Source of the DNA: a bacterium
GTDB taxonomy: Bacteria > Electryoneota > RPQS01
Reading direction: 5' to 3'
Assembly (NCBI GenBank): GCA_013360195.1
Contig: JABWCQ010000013.1
Coordinates: 1 to 64,000 of the forward strand
DNA: 64,000 nucleotides
The notes under the pieces are model-generated. The model saw only the letters and a list, made by a program, of their open reading frames with translations. It had not been told where the DNA came from and ran no database searches. A program made the translations under genes and the position numbers. Below are positions 1-64,000 of the stretch, one piece after another. Every line of letters starts with the position of its first letter. Positions within the stretch are counted from its first letter, which is position 1.

Positions 1-558
1 AGCCGTCCACGAAATCGTCACGTTGGCGCATGAATTGTCCGAAGCCAGTACACCCTGTACAGCCGGCGGAGCCTGACAGCCGCCGCACACCGTATCCTCC
101 ACGCAGGTCCAGCCGCCGATTGTGCTGATGTCATATTCATTCAAACCGTTTGCTATCGTAAAAGCAGTTGAAATCCACATGATCGAGTTGGCGTCATCGC
201 ATACTCTCAGCCAATACCGAGAAGGCAGAGGAGTTCCTGTCACGATTGTGAAGGCCGGATCTGTTAGAAATCCCCCTGCGCAACCCAACATTTCCTCACC
301 ATTGAGAAGTAGACTATTGAAGTTGCATTCATTAAATCCTTCGCCAACCACCGGCTGAACGTCATCAGCCGTCGGACCGTTGTTGTTCGCATCCCAGAAA
401 ATCTGAACGGTCTTCGTCCCGTCCGGATAACCCGTGCCGCCCACACAAGCGTCCGCCAGCTCGCAGCCCGTGTTGTAAATAATCGCATTGAATTGCGCGT
501 TTGCCAATCCTGAAACCAGCAAGATGCATCCGGCGAAAAGCAATGTCTTAAACTTCAT
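1..558 (-). CDS. secreted protein, N-terminal part (runs off left edge)
   Basis: An uninterrupted reading frame of 186 codons on the minus strand starts at ATG 558 and leaves the window at position 1. A GGAGG lies at 566-570, seven bases before the ATG, which fixes the start. Residues 1 to about 21 form a signal peptide (MKFKTLLFAGCILLVSG followed by LANA), so the protein is exported. About 130 cysteine-containing residues follow, with no family I recognise. The last visible residues (APPAVQGVLASDN... then NVTISW) look like the first strands of a fibronectin type III domain, common in multi-domain cell-surface proteins of FCB bacteria. Function unknown. The missing C-terminus probably holds more Fn3 domains and perhaps a sorting domain. 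The gene is divergent from the propeller gene at 844. Confidence 0.85.
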   Translation of the reverse strand, partial: MKFKTLLFAGCILLVSGLANAQFNAIIYNTGCELADACVGGTGYPDGTKTVQIFWDANNNGPTADDVQPVVGEGFNECNFNSLLLNGEEMLGCAGGFLTDPAFTIVTGTPLPSRYWLRVCDDANSIMWISTAFTIANGLNEYDISTIGGWTCVEDTVCGGCQAPPAVQGVLASDNSCANVTISWTA

Positions 559-737
559 CACATAACCTCCAAAGCAAAAAACTTCTCACGAGATGGACAC
601 GTACGGAACTCAAGTCGAGTCGCCGGGGTATAGGAAACAGAACGGCCATTCAGCCCGGTCGGGCAATGCCAGTCCGCCTCAGGAACAGGGGAATTCCCAT
701 TCCTCCAGACGAAAAATACAAATTTCCGCGCCATGTC

Positions 738-768
738 TTGCAAATCCTCGCTCAGGTATTTATATTCT
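738..768 (+). promoter_or_regulatory. promoter of the propeller gene
   Basis: TTGCAA at 738-743, a 17-base spacer, and TATATTCT at 761-768. This matches the TTG-N20-TAnnTT pattern repeated across the window. Transcription would begin near 775, about 70 bases before the GTG at 844. Confidence 0.55.
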
Positions 769-843
769 ATTGATTTAGACAAATGATATAACCCCCGGCA
801 CAGTATCGAAACCATGCAGGGCATAGAAAGATAACCAATTCTT

Positions 844-1860
844 GTGAAGCAGTCAACCCTCACGACCCCGCAAGTTCTACGAAAATCAACTGTTGAGATG
901 TTCAAACTCCGTTTACAAGATTTCCTGGATTCCCCCGCAGGCCTGTTTCAGGTGCATCGTCTGCCACTTTGGCTGACCCTACTGTTCACATCTGTTTTTA
1001 CTGTGCTTAGCGTCGCAGCACCCAAGAAGGCCGCTGACTTCACCGGACGTGGTCTCTCTGCCCCACTTTGGAGCCTGGATGACCGCTTCATCGCCTACAC
1101 GACAGCCGATCAGGACGAACTCTATGTCGTTGAACTTAACGAGATAAAGGCGAAGCAAAGTTTGTACCGGGTCGCTAATCTTGAAGGCGTCGGGCGGCGC
1201 TTCGTTTTCTCCCCCGGAGAGGAGCGAATAGTCTATCGCAGCATCGCCGCTGCCATCAAGGGCCGCCCCGACCGGCTGGTCTCCTGCTCCTTCTACCAGC
1301 AGGACAACACCATGCTGACCGGAAACTCCAGCCCGATTCTTGGCCCTTATTTGATTGAAAACAAGGTTATGTACCGCGAAAATCTGACCGCCCCGCTGAA
1401 AACTTTGGACAACCAACCTTGGGACAAGGGCGTTTATCTGGATAACGGTGAACTGACCGTCACCAACACGGACGGCAAGACCGTCTTTAAGTCCGGTTCA
1501 GGTGAAGAGGTCAGAGGCTTTGAGATTTCTCCCGACGGCGAAACAGTCGCGGCCGTGTTACAGACGGGGACAAAGAAAACCGTTCGCTTGATTCAAATTT
1601 CATCGGGCAATGTAATTGACCTTGGCGAGGGCCGCTGGCCATCGTGGTCAGCCGACGGTAACCGGGTTGTAATTCTGCGCGACAAGCCTGACATCGAATA
1701 CGCCGAACTGATTGTCCACGATCTCACCGTTGGCCAGTCCCGGTCCGTCATGGGAATCAACCAGTTTTGGCCGGACGAACCCGCCTTGAACCGTGACGGC
1801 ACACGCGTCGCGTTTGTCCACAACGGTGAAATCTACATCACGGAAGTCACAGGATTCTGA
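844..1860 (+). CDS. TolB-like / WD40-like beta-propeller protein, exported
   Basis: A 338-residue frame from GTG 844. A hydrophobic export segment (LPLWLTLLFTSVFTVLSVAA) precedes repeats of the PD40/TolB kind such as 'LSAPLWSLDDRFIAYTT', 'FEISPDGETVAAVL', 'GRWPSWSADGNRVVILR' and 'EPALNRDGTRVAFVHNGEIYI'. Each is one blade ending in a D-G or DxxRxA turn. Such propellers usually bind proteins or envelope polymers; the partner is unknown here. The start is uncertain: no Shine-Dalgarno is visible before GTG 844, ATG 898 or GTG 952, and the last would place the signal peptide at the very N-terminus. The gene has its own promoter and ends before a bidirectional terminator facing hisC. Confidence 0.8.
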   Translation: MKQSTLTTPQVLRKSTVEMFKLRLQDFLDSPAGLFQVHRLPLWLTLLFTSVFTVLSVAAPKKAADFTGRGLSAPLWSLDDRFIAYTTADQDELYVVELNEIKAKQSLYRVANLEGVGRRFVFSPGEERIVYRSIAAAIKGRPDRLVSCSFYQQDNTMLTGNSSPILGPYLIENKVMYRENLTAPLKTLDNQPWDKGVYLDNGELTVTNTDGKTVFKSGSGEEVRGFEISPDGETVAAVLQTGTKKTVRLIQISSGNVIDLGEGRWPSWSADGNRVVILRDKPDIEYAELIVHDLTVGQSRSVMGINQFWPDEPALNRDGTRVAFVHNGEIYITEVTGF

Positions 1861-1925
1861 GACTGTCTCCCGCACGGTTTTTCGAGGGTCAAACAGCCCG
1901 GCAATCACCAACAGATGATTGACAT

Positions 1926-1955
1926 AAAAAAGCCCGCACGGATGCGGGCTTTTTC
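1926..1955. terminator. bidirectional intrinsic terminator
   Basis: Stem AGCCCGCA / TGCGGGCT with loop CGGA (1931-1950), flanked by five A's on the left and five T's on the right. It serves both the plus-strand propeller gene (stop 1860) and the convergent hisC (stop 1973). Confidence 0.9.
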
Positions 1956-1972
1956 CTTTCTGACCGGGACCA

Positions 1973-3067
1973 CTACGCGCTTTGCAGACAAATCTCCCGC
2001 AGCGCGTTTGCCAAAATCTCATTCTGTTCCGGTGTGCCGATAGTGATTCGCACACAATGCGGCAGCATGAACCCGCGCAGAGGACGAACGATGACACCGC
2101 GTTTCTCGAGTTCCTCTGAAAACTTCAGCGCTTGCGCTTCCGTCTCAAACGGCAGCATGAAGAAGTTCGCCGCCGATGGAATATACTTCAAGCCGAGCTC
2201 GTCGTAAATCTTCGGCATCAGCTCGCGTCCTTTGCGATTCGTGTCCTGAGTTAATTTCAGAAACTCGGTGTCCTCCAGCGCGCCCGCTCCGGCGGCTTGC
2301 GCCACAATGGAGGGTTCGAACGGCAGCTTGACCTTGAGCACGTTGCGGCACAAGTCTTCATGGCAAAAGCCGTAGCCGATGCGCACCGCCGCCAATCCGT
2401 ACGCCTTCGAGAATGTCCGCAGCGTAATCACGTTGTCCAGCCGGTAGGTCATCGAGTCGGGGTAGTCCGGAAAATCCTCGGCGAACTCACAGTACGCTTC
2501 GTCGAGTATAACCAGCGTCTTATCGGGCACCTTCGTCATAAAGTGCTCGAATTCCTGCCTTGTAAAATACGTGCCGGTCGGATTATTCGGATTTGCAAGA
2601 TAAATGATTTTCGTTTTCGGCGTAATCTCCTTGGCCATCGCCTCGAGGTCAAACGCGAAATTCTTCAGCGGAACAGTAATCATTTTCACACCGCGCGACC
2701 ATGCCGCGACGTAAATGCCGATGAATGTGCCCTCCGCAGTCAGCACCTCTTCGTCGTCGCACATGAACGTGCGAACGATGTTAGCCAGAATGGATTCCGA
2801 CCCGTTTCCGACAACCACATTGTCCAGCTTCACTTCATAAAGTTTGGCCAGCCTGTTCCGCAGCATCAACCCGCCATCGGGATAAATGTTGATGTCGTGA
2901 TAGGAGTCCTTCGAAGCGGCAATTCCTTTCGGCGAAGACCCGATGGGATTCTCATTCGATGCAAGCTTGATAATGTCCTTGAGCCCATACTGCTCACGAA
3001 TCTGCTCGGGGGATTTCCCCGGCTTGTATGGAATTAATGATTCAATGTAAGGTGGTACAAGTGTCAT
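1973..3067 (-). CDS. hisC: histidinol-phosphate aminotransferase
   Basis: 364 residues, the usual length for HisC, a cytoplasmic PLP-dependent enzyme that transaminates imidazole-acetol phosphate with glutamate in histidine synthesis. Visible family marks: 'KLASNENPIGSSPKG' near residue 35, 'NPNNPTGTYF' in the cofactor domain, 'ILDEAYCEFA', and the PLP lysine in 'TFSKAYGLAAVRIGYG'. The C-terminus 'RPLRGFMLPHCVRITIGTPEQNE' is typical. No other his gene is visible, so it is an orphan here. HisC-family enzymes can also act on aromatic amino acids, which cannot be excluded. The leader between it and the upstream gene (3068-3207) is filled by the composite repeat, and no clear Shine-Dalgarno is seen before ATG 3067. 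Confidence 0.93.
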   Translation of the reverse strand: MTLVPPYIESLIPYKPGKSPEQIREQYGLKDIIKLASNENPIGSSPKGIAASKDSYHDINIYPDGGLMLRNRLAKLYEVKLDNVVVGNGSESILANIVRTFMCDDEEVLTAEGTFIGIYVAAWSRGVKMITVPLKNFAFDLEAMAKEITPKTKIIYLANPNNPTGTYFTRQEFEHFMTKVPDKTLVILDEAYCEFAEDFPDYPDSMTYRLDNVITLRTFSKAYGLAAVRIGYGFCHEDLCRNVLKVKLPFEPSIVAQAAGAGALEDTEFLKLTQDTNRKGRELMPKIYDELGLKYIPSAANFFMLPFETEAQALKFSEELEKRGVIVRPLRGFMLPHCVRITIGTPEQNEILANALREICLQSA

Positions 3068-3077
3068 ATTAGTATGA

Positions 3078-3129
3078 TTTCCCCCCAGTCTTCTAGGGGG
3101 ATTAAGAGGGGTAAAATGTTCAGCAACTC
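3078..3129 (+). repeat. dispersed repeat module A, copy 1
   Basis: A 52-base element containing the hairpin TCCCCC-N10-GGGGGA and then GGGGTAAAATGTT. A second copy lies inverted at 21313-21365, with the same order of blocks and only scattered differences. It sits immediately upstream of the hisC start. Confidence 0.75.
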
Positions 3130-3140
3130 GACAACTCTAC

Positions 3141-3180
3141 TCGCCGAGCGGGGATTAAGCGAAGCGGTTCCCCGCCGGAA
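3141..3180 (-). repeat. dispersed hairpin repeat module B, copy 1
   Basis: A 40-base imperfect palindrome. Read on the minus strand its stem is GGCGGGGA / TCCCCGC with an outer CCG/CGG extension past one bulged T and a loop of about 14 bases. It is nearly identical to 20967-21006 and 21210-21249, and is structurally equivalent to 21157-21196. Confidence 0.85.
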
Positions 3181-3207
3181 TCTGACTATTTCCTGTTTTC
3201 AAATTTC

Positions 3208-4989
3208 CTATTTCAACAAAACCATCTTCCGCGCCATCGCCAAGCTCCCCACCGACAACCGCGCAAAATAAACTCCGCTCGCAAACTTCTCACCGTCAAA
3301 CTCCACTGAATGCGCACCCGCACTCATTCTGCCATCAACAAGCCTCGCAACTTCCTTTCCCAACACATCAAACACAGCTAACTTAACAACCCCAGCTTTC
3401 GCCAAATCAAACTGCAAAGTCGTAGCAGGATTAAACGGATTGGGGTAATTGGGATAGAGCATGAACGTGGAAGGACCAGCCACATTTCGGTCATTAACTG
3501 TGGTTTCCGTCGCTCGAAACTCCCACTCTTCTTGCAACGGAAATGCTGCTATGTCTGAAGTCGGAGTTCGCATGTACACAAGGTCATTCTCGGTTGGAAG
3601 ACCTTCCTGCCAGAAGTACGTTCCGGCTGAACGGTCGTGCATATACAGAGCGTGAATCCCACCTTCATTCACATACTTGGCGATGGTAATATCGCGCTCA
3701 CTTGGATGATTCGCGATTTCGGGCATGTTCGTCTCACCCGGCGTGTTACTCACGTTGGTGGGCACAGCCCAACTTCGCCCATTGTCACGTGACTTACTGC
3801 AGTAATACTCCCCCATTGCCCAACCACTCACGCTGTAAGCATGACGGTCAAATTGCTGAAAAGCGCAATATAGAAAACCTGTCGTCGTATCAATTGCAAG
3901 ACTCGGTTTCTGGCACATCAAATCGGCGCTACCAATAGACATGATATCAGGCGGTTCCCAGGCTTGACCGATCAAGCTGAATTGCTCTGTCTCGTCACAC
4001 CAATGCCAAATTGACGACAGAATTGTCCGGACAGGATTCGCTTCGCCGGTTTCGTCGAAATAGTAATAACCACTTGCGGAGAACGAGATATGCACGTTAT
4101 CATCCTCATCGAAGAGGATTGAAAGATCGCGGTAAGGTCGAAACGTATCGCCATTGCAAATCTGCGGAGAAAGCGTGCAAGTCGTATCAATCGGCGGCAA
4201 ATTCGTTACCGGAGTAATCTCACCCCAATTCAGGCCGCCGTCTTCGGATACTTGCATCACAATATTTTCTGGGTCATGACTACCCGGAGGATCAACAATC
4301 CAGGCAATTGCGACTCTCTCGGATATCCGCGAGCAGGCAATGTCCTCGGAATTGTAAACGAAGTCCCTCGAATCGAAAACCTGGTATGGAGAATCCCAAT
4401 CAACGAAGAGCCCCATTCCCTCTTCGTAAAAGGGTGTGCCGCCCACGTGAAACATCTGTACTGAGTCTCCATCTGCTGTCCCGACAAGATGCAATCTACC
4501 GTGCGAATCAACATCCGACCTTCCGTACATTGTCAACTCCGTTTCAGGAAAATAGGGAGGAGTGGACTGCTGAAAGGCTCCTGTGCAGGGCAGAAACTCG
4601 ATTAAGCCTTGAAGGTAAGTGCTGGTTGTTCCATTAACGTGATAAACAGCAATCGCATGTCCAAACGGCCCGGAATTAACCGTTGGAAAACCAGATCTCC
4701 ACTCACCCCCCATCGCCGCACCTGTATCAAAGACCAGATTTCCAGCTTCAGTATTCCAACAATTGTAATAAGCTTCTCGAAAAGTCTGTGTTGAACCGCT
4801 TTGAGTCCAGACAAAATGTACTTGTCCGCCAATTGCAACCGCAATCAGCCTTCCGGTTGATCCGCTCGTCTGCGCATCCCACCACGTGCTCCCCACATAC
4901 ATCCACACCGAATTGGGCGTACCGCCCTCTTGGGCAAAGACGGCCGAAACCAACCCCAAAACTAAACTGAACAAAACCACGCGCTTCAC
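3208..4989 (-). CDS. secreted sialidase/BNR-like protein with C-terminal sorting domain
   Basis: Translation starts at GTG 4989: GGAGG at 4996-5000 is correctly spaced, and a signal peptide (KRVVLFSLVLGLVSAVFA, then QEGG) begins there. The mature protein of about 575 residues has propeller-like, Asp-box-like stretches ('AWIVDPPGSHDPENI', 'VSEDGGLNWGEITPVTN', 'SRDNGRSWAVPTNVSNTPGE') resembling exo-alpha-sialidase/BNR families, but no sialidase catalytic set was identified. The last ~88 residues ('YPNYPNPFNPATT', 'VFDVLGKEVARLVDG', 'GVYFARL', 'KMVLLK') are the FlgD-like/type IX-type sorting domain of FCB bacteria. It is a paralogue of the adjacent 5171-7102 gene, with matching promoter and leader. 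Function unknown beyond a secreted or surface role. Confidence 0.85.
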   Translation of the reverse strand: MKRVVLFSLVLGLVSAVFAQEGGTPNSVWMYVGSTWWDAQTSGSTGRLIAVAIGGQVHFVWTQSGSTQTFREAYYNCWNTEAGNLVFDTGAAMGGEWRSGFPTVNSGPFGHAIAVYHVNGTTSTYLQGLIEFLPCTGAFQQSTPPYFPETELTMYGRSDVDSHGRLHLVGTADGDSVQMFHVGGTPFYEEGMGLFVDWDSPYQVFDSRDFVYNSEDIACSRISERVAIAWIVDPPGSHDPENIVMQVSEDGGLNWGEITPVTNLPPIDTTCTLSPQICNGDTFRPYRDLSILFDEDDNVHISFSASGYYYFDETGEANPVRTILSSIWHWCDETEQFSLIGQAWEPPDIMSIGSADLMCQKPSLAIDTTTGFLYCAFQQFDRHAYSVSGWAMGEYYCSKSRDNGRSWAVPTNVSNTPGETNMPEIANHPSERDITIAKYVNEGGIHALYMHDRSAGTYFWQEGLPTENDLVYMRTPTSDIAAFPLQEEWEFRATETTVNDRNVAGPSTFMLYPNYPNPFNPATTLQFDLAKAGVVKLAVFDVLGKEVARLVDGRMSAGAHSVEFDGEKFASGVYFARLSVGSLAMARKMVLLK

Positions 4990-5031
4990 AGGACACCTCC
5001 GGTGAAAAATGGACGCGGGACCCATGCTCTG

Positions 5032-5060
5032 AATTTAGACCGAAACTCCACAAAAGTCAA
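5032..5060 (-). promoter_or_regulatory. promoter of the 3208-4989 gene
   Basis: On the minus strand: TTGACT (5055-5060), 17-base spacer, TAAATT (5032-5037). The start site would be near 5025. The same arrangement occurs before the paralogue at 7152-7180. Confidence 0.8.
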
Positions 5061-5086
5061 GCACCCCCGTTATCCGGAGGTGCTTG
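5058..5086 (-). terminator. hairpin after the 5171-7102 gene
   Basis: Minus strand CAAGCACCTCCG / CGGGGGTGCTTG, 12 pairs with one T-G, loop of five. It has only a weak T tail (ACTTTTG), and its last bases overlap the -35 box of the next promoter. Confidence 0.6.
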
Positions 5087-5170
5087 TGTGATATTGTTCC
5101 GAAACCGTTGTCAGGCAAATGGTTCACTTTTAGCGCAGGCGACAGCGCAATCAGTCCAGCGGCACGCCAG

Positions 5171-7102
5171 CTATTTAAGAAGTACCATCTTCCGCGTCAT
5201 TGAAGTTCCGCCCATTTCGAGTTTCGAGAAATATACTCCGCTCGCCAGGCCGGCGCCGTCGAAACTCACCGTGTGAACTCCAGCACCAAGCGATTCACCA
5301 TCCAATAACGCCGCCACTTCGCGGCCCGTTACGTCAAACACCGTCAAACTGACGTTGCCGGATTTCGCCAAATCAAATTGGATGTTTGTAGTCGGATTAA
5401 ATGGATTCGGATAATTCTGATGCAGCATGAATCCCTGCGGCACCTCGGCGCGCTCATCACCAATGGCACCAATATTCGGGAAGCCTGTCGAGTCTGAACG
5501 GAATGCCCAAATCTCCTGCAGCGGAGTCGTCGGAATATCGCCCACTGGAATCCGCATGTAAATCATGTCATTGTTACTTGTCGGACCTTCAGGACCACTC
5601 GAAGCCACCGCGCTGCCCGCAGCGTAGTCATGCAAATACAGCGTGTGAATAATCCCGTCCGTCACGTACTTCGCCGTCGTAATATCCCGCTCGCTCGGAT
5701 CATTGCCCGTCGGTTGGTTAGGTTCTCCCGGTGTGTTGCTGACATTCGTTGGCACCGCCCATGTCTGCCCGTTATCCGTCGAGACACTCATGTAAAATTC
5801 GCCCATCGGATAGCCTGCATCGCTGAAAGCATGCTGGTCGAATTGCTGGAACGAACAGTATAGATAATCGTTCGTCGTGTCAATGGCCAGACTCGGACGA
5901 TGGCACATCAAATTGTTCACACCCAAAGCCACGGAATCATTGGCAAAATAGGCATGATTGATAAGGTTGAACTCCTGTCTGTCCTCGCCCCAGTGCCACA
6001 GAGTCGCATACACAAAGCCGAACGGTCCGTTGGCGCCCGTTTCGTCAATCGCAAAATACGCTTGCGCCGTGAAGGCAATATGCACATTGTCTTCGTCATC
6101 GAGAATAATGGACAAATCAAGCCACGGACGGAACGTGTCACCGACACACTCTTCATAGGTGCCGCCGTTCCCGAAGCATGTCGTGTCCACCGCCGGAATG
6201 TTTGTCACGGGAATCGTCTCTCCCCACGTCAAGCCACCGTCGTTGGAGATTTTGAGCATGATGTTCTCGTCATCCACGAATCCCGCCGGGTCGACTGGAT
6301 CGGCAATCCACGCCACCGCCACCTTGTCTGAAATCCGCGAGCACGCCACATCAATCGTAATGAACGTTGCCTCTTCCCACGGCGTCTGGAACGACTGCTC
6401 CCAATCAATCTCCAGACCGAATCCACTGTCGTAAATGGGCACGCCGCGCGCGTAATACTCTGCGCCTGCGCCGCCGCTCTCAGTGGCCACCATGTGAATC
6501 TTGCCGTGGCGGTCCTGATCAATATGCGGCCAGATAATCTGCGGCTCACCCGCCGGATATGGTACCTCAAAACCGGTAAATGCGCCACTGCAGTTGAGGA
6601 AGTCTATGGATGCCGTGGCATGCGGCAGCGCTCCAATGATTTCATGAAAACCCGGAAATCCAAACCCGTTCGGCGCCGCGACAACATTACAGAAGCCCGC
6701 GCGCGTTCCGGCGTCCACGCGGACTCCGCCGTTAAAAATGAAGCTGTCAATGCCGGACGGCCAGCAGTTGTAATAGATGTGCCGCTCCGCCGAGCCGTCC
6801 TGCTCTCCATTCGTCCAAACGACGTGCACATTCCCTTGTGCATCGACGGCAATTTGCTTGCCATGTGTTCCGTTCGTTTGATAGTCATACCACGTTCCGC
6901 CCGCTCGCGCCCATGTCGAGTTCGGCGTCCCGCCTTCATCATCCAGCGTACCTCCCGGAACGCGTTCAATGGAACCTGCCAGGACCTGTTCAAAGGCCGT
7001 TGTCGCAACAGGGCCGACGATGAGGTCCTTCGCGCTTTTTGCCACGGCAACCGCAGCTACTGAACAAACAATCAACAATGCCAAAAAGATTCGTCGCTCC
7101 AT
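5171..7102 (-). CDS. secreted sialidase/BNR-like protein with C-terminal sorting domain (paralogue)
   Basis: 643 residues from ATG 7102, with GGAGG at 7109-7113 and a signal peptide (ERRIFLALLIVCSVAAVAVA). It is clearly related to the neighbouring 3208-4989 product: both mature proteins begin with 'EGGTPNS.W...G.TW.D.QT.G..G..IAV', and share 'CSRIS.(K/R)VA(V/I)AWI.DP' and 'VPTNVSNTPGE.N.P...PSERDIT'. The C-terminal ~88 residues carry 'NYPNPFNPTTNIQFDLAKSG', 'VFDVTGREVAALLDG' and 'KMVLLK', the type IX-type/FlgD-like sorting domain. A linker of about 45 residues after the signal peptide is absent from the paralogue. Exported; ligand or substrate unknown. Tandem duplication of gene plus promoter is the likely origin. 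Confidence 0.85.
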   Translation of the reverse strand: MERRIFLALLIVCSVAAVAVAKSAKDLIVGPVATTAFEQVLAGSIERVPGGTLDDEGGTPNSTWARAGGTWYDYQTNGTHGKQIAVDAQGNVHVVWTNGEQDGSAERHIYYNCWPSGIDSFIFNGGVRVDAGTRAGFCNVVAAPNGFGFPGFHEIIGALPHATASIDFLNCSGAFTGFEVPYPAGEPQIIWPHIDQDRHGKIHMVATESGGAGAEYYARGVPIYDSGFGLEIDWEQSFQTPWEEATFITIDVACSRISDKVAVAWIADPVDPAGFVDDENIMLKISNDGGLTWGETIPVTNIPAVDTTCFGNGGTYEECVGDTFRPWLDLSIILDDEDNVHIAFTAQAYFAIDETGANGPFGFVYATLWHWGEDRQEFNLINHAYFANDSVALGVNNLMCHRPSLAIDTTNDYLYCSFQQFDQHAFSDAGYPMGEFYMSVSTDNGQTWAVPTNVSNTPGEPNQPTGNDPSERDITTAKYVTDGIIHTLYLHDYAAGSAVASSGPEGPTSNNDMIYMRIPVGDIPTTPLQEIWAFRSDSTGFPNIGAIGDERAEVPQGFMLHQNYPNPFNPTTNIQFDLAKSGNVSLTVFDVTGREVAALLDGESLGAGVHTVSFDGAGLASGVYFSKLEMGGTSMTRKMVLLK

Positions 7103-7151
7103 GGGACACCTCCGCGGAGTATGATTTGGGACCCGTTTTCCAAGTTTCCAG

Positions 7152-7180
7152 AATGTAGAGCGAAACTTCAGGAAAGTCAA
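7152..7180 (-). promoter_or_regulatory. promoter of the 5171-7102 gene
   Basis: Minus strand TTGACT (7175-7180), 17-base spacer, TACATT (7152-7157). The spacer is also similar to that of the paralogue's promoter (GAAGTTTCGCTC versus GGAGTTTCGGTC). Confidence 0.8.
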
Positions 7181-7182
7181 GC

Positions 7183-7213
7183 AAAAAAACACCCTCCGGA
7201 TTTTCCGCAGGGC
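7183..7213 (-). terminator. intrinsic terminator of the TonB/DUF4249 operon
   Basis: Minus-strand hairpin CCCT-G-CGG / CCG-G-AGGG with loop AAAAT, followed by GTG and a run of seven T's (the A's at 7183-7189). It ends the operon whose last stop is at 7239. Confidence 0.8.
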
Positions 7214-7238
7214 ATTTTACATTAAGCAGACCGGAATG

Positions 7239-8075
7239 CTAATCTTCCAGTGTGTCGGTCACCATGATTTGAAAGGTGTCGCAATCCACAGCACAAAAGA
7301 CTCCGAGGCCGCCGCTGATATTGGAGACCGGGTCGTTGCGGAAATCACCGATTAAGATGGTCGAAACGTAGTTCCACCACATTGAATCACACGAAAATAC
7401 TCTGAACTGCGTCGGACCGGAGTAACAGAAGTTCAGCCATGGAATGTCCTGCGAGTTGATGAACCGCGTGCTCCAAATGGACAAATACGTTCCCGGTCCG
7501 TTGTCATCACCAAAGTCACACTCTTCACCAAATTTCCCTTCTTCCAGACTTTCCGTCAGAATCGCATATCCGAAATTCGCCGGATCTGTCGTCCAACTGA
7601 GCCTCAGCTCATCCCCGCCGTATTCGAGCGTGTCGGGTGCCGAATCGGTTATCACACCATTAACATCGACCAGCACGGTTTCCGTCAGTTCAATCGGTGC
7701 CACTGCGGTTGAATAGGCGCGCAGAGTGTCACCGTCAAGCGCCACGAGCAAGTCATACCGCTTGCCTGTCGTGACAACTTGCACCGAGTCCGCCGCCGCA
7801 TAGGAACCCGGCTCCCCCGAATTTGCTTCAGTCAGTGCGTGCGTCACGCCATCGACCGTCACAAACACGTTCGCTCCGGTCACCTTGACCGAATCCGCAT
7901 AGTAAGGGTCAGTCGTCGGCACAGTGTGAGTCAGTCGAATTTCCATTCTCTGCCCGATCCACATGAAACCGTCAACGACAATTTTCTCTTCGTAGACAGA
8001 TGGAGCTTCATCGTCACACGCCGAAAACAGGATGGTGCTGAACAGAGTCAGCAGGATGTACGAAATGTATTTCAT
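7239..8075 (-). CDS. DUF4249-like outer-membrane lipoprotein
   Basis: 278 residues with a lipoprotein signal peptide (MKYISYILLTLFSTILFSAC, lipobox LFSAC, Cys20), so it is lipid-anchored outside the inner membrane. The early 'EKIVVDGFMWIGQRMEIRLTHTVP' and the beta-rich body match what is known of DUF4249 proteins, typically encoded directly after a TonB-dependent receptor as here. Only three bases separate it from the receptor's stop codon, and the GGAG before its start lies inside the receptor gene, so the two are translated from one message. The expected role is a surface partner of the receptor; the ligand is unknown. Confidence 0.8.
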   Translation of the reverse strand: MKYISYILLTLFSTILFSACDDEAPSVYEEKIVVDGFMWIGQRMEIRLTHTVPTTDPYYADSVKVTGANVFVTVDGVTHALTEANSGEPGSYAAADSVQVVTTGKRYDLLVALDGDTLRAYSTAVAPIELTETVLVDVNGVITDSAPDTLEYGGDELRLSWTTDPANFGYAILTESLEEGKFGEECDFGDDNGPGTYLSIWSTRFINSQDIPWLNFCYSGPTQFRVFSCDSMWWNYVSTILIGDFRNDPVSNISGGLGVFCAVDCDTFQIMVTDTLED

Positions 8076-8078
8076 AGT

Positions 8079-10334
8079 TTAGAACTCCGCTGTAAAGCCG
8101 AATGTGGGCAGAAACGGCAACTGGCCGTTTTTCTCGATTCCGACCGGATTTGTCGTGAAGTCCGGTGACAGCGTGAGCGGGTTCTTCCGCCCCAGAACAT
8201 TGATAATCTCAATGTAGGGCATAAACGTGCACCAGTTCCACTCATACTTCAGTCGATATGCCACGTCCACTCTCACATATGCGTCAAACCTCTCACCGTT
8301 GGTTCTGCCTTGCAAGAAGTAATGCGGCGGCAATTCTAATCCGGGGCTGTAGGCGCCTTCAGGCTTAGTGTAAGGCAGTCCGGACTGGTAGTTCAAACGC
8401 GCTTCCAGACTTCCGCGGTTGCGCACCTTTCTGCTCATGAAGATATTCGTATTGTGCTGGCGGTCAAAGAATGCAGGAAACGAGAGACCGTTGTCAATGG
8501 GCTCAAAGCTGCTGAAGCTCTCATAGATTCTCCGCGAGCGTCCCCAGCCATATCCCCAACTCATGTCGTACGCTCCAAAGGACCCTCCGATTGTGAAGTC
8601 CATACCGTAAGCATATCCTTTGCCCATTCGGACATAGTCCTCCAAATCGGTGTCTCCGTCGTCCTTGGCATTGAACAAATCAAGCTGCGCGATATTCTGA
8701 AAATTCTTGTAGTACGCGCCGCCCGATACTTTGAACCGTCCCAGACTGTCATCGACAAATGACACGGCGAACTGCTGTCCACGCGCGATACCGAACCTCT
8801 CGGACAACGGTACGTACGAGTCAAACAGCGAGGCGAAGTCCTCACCCACGCGCATCTGCTGCAAGTATTGAGTGTAAAGTCCCCATGCTCCGCTGACGTA
8901 CATTCCGGGAGCCAAATCACGGCGCGCAGCCAATCGCGGAGTCAGTTCTTCTGAATTGTTAATGCTGTAATGCTCCAGCCTGAGCCCGGGGCTGATGGTC
9001 CACTTGTCCGTCAGTCGGTAGTCGTCGGAAACATAAACGGACAACAGATTTCCCTTGTAGTCGTTATGTCCGACAAGATAATCCGATGAAACTCCCTCCA
9101 GAAACGAATCGAAGAACTTCGCCTCGGCACCGAAATCCAAGGTGTTGCGCGCATTCGCGTAATAGGTAAAGTCGGTCTCGGCAGTGACGTCTGTGATTTC
9201 ATTGTTCCACTCAAACCAGGAGTCCGTCGTCTCAAACCGCTGCCGTCCGTAAAACTTGCTTCCGGCAACGGTCGTGTGCGAATAGAGCTTGGGTGAGAAA
9301 ATATGGACATAGGGCAGACTGAACGTGCGGTTTCCCCACTTCAGTCTAAGCCGGTCACCCGTCGCGGAAGACAATTGCAGAATGTCATCGCCCCAATATC
9401 CGGACGGCGAAAGTCTGTCACCGTTCGCAAAGTCGCGTGTGAGCTTGGCATTGAAGTCGTAGAAATAGTACGGGAACTCGTCTTCAATGATATCCATACT
9501 CTTGAACAATTTTGTCGCGGCATCGATGTAGGTTCTGCGTCCTGCCACAAGCCAGGAGCCGTGCGGCAACGGCCCTTCCAGCAAACCTGTCGACGACAAC
9601 AACGACAGACCGACCTTGCCTTCGACCTTGTTCCGGTTTCCTTCGCGGTCTGCAACATCGACGACAGCCGATAGTCTGCCGCCGTACTTCGCGCCGAATC
9701 CACCCTTAATCAGCTTCACATCTTTGACGGCATCCATGTTGAAAATCGAGAACAATCCGCCCAAATGCGTCGGCTTGTATACGTTGATGCCATTCAATAG
9801 GATTAAGTTCTGGTCGCCGGAACCGCCCCAGATATTCAAATCTGCGGAGAAATCGCTCGATGGGAGAATTCCGGCCGTCGCCTGAAGTGCCCGGAACAAA
9901 TCCGGTTCTGCAAGCTGTGGCAGCTTCAAAAGCTCGCGCGGATTCACATCAATCTGTGCAACCTTTGGCGCATACTCCGGTTCACGGTCCCGCTCTGCAA
10001 GAATCTCAACTTCCTTGAATTGCAGAGCCGCATCCTTCATTCTGACGTCAATGTTCTGATTTTCTCCGTTTCGTACCGTGATGGACCGGCGCAGCGTCTC
10101 ATAACCAAGCGAGGTGAATACTAACGTGTACTCTCCGTCCTCCAGATTCGGGAGCGAGAAGAACCCTTCCACATTGGCTGCCGTCCCGCGATTGGCGCCT
10201 TCCACGACAACCGCCACAGCAGGAATGGATTCCCCCGTTGCTTCATCTTTAATCTTGCCCGAAATCGTTGCCCGGGCGAACGCTGCCGTAAACGGTACGG
10301 CTAACAGCAGCGCGATTGCAATCCACTTTCTCAT
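8079..10334 (-). CDS. TonB-dependent receptor with carboxypeptidase-regulatory-like domain
   Basis: 751 residues with a signal peptide ending at FARA. Residues ~22-105 are a CarboxypepD_reg-like beta-sandwich ('ISGKIKDEATGESIPAVAVVVEG...SLGYETLRRSITV'). Next is the plug ('PDLFRALQATAGILPSSDFSADLNIWGGSGDQNLILLNGINVY', 'IKGGFGAKYGGRLSAVVDV'), then a long outer-membrane barrel ending in a terminal phenylalanine (FGFTAEF). Such receptors import ligands across the outer membrane using TonB energy. Cargo is not predictable; the DUF4249 partner downstream suggests a polymer or peptide. A GGAGAG precedes ATG 10334. No Fur-like box was seen upstream, which argues weakly against iron uptake. Confidence 0.9.
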   Translation of the reverse strand: MRKWIAIALLLAVPFTAAFARATISGKIKDEATGESIPAVAVVVEGANRGTAANVEGFFSLPNLEDGEYTLVFTSLGYETLRRSITVRNGENQNIDVRMKDAALQFKEVEILAERDREPEYAPKVAQIDVNPRELLKLPQLAEPDLFRALQATAGILPSSDFSADLNIWGGSGDQNLILLNGINVYKPTHLGGLFSIFNMDAVKDVKLIKGGFGAKYGGRLSAVVDVADREGNRNKVEGKVGLSLLSSTGLLEGPLPHGSWLVAGRRTYIDAATKLFKSMDIIEDEFPYYFYDFNAKLTRDFANGDRLSPSGYWGDDILQLSSATGDRLRLKWGNRTFSLPYVHIFSPKLYSHTTVAGSKFYGRQRFETTDSWFEWNNEITDVTAETDFTYYANARNTLDFGAEAKFFDSFLEGVSSDYLVGHNDYKGNLLSVYVSDDYRLTDKWTISPGLRLEHYSINNSEELTPRLAARRDLAPGMYVSGAWGLYTQYLQQMRVGEDFASLFDSYVPLSERFGIARGQQFAVSFVDDSLGRFKVSGGAYYKNFQNIAQLDLFNAKDDGDTDLEDYVRMGKGYAYGMDFTIGGSFGAYDMSWGYGWGRSRRIYESFSSFEPIDNGLSFPAFFDRQHNTNIFMSRKVRNRGSLEARLNYQSGLPYTKPEGAYSPGLELPPHYFLQGRTNGERFDAYVRVDVAYRLKYEWNWCTFMPYIEIINVLGRKNPLTLSPDFTTNPVGIEKNGQLPFLPTFGFTAEF

Positions 10335-10456
10335 TTCTCTCCGTTTAGAATGTGCCTTGTATGGCGGCCAAGTTGCTCCTCTACGAACTGCAAAGGCGGC
10401 TTTTTGTTTCCGGAATCACCTGCCGGCCGCCGCGGGCCGCGAGGATTAAATGTCAA

Positions 10457-11968
10457 TTAAAGTTGATAAAGAGAACCGAACTTCTCAGTCAAATAGTTGA
10501 GATAGCCGTCCGTCCCGAGCGGTTTGCCCGTGGCCTTGATGAGCAGCTCGTCTCTTGAATATCTTCTTCCCAGCCGGTGCACATGGGTTCGCAGCCATTC
10601 GAGAATCTCGGCGAAATTCCCCGTTTCAATCTGCTTGTTCATCGCCGGCATGTCCTGATTCATCTTCTTCCAGAGCTGCCCCGCCGCAATATTCCCCACG
10701 CTGTAGGACGGGAAGTAGCCGAAAGCTCCGCTGCTCCAATGCACGTCCTGCATTACACCCTGCTTTCCATCGTCCGGCGGCGTTACGCCGAGATAAGTCT
10801 CAACCTTTTTGTTCCAAACCTTTGGCAAGTCTGAAACCGAAATGACTCCAGCGAACAAGTCGCGCTCAATTTCGAATCTAAGAATAATATGTAAGTCGTA
10901 TGTGAGCTCGTCCGCTTCAACCCGCACAAGACTCCGCTCGACGTGATTCACGGCAAGCACCCAGTCTTCTACCGACATGCCGTCAAGCTCTTTGGCAAAC
11001 TGCTGCAGCAAAACGGGATAGAATTGCTTCCAGAACGGAAGACTGCGGCCGATGTAGTTCTCCCACATTCTGCTCTGGGATTCATGCAGGCCGTAGCTCA
11101 GCGCTTCAGACAGCGGAGTGCCGTAAGTCTCCGGTGCGACTCCCTGTTCATACAATCCGTGCCCCATTTCGTGAATGATTCCGAATATCGCCTGCTGTGG
11201 AGCGTGCTCGTTATAGCGGGTCGTGAGCCTTACATCTCCCAATCCGCCCGAGCAAAACGGATGAATTGAGGTGTCAAGTCGTCCTGCCTGTTTGTCAAAA
11301 CCGATTTTCTCAATCAGTGTTTCTCCGAAAGCTTTCTGCTTCTCGGCGGCAAAGCGGTTCTTCTCAAACTCAAACTTCGCCTTCACTGGTGAAGAAATGA
11401 CCTTTTCAGCCAGCGGCACCGTCACCGCCTTTACTTCATCGAACAGTCTGGTCAGCGAATCCACCGTCGCTCCCGGCTCAAACCCTTCAATCAGAGCATT
11501 CAGCGGCGTCCCCTGCCAGCCATATGCGTCGGCAAGCTGCTTGCTAAGTTTCACGAGCTTCTCGAGCTCAGGTGCGAACATGGCAAAGTCCGCTTTTTCG
11601 CGCGCCCGTCCCCAGACTTCGTGCGCGAGCGATTCCTGCCGGGAAAGTTCCTCAACAAGTTCCTGCGGCACTTTGGTCGCACGCTCATAATCCCTTGCCA
11701 TCTCCCGCACATTGGCTCGTTCCGCTTCGTTAAGCTCACCGTTTGCATTCTTCAAAGCGGCAATCATTTCGCCGACTTTCGGCGACGTCAACCGTTCATG
11801 TGCCAGACCGCTGATCATGGCAATCTGGTCTGCCCGCTTCGGCGCTCCCTTCGGCGGCATGTTCACCTGCATGTCCCAACCCAGCACTCCGCTGATGCCG
11901 GACAGGGTTGAATACTGCTTGAAGTGCGTCTCAAGCTCGGCATAAGTCTTTCTGATATCTGCTGCCAT
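10457..11968 (-). CDS. M32 carboxypeptidase (thermostable carboxypeptidase 1 / Taq type)
   Basis: 503 residues from ATG 11968, preceded by AGGAAAGGA; this length is normal for the family, and upstream in-frame codons lack a ribosome site. M32 enzymes are cytoplasmic metal-dependent carboxypeptidases that remove C-terminal residues from peptides. Visible marks: the zinc site 'HEMGHGLYEQG' at about residues 266-270, the N-terminal 'LETHFKQYSTLSGISGVLGWDMQVNMPPKGAPKRA' region (WD-x-x-x-x-M-P), 'GLHESQSRMWEN', and 'LRTHVHRLGRRYSRDELL' near the C-terminus. No signal peptide, so it probably works on imported or recycled peptides. It has its own promoter about 210 bases upstream. Confidence 0.92.
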   Translation of the reverse strand: MAADIRKTYAELETHFKQYSTLSGISGVLGWDMQVNMPPKGAPKRADQIAMISGLAHERLTSPKVGEMIAALKNANGELNEAERANVREMARDYERATKVPQELVEELSRQESLAHEVWGRAREKADFAMFAPELEKLVKLSKQLADAYGWQGTPLNALIEGFEPGATVDSLTRLFDEVKAVTVPLAEKVISSPVKAKFEFEKNRFAAEKQKAFGETLIEKIGFDKQAGRLDTSIHPFCSGGLGDVRLTTRYNEHAPQQAIFGIIHEMGHGLYEQGVAPETYGTPLSEALSYGLHESQSRMWENYIGRSLPFWKQFYPVLLQQFAKELDGMSVEDWVLAVNHVERSLVRVEADELTYDLHIILRFEIERDLFAGVISVSDLPKVWNKKVETYLGVTPPDDGKQGVMQDVHWSSGAFGYFPSYSVGNIAAGQLWKKMNQDMPAMNKQIETGNFAEILEWLRTHVHRLGRRYSRDELLIKATGKPLGTDGYLNYLTEKFGSLYQL

Positions 11969-12183
11969 ATGTTTTCCTTTCCTGAACAACCGGGCGGGAC
12001 CGCCTCTTCCCGGCCATAAAAAACTCTGATTTCGGTTTGCCTCCGATTTTGCTCCGGCCAGCCCGGTCATTACGATGTATTCATGCAGAATCGATTGGTT
12101 TCGATGCGATTTTGCGCGATACCGCTAAAAGGCGATTCGATAGACAAACCCTTTTGAATTACTGAAAATACAGAACTAAGCGA

Positions 12184-12214
12184 CAAAAATACGTAAATTT
12201 GACCAGATTCTCAA
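12184..12214 (-). promoter_or_regulatory. promoter of the M32 carboxypeptidase
   Basis: Minus strand TTGAGA (12209-12214), 17-base spacer, TATTTTTG (12184-12191), a full match to TAnnTTTG. It implies a leader of about 210 bases before ATG 11968; nothing recognisable was seen in that leader. Confidence 0.75.
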
Positions 12215-12303
12215 CTATTTAATCCACCTAAATTAGGGTCAGTTGTAGTGAATCGGCAACTCTCGCGAAATGTGGATATTTTTCTAAAATTTTCCCGCAC
12301 CTC

Positions 12304-12334
12304 TTGTCCCGAGATACTTCATGTATTACTTTAT
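12304..12334 (+). promoter_or_regulatory. promoter of the giant beta-helix gene
   Basis: TTGTCC (12304-12309), 17-base spacer, TACTTTAT (12327-12334). The predicted start near 12341 lies downstream of the first in-frame ATGs, which supports ATG 12381 as the true start. Confidence 0.6.
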
Positions 12335-12380
12335 GGTGTGTAAAAGATTTCGCAGTTTTGATGACTACCAGAGATATCGC

Positions 12381-15300
12381 ATGATACGTTGGCTATCGCC
12401 TGCTTGCCTGTTCTGCATCCTCAACTTTTCCCACACCCCGCCTGCTTGGGCAACTTTGTCCGGCACGTTTGTCGTTGGTCGCGACGGCGATTTTCCCACC
12501 CTTTCTGCCGCCCTTGATACCATCAATTCCAGTGGTATCGGGGGCGATGTCCTGTTGAAAATCGAACCCGGTCAGCAAACCGGCCCCTTCAGTTTGGGGG
12601 CTTTCCCCGGCACGGTCTCACACACACTCTCCATATCCGCAATTGAGGACGGTTCTGTCATTTTGGCCACGGATGATTCCTCAATTCCGTTGTTTAGTGT
12701 TCACGGTGCGCAAAATGTCTTGCTGGAAGGCCTGATACTCCGTGGCGCAACCTCCTCCGCACCTCTCTTTCGCATCGACAGCACAAGTTCCAACATTAGC
12801 CTCTCCGCCTGCACACATGAGGGGGGCGGCTCAGGCCGTTTGGTGGAAGTGCTGGGCTCATCCGTCCGCGCAATTCGTTGGAACAACTCTTCATTCCGCA
12901 AGGCCGCCTACGGTGTTTATTTCGACGGAATGGAAAGTTCCGCTTCGGACAACAGAGTTTCAAGCTGCGTGTTTGACAGCGTGCAGCACGGAATATATGT
13001 CAGCCGTCAGACAAATTTTTCCGTTGTAAATTGCGAAATTCGGCCAAACCTCGGCACAGGCAGTGATGGTGCATCGGGGGTTACCATTGCCGCACAGAAC
13101 CCCGCCGACAGCGTTTTTGTCAGCGGCAATGAATTCTCCGGCATACGCACGTCCACGGGCTACGCGGTGGCGATTCGCCACAACCCTCTGAACTCGACGG
13201 CATTCCTGCGCGCATCAAACAATTTTATTTTCGGGTTCCAAAATACAGGTTCCTCGCAGGTGCGCGCCATCTACGTTTCCGGCGGACAGAACCGGATTTT
13301 GAATAATAGCATTCTGGTCAATGATGTCGCCGCGACCGGAGCCGCCTACTCACTCTATAACGGTCTGGTGGCTGCCGATTCCCGTTTGACCTTTGTGAAC
13401 AATATCTTGGTCAATCTCGAAGCGACTCGCCCGGCCTACAATGCATTTATGCTGACACAGGCTGCCGCAGTCGATTGCGACAACAACATCTACTATGGCA
13501 CCGGCACGGGCTACCGGCTTGGCTGGCTCTACCAAGCGTTCCAAACCCTGGCATCATGGCAGAGTGGAACCGGGCATGATGCCAATAGTTACTCGGGCGA
13601 TCCACAATTTGCTTCTTCTGCCGATTTGCACTTACAGGAAACTTCGGCAATCGCACACCAGAACGGCGCGGTCGTGCTGGACGTTCCCGTGGACATAGAC
13701 GGTGAATTTCGCTTTCAGCCGCCGGATATCGGGGCGGACGAATTCACCTATCTGGCTCCTCCGGTTGACGCAGCCATCCTGAACGTCATAGATCTGCCGA
13801 CGGCCTTCCCGGAACACTCTCTGCTCCGGATTGAGGTCGTTGTGCAAAATCGCGGTAGGGAACGGCTCTCCGGGCTGCCGTTGCGACTTTCCTATGCCGA
13901 CACGGCGCGGGCGGAAGTGATGATTTCACTTTCTCCGTCGGAGGCGGACACATTTTCACTGCTGTGGAGCACGGTCGGTGCGCATGAATCAGCCGAACTC
14001 ATCATTGAGGCCGTGCTTGGCGCGGACGCAAACCCTTCCGATAACGCGCGTGCGTTTCAGTTTGCAGTCGTGGACCAGCCTTTGCAGGGCACCTACCGCG
14101 TTGGTGGATTCGATGCGCACTTCAATTCACTCCTCGAAGCATCGACTGCACTCTCGTCACAAGGTGTTTCAGGTCCGGTGACCCTTGAGCTGGCGCCCGG
14201 CATATATAATGACAATCTCGTGCTCGAGTCTGTCATCGGACTATCCGCGGAATCTCCGCTGCACGTCAAGCCTTCACCTTTGGATGAAGGAATCGTGCAG
14301 CTCTCGCCGATTTCGGGACAGCGCGTGATACTTCTGTCCGATGTTTCATATGTAACCATCGAAGGCTTGATTCTGCAGGGCAGCTCGGGCACCCTCGAAG
14401 GAATCGCCATTATTAACGGCAGCCACAATAATACCATTCGCAACTGCCGCATTCTCTGCACGTCGCAAGAGCAGTCCAATGCGTCGGGAGTGTATATCGG
14501 ACAGAATTGCCGCGATAACACGCTGTCCGAGCTTGACATCAGCTATTCATACTCGGGCATACGCCTTGACGGCAGCAGCAGCGGTGACCAGCGAAACAAT
14601 GTCATCCGCGAGTGCAGAGTGTACAACGTACGCTCTTGCATCACCGCATCTTGGCAGCGCAGCCTGCAAATTCAGGAATGTGAACTTCGCGCGGGGTACT
14701 CCGGTGCACCCGCCCCTTGTTACGGGATAAGAATTTCCAGCCTTTCACCGCAAGACACTGTGACGTTGGAGCGCAACAGCATCATTGGAGCACTCGCTTC
14801 AGGTTCGCTGACGGCTCTCTCCTGTGAAGCGGGGAACGGAGTCTTGCTCGCCGTGAACAATTGGATTGGCAACTTCGACTCCGCGAACTTGGGACCGCTC
14901 ACGGCGGTGTCTGTGATAAGCGGAACGGCGATGCTCTACTTCAATACGATTCGTCTTGGCGATGTCAATGCCCAAACCGTCACCGGAATCGCAGTGTCAG
15001 GAACTCAAACGTATGCGAGCTTGGTTAACAATATCGTGGAGATTTCCGACCCGGACGCCACTGCGCGCTTCATAGAATGGAATTCGGGCTCCATCACCGC
15101 AAATCATAATCTCTATGACGCTCCGGGAACTAACACAGCTTTCCGCTTTGCTTCCGGCTCGCTCGACAACGAATACCAAACGCTCGCCGCGTGGATTGCC
15201 TCCACTGCACAGGACAGCAACAGCGTTTCGGCCACGGCGGGATTTGAATCAAGCACGGGGTTTCATGTTCGGCCGGATGCTTCCGGTCCGTCCAATCGCG

Positions 15301-17270
15301 GCCTGGGTATACCATCGTTCATCTATGATTTAGACGGCGAACCGCGGGACTCCCTGCCTGACATTGGCGCGGACGAATACACATTCCTGCCTGCCGTGAC
15401 GGACTTGGCGGCCGAATCGGTTGAGCTGGCAAACATGCCCGCGCCGGCAGGAGAAATTGCTCAGGTGTTGACAGTCGTTTCCAACATCGGACAGACCGCC
15501 GTGACCGATGCGGAAGTTACGCTGCTCTACAACGAAGTGCCGCTTGAGTCACGGACAGTTACACTGGAACCCGGAGCGCAAACAGAGCAGATATGGAATT
15601 GGGTCGCGCCGCAGACTTTGCTGGCTTTTGGCACACTAAGACTTCAGGTGAATGCTGTTTCCGACGTCGTCAACGCCAACAATTCCCTTTCCCAATCGAT
15701 TGTCATCGCCGGTGAACCGCTTGCCGACACGGTTTATGTTGGCATGAGCCGCTCCGAGCTTTCCACGCTTGACGAATTGACAAACCACTTGAAATGGCGG
15801 GGCGTCAGCTCGCGGGTAACGGTATTCCTTGCACCCGTTCTTCACGTTGGCCCGCTTGTCTTGTACAATATTCCCGGCGCGGATTCTGTTAACCGGGTAA
15901 CGATATCGCCCGCAGCAGAATCCGGAGCGGCCATAACGGCCGGGAACAGCACAGCGGTGATTGAATTTCGCGACGCTGACTTTGTCACAATTGACGGTGT
16001 TGAAATACTTGCCGGTCCGGGAACGGCAGCGGCCGTTCTCATGGACAACATGTCCTGCCACAATGTTGTCACCAACTGTCAAGTCTCCGGCAGCGGTTCA
16101 GAGATTCTGAACACGTTCGGGATCAGAGTCTCAGGCACGTCATCACATGGAAATGAGATTTCCGGCAACACCATTTCCGGCTGCTATATCGGAGCCGCGT
16201 TGAGCAACAGTGAGAACATCAACTCGCTCGGCAATGTCGTAATTGATAACAACATATCGGACGTCTATTACGGAGTTTGGGTTGACCATCAGCATAACGC
16301 GCTGGTCAAAGGAAACGACATAATTCCCGGCTCGTCAGCGGGTCCGGCAGGAGGCTGCTACGGCGTCTACATACTTCAGCTCGGAGACGAGGGCTCAGTT
16401 CGTGTCGAAGGAAACAAGATTCACGGCTTTCTCGATTCACCCGGTCCGCGCACAAACCGCGCGTGCGGAGTCTATTCCGCTCCAGGAATCACCTCGTATG
16501 TGGAAATCGTGAACAACTTCATTTACGGATACTCGCAATTGACCTCGCTGCGCTCGCGCGGGGTGTATCTGTCAAGCGGCAATCATCTCGTCGCCAATAA
16601 CAGCATTCGCATCGGCGATTCACCCGCCGACAATGACCACGCGGGAATCTACGTTTCCACCGGAACGCAGCACGAAATTTACAATAATTGCGTAATGGGT
16701 TATGAGAATGATATCGTGGGTTACGGCATAGACGTTGAGACGGGCGCGAGTATCCTCTCTGATTACAACTGCATGTGGGGAAGTTCGCCGAGCTTTAAAT
16801 TCGCGGCATTGGGAACTCAGGACTTCTCTTCGCTTTCAGAGTGGCAATCCACCGGTCAGGACCTGCATAGTCTCAGCGCGCATGCCCGCTATGTGTCATC
16901 GTCGGACTTGCACATACAGACTACGGACACAGTGCTCTACGCACGCGGTTTGCAGTTACCGGAAATCCCGCAGGACATTGACGGCGACATGCGGGCGGCA
17001 GTGCCGTGTATTGGCGCCGACGAGTATACGCTCTTGACTCAGCTTCAACCTCCGGCAGGACTGACCGTAGTTGTCACAAGTGACTCAGAAGTTGTACTGA
17101 ACTGGCAGCCGGTGGCCGGTGCATCGCAGTATCGAATCTATGGCGCGACCACGAACAATGAACTTGAGACGTCACCGCAGGAGCTGGGAACCAGCACGAC
17201 AGCCTCATGGATTTGGGATTTCTCCGCCGACCCGACCGGTTTCCGTTTCTTTCAGGTCAGAGCAGAATAA
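12381..17270 (+). CDS. giant secreted right-handed beta-helix protein with three internal repeats
   Basis: 1629 residues from ATG 12381, chosen because the promoter lies at 12304-12334 and the signal peptide (IRWLSPACLFCILNFSHT, then PPAWA) starts there; ATG 12321 is in frame but upstream of the likely transcript start. The protein is three copies of a ~545-residue unit: a parallel beta-helix (short 'NNIS/NNF/NCEI' coils), a 'D(I)GADE(F/Y)T(Y/F/L)L' signature near 13730, 15365 and 17015, and then, in the first two copies, a CARDB-like module ('VVVQNRGRERLSGLPLRL', 'TVVSNIGQTAVTDAEVTLL'). The C-terminus is a single Fn3-like domain ('PPAGLTVVVTSDSEVVLNWQ'). No sorting domain is present. Probably a surface or released polysaccharide-binding or -modifying protein; no catalytic residues assigned. 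Confidence 0.87.
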   Translation: MIRWLSPACLFCILNFSHTPPAWATLSGTFVVGRDGDFPTLSAALDTINSSGIGGDVLLKIEPGQQTGPFSLGAFPGTVSHTLSISAIEDGSVILATDDSSIPLFSVHGAQNVLLEGLILRGATSSAPLFRIDSTSSNISLSACTHEGGGSGRLVEVLGSSVRAIRWNNSSFRKAAYGVYFDGMESSASDNRVSSCVFDSVQHGIYVSRQTNFSVVNCEIRPNLGTGSDGASGVTIAAQNPADSVFVSGNEFSGIRTSTGYAVAIRHNPLNSTAFLRASNNFIFGFQNTGSSQVRAIYVSGGQNRILNNSILVNDVAATGAAYSLYNGLVAADSRLTFVNNILVNLEATRPAYNAFMLTQAAAVDCDNNIYYGTGTGYRLGWLYQAFQTLASWQSGTGHDANSYSGDPQFASSADLHLQETSAIAHQNGAVVLDVPVDIDGEFRFQPPDIGADEFTYLAPPVDAAILNVIDLPTAFPEHSLLRIEVVVQNRGRERLSGLPLRLSYADTARAEVMISLSPSEADTFSLLWSTVGAHESAELIIEAVLGADANPSDNARAFQFAVVDQPLQGTYRVGGFDAHFNSLLEASTALSSQGVSGPVTLELAPGIYNDNLVLESVIGLSAESPLHVKPSPLDEGIVQLSPISGQRVILLSDVSYVTIEGLILQGSSGTLEGIAIINGSHNNTIRNCRILCTSQEQSNASGVYIGQNCRDNTLSELDISYSYSGIRLDGSSSGDQRNNVIRECRVYNVRSCITASWQRSLQIQECELRAGYSGAPAPCYGIRISSLSPQDTVTLERNSIIGALASGSLTALSCEAGNGVLLAVNNWIGNFDSANLGPLTAVSVISGTAMLYFNTIRLGDVNAQTVTGIAVSGTQTYASLVNNIVEISDPDATARFIEWNSGSITANHNLYDAPGTNTAFRFASGSLDNEYQTLAAWIASTAQDSNSVSATAGFESSTGFHVRPDASGPSNRGLGIPSFIYDLDGEPRDSLPDIGADEYTFLPAVTDLAAESVELANMPAPAGEIAQVLTVVSNIGQTAVTDAEVTLLYNEVPLESRTVTLEPGAQTEQIWNWVAPQTLLAFGTLRLQVNAVSDVVNANNSLSQSIVIAGEPLADTVYVGMSRSELSTLDELTNHLKWRGVSSRVTVFLAPVLHVGPLVLYNIPGADSVNRVTISPAAESGAAITAGNSTAVIEFRDADFVTIDGVEILAGPGTAAAVLMDNMSCHNVVTNCQVSGSGSEILNTFGIRVSGTSSHGNEISGNTISGCYIGAALSNSENINSLGNVVIDNNISDVYYGVWVDHQHNALVKGNDIIPGSSAGPAGGCYGVYILQLGDEGSVRVEGNKIHGFLDSPGPRTNRACGVYSAPGITSYVEIVNNFIYGYSQLTSLRSRGVYLSSGNHLVANNSIRIGDSPADNDHAGIYVSTGTQHEIYNNCVMGYENDIVGYGIDVETGASILSDYNCMWGSSPSFKFAALGTQDFSSLSEWQSTGQDLHSLSAHARYVSSSDLHIQTTDTVLYARGLQLPEIPQDIDGDMRAAVPCIGADEYTLLTQLQPPAGLTVVVTSDSEVVLNWQPVAGASQYRIYGATTNNELETSPQELGTSTTASWIWDFSADPTGFRFFQVRAE

Positions 17271-17292
17271 GTCTGACCGGGAAGTAATTCAA

Positions 17293-17320
17293 AGGCTGTC
17301 TGCTCCAGGCAGCTTTTTTT
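17293..17320 (+). terminator. intrinsic terminator
   Basis: Stem GCTGTCT / AGGCAGC (one G-T pair), loop GCTCC, seven T's at 17314-17320. It ends the beta-helix gene. The T run partly overlaps the next promoter's -35 region. Confidence 0.8.
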
Positions 17321-17348
17321 GTTTAAGAACTTGACTTGGCTAAGTTTA
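17319..17348 (+). promoter_or_regulatory. promoter of the M14 peptidase/aminotransferase pair
   Basis: TTGTTT (17319-17324), 16-base spacer, TAAGTTTA (17341-17348). Transcription would start near 17355, about 33 bases before ATG 17388. Confidence 0.55.
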
Positions 17349-17387
17349 GAAAAACGTGATTCCGGTCTTGCCGCTCCGCAGGAGAAT

Positions 17388-19199
17388 ATGTATCTTAGGA
17401 TTATGCACATTCGCCCACTTTCGTACCTACTGGGAGTCCTGACTCTCATTGGACTGACGCATTCGCAAACGGTTGCTCCGCAGTGGCAAACCCGCTTTGA
17501 GCTTTCGGACAGTCTTGAAACATCCGGTTATGCCGAGTGTTTGACCTACTGCCGCAGGCTCGACGGAGCAAGCGAACAGATTGAGTGCCGCATTTTTGGC
17601 ATCAGCGCCGAGGGGCGCGGCATGCCACTCCTGCTCTTTGGTGGCAGTGATGAAGCAAAGCCTCTGGTATTAATTGTAGCGGGAATTCACCCCGGCGAAA
17701 TTGACGGCAAGGAAGCGGGATTGATGTTTCTGCGTGACCTCGTGCTGACTTCGAGATTTCAGTCGGTCGAGGAGAATTTGCGCATCGCGTTTGTGCCGAT
17801 TTTCAATGTGGATGGCCATGAACGAACAGGCGAGTTTCATCGAATCAATCAGATAGGCCCGAAGGTTCAGGGACGGCGAACCACTTCACAGAATCTGGAT
17901 TTGAATCGCGATTGGCTTAAAGCCGATGCTCCGGAAATGCGGGCCATGCTGAAACTGATTGATGAGCTTGACCCGGATTTTCTGATGGACATCCATGTCA
18001 CCAACGGTGCGGAATACGAATATGTGATCACATGGGGACTGGGTACCGAGTCGGGCGAAGTTCCGGCGGTTCAGGACTATTCGACTCAGGTCTATTTGCC
18101 TGAAATCACAAGCCGCATGGCAAAGCGTGGTTACGATTTTGTTCCCTATGTGACATTCTCGAACTATACCGATCCGAACAGCGGATGGACGCGGGAGGTC
18201 TATCCGCCGCGTTATTCAACAGGTTTTGGAACTCTCCTTGGCCGGCCGTTTCTGCTGATTGAAACACACAGCCGCAAACCTTTTGCGGAGCGGGTTGTCG
18301 CGACCAAAGTGTTTCTCGAAGAGACGTTGGAGCAGTTTGCGCAAGAGAAGGATGCCCTGCTCACGATGTCGCGTGAGGCCGATTTACAGATACAGACTCT
18401 GGTGGACACCTTGCGCGCGACCGGCAGAGAATATCCGCTCGACTTTGAGATTTCCAATGATACGTCGTGGGTGGACTTCAAGGGACACCGTTCCGAATTG
18501 CGAGATTCAGAAATTGCCGGAGCGACTATCCGCTACTGGACACAGGAGCCGGAAGCACAGAAGATGATGACTCTTTTCAGCAACCGGGTCAAGCACTCCG
18601 TTGTTCCCCCGCTTGCGTATGTGATTCCTCGTCCGTATTATTTGAAGGTCAGGGACGTGCTTGAGGCGCATCAGATTCCGGTGCTGGAGTTTGACACGAC
18701 GCTCACGCTGCTCGTGGAAACAATGTACTTGGACAGCGTGAAGTTCGCCGGAAAGCCCTATGAAGGGAGATTCCGTGTGAACTACAGGACGGAGCCTCCC
18801 GTTGAACAGGAATGGACAATAAACAAGGGTTCGGTATTCGTGCCGCTGAATCATCGAAAAGCTTTGCGCGTAATGCATTTGCTGGAAGCCAACGGGCCGG
18901 ACAGCTTTTGCAAGTGGGGGTTCTTTCCGCAGATTTTTGAGCAAAAAGAGGGTGGCGACGGGGACATCATTGATACGATGGCGCAGCGGCTGATGAAAGA
19001 GGACACGCTGGCGGCGAGTGAATTCTGGAGCAGAGTGAAGTCGGATTCGGTGTTTGCCAGGTCGGCAAACGAGCGGCTGAACTACTGGTACAAGCATTCT
19101 CCGTATTGGGACGAGCGAACGAACCTCTATCCAATCGGCAGAATCATTCACAAAGACATATTCAGGCGGGCTGCTCAGGCTTGCGGAATTCAACTCTAA
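17388..19199 (+). CDS. secreted M14-family zinc carboxypeptidase
   Basis: 603 residues from ATG 17388, with AGGAG at 17380-17384; the signal peptide follows (HIRPLSYLLGVLTLIGLTHS). M14 marks: 'VAGIHPGEIDGKEAG' gives the HxxE zinc pair, 'NVDGHERTGEFHRINQIGP' and 'TSQNLDLNRDWLK' the substrate-binding Asn-Arg region, and 'LMDIHVTNG' the third zinc histidine. The C-terminal ~250 residues are not part of the standard catalytic fold and are unassigned. It probably removes residues from extracellular peptides or peptidoglycan. The next gene begins 12 bases after its stop, so the pair is an operon. The closest known architecture is 'M14 family peptidase' of Bacteroidota-like genomes. Confidence 0.87.
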   Translation: MYLRIMHIRPLSYLLGVLTLIGLTHSQTVAPQWQTRFELSDSLETSGYAECLTYCRRLDGASEQIECRIFGISAEGRGMPLLLFGGSDEAKPLVLIVAGIHPGEIDGKEAGLMFLRDLVLTSRFQSVEENLRIAFVPIFNVDGHERTGEFHRINQIGPKVQGRRTTSQNLDLNRDWLKADAPEMRAMLKLIDELDPDFLMDIHVTNGAEYEYVITWGLGTESGEVPAVQDYSTQVYLPEITSRMAKRGYDFVPYVTFSNYTDPNSGWTREVYPPRYSTGFGTLLGRPFLLIETHSRKPFAERVVATKVFLEETLEQFAQEKDALLTMSREADLQIQTLVDTLRATGREYPLDFEISNDTSWVDFKGHRSELRDSEIAGATIRYWTQEPEAQKMMTLFSNRVKHSVVPPLAYVIPRPYYLKVRDVLEAHQIPVLEFDTTLTLLVETMYLDSVKFAGKPYEGRFRVNYRTEPPVEQEWTINKGSVFVPLNHRKALRVMHLLEANGPDSFCKWGFFPQIFEQKEGGDGDIIDTMAQRLMKEDTLAASEFWSRVKSDSVFARSANERLNYWYKHSPYWDERTNLYPIGRIIHKDIFRRAAQACGIQL

Positions 19200-19210
19200 G
19201 GAACGGTCAC

Positions 19211-20764
19211 ATGCAGACGGAATTACCAGCAGCGCCATTTTCGCACAGGCTTTGCGACTGTACGTCGGCTTCGCCGCGCGGTCCGGTGGTTACTCGCGAC
19301 GAGGCAGACGAGCGCAGGTTTCTGGAGCGGCTTCGAGCCGGAGTTTACGGCAGCGGCGCGGAAATCGAGACACCTTATGGCCGCAAGCCGCTCAGGTATT
19401 TTGATTTCATCGCATCGGGCAGATTTCACCGCGATGTGGAAGAAGAGATATCCGAGCGTGTGCTGCCGTACATGGCCAATACACACACAGAGAGTTCATT
19501 CACCGGGCGGCACATGACACGGCTGTTCGAGAACGCGTTTCAGAGAATTGCCAAGTACATGAACGCGAGCGAAGACGATGTGGTGATCCCGGTGGGTTCG
19601 GGTTCGACGGGTACAATCAACCGGCTGATTCACGTGATGGGGCTCAGGCTTCCGGATCAATTGGACGAGAAGTATCATTTGCGGGAACGCATACCGGCGG
19701 ACGAGCGGCCGGTGGTATTCCGCTCGATGATGGAGCATCATTCGAATGATATCTGCTGGCGCGAGACAATCGCGGAAACGGTTTATGTCGAGCTGAACGA
19801 GCACGGCTGTATTTGTCCGAATGACCTGGCAGAGAAGATGCGAGCCTACAAGCATCGCAGAGTCAAGTACGGGACCTTCAGCGCGGCTTCAAACGTGACG
19901 GGGATTCTGAACGATTGTCATGCGCTGGCGCGCGTTCTGCACGAGAACGGCGCTTACGCCTTTTTCGATTATGCGGCGGCGGGACCGTATGTGGACATAG
20001 ATATGCATCCGGAAAACGATCCGCTGGGATATTATGACGCGGTCTTCTTGTCGGTACACAAGTTTCTGGGCGGTCCGAGAACTCCGGGAGTTCTGGTGGC
20101 GAACAAGCATCTGTTTACCAACCGAGTTCCGGCGGAGCCGGGCGGGGGCACGGTGCTGTATACGTCACCGTGGGATCATCGCTATCTGTCGTCCATTGCG
20201 CACCGCGAGACGGGCGGCACACCGCCGATTGTGCAGAGCATTCAAGCAGGGCTGGCGTTCGATATGAAAGCAGCCATCGGCAGTGCACGCATCGAGCGGA
20301 TTGAGCACGACTACATGACGCGCGCGCTCAAAGAGTGGATCCGGAATGACAAGATTCTCATTCTGGGACTCACGGACGCGAAACGACTGGGAGTGTTCAG
20401 TGTCATTTTCAAAGACCTCCATCACAATTTGGCGGCTGTGTTATTCAATGATTTGTTCGGCATTCAAGTACGCGGCGGCTGTATGTGCGCGGGGCCGTAC
20501 GGACATCTGCTTTTGCACATCGAGCAATCGCACTCAGCAGAAATCCGGGAACGGCTTGATTCAGGACACATCGGCGAAAAGCCGGGCTGGGTGCGCATCT
20601 CGCTCTCCCCTACTGTCAGCGAAGACGAATTCCAAGCCCTGCTCGAAGCGGTGGATCACATCAGCAAACACGGCAAAAAATACGAATCGCAGTACAAACT
20701 TGTGGATGATACGGGGGAATGGATGTGCTCTGATTGTGGCCAGCATGTCGAGCTGGACAATTGA
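19211..20764 (+). CDS. class V PLP aminotransferase, cysteine-desulfurase-like
   Basis: 517 residues from ATG 19211, with AAGGAA seven bases before it. It belongs to the fold type I class V group: 'VGSGSTGTINRLIHVMG' (phosphate-binding loop), 'GAYAFFDYAAAGPYVDIDMHP' (cofactor Asp), 'YDAVFLSVHKFLGGPRTPGVLV' (PLP lysine in SxHKFxGG), and 'VRGGCMCAGPYGHLLLHI', whose cysteines sit where desulfurases have the catalytic Cys. An ordinary cysteine desulfurase is about 400 residues; this has an N-terminal extension and a short C-terminal tail 'WMCSDCGQHVE' with one CxxC, possibly metal-binding. It may be a sulfurtransferase-type enzyme, but the substrate is not clear. Translated downstream of the M14 peptidase from the same message. 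Confidence 0.8.
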   Translation: MQTELPAAPFSHRLCDCTSASPRGPVVTRDEADERRFLERLRAGVYGSGAEIETPYGRKPLRYFDFIASGRFHRDVEEEISERVLPYMANTHTESSFTGRHMTRLFENAFQRIAKYMNASEDDVVIPVGSGSTGTINRLIHVMGLRLPDQLDEKYHLRERIPADERPVVFRSMMEHHSNDICWRETIAETVYVELNEHGCICPNDLAEKMRAYKHRRVKYGTFSAASNVTGILNDCHALARVLHENGAYAFFDYAAAGPYVDIDMHPENDPLGYYDAVFLSVHKFLGGPRTPGVLVANKHLFTNRVPAEPGGGTVLYTSPWDHRYLSSIAHRETGGTPPIVQSIQAGLAFDMKAAIGSARIERIEHDYMTRALKEWIRNDKILILGLTDAKRLGVFSVIFKDLHHNLAAVLFNDLFGIQVRGGCMCAGPYGHLLLHIEQSHSAEIRERLDSGHIGEKPGWVRISLSPTVSEDEFQALLEAVDHISKHGKKYESQYKLVDDTGEWMCSDCGQHVELDN

Positions 20765-20966
20765 CACCGGCGCGAGGGCTCCGAGGCGGTGCCCAGATCG
20801 AACGTGCGTAATATAAGCTTGATTGGAACGTTTGTCAAACTGTTTTGTGTTATTTATAAAATTATTACGTAACCATTTGTTCAATATTTGATTGTGATGG
20901 CAACTGCGGAATTTTTTATTGGAGTTAGGTGGGTCAGTTGAGATTTTGGAGAGGCATTGAGGGGGT

Positions 20967-21006
20967 TTCCGGCGGGGAACCGCTTCGCTTAATCCCCGCT
21001 CGGCGG
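20967..21006 (+). repeat. dispersed hairpin repeat module B, copy 2
   Basis: Forty bases starting TTCCGGCGGGGA and ending TCCCCGCTCGGCGG. Stem positions 6-12 pair with 27-33, and outer positions 3-5 pair with 35-37 past a bulged T. Same unit as 3141-3180 in the opposite orientation. Confidence 0.85.
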
Positions 21007-21156
21007 AGTTTTGGACACGCTTGGGAGTGTTACCTTTGTTGACAAGCTCCTTCACGTTGTTCAGGATGACAAAGTGTTTGGGATTGGTGGTTTGAGCTTG
21101 AAATGGTTTGTTGGCTTGAGTAGATCCTGACAGAGGATGACAGAAGGGAGAACGGA

Positions 21157-21196
21157 TTCCGGCCGGGTTGCGGAGGACCTTAACCCGGCTCGGCGG
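21157..21196 (+). repeat. module B, divergent copy 4 with compensatory changes
   Basis: Forty bases starting TTCCGGCCGGGTT and ending AACCCGGCTCGGCGG. The loop is quite different, but the stem folds in the same register. Pair 8/31 is C-G instead of G-C and pair 12/27 is T-A instead of A-T, and an extra T13-A26 pair forms. Confidence 0.7.
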
Positions 21197-21209
21197 GAAT
21201 TGAGGGGGT

Positions 21210-21249
21210 TTCCGTCGGGGAACCGCTTCGCTTAATCCCCGCTCGGCGG
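21210..21249 (+). repeat. dispersed hairpin repeat module B, copy 3
   Basis: Almost identical to copy 2, with T instead of G at position 6. It lies 13 bases after copy 4, so the two are nearly in tandem. Confidence 0.85.
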
Positions 21250-21312
21250 AAGCAGACGGGTCCTTCATTCCACCGAGCCTACATTCAGGATGACGACGCG
21301 CTGTAGATCGTG

Positions 21313-21365
21313 GAGTTGTTTGACATTTTACCCCCTTTTTATCCCCCGAGAGGACTGGGGGGAAA
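21313..21365 (-). repeat. dispersed repeat module A, copy 2
   Basis: Inverted relative to copy 1 at 3078-3129. Read on the minus strand it gives TTTCCCCCCAGTCCTCT, then CGGGGGA, then GGGGGTAAAATGTC. On that strand module A precedes module B, as at 3 kb. Confidence 0.75.
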
Positions 21366-21412
21366 ACTGAGATGACAATTCTGTGACACTCTGGCTTGTG
21401 GATTTTGTATAC

Positions 21413-21443
21413 TATGTTTGGATTATGGATTAAATAGTCCAAA
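21413..21443 (+). promoter_or_regulatory. candidate -10 element and inverted repeat before the polyferredoxin
   Basis: TATGTTTG (21413-21420) matches TAnnTTTG, but no TTG stands 20 bases before it. It overlaps an inverted repeat TTTGGATTA (21417-21425) / TAGTCCAAA (21435-21443), nine pairs with one T-G. That is the position expected for an operator in a promoter lacking a -35 box. Confidence 0.4.
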
Positions 21444-21469
21444 ATATGTCAGAATATGGGTATTAGGTT

Positions 21470-22534
21470 ATGGATATTGTAGAGTTAGCACGAGCTCCGA
21501 AGCGGCCGGTGCCGGGGACGGCGAAGGGGAGGATGTACAAAGGGTTCTGGACGACGAGGCATATCGTCCAGCTCGGCTTTGCCGGACTAAACGTTTTACT
21601 TGGGATACAGTTCTGGTTTTTTGTGCGTGCATTGCAGGAAGGCGGAACGGGGCCGCTTCCTCCCCGCCCTGCCGGAGTAGAGGGGTGGCTGCCGATTTCG
21701 GGGCTCATGGGAGTAATAGATTGGTTTGCCCGCGGGGAACTCAATCTAATTCATCCGGCCTCGGCGATATTGACGCTGTGTTTCATCGCGATTGCTTTTC
21801 TGATGCGGAAGTCATTCTGCTCGTGGCTGTGCCCGGTGGGAACCATCAGCGAAGGCCTGGCCATGCTGGGGCGCAAGTTGTTCGGCAAGACATGGCTGCT
21901 GCCGCGCTGGCTGGACTATGCTCTAATGAGTATCAAATACATCCTGCTGGGACTGTTTCTGTATGCATTCTTCATGATGGGCGCGGCGGGTATTGCGGCC
22001 TTCATGAGCAGTCCGTACAATCAACTGGCGGATGTGAAGATGCTGCTGTTCTTCGTCGAGATCGGAATTGTGGGAGTATCGGTCATCGCCATCCTGATGA
22101 TCGGGAGTGTGTTCGTGGAAGGGTTCTGGTGCAGGTATCTTTGTCCCTACGGAGCGATGTTGGGGCTCGTATCGTGGGCGAGCCCGATGAAGATACGGCG
22201 CAATGTTGAAACGTGCATTGATTGCGACCGCTGCACGAAAGCGTGTCCGTCGCGGCTGCCGGTGGCGACAAAGCTCAGAATCATTTCACCGGAATGCACG
22301 GGCTGCCTGAAGTGCGAGTCCGTTTGTCCCATCAAGGATTGTATCACCATGGCACCGACGCCGAAGACGAAGGTGAACCCGCGTCAGTTCGCCTTGACGG
22401 TCTTGGGGATCTGGCTGGCATTTGTGATTGTGGCCAAGGCTGCCGGAGTATGGGATACGACCATCTCGGACGAGGAGTACCGATATCACTATGAGCGGCG
22501 GGATCTGCCGAGTTACGGGCACCCGGGGCAATAA
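21470..22534 (+). CDS. membrane polyferredoxin (NapH/NosR-type 4Fe-4S protein)
   Basis: 354 residues with five or six membrane segments. It has two CxxxCP motifs at membrane edges ('FCSWLCPVGTISEG', 'WCRYLCPYGAMLG') and two classic 4Fe-4S motifs near the end ('CIDCDRCTKACPSRLP', 'CTGCLKCESVCPIKDC'). A final membrane span ('FALTVLGIWLAFVIVAKAAG') follows. Proteins of this build pass electrons from quinol or other carriers to a periplasmic reductase or a maturation step. No such reductase is encoded beside it, so the partner is unknown. CcoG is related, but it has a different N-terminus and lies far from the cco operon here. Spacing to hppA (285 bases with a promoter) indicates a separate transcript. 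Confidence 0.85.
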   Translation: MDIVELARAPKRPVPGTAKGRMYKGFWTTRHIVQLGFAGLNVLLGIQFWFFVRALQEGGTGPLPPRPAGVEGWLPISGLMGVIDWFARGELNLIHPASAILTLCFIAIAFLMRKSFCSWLCPVGTISEGLAMLGRKLFGKTWLLPRWLDYALMSIKYILLGLFLYAFFMMGAAGIAAFMSSPYNQLADVKMLLFFVEIGIVGVSVIAILMIGSVFVEGFWCRYLCPYGAMLGLVSWASPMKIRRNVETCIDCDRCTKACPSRLPVATKLRIISPECTGCLKCESVCPIKDCITMAPTPKTKVNPRQFALTVLGIWLAFVIVAKAAGVWDTTISDEEYRYHYERRDLPSYGHPGQ

Positions 22535-22616
22535 GGCGCTTAAATCCACCGGATTCGTGAACAGCCTATGCCCTGCTGCGGGAGTTTGCCAAGTTAATGT
22601 TCCTGCTCTGTTTCCA

Positions 22617-22647
22617 TTGCCTCAGGTTATAAGATTGATTATCTTTG
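22617..22647 (+). promoter_or_regulatory. promoter of hppA
   Basis: TTGCCT (22617-22622), 17-base spacer, TATCTTTG (22640-22647), a full TAnnTTTG match. Transcription would start near 22654, giving a leader of about 165 bases. Confidence 0.75.
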
Positions 22648-22728
22648 TGTAAGATTTCGCAAGGTTCGACATATCTGACTTGCTGCCCTGTCGCAGACTT
22701 TGTAAGCCCCGAATCGTAGGTAATGCGT

Positions 22729-22810
22729 TTTGGGGTTCTTACTTCCTTCCCCTGTCCTCTGGTTTTGTAATTCATTTTTTACAGATAGTTAAGCAACTAA
22801 CAACCCCAAA
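22729..22810 (+). promoter_or_regulatory. possible folded leader of hppA
   Basis: TTTGGGGTT (22729-22737) is exactly complementary to AACCCCAAA (22802-22810), which directly abuts the Shine-Dalgarno GGGAG (22811-22815). The GGGG could instead pair with CCCC at 22707-22710. The two pairings exclude each other. Speculative. Confidence 0.25.
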
Positions 22811-22818
22811 GGGAGTCC

Positions 22819-25371
22819 ATGAAGAACAAGCAGAACATTGGGCGGCGCCGGCCATTGCCAATTTGGCTGATCGCCGGAGTCGTGTTTGTCAGTGCGGCGT
22901 TTTTGACATTCGGGCCGTCATTACTTGCCTCTCCGAATCAGGTATTGGAGACAGCACCGGTGATGTCACCAAACCATGATCATGTCGGACATGGTCATGG
23001 CGGCGGCGGTCACGGCGAAGCGATTCAATTGCCGTTTGGTCCGGACGCATGGTTACCGCTTTACATTGTGCTGGCAGGCGCAATATTGGCGTTAGCGTTC
23101 GGTTTTTACTGGTGGCAACAGACGAAGAAGCAGAGTCCGGGCAGCGAGCGGATGCAAGGAGTCGGTAAGGCGATTCAAGAGGGCGCCTTGGCCTATCTTG
23201 CGCGGCAGGTTCGGACGATGATTCCGCTGGTGATACTGATAACAATCGGTTTGTTCTTCCTTTACAAGTCGCAGTACTCTTCGATATTGCCTGAGGAGGC
23301 GACTTCGCTTGGACTGGGTGTGGCAATCGCGTTCCTGCTGGGTGTGACGGCATCCTATCTGGCAGGCTATGTCGGAATGGGCGTGGCGGTCATCGCGAAC
23401 ATGCGAGTTGCACATGCTGCGTTGTCGAGCTTCAAGCAGGCGCTTGAAATCGCGTTCCGCGCGGGCGCGGTTTCGGGAATGTTCACGGTCGGATTGGGTC
23501 TGCTGGGTGCGACCATCACGTTCATGATTTATCAGGAGAACGCGATGTTCGTGCTGGTGGGCTTCGGATTCGGCGGCTCGCTGGCGGCGCTGTTCATGCG
23601 TGTCGGCGGCGGAATTTTCACGAAGGCGGCTGACGTCGGCGCTGACCTTGTCGGTAAAGTCGAAGCAGGAATTCCCGAAGACGATCCGCGAAATGCTGCG
23701 ACGATCGCTGACAACGTTGGCGACAACGTCGGTGACTGCGCAGGTATGGCGGCGGACGTATTCGAGTCTTATGAAGTAACGCTTGTGGCGGCAATTATTC
23801 TGGCCGCGGCAGTCGGCGGTACGCTGGCAGCGAACGGATTCGGCGGATTGATGGCCGCGGGATCATTCACGGCGGTGTTCACGCTGAAACTTGTCATATT
23901 TGCTTTGCTCGTGCGCGCAGTTGGAGTGGTAGCCTCGATTGTCGGCGTTTTGGCAGTAACGGGCAAGGATGATCCGAACATGAATCCGATGCAGCCCATT
24001 AATCGGGGCGCGACTGTTTCGATCATCGTGGCCTCGCTGGGTTTCTTCGGAGTAGCCCACTGGGTATTTGGCTCGGGATTGCCGGGAGTTCCTGCCGGGG
24101 CGAATCGCGAACTTGCAGATATCGTGAGCAATTTTGCGAATTACGCATTTTTGGCAACGTTCTTCGGAATTGTGCTGACATATGTCATCGGCAAGGTAAC
24201 GGAATATTTCACGGCTGCAGAGAAGAAGCCAGTTACGGAAATAGCGACCGCGGCAAAGACGGGACCGGCGACGCTGATACTTTCCGGCTTATCGGAAGGC
24301 CTGGAGTCCTCAGTTTGGTCGGCGGTTTCGATTGCGGCGACGATTTACGGCGCGTATGCACTGTTCCATGATCCGGCTTTGGCGGCCTATGCAATCGCTT
24401 TGGCAGGTCTCGGACTTTTGGCAACGACGGGTTACGTTCTGGCGGAGGACACGTTCGGACCGATATCGGATAATGCAAACGGTGTGTTTGAAATGTCGGG
24501 TGCGCTTATCAATCCCGACGGTTCAAAGAATCATGCCGCGCACAACATCGTGGCACGTTTGGACATGGTCGGCAATACGACGAAAGCCCTAACTAAGGGT
24601 TTCGCGATTGCGACGGCAGTGATTGCGGCGGTCGCCTTGTATCGTTCGTACATTGACACGGTCGCGGTGCAGGACCCGGATATTCTCAATAAGGGAATTC
24701 AGGTCAACCTGCCGGAGATATTCATCGGTTTGTTAATCGGCGGCGCAGTTCCGTTTCTGTTTTCGAGTTTTGCAATTCGGGCAGTGTCACGCGCCGCAGT
24801 GCTGTTGGTCGAAGAAGTACGCCGTCAATTCCGGGAGATACCGGGAATTATGGAATACAAAGGCGTGGGCGAGAAGGGGAAGCCGGATTACGCGCGATGC
24901 GTGGCGATTTCCACGGCGGCTGCACAGAAAGAGCTCTTGGGACCGGGATTGCTGGCGATTTTCGCTCCGATTTTGACGGGCTTTTGGCTTGGGCCGTATG
25001 CGTTGGGCGGCTTCCTGGCGGGATGTATTCTCGCGGGACAATTGATGGCGGTGTTCATGTCCAATGCCGGTGGTGCATGGGATAACGCGAAGAAGAAGAT
25101 TGAAGACGGTTATCTCGGGGGCAAGGGTACTGACGCTCACAAGGCGGGCGTGATTGGCGACACGGTCGGCGATCCTTTGAAGGATACGGCAGGTCCGGCT
25201 CTGAACCCGATGATCAAGGTGATGAATCTGGTGTCGATTCTGATTGCTCCGAGTACGGTGGTCATGTACGGCACGGGCGGCGGTATCGCAGTGGTGGTTG
25301 TATCGCTTGCAGTTCTGGCGGGAGCCATCATGTTCTCGAAGCGCGGTGGCCTTGCAGTTGACGCCAAATAA
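22819..25371 (+). CDS. hppA: membrane-bound proton-pumping pyrophosphatase
   Basis: 850 residues from ATG 22819, with GGGAG three bases upstream. The enzyme hydrolyses pyrophosphate and pumps ions outward across the membrane, saving energy from biosynthetic PPi. The catalytic loop 'TKAADVGADLVGKVEAGIPEDDPRNAATIADNVGDNVGDCAGMAADVFE' and the C-terminal 'GDTVGDPLKDTAGPALN' are intact. In 'GNTTKALTKG', Lys589 and Thr592 occupy the two positions that in studied enzymes mark the K+-independent class, which pumps protons. The N-terminus is unusual: after the first membrane span lies a His/Gly-rich stretch ('NHDHVGHGHGGGGHGE'), and total length exceeds the usual ~700. Monocistronic, with its own promoter and terminator. 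Confidence 0.95.
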   Translation: MKNKQNIGRRRPLPIWLIAGVVFVSAAFLTFGPSLLASPNQVLETAPVMSPNHDHVGHGHGGGGHGEAIQLPFGPDAWLPLYIVLAGAILALAFGFYWWQQTKKQSPGSERMQGVGKAIQEGALAYLARQVRTMIPLVILITIGLFFLYKSQYSSILPEEATSLGLGVAIAFLLGVTASYLAGYVGMGVAVIANMRVAHAALSSFKQALEIAFRAGAVSGMFTVGLGLLGATITFMIYQENAMFVLVGFGFGGSLAALFMRVGGGIFTKAADVGADLVGKVEAGIPEDDPRNAATIADNVGDNVGDCAGMAADVFESYEVTLVAAIILAAAVGGTLAANGFGGLMAAGSFTAVFTLKLVIFALLVRAVGVVASIVGVLAVTGKDDPNMNPMQPINRGATVSIIVASLGFFGVAHWVFGSGLPGVPAGANRELADIVSNFANYAFLATFFGIVLTYVIGKVTEYFTAAEKKPVTEIATAAKTGPATLILSGLSEGLESSVWSAVSIAATIYGAYALFHDPALAAYAIALAGLGLLATTGYVLAEDTFGPISDNANGVFEMSGALINPDGSKNHAAHNIVARLDMVGNTTKALTKGFAIATAVIAAVALYRSYIDTVAVQDPDILNKGIQVNLPEIFIGLLIGGAVPFLFSSFAIRAVSRAAVLLVEEVRRQFREIPGIMEYKGVGEKGKPDYARCVAISTAAAQKELLGPGLLAIFAPILTGFWLGPYALGGFLAGCILAGQLMAVFMSNAGGAWDNAKKKIEDGYLGGKGTDAHKAGVIGDTVGDPLKDTAGPALNPMIKVMNLVSILIAPSTVVMYGTGGGIAVVVVSLAVLAGAIMFSKRGGLAVDAK

Positions 25372-25399
25372 CTGTTGATTCTTGAGATATGTTGGCATG

Positions 25400-25430
25400 A
25401 AAGCCTCCTCGACCGCGGGGAGGCTTTCTT
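25400..25430 (+). terminator. intrinsic terminator of hppA
   Basis: Stem AAAGCCTCC (25400-25408) / GGAGGCTTT (25419-25427), followed by CTTTTC. Confidence 0.75.
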
Positions 25431-25434
25431 TTCT

Positions 25435-25449
25435 TGATAATCATTATAT
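25435..25449 (+). promoter_or_regulatory. Fur-like box upstream of the TPR gene
   Basis: TGATAAT-C-ATTATAT at 25435-25449 agrees at 12 of 14 arm positions with the 7-1-7 Fur consensus TGATAAT-N-ATTATCA. It immediately precedes a TATATTAG -10-like element at 25447-25454, so a bound regulator would block transcription of the gene at 25542. Confidence 0.45.
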
Positions 25450-25541
25450 ATTAGGTGCAACCATAGACGATTGGGTTTTTTCGTCAACAGGGGCACAAGT
25501 GTGCCAAGTAGTACATTCACAAAGAACCGGGGAGGTTTGAA

Positions 25542-27167
25542 ATGAACGGTGCAGGAAAAATGTTCTTTATGTTGAGCGCATTGCTGATGATTGCCATGTC
25601 AGGCGAAGCGCAGGAGTTACGAGAGGAACTGGGAGGCTTCGGCCGGAAAGTAACGTGCGGGAGCGCTGAAGCTCAAAAGTGGTTTGACCAAGGGTTTACG
25701 CTGTATTTCTCGTATCATCAGGATGCGGCGATACCGAGCTTTAACAAGGCTTTCGAGCTGGATTCGAGCTGCACGATGGCCTTATGGGGCGCGGCGCTGA
25801 CAGCTGGGCCGCACATCAATAATCCGGCAATGGACAGCGCATCAGCCAGGCTCGCGTATGATATGGTGACGAAAGCGAAGTCGCGGACAGGTCATTTGAC
25901 GGCGGTGGAGAAGGACTTAATCGAGGCGTTGACGCATCGTTACTCGTGGCCAATGCCTGCCGACCAGATGGTGAACAATCTGGCTTACGCCAACGCAATG
26001 CGCGAGGTTTGGAAGAAGTATCCGAACGACGTGGACGTCTGCGTGCTGTTCGCGGACGCGATGATGAATCTTCGTCCGTGGGATTTGTGGACATATGAAG
26101 GTCAGCCGCAGCCGGGGACAGAAGAGATTGTCGTAACCTTGCAGCGGGCTTTGGAGATGAATCCAAGACATCCGGGAGCCTGTCACTTTTACATTCACAC
26201 GATGGAGGCTTCGCCTACGCCTCAGGCGGCGCTGGCGGCGGCGGACACATTGCGTGATTTGATACCGGGAGCAGGCCATCTTGTGCACATGCCGTCACAC
26301 ATTGATTTGCGGTTGGGGCGTTACGACGAGGCGATACAGGCGAATCAGAGAGCGATAGAAGCTTCTCTGCCGTACGCCAACGAGCAGAACTTCTTCACGA
26401 TCTATCGCATTCACAACTATCATTTTCTGTCATTCGCGGCAATGTTTGAAGGACGGAAACAATTAGCCTTGCAATCGGCACGCGACGCGGTCGCGCAATT
26501 GGATATCAACTTTGTTCGCGCGGTACCGGATTTTCTTGACGGCTTTCTGACTGTACCGGTGCACGTGATGGTCCGATTCGGGATGTGGAATGAGATACTA
26601 GCGGAGCCCGCTCCACCCGCAGATATGCAGGTGGCAACGTCATTCTGGCGGTACGGCAGAACGGTCGCCCTGTCGGCACTTGGCAGGACGGAAGAGGCTG
26701 CGCAGGAGTTCGAATTGATGAAGGCGGCGGCAGCGAGCATGCCATCGACACGCAATGTCGGGAATAATCCGGCGGCGGTGGTAATGGAGATAGGGTTAGC
26801 GATTGCAGAAGGCGAGTTGGAGTACCGCAAGGGGAATTACGACCGCGCATTTGAGTTGCTTCGGACTGCTGTGGCAAAGGATGAGCGTCTGAAGTATGAT
26901 GAGCCGTGGGACTGGATGATGCCACCTGCGCACGCACTTGGCGCTCTGCTGCTTGAACAAAAGCGGTATGACGAAGCGGAAGCAGTTTATCTGGCGGACT
27001 TGAAACGTCATCCTGAAAACGGCTGGGCACTATTGGGACTCAAGGAGTGCCAGCTGCAAACCGGTCGCGGAGAAGAGGCGAATATGACGGCGGCGAGATT
27101 TGAGAAGTCATGGGAGCGATCGGACATTACGATTAAAGCGTCCTGCTTTTGCAGCCGCGGCAGTTGA
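25542..27167 (+). CDS. secreted tetratricopeptide-repeat protein with conserved His/Cys
   Basis: 541 residues after a strong ribosome site (GGGGAGG at 25528-25534). A signal peptide (MFFMLSALLMIAMSGEAQ) exports it. The body has degenerate TPR units: 'QKWFDQGFTLYFSYHQDAAIPSFNKAFELD', 'ALEMNPRHPGACHFYIHTMEAS', 'GHLVHMPSHIDLRLGRYDEAIQANQRAIE', 'GALLLEQKRYDEAEAVYLADLKRHPENGWALLGLKE'. The HFYIHTMEAS and GHLVHMPSHI block is rich in histidines and is the best-conserved-looking part; the C-terminus ends in CFC. This recalls a widespread family of secreted TPR proteins of unknown function. The Fur-like box upstream and the His/Cys residues hint at a metal link, but that is inference. Confidence 0.8.
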   Translation: MNGAGKMFFMLSALLMIAMSGEAQELREELGGFGRKVTCGSAEAQKWFDQGFTLYFSYHQDAAIPSFNKAFELDSSCTMALWGAALTAGPHINNPAMDSASARLAYDMVTKAKSRTGHLTAVEKDLIEALTHRYSWPMPADQMVNNLAYANAMREVWKKYPNDVDVCVLFADAMMNLRPWDLWTYEGQPQPGTEEIVVTLQRALEMNPRHPGACHFYIHTMEASPTPQAALAAADTLRDLIPGAGHLVHMPSHIDLRLGRYDEAIQANQRAIEASLPYANEQNFFTIYRIHNYHFLSFAAMFEGRKQLALQSARDAVAQLDINFVRAVPDFLDGFLTVPVHVMVRFGMWNEILAEPAPPADMQVATSFWRYGRTVALSALGRTEEAAQEFELMKAAAASMPSTRNVGNNPAAVVMEIGLAIAEGELEYRKGNYDRAFELLRTAVAKDERLKYDEPWDWMMPPAHALGALLLEQKRYDEAEAVYLADLKRHPENGWALLGLKECQLQTGRGEEANMTAARFEKSWERSDITIKASCFCSRGS

Positions 27168-27196
27168 TTCAGGATACTGAGAGAGAAAACACGAAC

Positions 27197-27225
27197 CGGG
27201 TCAGGCGCAAGCCTGACCCGTTCAA
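27197..27225. terminator. bidirectional terminator
   Basis: Perfect 10-pair stem CGGGTCAGGC-GCAA-GCCTGACCCG (27197-27220), then TTCAATTTCT. It lies between the convergent TPR gene and the CHAT gene. Confidence 0.75.
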
Positions 27226-27250
27226 TTTCTAAAGCTGCCGTGTGAATCGT

Positions 27251-29983
27251 TTAGTTCAGTCTCAATTCCCAGTTGCCGCTGCTAAAGAAACCCGCCCAGA
27301 GATATGGGTGGTCGGCCAGTTGATTGCCTGAGATCCGCAACTGATTCAAGCGATGCACGGTTGCCGATTGAAGAGCGAGCGGGATGTTATGACGGTGGGA
27401 AGTCAAGAGGTTTGCCATTAAGTCCGCCGTTGAACGATCGTCCACACGCCAAAGTGTGGAGATAACGCATTCCGCTCCGGCCAATTGGAAAGCTCGTCTC
27501 AGGCTGAAGCTTCCTTCGCCATCGAATTGCATCCCTCGCGCGGATTCGCAAGCGGAGAGGACAACCAAATTCACACCGGAGAGATCAAGCTGAGAAATTT
27601 CGGCGGCAGTCAGGATGCCGTCGTTTTCACCTGCGCTGTCACCAGCAAGAATGAGAGACTGCCCGGCAAGCAGCAATTCGTGTTCAAGTTCGGGGGACAG
27701 GCTGCCTTTATCGGCATGGCTTGCGATGTAGATTGCCTGTGTGTTTGAAGCTTCCGCAAGCAACACCGATTCGGTTGCCCGAGCGCCGGAGTAGAGATGT
27801 GATACACCTTGCAATTGTTCGTTCCAGAGAGCGGCGAAGCGGACTGCCTCCATAGCTGCGAAAGGCAGAGTCTGCGGTGCGCGCTGGAGCCGGGTATGCG
27901 TGTACTCGGGGTCCGCGAGAGCGAGCAGAAGGGGATTTCGCGCTACGGCTTGCCCGTTGCTCTTGCGTCTGACATCACGCGCGGCGGAGAGATAGTGAAG
28001 CGGATGTTCTTCAATGAGGAAGCGACCGGACTCAAGTGTGAGTGCATGAAAAGCGACACCCGATAGGGCAGCGTCCGGAGAAATCAGGAGTAAGTTTGCC
28101 TCAGTTGTGTAGGATTCAAGCGGGTCCCAGATGAGTTTTCGAAGTTGAACCGTGAGCTTCCGATTTCGTTCGAGATTCAGCATTTCCGGCACGGCCAAAT
28201 CATCGCTCCAGCGCAAAGCAGCAGCATCAATGGGTGCGGCATCGCCGAGGTCGATATTTGTCAGAAGCCCCGCAGTTCCGAGAATCACTGCCGCATAGCG
28301 GGGGCTGCGGCTGTCTTCCCGATTGGTATGTGTGTAGCGATAGTATTCGACCAAAATGGCACCCGGCGGTATCGCCTGGCTGACGTCATTCAAGCCGAAG
28401 TCCAGCAGGTCCCGGCCTGAGCGGTAGCGTGCGCTCATTTCAGCAAGTTGCCGTTGGATTTTCTCGATATTGGAAATGACATCTCCCGATTCTGCGCCAG
28501 CGGGGGCGCGGACGGGCTGCAGTTCCTTGCGCCTTTCTGCGAGAGAATTAAGCAAAGTTCGGGCAAGCGGATCGTGAAGTTCGCGCAAGATGCCGGAGCG
28601 AATCATGAGCGCATCTGTAACAACCGACTTGCCCGTTACAACGGCTTCGGCAAACTCGGTGCTGTGCAAAAACATATCCGGCGGCTGCTCGCGAAGCAGC
28701 GAAAGGTAGAAGTCTGACAGGTCGCGAAGTTGTCTCGAATAGGAGTAAGCTTCGGTATCTGAGAGATTGTCAAAGAGTTCCAGAAAGTTCGCCCGGGCGA
28801 TATTGAGGCTTTGCCGTCCCAAAGCAAGCGCGGCGGGAATGTCGCCACGTTTTTGTTCCAGTTGTGCCAATGCCTGCAGGCAATCGGCACGGTCGCGGCT
28901 AAGAGGGGCGGCAAACTGTTCATAAAGATTAAGAGCACGTCGCAGCAGACGGTCCGCCTCAGTCAGTTCATTCAGGTTTAGATAGAAGCTGCCGCAAATC
29001 CTGCATGCATCGGCAATGGCGGACGAATTGGAGGTTACCAGATTGAGATCATCGCGCAATCTATTGAGTTCGCGGCGCAGCGAGGTCAAATCCTCCAGAG
29101 AAGAATAGGACACGAGAAGATTTGCCCGGGTAAGCAACGACAGAGGATGGCGCGAGCCGTATGCCTGCTCGAGAAAGGAAACGGAGAGTATCTGATGCTC
29201 AAGTCCCTCGTGAAGGTCGCCAATGCGATCGAAATAGAGTGACAGAGCGTTGTGCGCCAACGAGCGTGTCAACGGACTGACTTGTCTTTTCGACTCCAAC
29301 AACTCCTGTACTTTGGTCATCGCAGACTGTTCGCCGGCGAAATCACCGAGTTCGGCGCGGACAGTCGCAAAGTTTATCCATGCCTGCAGAAGAAGCGAAT
29401 CGGCAGCAGTGCCTGACTGTTGATAGATTGGGATTGCCGATTCCAGGAGACTGCTTGCCGCGGACCAAGATTGGCCGCGCATGTCAGCCAATGCGAGCGC
29501 GGAGAGTCCGATCGCATAGCGCCAGTGATTTTCAGAGTAGAGTGATTCTCGAAGTGTCAGGGCACTGTCGAGAAGCACTTTGCCGATTGAATCGTCGCCG
29601 ATTTCACAGCAAAGCAGTCCGAATTCCTGCAGCACTGCGATGTGCCCTGCAATGGCCGAACTGTCGGCGGGAAGTCCTTGTCGGAGCAGATGTTCGTAGA
29701 GTTGTGCGGCTTCGGAAAAATGTCCGACGCGCGCATTGGCATTCGCCAGATTCAGGATTACATTGAACGTGTTTGAATGAAGTGAATCGGCGGCGGGCTT
29801 GTCGTGCAGTAATTTCTCGCCCAATTCAAGTGCAGCGAGCGTGTCTCCGGCTGTGAGCAGGGAGTCTACAGAAACAGCAATCGCCCGCACATCTGCAGGC
29901 GATTGACGTGAACATGAAACTGCAATCACAGCCGCGAATACGGCACAGAGAAGATTCGCTACCGTAAGGACGCGCGAAGACAA
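27251..29983 (-). CDS. TPR-CHAT (caspase-like peptidase) lipoprotein
   Basis: 910 residues, starting at TTG 29983, 15 bases after the previous stop; the ribosome site is weak. The N-terminus is a lipoprotein signal with lipobox IAVSC, so the protein is lipid-anchored outside the cytoplasm. Residues ~30-450 are TPR-like helices ('AAQLYEHLLRQGLPADSSAIAGHIAVLQEFGLL', 'ALALGRQSLNIA'). The C-terminal CHAT domain has both caspase-type catalytic residues: His756 in 'IYIASHADKG' and Cys812 in 'VVLSACESARG'. It ends in the typical 'LWRVDDRSTADLM...HPYLWAGFFSSGNW'. CHAT proteins are cysteine peptidases related to caspases and separase. Last gene of a sigma/anti-sigma operon, it may cleave a partner outside the membrane; the substrate is unknown. 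Confidence 0.87.
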   Translation of the reverse strand: MSSRVLTVANLLCAVFAAVIAVSCSRQSPADVRAIAVSVDSLLTAGDTLAALELGEKLLHDKPAADSLHSNTFNVILNLANANARVGHFSEAAQLYEHLLRQGLPADSSAIAGHIAVLQEFGLLCCEIGDDSIGKVLLDSALTLRESLYSENHWRYAIGLSALALADMRGQSWSAASSLLESAIPIYQQSGTAADSLLLQAWINFATVRAELGDFAGEQSAMTKVQELLESKRQVSPLTRSLAHNALSLYFDRIGDLHEGLEHQILSVSFLEQAYGSRHPLSLLTRANLLVSYSSLEDLTSLRRELNRLRDDLNLVTSNSSAIADACRICGSFYLNLNELTEADRLLRRALNLYEQFAAPLSRDRADCLQALAQLEQKRGDIPAALALGRQSLNIARANFLELFDNLSDTEAYSYSRQLRDLSDFYLSLLREQPPDMFLHSTEFAEAVVTGKSVVTDALMIRSGILRELHDPLARTLLNSLAERRKELQPVRAPAGAESGDVISNIEKIQRQLAEMSARYRSGRDLLDFGLNDVSQAIPPGAILVEYYRYTHTNREDSRSPRYAAVILGTAGLLTNIDLGDAAPIDAAALRWSDDLAVPEMLNLERNRKLTVQLRKLIWDPLESYTTEANLLLISPDAALSGVAFHALTLESGRFLIEEHPLHYLSAARDVRRKSNGQAVARNPLLLALADPEYTHTRLQRAPQTLPFAAMEAVRFAALWNEQLQGVSHLYSGARATESVLLAEASNTQAIYIASHADKGSLSPELEHELLLAGQSLILAGDSAGENDGILTAAEISQLDLSGVNLVVLSACESARGMQFDGEGSFSLRRAFQLAGAECVISTLWRVDDRSTADLMANLLTSHRHNIPLALQSATVHRLNQLRISGNQLADHPYLWAGFFSSGNWELRLN

Positions 29984-29998
29984 GGTGGCACTCGCTTC

Positions 29999-30613
29999 TT
30001 ACAGGATTACCGCGCCGACGGCAACGCCGGCCAGAAAGGCACCGGCAAGAGGAAGCAGGATCGAGGAAGCATGTCCTGTACCTGGAGGCACGGGGATACG
30101 CTTCTTGCGGACGACCACATCGACGGGAAGGACTTCATCATCCTCTTTGGAATCGAAGCTGTCCGAACCGGACGTCGCGGTTTCATCAGTGCTCTCACTT
30201 GATACCGAATACATTACTGAAGATTCAAGCGGTTTGCCGGAATCATCGGTCGAATCCGGTTCGAGTCCCATGATTCCGACAAATTCGGAACTCAGCGACG
30301 GATCAACGGAAACTGAGAATTCAGTTGCAGTGCCCAAGCTTGGTATTTCATCTCCGGTGTCATAAGCGAGCACGACGGCATACACTTGAGCGGGTCCTGA
30401 CACGGTGGTGTCACTATCTACGAAGGCATCATCGTAACCAATCGGAAGCAATCGAATCGCCAAGCCGGCATGGCGGGGATCGAGTTCGATGTTGACGGTG
30501 GCGGATTTGTCGCCTGTGCGTCTGACAGATGCATTGCGAAACGGCGCCAATCTCAGAGAGAGATCGTACGCGGCAAGACTATCGGCAGTTCCGGTCTCAG
30601 TAACGACTGGCAT
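29999..30613 (-). CDS. tail-anchored protein of unknown function in the sigma/CHAT operon
   Basis: 204 residues from ATG 30613, with GGGAG six bases before it. I do not recognise the N-terminal ~125 residues (beta-rich, 'SLRLAPFRNASVRRTGDKSATVNIELDPRHAGLAIRLLPIGYDD'). They are followed by an acidic Ser/Asp/Glu linker ('SSESTDETATSGSDSFDSKEDDE'), a basic RKKR, and one C-terminal membrane span of about 20 residues (SSILLPLAGAFLAGVAVGAV). The basic residues before the span imply the soluble part faces the cytoplasm, near sigma and anti-sigma. It sits 29 bases after the anti-sigma gene and 15 before the CHAT gene. It could be an adaptor or a substrate in the circuit. Confidence 0.7.
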   Translation of the reverse strand: MPVVTETGTADSLAAYDLSLRLAPFRNASVRRTGDKSATVNIELDPRHAGLAIRLLPIGYDDAFVDSDTTVSGPAQVYAVVLAYDTGDEIPSLGTATEFSVSVDPSLSSEFVGIMGLEPDSTDDSGKPLESSVMYSVSSESTDETATSGSDSFDSKEDDEVLPVDVVVRKKRIPVPPGTGHASSILLPLAGAFLAGVAVGAVIL

Positions 30614-30642
30614 GTGCTTCTCCCTTGCGGTAAGTTATGTCG

Positions 30643-31470
30643 CTATTCGAGTCTTTTCATTAAGTCCCGTGCCTCATCGGCACGAGCAGACTGAGTTGAC
30701 ACGAGAGTTTCAAGAATTTTCGCCGCACTCTTTTGCTCGCCTTGCTGCAAGAGAATGAGTGCGCGATAGAATTCGGCTTCCTCGAAGACGATGCGGTTCG
30801 TGGAATCAACGCGGCCCAGCGCCTTTGCGGCCAGGTCAAACTTCTTGGTTTGATAGTAACAGACAGCAAGATACAGTGCAGCCTGCGCGTCTTCGCGAAG
30901 AGATAGGTATGCAGACAGGTCACGAGCGGAGGCCTCGAAATCCTGCCGTACATAGTACTCCCGGGCGCGCAACAAGATTGAATCGGGGGCTTCCTGGCCG
31001 CGGCTTTGCCATCCGTACCACGCAGGAGGCTCGTATTCCCCGATAGCTGCCGGCCGGTCGCCTCTGAAGATGCCTAAACCGATCACGAGCAGAAAGGCCG
31101 CTGCGGCCGCGAATGCTAAAGCCGCTTTGGGGCCGAACAGGCTTTCCCAACTGAACAAACGAGGTTTAGACAACTCTCCTCGAATATCGAGAGGCTTGAG
31201 TTTCGGCTTGTTCGTTTCGAGTTCGAGGAGGGAATTTATCGAGATTCCTTCGCTTGCAAATGCGGAAACGATTTCCTGACGATTGGCCCTTAACGAATCC
31301 GCAAGTTGTCTCATTTGTGCGGCTTCGTGCAGGCAGAAGTCGCAATCCATCAGATGCTTTTCAAAGGCCGAGCGCTGTTCGGGAGAAAGTGTACCGAGTT
31401 CGAATTGCATGAGCAGTGCGCCAAGCTCGGGTGCACAACACTCGCTATGATGATCAGAAGAGTGTGTCAT
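30643..31470 (-). CDS. anti-sigma factor with zinc-finger domain and external TPR
   Basis: 275 residues. The N-terminal zinc anti-sigma domain has His39-x3-Cys43-x2-Cys46 ('FEKHLMDCDFCLHEAAQM') with an upstream Cys11/Cys12 pair. A membrane span lies at about 113-133 ('ALAFAAAAAFLLVIGLGIF'). The rest is TPR-like ('ILLRAREYYVRQDFEASARDLSAYLSLRED', 'ALYLAVCYYQTKKFDLAAKALGRVDS', 'AEFYRALILLQQGEQKSAAKILETLV') and would be outside the cytoplasm. In this family the N-terminal domain binds the sigma factor and releases it on a signal or after proteolysis. ATG 31470 overlaps the sigma gene's stop (ATGA), the usual translational coupling of such pairs. Confidence 0.87.
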   Translation of the reverse strand: MTHSSDHHSECCAPELGALLMQFELGTLSPEQRSAFEKHLMDCDFCLHEAAQMRQLADSLRANRQEIVSAFASEGISINSLLELETNKPKLKPLDIRGELSKPRLFSWESLFGPKAALAFAAAAAFLLVIGLGIFRGDRPAAIGEYEPPAWYGWQSRGQEAPDSILLRAREYYVRQDFEASARDLSAYLSLREDAQAALYLAVCYYQTKKFDLAAKALGRVDSTNRIVFEEAEFYRALILLQQGEQKSAAKILETLVSTQSARADEARDLMKRLE

Positions 31471-32252
31471 GCCAATTGCCCCGCGGTGATGTCTCTGAGC
31501 TTGCGGCGGCAGTCAAAGAGCCGTTTATCAAATGCATTGCGGCTGAGTCTGGGTTCGCGCTGTTGATAGGCCTCCCAAACGTCGGCCACCGAACTAAGCT
31601 GCAGCAAAGCGAGAAAAATGGCCTGGCAAAGCGGCGAAAGTTTTTTCAGCGCCGTCTGCAGTTTAACGGCGATTTCGGAACCATGAAGATGATCAAGCAT
31701 TTCATCATGGCTGTCGGAGGGCAGCTGCAATTCCGAGTTTGCCTCGTCCTGCTCGTTTATGGAGCCGGTGGGATTCAAGGAGATCATGGTGCGGCGCTTC
31801 CGCTGTCTGAGCAATCCCCCGATCTTGTTCTCCAGCACGGTGAGCGAGAAGTAGTGCGGGTTGTCGTTTATGGAGTCCAGCTTGATGAAGACCACGGCAA
31901 GAGAGTCCTGTACGACATCTTCAATTTCCTCGGCGGGCCAACCACGCAGGCGAAACCCGCAAATGGTAAGAAGGCGTTCACGCAACAGTTCAAAGAGTCG
32001 ATTGCGGTCAGCCTCAATCCCGTTCTTGGCATTGTTTAACAATAAGTTCCAATCGGGAGTCATAGTCAGTTTACGTGGACTAAGGTGAGAGGTCGCGGCC
32101 ACACCGTTTGCGTAATGAACCTCGACATTCTCCGCGGGGTTTGTTTCAAGAACAGGAGTGGTTCTTTCTGACCGGGGGACTTGGCAGATGCCTGGCCAAA
32201 AGGGCCGGCACTCAGTCTCGGTCACCGGCAATACAGCAGCTACTGAGTTCAT
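31467..32252 (-). CDS. ECF-like sigma-70 family factor
   Basis: 261 residues if started at ATG 32252, which has an AAGGG six bases upstream (inside the preceding gene) and lies three bases after that gene's stop. An alternative ATG at 32063 gives a conventional 198-residue sigma factor but has no ribosome site. Region 2-like: 'RGWPAEEIEDVVQDSLAVVFIKLDSI', 'NKIGGLLRQRKRR'. Region 4-like: 'LQTALKKLSPLCQAIFLALLQ' and 'LSRNAFDKRLFDCRRKLRDI'. It would direct RNA polymerase to a regulon not visible here. The optional ~63-residue N-terminal extension is unlike known ECF factors. Operon with anti-sigma factor and CHAT protein. Confidence 0.82.
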   Translation of the reverse strand: MNSVAAVLPVTETECRPFWPGICQVPRSERTTPVLETNPAENVEVHYANGVAATSHLSPRKLTMTPDWNLLLNNAKNGIEADRNRLFELLRERLLTICGFRLRGWPAEEIEDVVQDSLAVVFIKLDSINDNPHYFSLTVLENKIGGLLRQRKRRTMISLNPTGSINEQDEANSELQLPSDSHDEMLDHLHGSEIAVKLQTALKKLSPLCQAIFLALLQLSSVADVWEAYQQREPRLSRNAFDKRLFDCRRKLRDITAGQLA

Positions 32253-32255
32253 AAT

Positions 32256-32594
32256 TTACCCTTTGCGTTGACCGGAGTCAAGCAGAATGACCCGGTTTGT
32301 GTTTTCGGTCCAGCTCACGGGCTTCGTGCGCAGGACGGTTATTATCGACCTGTTCCCCTGCCAGATTAGTCCTGCACGCCCTGAAGGGGGGCGGCCGGTA
32401 ATCAGACGCCGGTTGTCCATGGCAATGAAGCGGTCTATCTCCTTGTTGATGCGCCTGCGCTCGACCAGGATACAGGTGAGCCAGCAGCCGAAGAAGAATG
32501 CCGTAGCCCCGATCATTTTCCATTCGATGCTTCCCAAGGTGAAGAGTACGCCGCCGCTGGTCAAGCAAGTAAAGATGGTAAGTCCGCATTTCAT
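32256..32594 (-). CDS. small two-span membrane protein, first gene of the sigma/CHAT operon
   Basis: 112 residues from ATG 32594, with AAGGAA six bases upstream. Two hydrophobic segments (CGLTIFTCLTSGGVLFTLG and MIGATAFFFGCWLTCILV) form a hairpin, followed by a basic cytoplasmic tail of ~65 residues starting ERRRINKEIDRF. I do not recognise the family. Its stop is three bases before the sigma start, and it supplies that gene's ribosome site, so it is part of the same message. It could be a sensor or accessory of the circuit. Confidence 0.6.
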   Translation of the reverse strand: MKCGLTIFTCLTSGGVLFTLGSIEWKMIGATAFFFGCWLTCILVERRRINKEIDRFIAMDNRRLITGRPPSGRAGLIWQGNRSIITVLRTKPVSWTENTNRVILLDSGQRKG

Positions 32595-32653
32595 TGGTGT
32601 TTCCTTCCACACTATTATGTCAGCCGTTTTCAAGATTTCCGCCGCGGCAGATT

Positions 32654-32679
32654 TCTTACTTTTCGGAGGGAAAGTAAGA
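32654..32679. promoter_or_regulatory. inverted repeat between the divergent lipoprotein and sigma operon
   Basis: Perfect arms TCTTACTTT (32654-32662) and AAAGTAAGA (32671-32679) with an 8-base centre. It lies 60 bases from both divergent starts, so it is a candidate shared operator. Each arm contains TACTTT, resembling a -10 element in opposite directions. Confidence 0.5.
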
Positions 32680-32740
32680 TCGCCGGAGGTCTCGCAATCC
32701 TTGTGGCGAGAGCGGAAACAAACCCATTAGGAGAACAGAA

Positions 32741-33220
32741 ATGAAAAGCACCCATCTTCAATTCAACAAGTCCGCAAGCCTGGTACTATTAATTGCGGTT
32801 AGCCTGCTGTTTGCGGTAGGCTGCGGCGAGAACGGCACATCAAACCCACTTTCATCGCAGAGTAACGCCGCAGTGGGCGATGCCGAGGCCACGTTCAGCG
32901 CCAAGTTCCCTCCACAGAGTGTGGAACCAATGAGCGGAGAGTATAAGAAGGAATACTGCGAACTGAAGCAGATTGCCTATGTGGATCTGAAGAATGAACT
33001 CCGCTGTGATGCAGTCACCGTTCACGTTGACGGTGCCTACTTCACGACGCTGGAACCGAAGGCGGCAATCAGCACATTTATTCCGGCCGGGAAGCACAAT
33101 ATCAGCTTCTCACGTGTGAAGGAAACACGGGTATTGACGTCCTTTCAAGCGCTTCTGGCAGCGTGTGAGCAAGTTGAGTTCAAGACCGGAACGGATCTGT
33201 GTGCGGACGCCATTCAGTAG
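32741..33220 (+). CDS. small lipoprotein of unknown function
   Basis: 159 residues preceded by TTAGGAG. The lipoprotein signal has a lipobox AVGC (LLIAVSLLFAVGCGENG). The mature part has four cysteines in pairs ('YCELKQIAYVDLKNELRCDAVTVHVDG' and 'LAACEQVEFKTGTDLCADAIQ') and looks beta-rich, probably with disulfides. I do not recognise the family. It is divergent from the sigma/CHAT operon across 146 bases containing a perfect inverted repeat, so it could be a target or a sensor of that system. Confidence 0.78.
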   Translation: MKSTHLQFNKSASLVLLIAVSLLFAVGCGENGTSNPLSSQSNAAVGDAEATFSAKFPPQSVEPMSGEYKKEYCELKQIAYVDLKNELRCDAVTVHVDGAYFTTLEPKAAISTFIPAGKHNISFSRVKETRVLTSFQALLAACEQVEFKTGTDLCADAIQ

Positions 33221-33268
33221 CAGCTTCGGGAGGCATCGGACGCGCCATCCAGCGCTTCCGGTGACAGA

Positions 33269-33301
33269 AAGGCCGGCACTGCCAAGGTGCCGGCCTTTTT
33301 T
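33269..33301 (+). terminator. intrinsic terminator
   Basis: Stem AAGGCCGGCAC / GTGCCGGCCTT (33269-33279, 33287-33297), loop TGCCAAG, followed by T's to 33301. Confidence 0.9.
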
Positions 33302-33376
33302 CTCGGGCGAAGGGTAGAATCAGGAAGGTCTGACCAGTAAGAGTCTGGCGTACCACAGGAGGAAGTCGAATAGAGC

Positions 33377-33407
33377 TTGACTTACATTGAGGAGAATCTT
33401 ATATTTG
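33377..33407 (+). promoter_or_regulatory. promoter of tRNA-Glu
   Basis: TTGACT (33377-33382), 17-base spacer, TATATTTG (33400-33407). It is the best match in the window to both TTGACA/TATAAT and TAnnTTTG. Transcription would start very close to the mature tRNA end. Confidence 0.88.
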
Positions 33408-33417
33408 CGCTTCCCTT

Positions 33418-33490
33418 GGCGCGTTCGTCTAGGGGTCTAGGACGCTGGCCTCTCACGCCGGTAACACGGGTTCGAATCCCGTACGCGCTA
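33418..33490 (+). tRNA. tRNA-Glu (anticodon CUC)
   Basis: A 73-base cloverleaf. Acceptor GGCGCGT pairs with ACGCGCT (first pair G-T), D arm GTCTAGGGGTCTAGGAC, anticodon stem CTGGC/GCCGG around loop CTCTCAC with CTC in the anticodon place, T arm ACGGGTTCGAATCCCGT, discriminator A. The overall match is to bacterial tRNA-Glu. The 3' CCA is not encoded (CTA follows), so it must be added after transcription. No other tRNA is beside it. A terminator follows 9 bases later. Confidence 0.95.
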
Positions 33491-33498
33491 CTAAAAAT

Positions 33499-33537
33499 CA
33501 ACGGGTTAGCCAATATGGCTGACCCGTTGTTTGTTTT
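33499..33537 (+). terminator. intrinsic terminator of tRNA-Glu
   Basis: Thirteen-pair stem CAACGGGTTAGCC / GGCTGACCCGTTG (one T-G), loop AATAT, then TTTGTTTT. Confidence 0.88.
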
Positions 33538-33941
33538 CAGGAAGATTGAGCTGCTTTTTGGCAGTCAAGCAAGAATGGTAGTTTTTAAGTTACTTTCAAT
33601 AAAATAAATAATTTAAATATTATTGCCGAGTTAGGTGCAAGTGTCAAGTTGGGGCAAATTATTAGAATTTGATGAGCTTTGTGGTTGACATTGCGGGTGA
33701 AGTTGAGCAATTTTAGGAACCTCAGACACCAGTCGAGATTCGCGACTTCGTAAAACGGACTTCAGACTGGACATCCATCCATCTTCAGGTAATCCATCCA
33801 TCCATCTTCAGGTAATCCATCCATCCACAGCGAAACGACCGGTGGCGAAGGCCATTGAGATGCGCCTACTGCAGGTGAAGATCATGCACCGGAGCCATGT
33901 GAAGGCGGACAGACGCGCTTATCAGAACGGCGAATTCCATT
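33538..33941. other. intergenic region before the phosphate genes
   Basis: About 400 A+T-richer bases with no gene. It contains TTGACA (33685-33690) 17 bases before CAATTT, a possible promoter for the phosphate pair with a poor -10, and the ATCC tandem repeat described separately. Confidence 0.6.
33773..33830 (+). repeat. short tandem repeat (ATCC-rich, ~23-base unit)
   Basis: Unit ATCC-ATCC-ATCC-ATCTTCAGGTA. The first copy has 19 bases (one ATCC fewer), the second 23, and the third breaks off after three ATCC. The ATCC count varies between copies, as expected from slippage. Confidence 0.85.
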
Positions 33942-34586
33942 ATGAGACTTGACAGAATATTGCAGGCATTGCTGCCTCACGACGAGCACTTTTTCAGTTT
34001 GTTTGAGGAATCCGCAGCCAACATCCTGCAAGCAACGGACACATTGCGGCAACTTCCTCATGCTTCTCAGGAGGAGCGAATCAAGGTGGTCGAGCGCATC
34101 AAGCTGCTTGAACATCAGGGGGATACCGTCACACACAAGATTTTCAACGAGCTTAACGGCACGTTCGTGACCCCGTTTGATCCAGAGGATATCCATGTGC
34201 TGGCGTCGGCCTTGGACGACATCCTAGACAACATAGACGGCGGTGCAGGGAGGTTTTTGCTTTACAAGATCAAGAGCTGTCCTCCGGAAATGGCGAGACT
34301 GATAGAATGCCTGCATTCATCCGTTCAGGAACTTCAGCACGGCGTCACGCTGCTTCGCAAGCTTACTAAGCCGAACGAACTTCGCACGGTAATTGAGCGG
34401 GTAAACGAGCTTGAGAACGTGGCCGACAACATTTTTGAATCGGCCATCGCGAATCTCTTTGAAGAGATCAAAGATCCGGTGGAGATAATCAAACTTAAAG
34501 AGATATATGTCGCGCTGGAAACCGCGACAGACCGCTGCGAGGACGCGGCGAACGTATTGGAAACGATTCTTATCAAGCACTCCTGA
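33942..34586 (+). CDS. DUF47/PhoU-like accessory protein of phosphate transport
   Basis: 214 residues, all-helical, cytoplasmic, of the DUF47 family (PhoU-related). Marks: 'LLPHDEHFFSLFEESAANILQAT' at the start, 'RIKLLEHQGDTVTHKIFNELNGTFVTPFDPEDIHVLASALDDILDNID' in the middle (acidic metal-binding ExxGD and ExxxD helices), and 'VNELENVADNIFESAIANLFEEIKDP' in the second repeat. These proteins accompany PiT permeases and are thought to control them. The stop overlaps the permease start by one base (TGATG), so the two are co-translated. The ribosome site before ATG 33942 is weak. Confidence 0.9.
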   Translation: MRLDRILQALLPHDEHFFSLFEESAANILQATDTLRQLPHASQEERIKVVERIKLLEHQGDTVTHKIFNELNGTFVTPFDPEDIHVLASALDDILDNIDGGAGRFLLYKIKSCPPEMARLIECLHSSVQELQHGVTLLRKLTKPNELRTVIERVNELENVADNIFESAIANLFEEIKDPVEIIKLKEIYVALETATDRCEDAANVLETILIKHS

Positions 34587-35581
34587 TGGGCGAATTTACC
34601 TGGCTGGTTGCGTTCATCATTTTCGTCGCACTGGCCTTTGACTTTCTGAACGGATTTCACGATTCGGCGAATTCCATCGCGACGATCGTTTCAACGCGCG
34701 TATTGACGCCTCGCAAGGCGGTGATGTGGGCGGCATTTTTCAATTTAATCGCGGCGTTTTTGTTTGACGTTCACGTGGCGAAGACGATTGGCAAGGGGTT
34801 AATTGAATTATCCGCGGTTACAGAGTATGTAATCTTGGCCGGGCTGATCGGAGCAATCACGTGGAATTTAATCACGTGGTATTTCGGCATTCCGTCGAGT
34901 TCATCGCACGCATTGATGGGTGGCTATGCCGGGGCGGCGATTGCTCATGCGGGTTTCGGTGCCGTCATCTACTCAGGCTGGACGAAGACCGTGTTGTTCA
35001 TAGCCATCGCCCCGTTGATGGGCATGCTGATGGGGTTCGTATTAATGGCCACAGTAATGTGGATGTTTCACGATCGGCGGGGATCAAACGTGAATCGTGG
35101 ATTCCGGCGGCTGCAATTGGTCTCAGCGGCTGCCTACAGCATTGGTCACGGCACAAACGACGCGCAGAAGACGATGGGCGTCATTACCGGGTTGCTGGTC
35201 ACGTCGGGAGTATTGAGTAGTTTTGAGGTGCCTTATTGGGTGATTATCTCGTCGCACCTTGCCATAGCTGCCGGGACTTTGTTCGGAGGCTGGCGGATTG
35301 TGCGAACGGTTGGCCAAAAGATCACAAAGCTGAAGCCATCGGGCGGTTTCTGCGCGGAAACGGCCGGCGCCATTACTCTTCTTGTGACAGCATTTTCAGG
35401 GATAGCTGTCAGTACAACGCATACGATAAGCGGAGCCATCATGGGGGTGGGCGCAACACGCCGCGCGTCCGCGGTGCGGTGGGGACTTGCTGGAAACATC
35501 GTCATTGCATGGATTCTGACGATTCCGGCATCTGCACTCGTTGGAGCAATAGTTTACTATTTCATAGAAATTTTCGTCTAG
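34586..35581 (+). CDS. pit: PiT-family low-affinity inorganic phosphate transporter
   Basis: 331 residues with about nine or ten membrane spans. The two PiT signature repeats are clear: 'ALAFDFLNGFHDSANSIATIVSTRVLTPRKA' near residue 13 and 'SAAAYSIGHGTNDAQKTMGVITGLL' near 185 (G-H-D/N-x-x-N/D). Also 'GIPSSSSHALMGGYAGAAIAH' and 'TTHTISGAIMGVGATRR', the second halves of each repeat. It imports metal-phosphate complexes using the ion gradient. The DUF47 partner overlaps upstream. No pho-type operator is seen. Confidence 0.94.
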   Translation: MGEFTWLVAFIIFVALAFDFLNGFHDSANSIATIVSTRVLTPRKAVMWAAFFNLIAAFLFDVHVAKTIGKGLIELSAVTEYVILAGLIGAITWNLITWYFGIPSSSSHALMGGYAGAAIAHAGFGAVIYSGWTKTVLFIAIAPLMGMLMGFVLMATVMWMFHDRRGSNVNRGFRRLQLVSAAAYSIGHGTNDAQKTMGVITGLLVTSGVLSSFEVPYWVIISSHLAIAAGTLFGGWRIVRTVGQKITKLKPSGGFCAETAGAITLLVTAFSGIAVSTTHTISGAIMGVGATRRASAVRWGLAGNIVIAWILTIPASALVGAIVYYFIEIFV

Positions 35582-35604
35582 TCCCTTTTTGAAATCAAAA
35601 AGAG

Positions 35605-35634
35605 AACGGGTTAACCGGAGCCGGTTAACCCGTT
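35605..35634. terminator. bidirectional hairpin between pit and the DPP III gene
   Basis: Arms AACGGGTTAACCGG / CCGGTTAACCCGTT separated by AG, then TTGC. A perfect palindrome of 14-base arms. The T tail is short on both sides. Confidence 0.7.
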
Positions 35635-35655
35635 TGCAATTAGAAAACGGAAGGG

Positions 35656-37461
35656 TCAATCAAGCAGTCTGGCAGAGTAACGCGGCTGCTTGATAAACGA
35701 GTCCGGATACTCAAGTTCGCGAAGATAGGTGCCGCCCGATTTCTTCAGTCTTGGAAACAGGAGTCCCCGTCCCAGCGGAAAGGCCGACATACGCTGCTCG
35801 ACGTCCTCGCGCATTGGATCGGTAAAGCAATAGGTTTCGCGCAGCTTGACGGCACCGGCTTTATCTCCCGCAGCTTTTGTGTTCCCGATGATTCCCAGCA
35901 AATCGGCCACAAGCTCATCAATGCGGGACATTCTAAGACGGAACTTCTTCTTGCCGTCTTCCATGACTTCCTCGATACCGCCGTTCATCGAGAAATAGTG
36001 CCACATAAGATTACGTGCTTTGACATGGGCTTGTGCGGGCTCGAAGCGAAGGCCACCGACCATGCTGATGACCATGCCATAGTGTCCCGCCTCGGCAGTC
36101 TTCATTGAGAAGATTCCCTGCTTGGCCATTTGGGGCATTGCCCACATTCCGAAGAGTTCAGCTCTAGCCTCTTCAAGCGGAGAGTACTCCGCTTCAAGAA
36201 GTTCACGAGCTTCCTTTCCCGCATGTTCCGGAGCCATCGCACCGGTGGTGTGACCGAGTTCGTGCAGCGCAGAGTGAATCTGAGTGGCTTCGAACAATGT
36301 TGCGCCATATTCTTCAAAGACACCCTTGGGAAGGAACTCGCGGGCGATCATTTCGCCGGAGAGCGCGTGAATCGCCTTACCGGTGTTGCGATAGACGACG
36401 TTTACCGACCCGACGTTGTTTACGACCCAATGATCATTGGGAAGAGACTGTGCGACAATGGTCATGGGACTGTTAACATAATCACCGCTCCAGTTCAAAA
36501 CGTCCACAAATCGCAAATGCGGGAGTTTGTCCTTGTCGATTTGCATTTTGCGATGCTTCCACGGAGCGGTCGCTTCAAGTGCGGGCAGGCGTTCGACCAG
36601 TTTTTCAAGCATTCCCTGAGCTTCGTTGTTTGCAACGAGCACGGCGGCGGCGGCTTCACCACGCGCATTTTTCCAGTTATCGAGATAGACTTCGAGTGCT
36701 GAGCTGATAATGATGTCAATCGGAGCGCTGCTCTTAATCCACATGTAGTCAGCGATGCGTCTGGATTCGGCAGTGCCGTGGCGCATTTCCTCGATTTTCG
36801 CATCAAGATAGAGCTGGAGGCCGATGTGAGAGGTCAATTCGCGGGCCTTCAAGAGGTGGTCAATCGCAGGTTTCAGCGTAGCCCGATACTTCTCTTCGTT
36901 AATGCGCATTTCAAGCTTTCCGTTCTTGCGTTCAAAACTTGCATTAACCACATTCGCGTTTTCACCGAGGCCTTTCCACTCGTCCTCGGTCATATCATGG
37001 GGATAGAAGCCGGCCTTATCCGGCAGGGCGAGTCCGTCAAAAAAGTAGGGAGCCGCCACGGAGAAGTCCGCTTCCAAGGAGCCGCCTCCAGCTTTTTTCA
37101 CCAGGTCGCTTACTTCGGCTTTTGACAATCCGAGCAGATGATTCTTGCGCGGAAGCAGACTGTACGGGCTATTCTGGAGATTCAGTATAGTCAGGTAGTT
37201 CTTAAGCTGAACATTTTGCTCGACTGAAGCAACATCCAGCAATCGGGTCACAAGACGTTCAATGACAACGGTATTCGAGTCGTACTGATCCCGATATATT
37301 GGATTGATGAGGTCGGCAGCTTCGGATAGGTGTCCAAGGACTTGGAGGTCTGCATCAGACAATCCGTTAAGGGAAAACTCAACATGTGCGATAGCTGCGC
37401 GGCGCGGCGATTCCCCGGCTTGCTGGTAGGGGACGAAGGTGACAGGTCTAGTGGTTGACAA
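35656..37461 (-). CDS. M49-like dipeptidyl peptidase III
   Basis: 601 residues starting at TTG 37461: GGAG stands six bases before it, and a promoter at 37508-37538 puts the transcript start about 40 bases upstream. M49 enzymes remove N-terminal dipeptides using one zinc. The zinc motif is 'HELGHTTG' at residue 400, a five-residue HExxH, whereas most of the family has six (HExxxH). The second motif 'EEARAELFGMW' stands ~54 residues later in place of EExR(A)D. Other family-like stretches: 'NDHWVVNNVGSVNVVYRNTGKAIH' and 'RNLMWHYFSMNGGIEEV'. No signal peptide, so it is cytoplasmic. It is divergent from two oligopeptide transporters, consistent with trimming imported peptides. Confidence 0.85.
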   Translation of the reverse strand: MSTTRPVTFVPYQQAGESPRRAAIAHVEFSLNGLSDADLQVLGHLSEAADLINPIYRDQYDSNTVVIERLVTRLLDVASVEQNVQLKNYLTILNLQNSPYSLLPRKNHLLGLSKAEVSDLVKKAGGGSLEADFSVAAPYFFDGLALPDKAGFYPHDMTEDEWKGLGENANVVNASFERKNGKLEMRINEEKYRATLKPAIDHLLKARELTSHIGLQLYLDAKIEEMRHGTAESRRIADYMWIKSSAPIDIIISSALEVYLDNWKNARGEAAAAVLVANNEAQGMLEKLVERLPALEATAPWKHRKMQIDKDKLPHLRFVDVLNWSGDYVNSPMTIVAQSLPNDHWVVNNVGSVNVVYRNTGKAIHALSGEMIAREFLPKGVFEEYGATLFEATQIHSALHELGHTTGAMAPEHAGKEARELLEAEYSPLEEARAELFGMWAMPQMAKQGIFSMKTAEAGHYGMVISMVGGLRFEPAQAHVKARNLMWHYFSMNGGIEEVMEDGKKKFRLRMSRIDELVADLLGIIGNTKAAGDKAGAVKLRETYCFTDPMREDVEQRMSAFPLGRGLLFPRLKKSGGTYLRELEYPDSFIKQPRYSARLLD

Positions 37462-37507
37462 GGTAGGCTCCGACAGGAAAATGGGGAAAGTTAGTAGGTC
37501 AGGAAGT

Positions 37508-37538
37508 TCAAGATAGCTTTTCTTGGGGAGGCAATCAA
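37508..37538 (-). promoter_or_regulatory. proximal promoter of the DPP III gene
   Basis: Minus strand TTGATT (37533-37538), 17-base spacer, TATCTTGA (37508-37515); start near 37501. Confidence 0.65.
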
Positions 37539-37597
37539 GCACGAATCCGTGCAGGATTTCTGTGATTGCAGTTTACTCCTCCGCTCAGCAGCATTTC

Positions 37598-37628
37598 GCA
37601 AAGTAATCAGTGCGCGATGACAGGTCAA
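37598..37628 (-). promoter_or_regulatory. distal promoter candidate of the DPP III gene
   Basis: Minus strand TTGACC (37623-37628), 17-base spacer, TACTTTGC (37598-37605). A second start would make a leader of about 130 bases. Confidence 0.5.
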
Positions 37629-37720
37629 TTGAAGGAAATACAATTGCTTCTTTATCAGACGAGAAGTGGACGGCGATAGTCTAATTTGGACAGGGAATTT
37701 GGTCATTTTGTGTGCCTCTC

Positions 37721-37751
37721 TTGCTAATGCAATCAGAAGAATGTAGATTTA
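37721..37751 (+). promoter_or_regulatory. promoter of the OPT transporter pair
   Basis: TTGCTA (37721-37726), 17-base spacer, TAGATTTA (37744-37751). It is divergent from the DPP III promoters, with about 90 bases between them. Confidence 0.65.
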
Positions 37752-37950
37752 CGAATTCAGTATACTCTTTTCTTTCAAAGAATTGCCGCGTCCGAATAGA
37801 GGGATAACTGGCGGCATTCCTTCCACTGATACCACAGCCTTCGGTCCCCACCCTAGACCTACACGGAGAGCCTCGGGGCAGGTTGGCAAGCAGGCCTCCG
37901 AATCAATCGTTACCCACCACATTACAATACTCGCATTGCAGAGGTGAATT
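37752..37950 (+). other. long untranslated leader of the OPT pair
   Basis: If the promoter at 37721-37751 is right, about 195 bases precede ATG 37951. GC-rich arms such as GCCGC (37785-37789) / GCGGC (37811-37815) could fold. No known riboswitch class was recognised. Confidence 0.4.
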
Positions 37951-40191
37951 ATGGCTGAGCAGACCCAGATCAAGTCTGTCGAAGAACGGGACCGGGAATG
38001 GTACGATCATGTCTATCAGAAAGACGTGCCACAATTAACAGCCCGCGCGGTCATATCGGGCATGCTGTTCGGCGGGTTGATGTCCCTGTCGAATCTTTAT
38101 GTCGGTCTGAAGTCGGGCTGGGGTTTGGGTGTTGACATCGTCGCAGTCATCCTAATTTTCTCGATCTTCAAGGGCCTCAAGGGGGCTGGACTGGTCAGGC
38201 GCGACTTCGGGATGATGGAGAATACCATCATGATGACCGTGGCGGTTGCGGCCAGCTGGATTTCTTCTGCAGGATTGGTTTCAGCGGTGCCCGCTTTGTC
38301 CATGCTGACAGGGTATGAGTTTGTGTGGTGGCAGTTGGCGATTTTCATCGGGGGCATTCTCTATCTTGGGTTATTCATGGCGATACCGCTGAAGCGGCAG
38401 ATGATCCAAGTGGACAATTTGAGATTTCCGGCGAATATTCCGACCGGCGAAACGCTGAAGGCAATGTACTCGAAAGGAACGGAGGCGGTTCAGAAGGCGA
38501 AGGCGCTGGGAATTTCCGGCGGATTGGGAATACTGATAGCGGGCTTGCGGGACGGTTTGGGCTGGATACCCGCACAGTTTGCGCTTCCGGTTTCAATTGC
38601 AAAGGTTAGTTTAAGCAAGCTTACGTTGACCTTTGAACCGAGCTTAATTTTCATCGGAATCGGTGCGCTGTTCGGAATTAAGATTGGTTTGAGCATGCTG
38701 TTTGGTCTGCTCCTGAACTACGGGGTGCTGGCGCCGAATCTTATCAACGACAAAATTATCAAGCACCCTGCGCCTCAGGTCACGGCAGCAACGCTGCTTG
38801 CGGCTCCGTTGGTCATTGAACCGGGACAAAGTATCAGCGTGACTTTAGAGGAGGCAAATGCAGGTCCGGAGATGGCAACCGGCAACTCCACAAAACAGCT
38901 CAGATACACCTGGTATGAGCAGAAGAACTATACGGCGAATGATCAGATAATCAAAGATCTCAATTCACCGACTTTGGGCAACGGCGAAAAAAACCCGTTT
39001 TACGGAGTCATCAGCTTACGGGATACGATAAGCAAGGTGAATGGTGCGGGGGCAAAGGCGCTGTTTTTGGAAGCCACGGCGGCGGTGTTTTGGGAGGCAC
39101 GGCTGACGATTGACAAGGAGCAATCTTCACCGCAGATCGTGAAGGCGATGGGATTCGAACCGGGACAGACAAGATTTCAGGCGGTCGGCGGATTCCGGAA
39201 CATCAGCGCCTGGTCATTGTGGCCGGGAGCCACGGTTCTTGTAGTCGGCGGATTGCTTGCTCTGGCATTTCAGTGGCGCACACTTGGGAGAACCTTTGGG
39301 AGCATCTTCAGCAGCTTCGGCCGGAGAAAGAATGGTAACGTGAAAGGCGTCTTGGACGATATTGAGATACCGATGAGCTGGTTCGTGCCGGGGTTTGTCC
39401 TTACGGGATTGATTTGCATTATTACTCTGACGTTGATGTTTGGTGACTTTGGCGTGGCGTGGTACATGGGATTGATTGCAGTTCTGTTGACGTTCATTCT
39501 TGCTGCTGTGGCGGCCCGTGCGGGAGCGGAGGTTGGAATCAATCCGATTGGCGCACTCGGTAAAGTGACACAGTTAACGTTTGGTGTTATATCGGCTGGC
39601 AACGTAACCTCGAACTTGATGACGGCCGGCATTACCGCGGGTGCTGCGGCGAGCTGCAGCGACACGATTGGCAATTTGAAGGTCGGTCATATGGTGGGTG
39701 CGAATCCTCGCAAGCAGTTCATTGCGCAGCTGTTTGGCGTGCTTGCAGGGGCCATGCTTGCTGTGCCGGCGTACTTTATTCTCGTTCCGGATGTGAGCGC
39801 ATTGGGCGGGGACAAATTCCCCGCGCCGTCGGCACTTGTATGGATGGGTGTGGCGAAAGTCTTGGCACAGGGATTGAGCACGTTACCACCCAGCGCAGTG
39901 ATGGCAATGGTGATTGCATTTATCCTGGCGGTTGTGATTGTTGTCGCCGAGAAGATTTGGCCGAAGATAAAGCCCTACACTCCGAATCCGACCGCTCTTG
40001 GAATTGCAATGACGATTCCGGCCTATACGAGCTTTGCCATGTTTCTGGGTGCGTTAATCGCTTGGTTCATGGAAAAGAAGGCGCCGAAGGCCAATGACAT
40101 GTACACGATTCCAACTGCGTCAGGACTCATCGGCGGAGAAAGCATAATGGGTGTGCTTATCGCAGCGTTGATTGCATTTGGGATTCTCTAG
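37951..40191 (+). CDS. OPT-family oligopeptide transporter (first of two)
   Basis: 746 residues from ATG 37951, with GAGGTG upstream. Some 14 to 16 membrane spans. OPT marks: 'SLSNLYVGLKSGWGLGVDI' near residue 45, 'MAIPLKRQMIQVDNLRFP', 'GAEVGINPIGALGKVTQLTFGVIS' and the repeated 'TASGLIGGESIMGVLIAAL' at the end. Members take up peptides or metal chelates with protons. A soluble insertion (~residues 275-410), rich in charged residues, interrupts the membrane segments. The second OPT gene follows after 34 bases, and the two are clearly paralogous throughout. The neighbouring peptidase suggests peptides as cargo. Confidence 0.92.
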   Translation: MAEQTQIKSVEERDREWYDHVYQKDVPQLTARAVISGMLFGGLMSLSNLYVGLKSGWGLGVDIVAVILIFSIFKGLKGAGLVRRDFGMMENTIMMTVAVAASWISSAGLVSAVPALSMLTGYEFVWWQLAIFIGGILYLGLFMAIPLKRQMIQVDNLRFPANIPTGETLKAMYSKGTEAVQKAKALGISGGLGILIAGLRDGLGWIPAQFALPVSIAKVSLSKLTLTFEPSLIFIGIGALFGIKIGLSMLFGLLLNYGVLAPNLINDKIIKHPAPQVTAATLLAAPLVIEPGQSISVTLEEANAGPEMATGNSTKQLRYTWYEQKNYTANDQIIKDLNSPTLGNGEKNPFYGVISLRDTISKVNGAGAKALFLEATAAVFWEARLTIDKEQSSPQIVKAMGFEPGQTRFQAVGGFRNISAWSLWPGATVLVVGGLLALAFQWRTLGRTFGSIFSSFGRRKNGNVKGVLDDIEIPMSWFVPGFVLTGLICIITLTLMFGDFGVAWYMGLIAVLLTFILAAVAARAGAEVGINPIGALGKVTQLTFGVISAGNVTSNLMTAGITAGAAASCSDTIGNLKVGHMVGANPRKQFIAQLFGVLAGAMLAVPAYFILVPDVSALGGDKFPAPSALVWMGVAKVLAQGLSTLPPSAVMAMVIAFILAVVIVVAEKIWPKIKPYTPNPTALGIAMTIPAYTSFAMFLGALIAWFMEKKAPKANDMYTIPTASGLIGGESIMGVLIAALIAFGIL

Positions 40192-40225
40192 GCCGTGAAA
40201 CCACACTCTTTCAACCGGACACATC

Positions 40226-42472
40226 ATGTCTGACGAACTTCCGATTAAGAAAATGACTCCCGAGGAGCTTGAACGGGAGTGGTACGAAAACGTCTATCGC
40301 GGCGACGACATGCCGCAGTTGACGGTACGATCAATCATCATGGGCTCGATATTGGGCGCATTTCTGTCGCTGCAGAATTTATATGTCGGGCTGAAGACGG
40401 GCTGGGGTTTGGGAGTGGCGATAACGTCCTGCATATTGAGTTTCACGATTTGGAAATCGCTGCGCAAAGCCTTTCCGCGCTGGATCAGGACGGATATGTC
40501 GATTCTTGAGAACAATGCGATGCAGAGCACGGCGTCCTCGGCGGGCTACTCGACAGGCGGCACGATCGTCTCGGCCATAAGCGCCTATTTGCTTGTCAAC
40601 GGGGTGCATATCGGTTACGGATTGCTGTCTGCGTGGATATTCTTCCTTGCCGTGCTTGGTGTGACAATGGCCATACCGATGAAGCGCCAGATGATCAACA
40701 TTGAAAGGCTGAAGTTCCCGTCGGGGATCGCTGCGGCTGAAACACTGAAGAGTCTTCACGGAGTAGGCAGTAACGGTGGCGAGTCCAAGTCGGCGAAACT
40801 GCTATTCACTTTCGGCGGTACAGGCATCGCGATTGCGGCGATCCGTGACTGGTTCGCGTGGATTCCAGCTTTGTACAATACGTTTGGTTCGCGTCTTGGA
40901 ATGTACACGATTCAATTTGACGCAAGCATGATATTAGTCGGCGCCGGAGCACTAATGGGAATGAAAGTGTGTGTGAGCATTCTCATTGGCGGCCTTCTCA
41001 ATTGGGGCGTTCTTGCGCCAATGATGATGGACAAGCAGGTCATAGGTCATCCGTTACCATACATTCGTTCCACACAGGATGTGGCGTTTCCTCTCACAAT
41101 TCCTGCCGGAAGTGCCCTGAGTCTTGAGATTGTCAAGGCTAAGGGCGATTACTTAATTGAAGACGGGTCGGAGTCGATGGTACTTACGTATCCTTGGACT
41201 CAGCAGACGACTTATCCGGAATTGAGCGCACTGGCTGCGGCATTGAACAGCCCGACACTTCCCGACGGCGGTTCGAATCCGTTTTTCGGCAAAGTGAAAG
41301 TCATGGAGCCGGAGGACGCATATTTGCGGCGACGCTTTGAGATGCGCATTGACAGCGCATTACGTGATGCGATTTTTGTCGAGTCTTCGCTTGCGTTAAA
41401 GGATACGATTCCAAGTTTTGTTTCGGCGGCGCCACTGCTTACACTTGAGCCGGGTTCAAGCAGCACGATGTCTCCGGGAGGATTCAGAAACATCGTGTCA
41501 TGGAGTCTTTGGGGCGGCGCAGCGTGCATGGTCACGAGCGGTTTGCTCTCATTCGCGTTTGAATGGCGGACGGCTTTGCGCGCATTCTCGGGATTGAAGA
41601 GTATTTTCCGACGCTCCAAGCGCAAGGATGAGGAGGATCCGCTGGAACGAATTGAAGTACCCGGAACATGGTTTGCGGGTGGCATGGTAATTGGAACCAT
41701 TGGAATTGTGCTGCTGGCGTCCGTGTACTTTCTGGTGCCATGGTGGATGGCGCTGCTTGCGGTATTCCTCTCATTCTTCCTTGCGCTCGTGGCCTGCCGT
41801 GCCTGCGGAGAAACGGATACCACACCGGTCGGCGCGATGGGAAAAATCACTCAGCTCACGTTCGGAGCAATTGCTCCGAAGCAGATGAACACGAACCTGA
41901 TGTCGGCATGTATCACGGCAGGCGTCGCGGACTCGGCATCGGACCTGCTGACAGACTTGAAGAGCGGTTACGTTTTGGGTGCCAACGCTCGTAAACAGTT
42001 TTTGGCACAGTTCGCAGGTATATTCATCGGAACGGCAGTCACCGTACCGGCGTTTTTTCTTGTCGTGCCAGATGTTTCGATCCTTGGTTCGACGAAATTT
42101 CCCGCTCCGGCGGCACAAGTTTGGGCATCCGTCGCTCGACTTCTCTCGAACGGATTGGAATCCCTCCACCCTACCGCCCGAGCAGCACTGGTGATTGGCG
42201 GCATCGTCGGTCTCATGATTCCGATGGCTGAGCGGCTGTTTCCTAAATGGCGGCAGTGGATACCCTCGGCAATGGGTTTGGGGCTAGCGTTTGTCTTACC
42301 TTTTTACAACGCACTCTCGATGTTTATCGGAGGTGTGATTGCACTAGTATACTCAAGGATGCGTCCCGACAACGCCGAACAGTTTACCGTGGCTTCCGCG
42401 TCGGGTATCATTGCCGGCGAGAGCTTGATGGGAATATTCATCACCCTTATGGGTGCCATCGGGCTAATATAG
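40226..42472 (+). CDS. OPT-family oligopeptide transporter (second of two)
   Basis: 748 residues with the same layout as its upstream neighbour: 'ELEREWYENVYRGDDMPQLTVRSI' at the N-terminus, 'SLQNLYVGLKTGWGLGVAI', 'MAIPMKRQMINIERLKFPSGIAAAETLKSL', 'ACGETDTTPVGAMGKITQLTFGAI' and 'ASGIIAGESLMGIFI'. It carries a similar soluble insertion ('QVIGHPLPYIRSTQDVAFPLTI' onward). Different residues in the cavity (ETDTTPVG versus EVGINPIG) suggest the two have different substrates or form a pair. Translation probably continues from the first gene; the ribosome site is weak. The transcript ends at 42489-42518. Confidence 0.92.
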   Translation: MSDELPIKKMTPEELEREWYENVYRGDDMPQLTVRSIIMGSILGAFLSLQNLYVGLKTGWGLGVAITSCILSFTIWKSLRKAFPRWIRTDMSILENNAMQSTASSAGYSTGGTIVSAISAYLLVNGVHIGYGLLSAWIFFLAVLGVTMAIPMKRQMINIERLKFPSGIAAAETLKSLHGVGSNGGESKSAKLLFTFGGTGIAIAAIRDWFAWIPALYNTFGSRLGMYTIQFDASMILVGAGALMGMKVCVSILIGGLLNWGVLAPMMMDKQVIGHPLPYIRSTQDVAFPLTIPAGSALSLEIVKAKGDYLIEDGSESMVLTYPWTQQTTYPELSALAAALNSPTLPDGGSNPFFGKVKVMEPEDAYLRRRFEMRIDSALRDAIFVESSLALKDTIPSFVSAAPLLTLEPGSSSTMSPGGFRNIVSWSLWGGAACMVTSGLLSFAFEWRTALRAFSGLKSIFRRSKRKDEEDPLERIEVPGTWFAGGMVIGTIGIVLLASVYFLVPWWMALLAVFLSFFLALVACRACGETDTTPVGAMGKITQLTFGAIAPKQMNTNLMSACITAGVADSASDLLTDLKSGYVLGANARKQFLAQFAGIFIGTAVTVPAFFLVVPDVSILGSTKFPAPAAQVWASVARLLSNGLESLHPTARAALVIGGIVGLMIPMAERLFPKWRQWIPSAMGLGLAFVLPFYNALSMFIGGVIALVYSRMRPDNAEQFTVASASGIIAGESLMGIFITLMGAIGLI

Positions 42473-42488
42473 ATTCACTTGCTTCATG

Positions 42489-42518
42489 AAAACCCCTGTC
42501 ATTTGACAGGGGTTTTTT
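42489..42518 (+). terminator. intrinsic terminator of the OPT operon
   Basis: Stem AAAACCCCTGTC / GACAGGGGTTTT, loop ATTT, T run to 42518. Confidence 0.92.
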
Positions 42519-42552
42519 GTTTATCGTTTTATTTACAAATGTTTACGAGGAA

Positions 42553-42583
42553 TTGATTGTTATGCAATGAATATGTATATTTA
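42553..42583 (+). promoter_or_regulatory. promoter of perR-katA
   Basis: TTGATT (42553-42558), 17-base spacer, TATATTTA (42576-42583). Transcription starts near 42590, inside the palindrome at 42586-42600. Confidence 0.75.
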
Positions 42584-42585
42584 AT

Positions 42586-42600
42586 TAAGAATAATTCTTA
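42586..42600 (+). promoter_or_regulatory. PerR/Fur-type operator over the transcription start
   Basis: TAAGAAT-A-ATTCTTA, a perfect 7-1-7 inverted repeat of the Fur-family operator form (Per box consensus TTATAAT-N-ATTATAA). It lies three bases after the -10 element and 12 before the regulator's start, as expected for self-repression. Confidence 0.7.
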
Positions 42601-42611
42601 TTTAGTAACCA

Positions 42612-43100
42612 ATGGCAGGTAATGACTTGGCCAAGTCGGAACAAGAGCTAACGCGGTATGCGAACCGATTGAAGCTCGCAGGTGTGAAACTGACACATCA
42701 GCGGCTTGAGGTACTGAAAGAGGTGGCTGGCCGGATGGACCACCCGGACGCTTCGTCCGTATATGAACAGGTACGAAAGCGGGTTCCGACAATTTCATTG
42801 GACACAGTATATCGCACACTGTGGATGCTGAAGGAAGCAGGGCTCATCACCACTTTGGGTCCAACCCACGACCGGGTGCGATTTGACACAAACACGTCAC
42901 CACACCATCACTTTGTATGTACGAAGTGCGGCAAGACTGAGGATTTCTATTGTGAAAAGTTTAATGCCTTGGATGTGCCAGAGTCGGTATTGGCGATGGG
43001 AGTTGTGACGGCAACGCAAGTGGAGCTGCGCGGTTTATGCGCAGCATGCGCGAAAAACACAGATGATGACCTTAAAGGTCGGAATAGTTTTCAAGAATAA
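42612..43100 (+). CDS. perR: Fur-family regulator, probably PerR
   Basis: 162 residues. The winged-helix domain ('LAGVKLTHQRLEVLKEVAGRMDHPDASSVYEQVRKRVPTISLDTVYRTLWMLKEAGLI') is followed by the dimerisation domain with metal ligands: 'HHHFVCTKCGK' and 'LRGLCAACAKN' form the CxxC pairs of the structural zinc site. The choice of PerR over Fur rests on context: catalase follows 12 bases downstream, and peroxide sensors usually repress it. On oxidation of the metal-bound protein, repression is lifted. The expected operator covers its own start site. Ligand assignment cannot separate PerR from Fur by sight. Confidence 0.8.
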   Translation: MAGNDLAKSEQELTRYANRLKLAGVKLTHQRLEVLKEVAGRMDHPDASSVYEQVRKRVPTISLDTVYRTLWMLKEAGLITTLGPTHDRVRFDTNTSPHHHFVCTKCGKTEDFYCEKFNALDVPESVLAMGVVTATQVELRGLCAACAKNTDDDLKGRNSFQE

Positions 43101-43112
43101 AGGGAAAGAGAA

Positions 43113-44621
43113 ATGTCGGAGACAAAGAAGACCTTGACGACCAGTCAAGGCGCACCGGTTCGCGACGATTTGAACTCCATGACAGCCGGAGAACGCGGCC
43201 CCGTGCTTGCACAGGATATTCATTTGTTTGACAAACTTGCGCATTTCGATCGCGAGCGGATCCCGGAACGAGTCGTACATGCCAAGGGCGCAGGCGCCTG
43301 GGGTTACTTTGAAGTAACTCATGACGTAACCAAGTACACACGGGCAAAGTTTCTATCGAACATTGGCAAGAAGACGGAGGTATTTGCAAGATTCTCGACG
43401 GTAGGAGGAGAAAAGGGCTCGGCGGACACGGAACGCGATCCGCGCGGATTCGCGGTAAAATTCTTTACGGAGGAGGGAAACTATGATTTTGTGGGCAATA
43501 ACACTCCGGTTTTCTTCATACGCGACCCTCTGAAATTCCCGGACTTCATTCACACACAGAAGCGCAATCCTGCGACCAATTTGAAGGATGCGGACATGTT
43601 TTGGGACTTTCTGTCGTTGACTCCGGAGTCAGTTCATCAGGTAACCGTACTATTTTCGGATCGCGGCACACCGTACGGTTATCGCAACATGAACGGCTAC
43701 AGCGGACACACGTTCATGTGGTACAATGAGAAGAACGAATACGTTTGGGTCAAAATTCACTTCAAGACCGCGCAAGGCAACAAGACCTTGACGCGCGAAG
43801 AAGCGACCAAGTTCGCCGGAGAGGATCCTGACTTTGCGACACGAGACTTGTACAATGCCATTGACAAGGGCGACTTTCCGGCATGGAACGTGTATGTGCA
43901 GATAATGACTCCCGGGCAAGTCGAGAAGTACCGCTACAATTCATTCGATATAACAAAGGTTTGGCCGCATGCCGATGCACCACTGATTCCGGTTGGGAAG
44001 ATGGTCTTGAATCGCAACCCCAAGAACTACTTTGCCGACACCGAGCAAGCAGCCTTCTCGCCTGGAACTGTCGTGCCGGGAATCGCACCGTCACCGGACA
44101 AAATGCTGCAAGGACGTCTATTCAGTTATCATGACACACATCGTCATCGTCTCGGCGCAAACTATCATTTGATTCCGGTCAATGCGCCGAGAGTGAGCGG
44201 CGAGCATAACAATCAACGCGACGGTGCTATGCGGACGGATGACAATGGCGGTGGCGCACCGAATTATTGGCCGAACAGCTTCGGCGGACCGTCTCCCGAT
44301 GCATCGTACAGCGAACCTCCTGTTCCACTGACGGGTGTCATAGACCGATTTGGCTTCGAACTAACCGAAGACGACTTTGTGCAGCCGGGTGAACTCTTCC
44401 GCAACGTAATGACGGACACCGACCGCGCACACTTGATTGGAAACATTGTCGCACACTTGAAGAACGCGCAGGTACGGATTCAGAAGAGGCAAACCGCTCT
44501 GTTCTATAAGGTGGACAAGAAGTATGGTGAAGGAGTGGCCAAAGGACTTGGTTTGCGGATTGATGAGGTTGCCGAGTTGGCAGCAATGACTCAAGCCGAC
44601 CGAGTGAAGGCGACTTTATAG
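43113..44621 (+). CDS. katA: monofunctional haem catalase
   Basis: 502 residues, small-subunit length. Breaks down hydrogen peroxide. Haem-site marks: catalytic His56 in '[20 protein letters not shown]', the Asn region '[18 protein letters not shown]' and the proximal tyrosine in '[17 protein letters not shown]'. Also '[26 protein letters not shown]' and '[25 protein letters not shown]'. No signal peptide, cytoplasmic. Co-transcribed with the PerR-like gene (12-base gap, AGGGAAAGAG ribosome site), and so induced by peroxide. A strong terminator follows. Confidence 0.96.
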
Positions 44622-44647
44622 ATTCTGTCCTCTTTGGGGCAAACAGA

Positions 44648-44679
44648 AAGGGGCTTGCCAATACGGCAAGCCCCTTTTT
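44648..44679. terminator. bidirectional intrinsic terminator
   Basis: Stem AAGGGGCTTGCC / GGCAAGCCCCTT with loop AATAC (44648-44676), then T's. It ends katA and the convergent gene at 44698. Confidence 0.9.
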
Positions 44680-44697
44680 CAATTACTTGTCGGTTGT

Positions 44698-47600
44698 TCA
44701 TTCAGTTGCTACGGTACCTGAAGCGACCGGTTTTTCATGGAAGATACCTGATTCCATACGCGCAGTACTTAGTTCATTTGCGTACTTTTCGCTCCCGGGA
44801 CACAGTTTTGTTGCTTCGCGCAGATACACAACCGCCTGTTCCGGTTCATTAAGCTGCCTATAGTTCAAGGCAAGCTGACTTAGCTGCTCCGCCCTTTCAC
44901 ATCCACTGAAATTGCTTTTTGCCAGCAAGGATGTTGCGCGGAGAATGTTTGCTCTTTGCGAAAGATAAGGCAAGTCGGGACGTTTGCGAGAAGCCACTGT
45001 CCATAGGCCGGCGGCGCGATCAATGTCGCCAAGTAATTCATAGATTGCGGCTGCATCGATATAGGCATGAACATCGTCCGGATTAATTTCCGTCGATTGT
45101 ACATAAAGTTCCGCTGCACGTCGCAGCCTAGCCTCCTCAACCGCTCCGGACGGATCGGCGTCGTTCCAAATTGCCAATGCCTCATCGCAAGTGTGCGGAT
45201 GTGTGTCATCTGACTTTGCAGGATGATCCATTACAGGAATGACCAGCCGGCTGCTCTCCCAAGTGCGTAACGCACTTGAATCGAGAGCAAGCTTGCTGAA
45301 CTGCCGATATTTACTCTCGACAGTCAGGTCTCGCGACGTAATTTGAAGAAGCCGCGAGTAGGCCCATGCGGCATCCGCGACAAATTCGTGCCGCTCGCAG
45401 AGCATGGCGAAGTTGTTCAGAAGTATTGCGTTTGCAGAATCCATGCTGATTGCCCGCCGCAGCGTATTCACGGCGGCGACTATGTCTCCGTCCGCATATT
45501 CTGCGGAAGCGAGACCAACAAGCAGGTTGACGGAATCCGGGAAAGCCGCGGATTTCCGCATAGCTCGAACGCGATTCATTTGAACGGGAATTGCGTCGTA
45601 GATACTCTTGGTCGGTTTCAGGTATTTGGCTTGCAGCAGATTCTCAACCGCATCATCGAACTTACCCAGCCTGGCCTGGGCACGGGCGAGATTCAGTCGC
45701 GCCACAGTGTGATCCGGGGACAACTGTAACGCGCGGCCGAACTCCGCTTCAGCATCTTGCGGCCGATTAGAGTTCAGGTAGAAAACTCCGAGTGAATTCC
45801 TTACAGTCAAGTCATCAGGATTTCTTCCAAGATACAACTCGAAGTGTCTGATTTTCTCGGGACAGGCGTTTATGTGATGTTCAACATTCGCGTCGTACAG
45901 CGCAGATTGCTGGGCAACGTAGACTGCTTCGCTGAACTTAGACTGATCTCCGGTCAAGAAACCAGTGTTTAATCTGCGTGCGAGGTCTTCATAGACCGAC
46001 ATTTTGGCCGGGAAATCCCCGGGCACTCCCGAACCGGGATCGATGTAATTGCGAATGGACTCCTGATAGCGGACAATATCCAAGCAATTGTCGATTCCCC
46101 GACTATCCTGTGAAACGATGAATTGAGCATACGGCAAATTATCAGTACTTACTTTTTCGAATCCATCGAGCATTCGCGCAACACCGTCTTCACCCAATGC
46201 AAAGAAGCTGAGAAACTTCTCGGGACTGTCAATCCCGAACTCGGCGAGGCCCGATTTCTCGTAAAGAGGTTCAAGCCTTTCGCTGAGTTCGGCATAATCT
46301 ATGTTCAATCTCTCAGGAGTTCCAAGCATGAGGATCTGCGAAGAGCCGTGAATCACCCATACACTCATGTGCGGGAAAGCCGAGCGAAAAGTGTTAAAGA
46401 TTGTCTTAATAGCGTCGGCAGGCAGCGGAATCAATGCCCATTGACAGAAGATTCCGCCGGGCTTCAGCCGGGACTTCACCAATTCATAAAATTCCTGAGA
46501 ATAAAGCGTCCACGAATCAAACATTTTGGGATTCGTCGCATCGGAAATGATCATTGAGTATTCCCGATCAGACAAAAGTAAGGCGTTTCGACCGTCATTT
46601 ACAACTTGATGAAAATTCGGCTGATTGTAAACGTCAAGATTCTCTCTCGTGTAGGCTTCGGCAATGCCTTTGATGTCCGGATTTAGATCGACGCAATCCA
46701 GCGACTTTATGTTGGACGCGGTTGCTCCGGCGGACATTCCGGCTCCGAATGCAATCATGAGAGCGTCATCGGGCTCCTCGTGCAATACCGTGGGAAGTAA
46801 TCCAAGCAGTTTGAACAGTTGAACGTGCCAGAGTCGCGAAGACGCTTCGTTTACTGCGTTGAGGTGAAAGTCCTTGTATCCGAGGTTCTTAAAGTCATAC
46901 ACAACGACATTGGCAATCCTCCCTTCCTGATAATAGACAATATCGGCATAGGGATGCGCCGCCTGGAACAGACTCTTGAATAAATGTTGCGGTGCGGTAA
47001 TAAAGAGAAGGGCGATAATGCCAACGGCGCCCGCAGCCCAAACTGGCCTCAGCGTGCTTCGTGATACGGCGATAAGCGGCAGGACTGCTGCAATCAGATT
47101 TAAGGATGCAACGATCAACACACCTTTATGAAGGCCTGTCAGCGGAAGAAGCACAAACCCGGCGAGAAACGCGCCCAGGATCGCACCGATGGTATTGACT
47201 GCGTATACCGTTCCAACACTTGTACCCTCCTTGTTTACTCCTTTTCGGCAAATCTGAATTGCGAGCGGCACAGCAATGCCCATCATAATCGTCGGTGGGA
47301 GCATGACCAGTGCGGTCTTGACAAGTGTGAGTGTCTCGTCAAATCGGTTGAAAATCGTTGAGTGGAACAGGCGGAAGATAAACGGTGTGGCAAAGGAGAT
47401 GATTCCTATGCCGAGCTGCAATATGACGAAAACCGGGATTTGGTGCTTTGAGCGTGCGAGAACACGTGCGTAAAACAAGCTCCCGACAGCAATGCCAATC
47501 AGAAAAGTCCCGAGGATTGCTGTAAATGAGTAAATGTTATTGTGCAGGAACATGTTCAGCATCCGGGTCCAGAAGACTTCATAGGCGAGTCCGCAGAAAC

Positions 47601-48345
47601 CGGAAATGGCAATTCCCACGAGCACCATTTTAATAACAAATGGGCTGTAGGGCGATTGCGTGCCCGGTTCGTGCGCAGATGCAGATTCCGCTGCAGATAC
47701 CAGTGACTTCTCATTGGCACTTTTAGCGAGCAGCCATGCGGCACCCGCGACTCCCAGATTGATAGCCACCGCAATCCACGTCGTGTGCTGCATTCCCAGA
47801 AACCGAAGCAGGAAATAGCCACAAGAAAATGTCCCCAGCACGGCGCCAACAGTATTCAGACCATACAGGAATCCGGTTTCACTGCCAATTGTGTCCTCGG
47901 ATCTCGTGAAGCGCTTGATAAGCACGGGCAGTGTACCGCCCATCATAAACGTCGGTACTCCTATGATGAGGAAGCAAACAAAAAAGCGGATTAGATTGAG
48001 ACTGACGATGCTGCCTTCGACGGCACGAAATAGATACGTGTACAACGGCATAGCCGCATCAATCACGAACGGAAAGAGCAATGCGAAGATGCCGATTCCT
48101 GCTTCGAGAACCGCATAGACCTGCAGCAGTGATCGTGGCTTGCGGTCAATATATCTGCCAAGTATGTAGCTTCCGGCCGCCAGTCCCCCCATGAATGCGG
48201 ACAACACTGTTGCGGTGGCAAGCATCGTGTTTCCGAACACCAGAACGAGCATTCGAGTCCAGACGATTTGGTAGATAAGGCCGGATACACCCGACAACAG
48301 GAAGAGCGAGTAAACCAGTAGTTTGTAGTTTCTATATTCAGTCAT
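44698..48345 (-). CDS. membrane spermidine-synthase-like protein fused to TPR
   Basis: 1215 residues from ATG 48345 (GTG 48363 is six codons upstream; neither has a ribosome site). Residues 1 to ~460 form about 14 membrane spans in two MFS-like halves, each beginning 'SGVSGLIYQIVWTRML' / 'SGFCGLAYEVFWTRML', the signature of membrane-bound spermidine synthase-like proteins. Next comes a Rossmann domain with 'LMIAFGAGMSAGATAS', 'VDLNPDI', 'VVNDGRNALL' and 'MIISDATNP', matching the SAM-binding and catalytic-Asp region of SpeE-type aminopropyltransferases. From ~residue 800 to 1200 are TPR repeats. The donor and acceptor are unknown. The combination of transporter-like spans, transferase and TPR in one chain is known in FCB and Planctomycetes-type genomes, but its function is undetermined. 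Confidence 0.83.
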   Translation of the reverse strand: MTEYRNYKLLVYSLFLLSGVSGLIYQIVWTRMLVLVFGNTMLATATVLSAFMGGLAAGSYILGRYIDRKPRSLLQVYAVLEAGIGIFALLFPFVIDAAMPLYTYLFRAVEGSIVSLNLIRFFVCFLIIGVPTFMMGGTLPVLIKRFTRSEDTIGSETGFLYGLNTVGAVLGTFSCGYFLLRFLGMQHTTWIAVAINLGVAGAAWLLAKSANEKSLVSAAESASAHEPGTQSPYSPFVIKMVLVGIAISGFCGLAYEVFWTRMLNMFLHNNIYSFTAILGTFLIGIAVGSLFYARVLARSKHQIPVFVILQLGIGIISFATPFIFRLFHSTIFNRFDETLTLVKTALVMLPPTIMMGIAVPLAIQICRKGVNKEGTSVGTVYAVNTIGAILGAFLAGFVLLPLTGLHKGVLIVASLNLIAAVLPLIAVSRSTLRPVWAAGAVGIIALLFITAPQHLFKSLFQAAHPYADIVYYQEGRIANVVVYDFKNLGYKDFHLNAVNEASSRLWHVQLFKLLGLLPTVLHEEPDDALMIAFGAGMSAGATASNIKSLDCVDLNPDIKGIAEAYTRENLDVYNQPNFHQVVNDGRNALLLSDREYSMIISDATNPKMFDSWTLYSQEFYELVKSRLKPGGIFCQWALIPLPADAIKTIFNTFRSAFPHMSVWVIHGSSQILMLGTPERLNIDYAELSERLEPLYEKSGLAEFGIDSPEKFLSFFALGEDGVARMLDGFEKVSTDNLPYAQFIVSQDSRGIDNCLDIVRYQESIRNYIDPGSGVPGDFPAKMSVYEDLARRLNTGFLTGDQSKFSEAVYVAQQSALYDANVEHHINACPEKIRHFELYLGRNPDDLTVRNSLGVFYLNSNRPQDAEAEFGRALQLSPDHTVARLNLARAQARLGKFDDAVENLLQAKYLKPTKSIYDAIPVQMNRVRAMRKSAAFPDSVNLLVGLASAEYADGDIVAAVNTLRRAISMDSANAILLNNFAMLCERHEFVADAAWAYSRLLQITSRDLTVESKYRQFSKLALDSSALRTWESSRLVIPVMDHPAKSDDTHPHTCDEALAIWNDADPSGAVEEARLRRAAELYVQSTEINPDDVHAYIDAAAIYELLGDIDRAAGLWTVASRKRPDLPYLSQRANILRATSLLAKSNFSGCERAEQLSQLALNYRQLNEPEQAVVYLREATKLCPGSEKYANELSTARMESGIFHEKPVASGTVATE

Positions 48346-48383
48346 ATTTAGGACTAATACCACATTTCATTAGAGTGAACGCT

Positions 48384-48414
48384 CCAAAATAACAAATTGA
48401 CGTGCAGATAGCAA
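48384..48414 (-). promoter_or_regulatory. promoter of the MFS/spermidine-synthase-like gene
   Basis: Minus strand TTGCTA (48409-48414), 17-base spacer, TATTTTGG (48384-48391). Confidence 0.7.
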
Positions 48415-48570
48415 TTTTTGTGGATATTGGCAGCGGAAGTCAGACTATTGTGTTTACTGAGCAAGGAGGTCTGTGCTTTTGTGCGATTGTCACAGAAGCT
48501 TGATTAACGCCACTTGAAGCAGTATTTTGAGGTTGATACGATGCCGGGTCATCAGAAATTCGAGGCGGCT

Positions 48571-50772
48571 ATGCGTCACATCGTCTGGGGATTGCTTTCT
48601 TTGATGCTCATTTGCTCCGGGGTTAGCGGGCAAACATGGGAATGGCGGACACCGCGACCAACGGGCATGCAGATTTGGGGAATTTCAGCGGTAACCGCGG
48701 ATACGCTTTGGATGGGTGACCAAGCGGGAATAGTCCACCGGAGCTATAATGGCGGGCGTAATTGGGAGCGGTTGTTTGCACCTGTCCGGGTGCCACGGCC
48801 GCTTATTTTTTTTGTGGACAGTGAATACGGCTGGGTTGTTGGAGGTGTCGCCAATGCGGGTCAAATGGGGCTGATCTTGCACACCGAGAACGGGGGCACT
48901 ACGTGGGTGCAGCAGGCGGCAAACGTATCACATTTTATCAACGACGTCGATTTCATTGACAGGAATTACGGCTGGGTGCTGGCTCGCGCAAGGGCTAACG
49001 GTCCAGACATGATTTTGGGAACTGTGGACGGCGGTGACACTTGGGATACGCTATCCGTGTTCACGGGTGCGTGGATTTCGGGCATTGATTTTGTCTCCCC
49101 GGATTTAGGGTGGGCTCTTGCCCATGGATCGATTGGAGATACTTGTCAAGTCCTCGTCACATTTAATGGTGGCATAAGCTGGTACAATCAGTACTTTTTC
49201 CGCGACACCTACTTTAGCGATGTATGTTTCCTTGACGAGGACAACGGCTGGGCAGTTTCATCAAGCGGAACTCTTCACCAGACAACCGATGGAGGACATA
49301 ACTGGACCACTCAAAGGCCAGACACGACCGCGTTCGGCTATGCGAAACTCACCTTTGCGGACGCGCGGCACGGCTGGATTGCGTTTGGAGGCAATCACCG
49401 TAAAATTCTCTCGACGGATGACGGCGGTGAAAGCTGGTCAACCTATCAAGCAAACTCGGGTATCGGATTAAATATGATGGACTCAGGCGATTCAAGTCAC
49501 GTATGGGTTGGCGGCAGTTACGGACACATACTGCACTCCGAGAATAGCGGGGGAAACTGGGAGAATCTGAGCCAGAGACTTGATTTAGGGGGTATCGTGG
49601 ACGGAGTCTTCGTAGATTCCTTACGAGGCTGGCTGTTCGGTTCGCGGACAGTTGATGGAGTTCAGCGTGACGTAATATGGCGGACAAGTGACGGTACGCA
49701 GACTTGGGACGATTTGTCGCGCGGGACGAACGACCGCTATAACCTTGGAGACTTTGTGAGCCGTGACACTGGCTGGCTATTGGCGAATACCGGCACGCTT
49801 CTTCGCACATACAATGGCGGTGAAAATTGGGAGGCGACGAATGGTCTTGCAGGCTGGAACGTGAGCGCGCTGGACTTTTGGGACAGTTCACATGGAGTCG
49901 CAGTCGCAGGACAGACAATCTTAACAACCACCGACGGCGGCAACACGTGGAGCGATTTCTCACTCCTTGACTCTGTCGGATTCAGTGATATTGATTTTGC
50001 CGACGCAGATAATATCTGGGCCGTGGGATTCAGGCATATCAGCGATTGGCCGGAACCTGAGAATTACTTGAACGTTCGAGCACACAGCTCCGATGGCGGA
50101 CAGAACTGGGACATTGAGGTGTTTGAAGATGCGACGCTTGCTTTCACCGAAGTGGAGTTTGCGTCCCAACAATTAGGGTTCATTGTCAATGCCGTGAACA
50201 ATTCTGTTCTTCGAACAGAGGACGAAGGGGACAACTGGGAAGTTGTTGCGGTCCCGGTCAGCAATGAAGTTAAGAAGCTCATCGCGACGAGCGTGGATAA
50301 CATCTGGGCTGTCTGGAACTTCAATGAAATCATACAAAGCCGTGACGGTGGTGACACGTGGCAACGTCATCCGGTTATTAACACGGATTGGATTCGCACA
50401 ATGATGGCAACTGATTCAAGCCATTGCTGGGCAGTTACCATTTACAACTCACTATTCCGTTACGGTTCAAGTGTCTTGGGGGTAGACGATAAGTTAACAC
50501 CGGTTTCCCCGAATGACTTCAACTTCTCTGTCTGGCCGAATCCGTTTAACCCGACGACGAATGTAGCTTTTGACATACGAGAAAGTGGCCGGGGAACGAT
50601 TCGGGTCTATGATGTCACAGGAAGGCTTGTCGAAGTACTTGCGGATGACTATTTCCTGGCAGGCCGGCATAGCTTGCTATTCAATGCGCAGAGACTGGCC
50701 AGCGGAAGTTACTTTTTAGGATTGTCGATGCCGTCAGGACATAGTGTTACAAGAGTTGTGCTGGTTCGCTAG
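48571..50772 (+). CDS. secreted YCF48/BNR-like propeller protein with sorting domain
   Basis: 733 residues from ATG 48571 (GAGG at 48562-48565, signal peptide 'RHIVWGLLSLMLICSGVSG'). The body repeats 'GWVV..', 'DGGDTWDTL', 'DGGHNWTTQRPDT', 'DDGGESWSTYQ', 'SENSGGNWENLS', 'TTDGGNTWSDFS', the Asp-box blades of YCF48/BNR propellers, with roughly a dozen units. The C-terminal ~85 residues ('VWPNPFNPTTNVAFDIRESG', 'VYDVTGRLVEVLADDY', 'GSYFLGLSMPSG') are the type IX-type/FlgD-like sorting domain. Exported; binding target unknown. Some YCF48-like proteins help assemble membrane complexes, but most FCB ones are uncharacterised. Confidence 0.87.
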   Translation: MRHIVWGLLSLMLICSGVSGQTWEWRTPRPTGMQIWGISAVTADTLWMGDQAGIVHRSYNGGRNWERLFAPVRVPRPLIFFVDSEYGWVVGGVANAGQMGLILHTENGGTTWVQQAANVSHFINDVDFIDRNYGWVLARARANGPDMILGTVDGGDTWDTLSVFTGAWISGIDFVSPDLGWALAHGSIGDTCQVLVTFNGGISWYNQYFFRDTYFSDVCFLDEDNGWAVSSSGTLHQTTDGGHNWTTQRPDTTAFGYAKLTFADARHGWIAFGGNHRKILSTDDGGESWSTYQANSGIGLNMMDSGDSSHVWVGGSYGHILHSENSGGNWENLSQRLDLGGIVDGVFVDSLRGWLFGSRTVDGVQRDVIWRTSDGTQTWDDLSRGTNDRYNLGDFVSRDTGWLLANTGTLLRTYNGGENWEATNGLAGWNVSALDFWDSSHGVAVAGQTILTTTDGGNTWSDFSLLDSVGFSDIDFADADNIWAVGFRHISDWPEPENYLNVRAHSSDGGQNWDIEVFEDATLAFTEVEFASQQLGFIVNAVNNSVLRTEDEGDNWEVVAVPVSNEVKKLIATSVDNIWAVWNFNEIIQSRDGGDTWQRHPVINTDWIRTMMATDSSHCWAVTIYNSLFRYGSSVLGVDDKLTPVSPNDFNFSVWPNPFNPTTNVAFDIRESGRGTIRVYDVTGRLVEVLADDYFLAGRHSLLFNAQRLASGSYFLGLSMPSGHSVTRVVLVR

Positions 50773-50794
50773 TCAATGCGTTTCGCTTCAAATC

Positions 50795-50823
50795 AAGAGG
50801 GCTCGCGACGTGCGAGCCCTCTT
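50795..50823. terminator. bidirectional terminator
   Basis: Stem AAGAGGGCTCGC / GCGAGCCCTCTT (12 pairs), loop GACGT, then CTTG. It lies between the convergent YCF48-like gene and the TonB receptor gene. Confidence 0.82.
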
Positions 50824-50846
50824 CTTGTATTTGCTTTCAAGCCGAT

Positions 50847-53240
50847 TTAGAAATCATCGCCGTTACCGTCGCTGCGGGAGTCCTGCTTCTTCTTGAAATT
50901 GTTAAATGTATAGCTCAGACTCAATGTTACGATTGGCGAATCGTTTTTGGAATAGTCATAGCTGTACAATAAAGGCGTGTCAATCGTAGATTCCCGTTTG
51001 GCAGTCGCGAAGATATCGCGCGCTTGAAGCGAGACACTGAGGGCCTTCTTCATGAAGTCCTGCCTGACGGCGAGATTGGCGGAAAAGAACGGTTCGGTTT
51101 CGCCTTGCGAAGTGACCGATGGACCGTTATAATTGGCGTCAACTTGCAGCCTGGTGTTCTTTGAGAGCGCAGTGATGCTGTTGAGTTTCCCGTCATAGGT
51201 AAACGTATGCTCGTCAAACGAGCGCCCGTCGGTCTCGCCATTGACCCGCATGTCATAGAGATTGCCTGATAGCCCAATCGACCAGCCTTTGCGGACGATT
51301 ATATCTGAACGCAACTCCGTTCCCAGCGAAAATTGACGGCCGACGTTTTCGGGTCGTGTCAGGGTTACATTTTCCGAGTAGACACTGCGCAGCATTTCGA
51401 CATTGTTGTGCTTGACCCGATAGAAGCCTTCGACAGAAGCGAATTGTTTGAAGATGTTCGTCTGATATCCCAGTTCATAGGAGTCGATAAATTCGGGCAG
51501 AATTCCGGGATTTCCCTGCCGCACATTGAATCTGTTTTCCCAAGTGATAAACGGTTCAAGGAACCAGGGGCGTGAATGCTCCACCCTCCGTGTGTAGCTC
51601 AGAGAGAGTTCCTTCGTTCCGCCGAGGTGTGTTGCAGTGTGCACGCTCGGATATAGATCGAATCGAGACAGAGAGATTGCCTGTGTCGTTTGAGTTTCTT
51701 CTACGGTCCTGTCCAGATACTCGCCTCGAAGTCCGAGTTGATACTCAAACCACTTCAAGTCACCGGAAATCATGCTGTATCCGGCAGGCATGAAACGTCT
51801 GAATTTCGTGCCATTGCTGAACTGAGTTTGCTCTACGTAACTGCCGCTGGTCGTGTCAAGCTCGCTGTTGCTGTTGTCGCTGTTGAAGCGATTGAACTGC
51901 GATGACAATCCAGCTTCAAATTTTCTCTTTCCTCCCAATGGCCGCACATAGTCGGTTTTGAATTCAAGCCTTCGTCCCGGTCCGTCTTCGCGAGAGAGGA
52001 TCCCGGACATCATGGACCCCGATTCTGCAATCTGTTCGGTGAGCACCTCTTCATCCCCGTCTCGGCCGCCGAAACTCAAGTCAAGGGTCAACTCGTGATC
52101 CTTATCATCAAACCGATGCTTCCAATTGGCGAATCCGTGCATGTGCTGGAACGCTCGTTCCGTATTGTTTCGCGAAATCGAACGAAGCACGTCCGCGGAG
52201 CCATTGACCGATTCAGTTGTCAGCTGATTTGAAACGCGGCCAAATGCATGCTCTCCAAAACGACCCCCGAACACAAAGCTGTTGCGGTCATTAACAGGCA
52301 CATCGAGTTCGGCGCGGAGGCTGTAGTTGTCACGTACACCTACTGAACTGCCGTTGCTCGTTACGGTGGTGGTAACGTCTTCAAACGTTGTTCGCGTCAG
52401 ACTTTCGGATTCGCCGGGATCCCGTCCAATGCCCACATTCCCTCCGATCGTCAATGCAGACTTGCCTACCGGCTGCGAGAGCGTGAAATCAGCACCACGC
52501 CTTTCATCAATGCTCGACCGTGCATTAATTTGACCGGAAACACCGTTTGCTCCGCGCTTCAGTGGAATGACATTGATTATACCGGTTGTTCCTTCGGCGC
52601 TGTATCGTGAGGAGGGATTGGTGATTATTTCAATTCTGTCAATAGTTCCGGACGGAATCTGCTGCAGCGCGTCGTTTGCATCCAACACGGACGGTCGGCC
52701 GTCAATCATCACCGTGAAATTCGAGCTGCCTCGCAGTTTGACATTGCCTTCGATGTCAACAGTGACTGATGGTGCTTGTGCAAGAATATCTGCGGCACTG
52801 CCCGTCGGAGCTATGTTCTGTTTGGCGACATTGATGACCTTCTTTTCGACGTGATATTCAACAGAAAGCCGTTCTCCTTCCACCACGACTTCGTCTGCCG
52901 TTAACCCTGAGGGTGCAAGCAGAATCCGTCCCAGGTCGAGTCGAGGCTTCTCCCGGTTAAGCTTCAGGTCCGCAAGCGTCTTCAGGTCGTATCCGAGAAA
53001 GCTCACTCTGGCGAAGTAGCGTCCCGGGCGAAGGCTGTCCAGTCGAAAGTGACCGTTCTCTTTTGATGCAATGCCGGTTACTTGAGTACTGTCCTGTTCA
53101 CGATGCAAGATGAACGTCGCGTATTCGAGGGGTTCGCCGGTCAGTGAATCTGCAACGATGCCTGTGATAGAGAAATTGGGCATTTGAGCTTCCGCTCGAA
53201 TTGACCCAAGAATGACGAAAAGTAAGATAAGAAGATGCAA
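50847..53240 (-). CDS. TonB-dependent receptor, OMP beta-barrel family
   Basis: 797 residues, starting at TTG 53240 with GGAG seven bases upstream. A signal peptide (HLLILLFVILGSIRAEAQ) precedes a CarboxypepD_reg-like domain ('ITGIVADSLTGEPLEYATFIL...RYFARVSFLGYDLKTL'). The plug follows ('LSVEYHVEKKVINVAKQNIAPTGSAADILAQAPSVTVDIEGNVKLRGSSNFTVMIDGRPS', 'IDRIEIITNPSSRYSAEGTTGIINVIP'), then a barrel. The C-terminus 'SRSDGNGDDF' follows the last strand ('IVTLSLSYTFNNFKKKQDS'). These outer-membrane proteins with the 'IEIITNPSSRYSAEGTTGIINVI' plug are typical of FCB genomes; many have unknown cargo. The gene is alone on its transcript. Confidence 0.9.
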   Translation of the reverse strand: MHLLILLFVILGSIRAEAQMPNFSITGIVADSLTGEPLEYATFILHREQDSTQVTGIASKENGHFRLDSLRPGRYFARVSFLGYDLKTLADLKLNREKPRLDLGRILLAPSGLTADEVVVEGERLSVEYHVEKKVINVAKQNIAPTGSAADILAQAPSVTVDIEGNVKLRGSSNFTVMIDGRPSVLDANDALQQIPSGTIDRIEIITNPSSRYSAEGTTGIINVIPLKRGANGVSGQINARSSIDERRGADFTLSQPVGKSALTIGGNVGIGRDPGESESLTRTTFEDVTTTVTSNGSSVGVRDNYSLRAELDVPVNDRNSFVFGGRFGEHAFGRVSNQLTTESVNGSADVLRSISRNNTERAFQHMHGFANWKHRFDDKDHELTLDLSFGGRDGDEEVLTEQIAESGSMMSGILSREDGPGRRLEFKTDYVRPLGGKRKFEAGLSSQFNRFNSDNSNSELDTTSGSYVEQTQFSNGTKFRRFMPAGYSMISGDLKWFEYQLGLRGEYLDRTVEETQTTQAISLSRFDLYPSVHTATHLGGTKELSLSYTRRVEHSRPWFLEPFITWENRFNVRQGNPGILPEFIDSYELGYQTNIFKQFASVEGFYRVKHNNVEMLRSVYSENVTLTRPENVGRQFSLGTELRSDIIVRKGWSIGLSGNLYDMRVNGETDGRSFDEHTFTYDGKLNSITALSKNTRLQVDANYNGPSVTSQGETEPFFSANLAVRQDFMKKALSVSLQARDIFATAKRESTIDTPLLYSYDYSKNDSPIVTLSLSYTFNNFKKKQDSRSDGNGDDF

Positions 53241-53321
53241 AGAGAAACTCCGGGTTAGCGATACCCCTGTTAGACGCCTAAACAGTCCAAAAGGTTCGCG
53301 CGCTGCGCTACCATATTATCA

Positions 53322-53352
53322 CAAAATTAGCTAAATTGCAGTTCTTGAACAA
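53322..53352 (-). promoter_or_regulatory. promoter of the second TonB receptor
   Basis: Minus strand TTGTTC (53347-53352), 17-base spacer, TAATTTTG (53322-53329), a full TAnnTTTG. It overlaps the leader of the divergent flippase. Confidence 0.78.
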
Positions 53353-53365
53353 GTAGCGAGGAATT

Positions 53366-54607
53366 CTGAAGAGGCTGGTTACAAAGGCAGGCGGGTCTGG
53401 CGCCCTTCTTAAGGCTGGCTGGGCACTCGCCATAAAAGGGCTTCCGGCACTTTATGGACTGGGCGTCATCTTTGTGCTGCTGCGCGCCCTACCTGTCGAC
53501 GAATATGGTTCGTATGGAGTGGCGTGGGCATTCCTTAATGTCGCGGCAATGTGTACACGCGGGTTGTGGGCCCTGACTCTTGTTCAACGATGGGCATCCG
53601 GCTCCGGTGACCGAGTCCTGGGGGCAATTGTCGGACTATCGCTGGGTACAACTCTAATTGGAATCGCATTGGGCGCAGCAGTCATGCCGGCATTGGGGCT
53701 ATCCACTGTGGAAACCGGCTTAACCTGCTTTGCGCTTTTGATATTGGTTCCGCGCGATCTGGCCATTGCTTTAGGTCAAGCCGAAAGCCGGCTCAGACGA
53801 GTCTTCGTGATCGAAGCCTGCTATTTTTTTGGCAGCCTTGCCGGTTTTATCGTCTTTGCAAAGTTCGGGTGGCTGGTGGACGCTGAAACGGCATTGGCAG
53901 TGAATACCGGTGCCATCGTCCTCTCGTCCTTAGCGGGGGTTATCCGTTACCCGATCGTGCTCAGGCCGACTTTTACCATGTCTGATTACCGCGAGGCCAC
54001 TCACTTCGGAAAGTGGACCGGGATGCTCGCCATTGGTGACATCTATTTCCAGCAAGGCGACCTCCTCGTTTTGAGTACAATTCAGAATCCGGCACAGCTT
54101 GCACCTTATATTGCCGCGAAGACATTCTTACGCTTGTTTGCCTTAGCTTCGCAGGCAATGAACTTCTTGTTATACCCAATGGCTGCACGATTGGCTGCAG
54201 AGGGTGACCTCCCCAAGCTCGCAAGCAAGCTGAAGTTTGCCCTCGCCGGGGTCTGGGCAGTGGGCATACCTTCGGCAATTGTCCTGTGGTTTTACGCTGA
54301 CCCGGTTATTCCATGGATGCTTGGGCAAAAATATAAGGATGCAATCCCATTCGTCATCGCGCTCCTCCCCGCCGCACTGCTTGAGCCCCTGTTCAGCACC
54401 GGAGCAAACATACTGGTTGGGTTGGGTCGTCCACGTTTTGCAATTCCATGGATTGCTGTGGTCATTTGTCTGAATGCCGCTGCAAATCTGTGGCTCGTGT
54501 CAAGGTTATCCCTTGAAGCGGCTCCCTGGATACTAACCGCAAGTTACGCGGTTCTTGGTATTGTCCTGCAAATGCGGCTCTCAAAAGCACTTAGGGGAAA
54601 GAAATAG
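53366..54607 (+). CDS. polysaccharide flippase-like (MATE/Wzx) membrane protein
   Basis: About 413 residues if started at CTG 53366; the first conventional start is GTG 53474, which would remove the first membrane span ('AIKGLPALYGLGVIFVLL'). The stretch 'KRLVTKAGGSGALLKAGWAL' upstream reads naturally as the N-terminus of a flippase, and a GAGG at 53358-53361 precedes the CTG, so a non-AUG start is likely. The frame is closed by TAG at 53354. The rest has ~12 spans, with 'LLRALPVDEYGSYGVAWAFLNVAAMC' and 'QQGDLLVLSTIQNPAQLAPYIAAKTFLRLFAL' typical of O-antigen/teichoic-acid exporters. No glycan synthesis genes surround it, so the substrate is unknown. Confidence 0.75.
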   Translation: MKRLVTKAGGSGALLKAGWALAIKGLPALYGLGVIFVLLRALPVDEYGSYGVAWAFLNVAAMCTRGLWALTLVQRWASGSGDRVLGAIVGLSLGTTLIGIALGAAVMPALGLSTVETGLTCFALLILVPRDLAIALGQAESRLRRVFVIEACYFFGSLAGFIVFAKFGWLVDAETALAVNTGAIVLSSLAGVIRYPIVLRPTFTMSDYREATHFGKWTGMLAIGDIYFQQGDLLVLSTIQNPAQLAPYIAAKTFLRLFALASQAMNFLLYPMAARLAAEGDLPKLASKLKFALAGVWAVGIPSAIVLWFYADPVIPWMLGQKYKDAIPFVIALLPAALLEPLFSTGANILVGLGRPRFAIPWIAVVICLNAAANLWLVSRLSLEAAPWILTASYAVLGIVLQMRLSKALRGKK

Positions 54608-54628
54608 GTCAAAAGACTCGAATCTACT

Positions 54629-54655
54629 GGACCCGGCTTACTGCCGGGTTCTTTT
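54629..54655 (+). terminator. intrinsic terminator of the flippase gene
   Basis: Stem ACCCGGC / GCCGGGT with loop TTACT, then TCTTTT. Confidence 0.8.
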
Positions 54656-54700
54656 GCCTGGAATAATCTGACATAACTTTATTTAGTATAGCTTGAGGTC

Positions 54701-54731
54701 TTGACTCGACACAGTTCTGTGCTTAACATTG
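54701..54731 (+). promoter_or_regulatory. promoter of the Pmp-like beta-helix gene
   Basis: TTGACT (54701-54706), 17-base spacer, TAACATTG (54724-54731). It gives a leader of about 75 bases before GTG 54811. Confidence 0.7.
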
Positions 54732-54810
54732 GTAATTGTGGCCATTTCGAGCTTGATGCGTGCGTGTACTGCGGCCTGGATTTGAAACTGAATGAAAATG
54801 TGGAGTTTCT

Positions 54811-57800
54811 GTGGCCATTGGTGGTTGGTGCAGGCTTTGTGTCCTGATGTTTGTCGTGGTGCTTTGCGAGTCCGGCAGCTTTGCCCGGACTCTTGTGCCT
54901 CCCGGCAATGTCTCCGGCACATGGACGGCAGCCAACAGCCCTTACGTCATTAAGACCGGTAATATCACGGTTCCGAATGGGAGCAGCTTGATCATTGAGC
55001 CGGGTGTGGTCGTTAATTTCGCAGGCCACCACAAGTTCATAATCAACGGTCACTTACGCGCAATTGGCACAGAAACTGATTCGATCCGATTTCTTTCAGA
55101 TGGCAGAGAAGGCCTTGTCCGCGGCTGGAAAGGACTTCGTCTCATCGGCGCAGACAGCTCGATTTTTGATTACTGCGTTATTGAGGACGGGAATGCGATC
55201 CTGAGTAATTCCAGTGACAGCACAGGGGGGGCGGCGTTCATCAGCGGCGCGGGTACGCTGGTCGTATTTCGTCACACTTCATTTCGAAATAACTATGCAG
55301 GCGGAAACGGCGGTGCACTTTTTGTAAGCGGAGGGACGAGTGCGCACTGTTTTGACTGCTGTTTTTCCGACAATTATTCAGCCAAGGACGGTGGAGCGGC
55401 ATTCATAAACAATTCGAGCGGAACACGGTTTGAGCGGTGCAGATTTGACCGCAATAGTTCGGGTAAGGAAGCCGGGGCAATACACACTCGATTTGGCGCG
55501 CCTACTTACATAGACTGCGAATTCAGTCATAATATCAGTTTCAACAGCGGCGGAGCGGTCATGGCCTCGGGTCAACCAAGCTTCCGCCGCTGTCTTTTTC
55601 AGCGTAACGTCTCGGAGTCATCACAAGGCGGCGCTCTCTACTTCTACGACAGCCTGACGACTGCTACCCTTGATTCATGCCTTATCCTTGAAAACCGCAC
55701 CCTGTTACGCGACGGCGGCGGGGCTTATTGCTGGGAAGCTTCGCCAAGATTCACGGATTGTCAGTTCATTGGCAACGTATCGGCCGATGACGGTGGCGGC
55801 ATTCACTGCTACAGGTTGGGTGCAAATCCGATATTCACACGGTGTTTGTTTGAAGGCAATTCTTCGGCAGATCGTGGCGGCGGGATCAAGATTAGCCGCT
55901 ACTCACGGGCTACACTGACCGATTGCATCATCAGGAATAACCGTTCGAATGGCACAGGTGGCGGAGGGGTATTCTGTCGACTCCAGTGTGAACCGGTGTT
56001 TACGAATTGCGTAATTGAGAATAATAGCTCGACCGGGACGGGGGGCGGCCTCTGTACCATTGAAAGCAACCCGCGATTCTACAATTGTCGATTCTCGAAC
56101 AATGTCACAGATTCATCCGGAGGCGGAATCTTCGCAACGGACGCAGACGTCGATTTGACGGATTGCGAAGTCCGGGGGAACTATGCCCGAATGAACGGCG
56201 GCGGTATCTACCTGACACTTTCGAGCCCGGACATCATTCGAACTCGCGTCTCCGAGAATCATGCCGACAGTCTGGGCGGCGGACTGTTCATGAATGAATC
56301 CGTATCCCGGGTTGTCAATGGACTGATCTGCGGAAACAACTCCGGTCGCGCAGGCGGCGGCGTCTGGATCGGCAACTCCAACCCGCTCTATGAGCACTGT
56401 ACAATCGCTGATAATGTCTCCACTGTGGGACACGCGTTCTTTGTCAATAACACACCGGGCACGCTGCTGAATTCAATTATCGCGAATCGCGTAACGGAGA
56501 CTGGAAACGGGGCAACACCCGGTACGGGGTTCGCGGCCGGCAGCGTGGCTTGGACGATACGGAATACGCTTTTTCACGCAGTTGGAAATCCTCAATTCGG
56601 AGGTTCATTCCCGTCGGGCTTCGGACTAATTACAACCGAGAATGCCAACGGCACACAGACGGATGGATTCGGGAACATATTTGAAAATCCGCGATTCAAT
56701 GAAGATTCCGCAGAGCCATACTCACTTCAGACCGAGAACCCGGCGAGCCCGGCGCTCAATGCAACGAATTCCGGTTTCGCAATCGATTTAAGCTTGTCAT
56801 CCAGACCAAGTCCGGCCTTGAGCCTCGCTGACTTGGGGTGTTTTGAAGCAACACAAACAGAGATCGGGTCGGGAGTATGGGGAGTTCAAACAGGTGAGCT
56901 CTCGGGAGAGTATCACCGTGTATTCGGTGACATAATTGTCCCTGAGAATCAAACTTGGACGATTGCGGCAGGGACTGAACTGGAGTTTATGGGTCCTTAT
57001 GCGATTATTGTCTATGGAACGTTGACGGTCGACGGAACAGAGAGCGAGCAAGTACGCTTTACTGCGGATTCAATCTCAAATTTGACATTGTGGCGCGGAA
57101 TTCGATTTGCAGGCGCTGGATCATCAAATTCCGAGGTTTCACACGCAATCATTGAGCGTGCTCAATCGTGGCCAATAGATAGCGCAGGCGGTGCAGTCAG
57201 CTTCTTTCACGGTTCATCTCCAAGACTCCAGTCCTGTCAGATACGCGAATCCAATGCAACCACGGCTGGCGGAGGAATTCTTGTCGTATCCGGCAATCCT
57301 GAGTTGTTAAACTGCGTGATTGAGAATTGCAGTTCACCGTCCGGAGGCGCGGTTCGGCTCCAAGCAGGTCAGTCGATTTCAATACAGAACTCTATCCTTC
57401 GGAATTGCAGTTCTGAAATCGGAGGAGCGATATCCGGAGAAGGATCGACCATTGACATCAGTGGCTCAATACTGGAGGATAATGTCGCAGAGGATGGAGG
57501 GGCGATCCATTTGCGAAATTCAAGTTTGAACCTTCAAAGTTGCCGAATGGAGGACAATCAAGCAAGTCGATTCGGAGGCGCAGTATACAGTTCCAATTCC
57601 GAGTTTAACTGCGACAGTATGGTGATTGTTCGAAGCACAGCCGCGCAAGGAGGAGCATCTTACCTGTCCGCCAGTTCCGGGCAGATAAACCGGTTTGAAT
57701 GCAGAGGTAACAGTGCGCTTGAAAGCGGCGGAGCATACTTGATTCAAGGCTCGAACGTGAACCTCTCGCGCGGACTGATCCTGGACAATTACTCCGTTCT

Positions 57801-58521
57801 GAGTGGTGGCGGATTGTCATTACTGAATGACTCGTCGCACGTGACAAGATGCACCATCGTATCAAATTCCTCTCAACTTGGTTCGGCAGCTTACGTGGAG
57901 AACTCGACGTCATTGATTTCCTCCTGTATGATTGCCGAAAACGGCTCCGCAATTCACTTCCGAAACGGCGCAGCTTCACGAGTAGAGTATTCAAATTTCG
58001 ACCGCAACGCTGAGGCCAACTTCACCTTCCACCAGAATAGCAATGGTCACGGACCCTCACAAATTGGACTTCTCATAGCCGGGAACCACCTTGACCACGG
58101 TTCGGATATCTACTCAAATATTTTTGCTGTCGCGGGATTTGTCAATTCCGGTGCCGGAGATTTTCGCATACTGGAGAATTCTGATTGCATGGATGCCGGC
58201 GACCCGCTTTTGGACTGCGATGATGATTTGACCTTCATCGAGATCGGAGCATATCACACGCCGCACACTGAGAATCCGTGGCCGCCGGATGAGTTGTCCG
58301 TCGAGGTTCTGGCAGGCGACTCCTTAAACCTCAATTGGCGATCGGCAAAGCCTTTCCGGATGTGTAACCCTGATGGACTTTTTTACGTTGTAGAGCAGGA
58401 AGATTCAGCGGGTGTTTGGCAAACGACAACCGTTACGCCGGACACGTCCTGCACAATACCCGCTCAAGCATCAATTGGAAGAGTGACGTCAGTCCGCGTT
58501 CGGTCGCAAGTCGGACCTTAG
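54811..58521 (+). CDS. secreted right-handed beta-helix protein with Pmp-like GGA(I/V/L) and FxxN repeats
   Basis: 1236 residues from GTG 54811 (GGAG five bases upstream) with a signal peptide (LCVLMFVVVLCESGSFA). Two large parallel beta-helix blocks, each opened by a lid ('ITVPNGSSLIIEPGVVVNFAGHHKFIINGHLRAIGTETDSIRF' and 'IIVPENQTWTIAAGTELEFMGPYAIIVYGTLTVDGTESEQVRF'). They carry dozens of coils of the form 'FRNNYAGGNGGALFV', 'FSDNYSAKDGGAAFI', 'FDRNSSGKEAGAIHT', 'IENCSSPSGGAVRL'. The alternation of GGA(I/V/L) and FxxN matches chlamydial polymorphic outer-membrane (Pmp) repeats. The C-terminus is a single Fn3-like domain, with no autotransporter barrel or sorting domain. Likely a surface adhesin or a released protein. 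No catalytic site assigned. Confidence 0.87.
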   Translation: MAIGGWCRLCVLMFVVVLCESGSFARTLVPPGNVSGTWTAANSPYVIKTGNITVPNGSSLIIEPGVVVNFAGHHKFIINGHLRAIGTETDSIRFLSDGREGLVRGWKGLRLIGADSSIFDYCVIEDGNAILSNSSDSTGGAAFISGAGTLVVFRHTSFRNNYAGGNGGALFVSGGTSAHCFDCCFSDNYSAKDGGAAFINNSSGTRFERCRFDRNSSGKEAGAIHTRFGAPTYIDCEFSHNISFNSGGAVMASGQPSFRRCLFQRNVSESSQGGALYFYDSLTTATLDSCLILENRTLLRDGGGAYCWEASPRFTDCQFIGNVSADDGGGIHCYRLGANPIFTRCLFEGNSSADRGGGIKISRYSRATLTDCIIRNNRSNGTGGGGVFCRLQCEPVFTNCVIENNSSTGTGGGLCTIESNPRFYNCRFSNNVTDSSGGGIFATDADVDLTDCEVRGNYARMNGGGIYLTLSSPDIIRTRVSENHADSLGGGLFMNESVSRVVNGLICGNNSGRAGGGVWIGNSNPLYEHCTIADNVSTVGHAFFVNNTPGTLLNSIIANRVTETGNGATPGTGFAAGSVAWTIRNTLFHAVGNPQFGGSFPSGFGLITTENANGTQTDGFGNIFENPRFNEDSAEPYSLQTENPASPALNATNSGFAIDLSLSSRPSPALSLADLGCFEATQTEIGSGVWGVQTGELSGEYHRVFGDIIVPENQTWTIAAGTELEFMGPYAIIVYGTLTVDGTESEQVRFTADSISNLTLWRGIRFAGAGSSNSEVSHAIIERAQSWPIDSAGGAVSFFHGSSPRLQSCQIRESNATTAGGGILVVSGNPELLNCVIENCSSPSGGAVRLQAGQSISIQNSILRNCSSEIGGAISGEGSTIDISGSILEDNVAEDGGAIHLRNSSLNLQSCRMEDNQASRFGGAVYSSNSEFNCDSMVIVRSTAAQGGASYLSASSGQINRFECRGNSALESGGAYLIQGSNVNLSRGLILDNYSVLSGGGLSLLNDSSHVTRCTIVSNSSQLGSAAYVENSTSLISSCMIAENGSAIHFRNGAASRVEYSNFDRNAEANFTFHQNSNGHGPSQIGLLIAGNHLDHGSDIYSNIFAVAGFVNSGAGDFRILENSDCMDAGDPLLDCDDDLTFIEIGAYHTPHTENPWPPDELSVEVLAGDSLNLNWRSAKPFRMCNPDGLFYVVEQEDSAGVWQTTTVTPDTSCTIPAQASIGRVTSVRVRSQVGP

Positions 58522-58542
58522 TGAATTGGCGTTGTTTGACTC

Positions 58543-58570
58543 AAGCCGGACGGAATCGTCCGGCTTTTTT
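58543..58570 (+). terminator. intrinsic terminator
   Basis: Stem AAGCCGGACG / CGTCCGGCTT, loop GAAT, T run to 58570. Confidence 0.92.
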
Positions 58571-58861
58571 GTTGAATGGAAACCGCCTCTTGGGCTTGAA
58601 AACAGCCAAAAAGAACTTCGGCCACGGGGTTGATTTTGCGGCAATGATGCATTATGATAAAGAAAGTTCCGGTTGCATACGACACGGACAGCATTTACTC
58701 CAGAGCACAGATTCTGGACGCTTTGGTAAAGAATTAAATCAACAAGTTAAAAACAGACTAATTTAGTCCGATTTAGCTGTTTATTTCCCAGCCAGACGAT
58801 AACACTTTTTCAGACAGCCACCGATCACTTCGGATTACGCCTCCTCAAATTCCAAGATTGC
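58571..58861. other. leader region of the cco operon
   Basis: No gene seen. It has a possible promoter TTGATT (58630-58635), 17-base spacer, TATGAT (58653-58658), and a 6-1-6 inverted repeat GACTAA-T-TTAGTC (58756-58768). No FNR-type TTGAT-N4-ATCAA site was found. Confidence 0.5.
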
Positions 58862-61288
58862 ATGAACGAAAAGCGCAGAGAACCGATTGGAGAAGTGAAG
58901 CAGATTCAAAAGTGCGCACACTGTTCACTTCCTGTCCCGCCTGCGCGACAACTGAAGACCGGGGAGGCATTCTGCTGCGCAGGTTGCGAAGCAGTGTATG
59001 CGATTCTTCATGAATCGAACCTTGAGGACTACTATTCCATCAGGGAGAATCTCGGCGCAGGCAAAATCGGACCTGCGCGAATATCGGGGAAAACGTTTCA
59101 ATACTTTGATGATGCTGAATTCCTGAAGAGATACGCGGAGCCTCGAGCTGAAGGACTACTCGGCATCCGATTCTATTTGGAAGGTGTGCACTGCGCGGCT
59201 TGCTCGTGGCTGGTTGAAAAGGTGCTGCTGGGGCGTGAAGGCGCAACATTCGCTCAGCTTGATTTGGGGCGCAATATTGTCGAAATTGTCTTTGACCCAC
59301 GCATAATTAGACTAAGCCGGCTGGCACATGCGCTGGACAGATTCGGCTACACACCGCATCCTCTGCTGGAGGACAGCGTTGCACAAGCTCGAAAGAAGGA
59401 GACCCGGAGTTTACTGCTCAAAATGGGGGTTGCCGGAGCGGTGGCAGGAAACATCATGCTGCTCGCGGCGGCGCTGTATGCCGGAGAGTTCACGGGAATT
59501 GAAGAAGATTTGGCAAATCTCTTTCGTTGGATCAGTTTCGGGCTTGCGCTTCCGGCTGTGCTGTACTCCGCTCAGCCCTTCTATCGCGGCGCGATATCCG
59601 GCCTGAAAGCCGGGATGCTTCACATGGACTTGCCCATCAGTCTTGGCATAATCGCCGCCATGTCGGTCAGCGTGGTCGCAACGGTACAGGAACGCGGCGA
59701 GGTGTATTTCGACAGCCTTGCCGTTCTCGTTTTTCTCTTGCTAGTTGGCAGAATGCTTTTGAGCAGGGCGACTGCTCGGGCGGCAGATGCAGCCGAAACG
59801 CTTATTGAACAGGCACCGCGGACAGTTCGCCGGGAATCGGATGGAAAAGTGGAGGATATCGCTCTTGCGGCCGCAGATGCTGGAGACACTTTGTTATTTC
59901 TACCCGGTGATGTTATTGCCGTGGACGGCGTCGCCCTTCAAGCCGCTTGGGTGACGGAGTCGCATTTGACGGGAGAGTCTTATGCAGTGTTCAAGGATGT
60001 GGGGGCAACGGTCTATGCAGGCTCACAGGTAGTATCTGTACCGCTAAGATTGCAAGCAACTGCGGTGGGTGCATTTACCAGACTTTCGCAGCTTTCCGAA
60101 ATGATTCGCAGGGCGGCAAGTCAGCGAGCCGACATCGTCCGGCTTCACGACAAAATCGCCGGATATTTTGTGGCCACAGTGCTAACCCTTGCGGTGGTAA
60201 CAGCTGTCATATGGTGGAATATCGACCACAGCAAGGCACTATGGAATGTTGCCGCTCTGCTCGTAATTACTTGTCCCTGTGCTCTGGGACTTGCGACACC
60301 GGTTGCCTTGTCAGTCGCGATGGGACGCGCCGCCAAACGTGGACTGTTCATTAAGTCTGCAGAGGCGATAGAACGCGCGGCGACAGTCCGGCATGCTATC
60401 CTCGATAAAACCGGGACATTAACTTCCGGTAAGACTGAATTGGTGCGGTCGCATTTCGCGCCTCATTTGTCGATTGCCGATCGCGAGAGATTGATGACGC
60501 AGATTTCGACTCTTGAGGGATTTGCGGTACACCCGATTGGTGCGGCGCTCCGTCAAACCGGGCAAAAATCGCTTCCAGCCAACGATGTGCAGGTTTTTCC
60601 CCAAGGGATTACCGGAAACGTGGACGGTCAAACCATTGCAATCGGTTCGCGGCGGTTCATGCGGGAAATGGAATGCACCGAGGGGGCTTGGACGGCGAAC
60701 ACAGAAGGCAATGTGCAGGCAGCGCGAGACGGTCGTGTTTGCGCGGTGTTTCTGGTCACTGATCCCATCAACCCGGATGCCAAACTCGCAGTCGAGAACC
60801 TGCAAGGTAAAGGCGTGACCGTCGAACTATTGAGCGGAGATCGAACGGATGAAGTGATGCGAGTTGCGGCGGCTCTGGATATATCAGACGCCCGTGGCGA
60901 CGCGTCGCCGGAAGAAAAGTTGATTCGGGTAAATGAGCTTGAGTCCGGTGGTGTCCGCACGGCGATGTTTGGCGATGGAGTGAACGATGCAGCCGCGTTA
61001 TCCCGGGCAACTGTGGGTGTTTCAGCGGCAGAGGCTGCGGATGTCGCCCGCAGTTCGGCGGACGTGTTTGTTTCGCGGCGTGGACCGGCCGCTTTCGCAG
61101 AGCTGGTGACTCTGTCCCGCAATACGATGCGGACAATCAAGCGCAATGTCATTATTGCAATTGGATACAACGCACTTGGAGCCGGATTGGCCATGGCGGG
61201 ACTCGTTTCACCGCTCTTGGCCGCCCTGCTCATGCCTCTTTCTTCTGTTACGGTTTTGACATTGGCCGTCCGCGGCAGCAAGCTATGA
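58862..61288 (+). CDS. ccoI: copper-transporting P1B-type ATPase for oxidase assembly
   Basis: 808 residues. An N-terminal cysteine region ('CAHCSLP', 'FCCAGCEAVY') and a heavy-metal domain ('GVHCAACSWLVEKVLLG') precede eight membrane spans. The core has 'TGESY', the membrane metal site 'CPCALGLATP' (Cys471-Pro-Cys473), the phosphorylated Asp515 in 'DKTGTLTSGKT', 'VHPIG', and 'MFGDGVNDAAAL'. The N-terminal double Cys pattern and place at the head of the cco cluster identify it as CcoI/FixI, which supplies copper to the cbb3 oxidase binuclear centre. The ATG of ccoS overlaps its stop (ATGA). No ribosome site is obvious before ATG 58862. Confidence 0.93.
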   Translation: MNEKRREPIGEVKQIQKCAHCSLPVPPARQLKTGEAFCCAGCEAVYAILHESNLEDYYSIRENLGAGKIGPARISGKTFQYFDDAEFLKRYAEPRAEGLLGIRFYLEGVHCAACSWLVEKVLLGREGATFAQLDLGRNIVEIVFDPRIIRLSRLAHALDRFGYTPHPLLEDSVAQARKKETRSLLLKMGVAGAVAGNIMLLAAALYAGEFTGIEEDLANLFRWISFGLALPAVLYSAQPFYRGAISGLKAGMLHMDLPISLGIIAAMSVSVVATVQERGEVYFDSLAVLVFLLLVGRMLLSRATARAADAAETLIEQAPRTVRRESDGKVEDIALAAADAGDTLLFLPGDVIAVDGVALQAAWVTESHLTGESYAVFKDVGATVYAGSQVVSVPLRLQATAVGAFTRLSQLSEMIRRAASQRADIVRLHDKIAGYFVATVLTLAVVTAVIWWNIDHSKALWNVAALLVITCPCALGLATPVALSVAMGRAAKRGLFIKSAEAIERAATVRHAILDKTGTLTSGKTELVRSHFAPHLSIADRERLMTQISTLEGFAVHPIGAALRQTGQKSLPANDVQVFPQGITGNVDGQTIAIGSRRFMREMECTEGAWTANTEGNVQAARDGRVCAVFLVTDPINPDAKLAVENLQGKGVTVELLSGDRTDEVMRVAAALDISDARGDASPEEKLIRVNELESGGVRTAMFGDGVNDAAALSRATVGVSAAEAADVARSSADVFVSRRGPAAFAELVTLSRNTMRTIKRNVIIAIGYNALGAGLAMAGLVSPLLAALLMPLSSVTVLTLAVRGSKL

Positions 61289-61452
61289 ACATCCTCTATT
61301 GGCTGATGGCACTGGCGGTGATATTCATCCTCGTGTTTGTTGTTCTGTATTTATGGGCTGTGCGCAGCGGTCAATTCGACGATCTCGAATCACCGGCGCA
61401 TCGAATTCTCTTGGACGAAGCAGATTCATCTAAAGATAAAGACGGGAAGTAA
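61285..61452 (+). CDS. ccoS: cbb3 oxidase maturation protein CcoS
   Basis: A 55-residue gene easily missed because of its length. One N-terminal membrane span ('[20 protein letters not shown]') is followed by '[18 protein letters not shown]', the conserved CcoS signature, and a charged tail ending SSKDKDGK. CcoS is needed to insert the haem and copper into the cbb3 core subunit. Start and stop overlap the ATPase gene by four bases, and the oxidase gene follows after four bases, so translation is coupled throughout. Confidence 0.9.
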
Positions 61453-61456
61453 CTGT

Positions 61457-63589
61457 ATGGCGATGGAAACCTTTCGCTATGATTACGACATCGTCCGCAA
61501 GTTCACGATTGTCACCCTATTGTGGGGTGTCGTGGGCATGCTTGTCGGTGTCATTGCTGCGGCACAGCTGGCCTTCTGGCAGCTTAATTTTGACACGTCA
61601 TGGCTGACGTTCGGGCGGCTTCGTCCACTTCATACAAACGCCGTGATTTTTGCCTTTGCCGGAAACGCGATTTTCGCCGGTGTGTACTATTCCATGCAGC
61701 GATTGCTGAAGACGCGCATGTACAGCGACACACTCTCAAAGATTCATTTCTGGGGCTGGCAGCTGATAATTGTGCTGGCGGCAATTACACTCCCGCTTGG
61801 CATTACGACCAGTAAGGAGTATGCGGAGCTTGAATGGCCCATTGACGTCTTAATTGCACTCGTTTGGGTTGTGTTCGGAATAAACTTCTTCGGCACAATT
61901 ATGAAGCGACGTGAGCGTCACCTTTACGTCGGAATCTGGTTCTACATCGCGACGGTGCTGACCATTGCCATGCTTCATATTGTCAACAGCCTTGCAGTAC
62001 CGGCCACACTTTTCAAGAGCTACTCGGTGTTTGCCGGCGTGCAGGACGCGCTGGTGCAGTGGTGGTACGGACATAATGCCGTCGGGTTTCTGTTGACGAC
62101 ACCATTTCTGGGAATGATGTATTACTTCATGCCCAAGGCCGCAAACCGTCCCGTTTACAGTTACCGGCTGTCAATCATCCACTTCTGGGCATTGGTCTTC
62201 ATGTATATCTGGGCAGGGCCGCATCACCTTCATTACACTGCACTGCCCGATTGGGCGCAGACTCTCGGGGCGGTGTTCAGCGTTATGCTGATTGCGCCAT
62301 CGTGGGGTGGCATGCTGAACGGCCTGCTGACGCTCCGCGGCGCATGGAATAAAGTCCGGCAGGATCCGATTCTGAAGTTCTTTGTGCTGTCCGTGACATT
62401 TTACGGCATGTCCACCTTCGAAGGACCGATGATGTCCATCAAGGCCATCAACTCGCTGACTCATTACACAGACTATACCGTTGCACACGTGCACGGCGGA
62501 GCCTTAGGTTGGGTCGGATTCATGGTATTTGGCATGTTTTATTATCTTGTGCCTAAACTGTGGAAAACCGAACTTTATTCAAAAGGAATGGCCACTACGC
62601 ACTTCTGGGTTGCAACAATCGGCATTCTGCTTTATATCGTACCGATTTGGACTGCGGGAATTATGCAGGGATTGATGTGGCGCGCATTTGATGCCGATGG
62701 CTTACTTCAGTATCCAAATTTCGTCGAAACGTCACAGCGAATACTGCCGTTTTACCATACCCGCGTTCTTGGCGGATTGCTGTACCTTGCCGGAATCATC
62801 TTGATGTGCTACAACGTTTGGAAGACGGTTAGAAAAGCAGAGGTGGTGGAGGACGAAGAGGTGACCGCGCCGTCGCTGGCAAGCCTGAAGCCGGCCAATT
62901 ATGGCGGGAAGACCTATTGGCACCACGTGCTTGAGGGCCAGCCGTTCGCATTTGCAATTCTAACCACGGTTCTCATAACGATCGGCGGTATTGTTGAAAT
63001 TGGACCGCTTTTAATGCCGAAGAGCTATGTTCCCATTCATGCGAGCGCGGCTGTTCCATATTCGCCGCTGGAGCTCGAAGGTCGCGATATCTATATCCGT
63101 GAAGGCTGCTACAACTGCCATTCACAAATGATTAGACCCCTGCGGGACGAAGTGCTGCGATATGGCGAATACTCCAAGCCGGGCGAGTTCGAATATGATC
63201 ACCCCTTCCAATGGGGATCGAAGCGAACCGGACCGGACCTTGCTCGTGTCGGCGGCAAGTATCCGGATCACTGGCATTACCTGCATTTCATGGACCCGCG
63301 CTCGACATCGCCAGGTTCCATCATGCCCCGCTATCCGTGGCTCGCTGAAAATGAGTTGAACATAGAGGATATCCAGGCAAAACTCAGAGCACAGGTAATT
63401 CTGAATGTTCCGTACAGCGAATCTGATATCGAGAATGCTCCTGCGGCCATGAGGTCACAGGCAGCTCAAGTCGGAGAACGACTTGCCGCTGAGGGCATCA
63501 CCGGCATGGAGAACAAGGAAATGGTGGCGGTCATCGCTTATCTGCAAAGGCTCGGTAAACAGCCCGTACAACTTCTGGCAGGACAATAA
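61457..63589 (+). CDS. ccoNO: fused cbb3-type cytochrome c oxidase subunits I and II
   Basis: 710 residues from ATG 61457 (GGGAAG seven bases upstream). Residues 1-~475 are CcoN: twelve spans, '[23 protein letters not shown]', '[23 protein letters not shown]', the haem-copper histidines in '[15 protein letters not shown]' and '[17 protein letters not shown]'. After a short linker ('[24 protein letters not shown]') residues ~480-710 are CcoO, with a span, the haem c site Cys551-Tyr-Asn-Cys554-His555 and the methionine ligand in 'GSIMPRYPW'. In proteobacteria these are two genes; here they are one chain. It reduces oxygen to water and pumps protons, with high oxygen affinity. Confidence 0.94.
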
Positions 63590-63792
63590 TGCTGCGAGAT
63601 ATGATAACAAATGCCGGTTCGAACATCTGGTCGATTATCTCGTTGATCATCATGTTCGTAGCTTTCGCCGCTGTAATTTGGTGGACATTTTCCGGCAAGA
63701 AGAACCGTTTTGAAACCGAGAGTCATCTTCCGCTACAGGACGACGACGAACAAGTAACTAACTCGCATTCTACGAGAGGTCTTTCCTCATGA
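63589..63792 (+). CDS. ccoQ: cbb3 oxidase small subunit CcoQ
   Basis: 67 residues; its ATG overlaps the ccoNO stop (TAATG). One membrane span ('IWSIISLIIMFVAFAAVIWWTF') followed by 'SGKKNRFETESHLPLQDDDE', the recognisable CcoQ/FixQ pattern of span, basic patch and acidic tail. Thought to stabilise the complex. The stop overlaps the next start (ATGA). Confidence 0.85.
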   Translation: MLRDMITNAGSNIWSIISLIIMFVAFAAVIWWTFSGKKNRFETESHLPLQDDDEQVTNSHSTRGLSS

Positions 63793-64000
63793 GCGATAAG
63801 CATCGCGACAATAAGCCCGAAGAACTTTTGCCGGGTGACTTCATTCCCGAACAAGAGCTGCTCGACCACGAATACGACGGGATTCAGGAAGCGGACAATC
63901 CGCTGCCGAAGTGGTGGGTGCAGCTGTTTTTGATTTGCGTTGTGTTCGCGGTCGTATATACGCCACTCGTTCACATGTTCAACCTGCTTCCGAGAGACTA
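63789..64000 (+). CDS. ccoP: cbb3 oxidase di-haem subunit CcoP, N-terminal part (runs off right edge)
   Basis: Seventy codons to the window end. The N-terminal 'EYDGIQEADNPLPKWWVQLFL' is the diagnostic CcoP motif, just before the first membrane span ('LFLICVVFAVVYTPL'). The two CxxCH haem sites expected after residue ~100 lie outside the window. It accepts electrons from soluble cytochrome c. Completes the core I/II/IV/III gene order of a cbb3 operon. Confidence 0.9.
   Translation, partial: MSDKHRDNKPEELLPGDFIPEQELLDHEYDGIQEADNPLPKWWVQLFLICVVFAVVYTPLVHMFNLLPRD

Follow-up and report, generated by a model that had tools for sequence, protein, structure and literature searches.

REP-like hairpins with a constant foot and freely varying paired stems, probably acted on by RAYT enzymes, in a bacterium of the Electryoneota

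The published definition of REP elements includes a 5′ GT[AG]G tetranucleotide at the foot of the hairpin (PMC3686654, in the part of the text drawn on here). TnpA-REP cleaves single-stranded REP hairpins, and Q95 of the E. coli enzyme (4er8) is a residue contacting GTAG (both from sections of PMC8266576). How the REP-associated tyrosine transposases (RAYTs) choose their targets and where new REP families come from are open questions in the field. RAYT flanks without GTAG were known before in subclass 2.6 and class 3, where they accompany other protein signatures (PMC6006769, in the portion consulted), and a REP-like motif has been reported in Caldithrix abyssi (Calditrichaeota; PMC5317091, excerpt). 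Neither a study of RAYT in KSB1 nor an account of such a hairpin/RAYT system in this lineage was found in the literature covered, which excluded subscription journals.

The window, that is, the whole stretch of 64,000 nucleotides analysed here, contains four 40-base hairpin copies, all at the positions reported by the first-pass annotation. One lies on the + strand at 3141..3180 (strand reading CGCCGAGC...GCCGGAAT), 28 nt beyond the end of the gene 3208-5025(-), and three lie on the - strand at 20967..21006, 21157..21196 and 21210..21249. The copies at 3141, 20967 and 21210 are of the GGGG-type short form; in the last one G has become T at base 6 without compensation, a change absent from the first-pass annotation. 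Searching the window with the 40-mer, with up to three mismatches allowed, returned three copies (0, 1 and 2 mismatches) and none in 100 shuffles. The gene ending beside the 3141 hairpin encodes a secretion-system C-terminal sorting domain (Por_Secre_tail). Counted along the 40-mer, the copy at 21157 indeed carries the two compensatory changes ascribed to it, in register: C-G at pair 8/31, where the others have G-C, and T-A for A-T at pair 12/27. It had been described as a divergent copy; it is a separate sequence, but not a lone mutant, since it belongs to a sister subfamily (CGGG type), the one flanking the RAYT gene G000:C2:314975-315457 elsewhere in the same genome (G000). When folded as DNA, six hairpins of the family gave a CCG/CGG pairing, a one-base A bulge, a stem of 7-8 bp and a variable loop, with z values of -2.3 to -4.6. 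Both window sites have, next to their hairpins, a further inverted repeat pair, CCCCCCAGTCTTCTAGGGGG...TAAAATGTT (3078-3132 and 21310-21365), and short stretches like TTCAGGATGAC occur around them (21040-21080 and 21280-21300 in the window, and also at other loci).

In the stretches examined, 31 copies, not including the altered one at 21210, were placed relative to ORFs, and 28 of these are outside ATG-started ORFs of at least 150 aa. Two copies of the window, 20968-21003 and 21158-21193, fall within an antisense ORF at 20561-21442(-), of 293 aa from TTG or 235 aa from ATG. Because this ORF has no Pfam match and is positioned between two + strand genes, we take it as spurious. A coding repeat was rejected from the location of the 28 copies and the lack of a Pfam match in the antisense ORF.

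The genome assembly from which the window is taken comprises 3.23 Mb in 46 contigs. The frame GCCGAGC...GCCGGAA matched 34 times in it (reversed control, 2), and from their pairing and flanks about 30 of these 34 appear to be true copies. The short form of the GGGG subfamily measures 38 nt with the frame, while the long form, which accounts for 8 of the 34 matches, measures 56 nt and encloses an inner 18-nt hairpin. The CGGG subfamily has about seven copies, six exact matches, with that of the window at 21157 among the subfamily, and one altered copy beside the RAYT gene. The ends of the element (CGCCGAGC...GCCGGAATC) are constant and the stems differ and are mostly paired, in related uncultured bacteria as well. 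The borders are sharp, conservation fading out a few bases beyond the frame, and in the invariant foot CG precedes the CCG arm and AAT(C) follows the CGG arm; the constancy of the bulged A is fixed by the search pattern itself. Copies also form a direct array at C6:137358-137631 with a spacing of 53-55 nt. The copies of this array and the three clustered copies of the window are all oriented the same way. The suggested likeness to REP/BIME or RAYT-mobilised elements is upheld for REP/RAYT, by the RAYT gene of the same genome flanked by the divergent subfamily, but a BIME/REPIN layout is not evident in the window, where the clustered copies share one orientation. In the related genome G005, several contigs have copies that face opposite ways at a distance of about 90-140 nt. 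The inner 18-nt hairpin of the long form (GTGCTTGNNAAGCAC) also occurs inside another palindrome, TAGCGCCCACGA...TCGTGGGC, near the RAYT gene of contig C22 (G000:C22:21512-21560; L035 about 3013-3060); at other places this palindrome lacks the GTGCTTGNNAAGCAC hairpin.

A loose frame, searched on both strands, matched as follows (reversed control in brackets): G000 31 (1), G001 6 (3), G002 3 (1), G003 181 (2), G004 18 (2), G005 83 (1), G006 13 (2), G007 27 (2), G008 62 (1), G009 79 (6) and G010 138 (0). With a stricter frame, copies were found in 9 of the 11 genomes of the family and in both genomes of the sister family in the order, and in none of 26 other genomes of the phylum. The same-genus genome G002 has neither a RAYT match nor a strict-frame copy; copies are present in G004, G006 and G007, in which no RAYT flanked by the frame was found. 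On some contigs of G010 and G005, copies enlarged by a long insert in their interior (ACTAGCCAACACCCTCC..., ACTAGCCAGCACCGTCC...) look like a palindrome within a palindrome.

The pattern used to search for covariation leaves the stem free, so that whatever pairing the stems show was not imposed by the search. Among the matches listed, which for the larger genomes were a part of the total, 223 distinct sequences were compared, after exclusion of the matches in G001 and G002, which judging from the controls were mostly chance, and removal of repeats by hand for some genomes. The first stem pair was Watson-Crick in 174 of these 223, a count that still includes chance pattern matches, against 68.5 after shuffling (sd 6.6, maximum of 2000 shuffles 92); the pairs were C-G in 66, G-C in 58, A-T in 47 and T-A in 3. 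Smaller excesses over shuffled values were obtained in the same set at pairs 2 (185 vs 174.3), 3 (170 vs 144.9) and 4 (177 vs 159.4). Of the 27 distinct matches in the own genome, 22 had a Watson-Crick first pair (18 G-C, 4 C-G; shuffled 15.5). Where two sequences of the same genome and the same length differed at two stem sites and no more, these sites faced each other in 20 of the 39 cases; independence of the sites would give about 1 in 9. Sequences with fewer than three of the four outer pairs had been left out, a choice that works in favour of paired stems but not of facing changes, and the sequence pairs are not mutually independent. Intermediates with a G-T or unpaired first position occur. 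Between close copies, one-sided differences prevailed (45 of 45 comparisons with one difference, 99 of 119 with two, 207 of 322 with three or four); two-sided ones did so only between distant copies.

An absence of compensatory excess among the copies, which would have spoken against the first-pass annotation, was looked for and not found; the excess lies between variants that spread, not between decaying sister copies. The annotation had concluded that a folded structure is selected or was the basis of spread. The first half of this alternative fares less well than the second: compensation across the bacterial family separates subfamilies or founder variants, whereas close copies differ mostly by single changes, against site-by-site selection afterwards. 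Because near-identical copies differ mostly by single uncompensated changes, pairing would have been kept in the copies that spread and not in every copy later. As read from these comparisons, the data favour structure as the basis of spread over later selection at each site.

Three Y1_Tnp genes were found in the genome, all three above the NCBIfam cut-off for REP-associated tyrosine transposases. Among them is the enzyme gene to be looked for elsewhere, C2:314975-315457, flanked by the divergent CGGG subfamily: two copies lie upstream of it in the same orientation, and a third lies downstream, inverted. Its product scores 87.4 bits against a cut-off of 80 and carries the HUH (PDHLH) and Y..NP motifs with one catalytic Tyr. 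The best match of the RAYT family was E. coli TnpA-REP 4er8, both in a profile search (E 2.2e-10) and by predicted fold (E 5e-9); a single-sequence search of solved structures gave no match, whereas the profile search did. The two other RAYT genes of the genome, C9:19832-20041 and C22:20868-21140, are each bracketed by a distinct palindrome family of their own. In the own assembly, where contigs are interrupted at such repeats (C2 start, C11 end, C36 start), no RAYT gene flanked by GGGG-type copies was found. We infer that the single RAYT flanked by CGGG-type copies also serves the GGGG-type copies.

RAYT relatives (34 matches) are present in 10 of the 11 genomes of the same taxonomic family, and the closest ones with named records come from MAGs labelled candidate division KSB1, Calditrichaeota or 'bacterium'. 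For 26 of the 28 loci analysed among these 34, the two flanks have at least 12 identical nt in common, the median for flanks of different loci being at most 8 for nearly all. The CCGAGC frame, with different stems, was read by eye on the flanks of 7 of the 28 loci, in six genomes (the own C2 locus and six in relatives). On a poorly resolved tree of the 28 loci the frame label was not clustered (6 changes against a shuffled mean of 6.4, with 249 of 500 shuffles as low), and one enzyme per frame by descent is therefore unsupported. At the position aligned with Q95 of 4er8, 15 of the 21 RAYTs of the present clade have R (K in 1, Q in 2, N in 2, L in 1), and the seven RAYTs of the other clade have Q (4), E (2) or T (1). 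By our reading of their ends, the palindromes of several RAYTs of that other clade seem to have a CTAG-like end. The shift to R at the Q95 position fits an altered recognition code, short of proof.

We think it probable, with good confidence, that the hairpins are REP-like, non-autonomous mobile elements acted on by RAYT, the foot being recognised and the stem free as long as it pairs. The sequences, their copy numbers, the invariant ends, the covarying stems and the RAYT genes flanked by the same hairpins are direct observations. RAYT, an HUH/Y1 single-strand nuclease, would act on the folded single strand of the hairpin and would read the invariant foot, made up of CGCCG, an A bulging from one arm and the CRGATT/AATC end, and not the stem sequence. 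It would cut near the foot and help to copy the hairpin into new intergenic places; strand-specific single-strand cleavage and movement of the hairpins are presumed here by analogy with the known biochemistry of TnpA-REP. The stem could then change freely while paired, and variants with G-C, C-G or A-T at the first pair, then further inward, would found new subfamilies.

The same covariation might instead arise if the hairpins were RNA elements with a cellular role at gene ends, in termination or in protection of mRNA 3′ ends, their structure being selected at each site. The intergenic location of 28 of 31 copies, the closeness of several to the end of an ORF (within 60 nt) and the strong folds would agree with such a role. 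It is nevertheless improbable: uncompensated changes are seen in close copies, RAYT genes are bracketed by the hairpins, no terminator-like site was detected in 20765-21470, the copies whose flanks were inspected have no T-run after the frame, and the window holds no Rfam family apart from one tRNA. An intrinsic terminator (GC hairpin then T-run) and a known RNA family were rejected on the last three of these observations. A secondary RNA role of this kind may still exist beside mobility. Covariation can also be produced by mutation alone, since template switching, a mutation known in quasi-palindromes in general, copies one arm of the quasi-palindrome onto the other without selection for structure or spread. 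The intermediates with a G-T or unpaired first position suit this process, but it leaves unexplained the fixed ends and the bulged A beside a variable stem, as well as the RAYT flanks, and we hold it to be an unlikely account of the whole. Template switching may have been the origin of new stems before their spread.

Under mobilisation by RAYT, it is conceivable, although we would put it at slightly below an even chance, that in the RAYT lineage of this bacterial family the code changed from a GTAG head to a fixed foot (bulged base plus CGCCG and CRGATT ends), the stem needing only to pair. If so, one enzyme could keep several stem-variant families going in a genome, and the whole stem could be swapped without loss of mobility. 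Hundreds of natural variants, from nine genomes, set the constant foot apart from the free stem, and recognition of foot versus stem is directly testable in a RAYT lineage without the GTAG head treated as defining in the cited work.

The comparison with described systems places the hairpins as follows. Like the CGTC-tagged REPs, they are short palindromes with a fixed non-GTAG end; a dedicated transposase is reported absent for those REPs (PMC3733652, in the section used), whereas here RAYTs are flanked by the repeats. The CGTC-tagged type was rejected on this ground and on a consensus without a CGTC end. In subclass 2.6 (Bacteroidetes) and class 3, RAYT-like genes are likewise flanked by non-GTAG 'atypical secondary structures' with copies elsewhere in the genome. 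Judging from the motifs given in the accessible portion of PMC6006769, subclass 2.6 has NH[LIV]H and WQ, and class 3 has NHVH, a CnGA foot and EQ at the end of its Y motif, while the present RAYTs have a DHLH-type motif, mostly WR, and Y..NP; scored on NH[LIV]H and WQ, they did not fit subclass 2.6. The E. coli REP/TnpA-REP system (group 2 / subclass 2.2) resembles ours in its palindrome-flanked RAYT with DHLH and Y.H.NP motifs and in its long intergenic hairpin with a stem irregularity and many copies (PMC8266576 and PMC6006769, in the parts drawn on). It differs in that the irregularity is a mid-stem mismatch in E. coli and a one-base bulge near the foot here, that the ends are here fixed as CGCCG/CRGATT without a GTAG head, and that R stands at the GTAG-contacting Q95 position in 15 of the 21 RAYTs of the present clade. 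The search for a GT[AG]G head, up to 7 nt from the foot, gave 0 of 31 own copies on either strand and 1 of 26 copies from other genomes. Other features of canonical REPs are present, namely a palindrome of variable base composition, many copies (34 matches in the own genome and up to 181 in a relative) with 28 of 31 outside ORFs, and a RAYT gene flanked by inverted copies (at C2 and at six loci in relatives), as are the HUH motif, single catalytic Tyr and family-model match of RAYT/TnpA-REP. Since the GT[AG]G head is absent and the other tested features are present, we class the hairpins as a variant of the REP/RAYT kind and not as a strict GTAG-REP family.

Follow-up and report, generated by a model that had tools for sequence, protein, structure and literature searches.

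The site-1 proteases known to act on anti-sigma factors include serine, membrane and signal peptidases. A CHAT domain is joined to an anti-sigma factor in PDB entry 8rot, DdvA of the DdvS/DdvA pair of Myxococcus. In type III-E CRISPR systems, Csx29 cleaves the sigma inhibitor Csx30, no residue of which is essential for cutting (PMC10028731). Sigma factors of group ECF54 have CHAT, subtilase or carboxypeptidase neighbours, and the CHAT proteins have been proposed to control the ECF sigma by proteolysis (PMC8999054). In the EACC2/caspase systems, a caspase-fold peptidase stands beside an ECF sigma factor in a conflict-system setting (PMC8195603).

The locus analysed here lies in a 64 kb stretch of bacterial DNA (the window), in which five minus-strand open reading frames are present at positions 27251-32594 (Table 1). 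The genes are separated by 15 bases (CHAT/X), 29 bases (X/anti-sigma), an overlap of four bases in an ATGA (anti-sigma/sigma) and 3 bases (sigma/Y). A preliminary description had proposed a five-gene operon; the reading frames, their spacing and the ATGA coupling agree with this, but Y is a doubtful gene and X an orphan. A terminator-like hairpin directly downstream of the CHAT gene is likely the operon end. The conserved core consists of an ECF-like sigma factor, a zinc anti-sigma factor with external TPRs and an exported TPR-CHAT protein, and this three-gene core is not a chance arrangement, because its linkage recurs in several phyla. These core genes probably form an envelope-to-gene switch based on regulated proteolysis, in which the CHAT protein would be the site-1 protease cutting the anti-sigma factor after Arg157 and an RseP-like step would free the sigma factor.

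Table 1. Features of the sigma/anti-sigma/TPR-CHAT locus, in window positions.
Feature	Position	Strand	Remark
Terminator-like hairpin, 10 bp stem, 8 G-C	27197..27220	-	directly 3' of CHAT gene
TPR-CHAT protein, 910 aa	27251..29983	-	Pfam CHAT E=4.8e-51
Asp849 codon	27437..27439	-	start of helix alpha4, after CHAT beta5
Catalytic Cys812 codon	27548-27550	-	aligned to homologues' catalytic position
Catalytic His756 codon	27716-27718	-	aligned to homologues' catalytic position
Lipobox IAVSC in signal, Cys24 codon	29912-29914	-	N-terminal hydrophobic segment
X, 204 aa, C-terminal tail anchor	29999..30613	-	orphan, outside conserved core
Anti-sigma factor, 275 aa	30643..31470	-	profile matches, AF2
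Arg157 codon (CGC) in QS-R-GQEAP	31000..31002	-	proposed P1 of site-1 cut
Zinc motif His39-x3-Cys43-x2-Cys46	31333..31356	-	homologue alignment
ECF-like sigma factor ORF	31467..32252	-	conserved part from ~codon 64 (~32063)
Y, possible small two-span membrane protein, ATG start	32256..32594	-	orphan, doubtful gene

Homologues of the anti-sigma factor, 49 in all, were collected from at least six phyla; the search was built on the anti-sigma gene, so every locus contains it. A CHAT gene lies within 1.4 kb in 39 of the 49 loci, and at one further locus it is 5.8 kb away. At another, a membrane-anchored WD40-caspase (Peptidase_C14) with an N-terminal span and intact GHG and DACHSG motifs occupies the CHAT slot, while the remaining eight loci lie close to contig ends. 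CHAT matches are few overall, with only 36 in 61 genomes. Gene order varies between clades, with about 12 changes on the tree, and the linkage persists; in one clade the CHAT gene is transcribed divergently from sigma. The order itself thus changes repeatedly and the linkage of the core does not, and the recurrence of this linkage in several phyla argues against CHAT and sigma genes being neighbours at chance level. One locus (L102), which combines a paralogous CHAT protein carrying Trp in place of the catalytic Cys, a truncated anti-sigma gene and no sigma gene, was withdrawn as a degenerate control: its missing anti-sigma half, including the Arg, was found at L138 beside a run of unreadable bases, and L102 is therefore split or mis-assembled.

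Sigma factors commonly regulate genes beside their own. Together with the divergent clade, this would suit a CHAT protein that is an effector of the sigma regulon, for example a death or defence protease, co-located through sigma control while something else opens the anti-sigma factor. Such an arrangement is very improbable, as it does not account for an Arg that never varies next to genes of the caspase family, for the C14 caspase with a membrane anchor that takes the place of CHAT, or for the fusion of CHAT and anti-sigma in DdvA.

The sigma factor is ECF-like but divergent, matching the sigma70-ECF model TIGR02937 at 2.2e-5, under the curated cut-off, and Pfam region 2 at E=0.03, with region 4 unmatched in the same profile search. 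Since most of its homologues start at about residue 64 of this reading frame and the first 63 codons have a coding score of -0.04 (right frame 0.17±0.06, wrong frame -0.13±0.08), the true start is probably near codon 64; Y would then lie about 190 bp away. A profile search of the genome contigs with this sigma factor returned nine loci, and the viral contigs searched with the same profile contained no relative. Y has no homologue at any fetched locus and an intermediate coding score of 0.06, so it may not belong to the operon, and it was discarded as a conserved component. X has no relative among 60 genomes and therefore cannot explain a conserved system. The preliminary description had counted the two-span protein Y among the components and the tail-anchored X among the possible CHAT substrates; with both being orphans, neither proposal is supported, and the anti-sigma factor becomes the likely substrate. 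In PADLOC, the operon proteins had no match except for a weak generic 2TM match to Y.

The TPR-CHAT protein agrees with the earlier description: it has a lipobox signal, and in the alignment with its homologues His756 and Cys812 fall on the catalytic positions. A search of the PDB with the single CHAT sequence gives chance matches only, and domain profiles are needed; the AlphaFold2 (AF2) model matches Csx29 and separase with E-values down to 1e-14 (top match Csx29, 8eey_B, E=1.4e-14). The caspase/separase fold, the His/Cys dyad and the match to PF12770 (4.8e-51) identify it as a CHAT peptidase of clan CD. Homologous operons have not lost the dyad, which is kept in nearly all CHAT proteins, the exceptions being the paralogue at L102 and a broken gene at L057 in which His is replaced by Asp. 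An N-terminal hydrophobic export signal is present in 37 of the 38 linked CHAT proteins. Lipid anchoring, which had been taken as part of the design, was dropped as a general or defining feature, a lipobox being found in a minority of CHAT proteins only. Judged by position, Asp849 may correspond to the residue that, in a model of separase, holds the P1 Arg (PMC4626109); in the divergently arranged clade this position is Gly, and the anti-sigma Arg is kept there.

The anti-sigma factor comprises a zinc domain (residues 14-86), a membrane span (114-135), a linker (136-163) and an external TPR domain (164-274), and the AF2 model contains a single membrane span and the C-terminal TPR. Its profile matches solved anti-sigma factors (PDB 3hug_B, 4.4e-7; 8rlz_A, 1.9e-4; RsiW 5wuq, 5e-3), whereas the single sequence falls just below the cut-off for Pfam zf-HC2. 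The H-x3-C-x2-C motif and the relation to the solved domains assign it to the class I zinc anti-sigma (ZAS) domains, confirming the earlier reading of a zinc anti-sigma factor with a TPR half outside the membrane. From the ATGA coupling and conserved adjacency, it is predicted to bind and inhibit the adjacent sigma factor. Its TPR might also bind the TPR of the CHAT protein, as the preliminary description put forward.

Within this protein, Arg157 is the sole fully invariant column (49/49; zinc ligands 44/48) in a set with a mean pairwise identity of 25%. It lies in an exposed, disordered linker, a low-confidence coil of the AF2 model between the span and the TPR, about 22 residues from the span here and usually 19-30 across the homologues. 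Its surroundings, [V/L]-R-[G/A/S], are those typical of protease sites. An aligner can favour a nearby Arg, but shuffles argue against that artefact: R[GAS] occurs in 45/49 linkers versus 19±3 in shuffles and [VLIMF]R[GAS] in 33/49 versus 5±2, and the same permutation of the linkers gave no excess of K, D, E or Q. An invariant Arg could also serve otherwise, e.g., in docking or as a structural cap. Most peptidase families of clan CD cleave after Arg, among them separase, metacaspase, paracaspase, gingipain R and clostripain (PMC4357240, PMC4626109). L058, the only homologue with full context that lacks both CHAT and caspase, retains F-x-P-x-x-Y but carries Glu where the Arg would be (LILES); as a control it is a single case. 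Another homologue (L104) keeps the Arg, with no CHAT gene in the 7.9 kb downstream and the contig end 453 bp upstream.

Two further explanations of this residue were weighed. The CHAT protein and the anti-sigma factor might form one sensory complex: the caspase fold of CHAT would serve as a peptide-binding module for the linker Arg, and a conformational change, not cutting, would be the trigger. As DdvA unites a zinc anti-sigma domain, a membrane span and CHAT in a single chain, it may be enough for the two to be close together, and the long TPR arms of CHAT and the TPR of the anti-sigma factor suit stable binding. This is nevertheless unlikely: a protein that only binds should have lost the dyad more often than is seen among the linked CHAT proteins and their C14 substitute, and the Arg stands in a disordered linker followed by small residues. 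Alternatively, Arg157 could be cut by another trypsin-like envelope protease, with CHAT sensing or regulating that protease or having another substrate. The site-1 proteases of other sigma systems, such as DegS, PrsW and signal peptidase, are indeed encoded elsewhere. CHAT is also not Arg-specific in the sole studied sigma-linked case (PMC10028731). However, the genes recurring at these loci encode CHAT or a caspase, no other protease family having been seen to recur in a neighbour survey that was not exhaustive, and the CHAT-less L058 has lost the Arg, which makes this explanation distinctly improbable.

Under the preferred reading of regulated proteolysis by CHAT, the cytoplasmic zinc domain would tether the ECF-like sigma factor at the inner membrane in the resting state, with the TPR domain projecting outside. 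An envelope signal, probably sensed by the long TPR arm, would activate the TPR-CHAT protein, an exported cysteine protease resembling separase and Csx29, which would cut the anti-sigma factor after Arg157 and shed its TPR domain. The stub would then be accessible to an RseP-type intramembrane protease, and the released sigma factor would transcribe its targets. An RseP-like M50 protease is encoded in the genome. The earlier proposal that an exported CHAT protein cuts the outer part of the anti-sigma factor and frees sigma thus gains strong comparative support from the linkage, the dyad, the export signals, the C14 swap and the 49/49 Arg, from which we infer the cleavage itself.

If true, a caspase-fold enzyme outside the membrane would represent a new class of site-1 protease and a new route from an outside signal to bacterial gene expression, and bacterial CHAT proteins would gain a defined substrate with a predicted scissile bond. 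A broader proposal, which we put forward tentatively and hold to be doubtful, is that an exported separase-like site-1 protease cuts at the invariant Arg throughout a widespread, undescribed sigma/anti-sigma family, and that this envelope form is ancestral to DdvA, through fusion, and to Csx29/CASP-sigma, through relocation to the cytoplasm. Type III-E Craspase and DdvA would then be joined to a wider family, suggesting an origin for the caspase-sigma partnership.

Compared with known systems, the locus shares with Craspase (Csx29/Csx30/CASP-sigma) the TPR-CHAT fold and a sigma factor held by an inhibitor, whose cleavability here is presumed. Craspase is cytoplasmic and RNA-triggered through Cas7-11, whereas the CHAT protein here is exported, and the inhibitor, unlike Csx30, is a membrane zinc anti-sigma factor with an external TPR. 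The CHAT protein scores 15 bits against the Csx29 equivalog model (cut-off 300), and no CRISPR-like array is present in the 64 kb window; on these grounds a III-E remnant was rejected. The suggestion of an independent design holds only in part, given the homology of CHAT to Csx29 and the case of DdvA, which already joins anti-sigma and CHAT in one chain. The order of cuts proposed here resembles RseA-DegS-RseP of E. coli sigma E, in which a site-1 cut near the membrane precedes site-2, although the site-1 protease would be an operon-encoded caspase-fold cysteine protease and DegS is a PDZ serine protease. ECF54 is set apart by its description as lacking an anti-sigma factor, whose gene here overlaps that of sigma, and for the EACC2/caspase systems neither a membrane zinc anti-sigma factor nor a linker site is described in the available part of the source (PMC8195603). 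DdvA (PDB 8rot, 8rw5, 8rlz) likewise combines a transmembrane zinc anti-sigma factor with a CHAT domain whose aligned stretch contains both His and Cys. It is one polypeptide, whereas here the anti-sigma factor and the exported CHAT protein are encoded by separate genes 0.66 kb apart, a C14 caspase can stand in for the protease, and the anti-sigma factor carries a TPR of its own as well as the linker with the conserved Arg.

The five minus-strand open reading frames that the preliminary description located at 27251-32594 are present there, and they are listed together with neighbouring features in the table. The coding signal of the ECF-like sigma gene is doubtful over its first 63 codons, and most of its homologues start near the position corresponding to codon 64.

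Features of the sigma/anti-sigma/CHAT operon and its surroundings in the window
Feature	Position	Strand	Properties
TPR-CHAT protein		minus	910 aa; predicted exported; Pfam CHAT 4.8e-51
Zinc anti-sigma factor		minus	275 aa; single membrane span and external TPR
ECF-like sigma factor		minus	stop overlaps anti-sigma start (ATGA)
X	29999-30613	minus	no relatives found
Y	32256-32594	minus	no relatives found; coding signal doubtful
Terminator-like hairpin	27197-27220		after CHAT gene
Tandem repeat	33772-33836		23-base unit, about three copies, in gap preceding PhoU-like gene
Composite protein	44698-48363		single 1221-aa chain with MFS-like, spermine-synthase and TPR regions

The sigma factor, anti-sigma factor and CHAT protein form a real, conserved module that spans several phyla. 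The genome that contains the window carries a single CHAT gene. A survey of 61 genomes gave 36 CHAT matches, and the sigma homologues are mostly located next to these. Further genomes were searched with a profile built from the anti-sigma factor only, containing no CHAT information, and this yielded 49 homologues, distributed over the window's own phylum and at least five further phyla. Of these 49 loci, 39 have a CHAT gene no more than 1.4 kb away, and in another (L126) the distance is 5.8 kb. At L055, the CHAT slot upstream of sigma and anti-sigma is taken by a WD40-Peptidase_C14 caspase (8556-12050) whose catalytic motifs are intact and which carries a span at its N-terminus. The contigs of the other eight end nearby, so that absence of CHAT cannot be judged there, L104 being the least comfortable case.

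Gene order varies around this linkage: CHAT-sigma-anti prevails in most of the window's phylum, sigma-anti-CHAT is found in the window and in several further phyla, and in one phylum CHAT is divergent from sigma-anti. On the anti-sigma tree the arrangement must have changed about 12 times, compared with 28 changes in shuffled controls; linkage that outlasts such rearrangement argues for a shared function. In one phylum CHAT is split (L106, L131, L132, L135, L136), the front part belonging to a divergently encoded TPR protein (L106, L131, L132, L136; L132:3222-5744) and the catalytic half forming an exported protein of about 265 aa inside the sigma-anti-sigma operon (L132:6072-6872).

The catalytic His and Cys are retained in nearly all CHAT homologues, the exceptions being a broken gene with Asp for His (L057) and a paralogue at a split locus with Trp for Cys (L102). 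In the latter genome (G095), a second anti-sigma factor lies in two distant pieces (L138:6659-7492 and L102:7179-11052) the break being marked by unreadable bases; the CHAT protein beside one half is the one that carries the Trp. An N-terminal hydrophobic segment occurs in 37 of 38 linked CHAT proteins, which are therefore predicted to be exported; only some, the window's among them, have a lipobox. The predicted structure of the window's protein matches Csx29 (8eey_B, E=1.4e-14) and human separase (1.7e-12). Some giant CHAT proteins (2700-2900 aa), unlinked to this sigma factor, were also observed (L114:2512-10641, L143, L144), one beside a gene that appears FecR-like by eye (L114:11240-12016).

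Within the anti-sigma factor, Arg157 is the sole fully invariant column (49/49, at a mean identity of 25%), whereas the zinc ligands are kept in 44/48. This residue falls in the linker that joins membrane span and TPR, modelled by AF2 as a low-confidence coil (residues 136-163), and is mostly 19-30 residues from the span, a spacing comparable to the one at which DegS cuts RseA. The preceding residue is mostly V or L, and G, A or S follows directly in 42/49. Linkers contain R[GAS] in 45 of 49 real sequences versus 19±3 shuffled, and [VLIMF]R[GAS] in 33 versus 5±2; K, D, E and Q gave no excess in the same test on the 49 sequences. L058, the single full-context homologue without a caspase-family neighbour, retains F-x-P-x-x-Y from the linker motif and has Glu in place of Arg. 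Two anti-sigma homologues (L066:1877-3988 and L065:768-1904) have ectodomains lengthened by Ig-like domains, and the L066 protein also has a C-terminal sorting tail for type IX secretion, which is unusual in an anti-sigma factor of the inner membrane.

Regulated proteolysis is the best reading of the module, with CHAT predicted to cleave the anti-sigma factor. The exported CHAT protein would act as site-1 protease, cutting after Arg157, and an RseP-type protease would then complete cleavage and free sigma; an M50 gene is present in the window's genome. Arg is the residue after which most clan CD families cleave, separase and metacaspase among them (PMC4357240, PMC4626109), and in a separase model an Asp at the start of helix alpha4 holds the P1 Arg (PMC4626109). 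The window's CHAT protein has Asp849 at this position, but one clade has Gly. Within the clade that has the divergent arrangement, 13 loci carry a fourth gene after anti-sigma; its product is a conserved secreted protein (about 240 aa; e.g. L116:2305-3147), a candidate sensor or target/regulon member.

Among known relatives, Csx29 of type III-E systems, a CHAT protein that works in the cytoplasm and is activated by RNA, cleaves the sigma inhibitor Csx30 (PMC10028731). For ECF54 sigma factors, control by proteases encoded next to them, CHAT among these, and with no anti-sigma factor has been proposed (PMC8999054), and conflict systems include caspase genes with ECF sigma neighbours (PMC8195603). 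Among the listed papers that name CHAT domains together with sigma factors, none was seen to deal with this system. The closest solved relative by fold search, DdvA (8rot), combines an anti-sigma zinc domain and a CHAT domain, His and Cys included, within a single polypeptide and is in effect a fusion of the window's two proteins, a likeness that supports their partnership and lowers the novelty. The module would add a new form to the proteolytic switches built on sigma and anti-sigma factors, with a specific predicted cut site.
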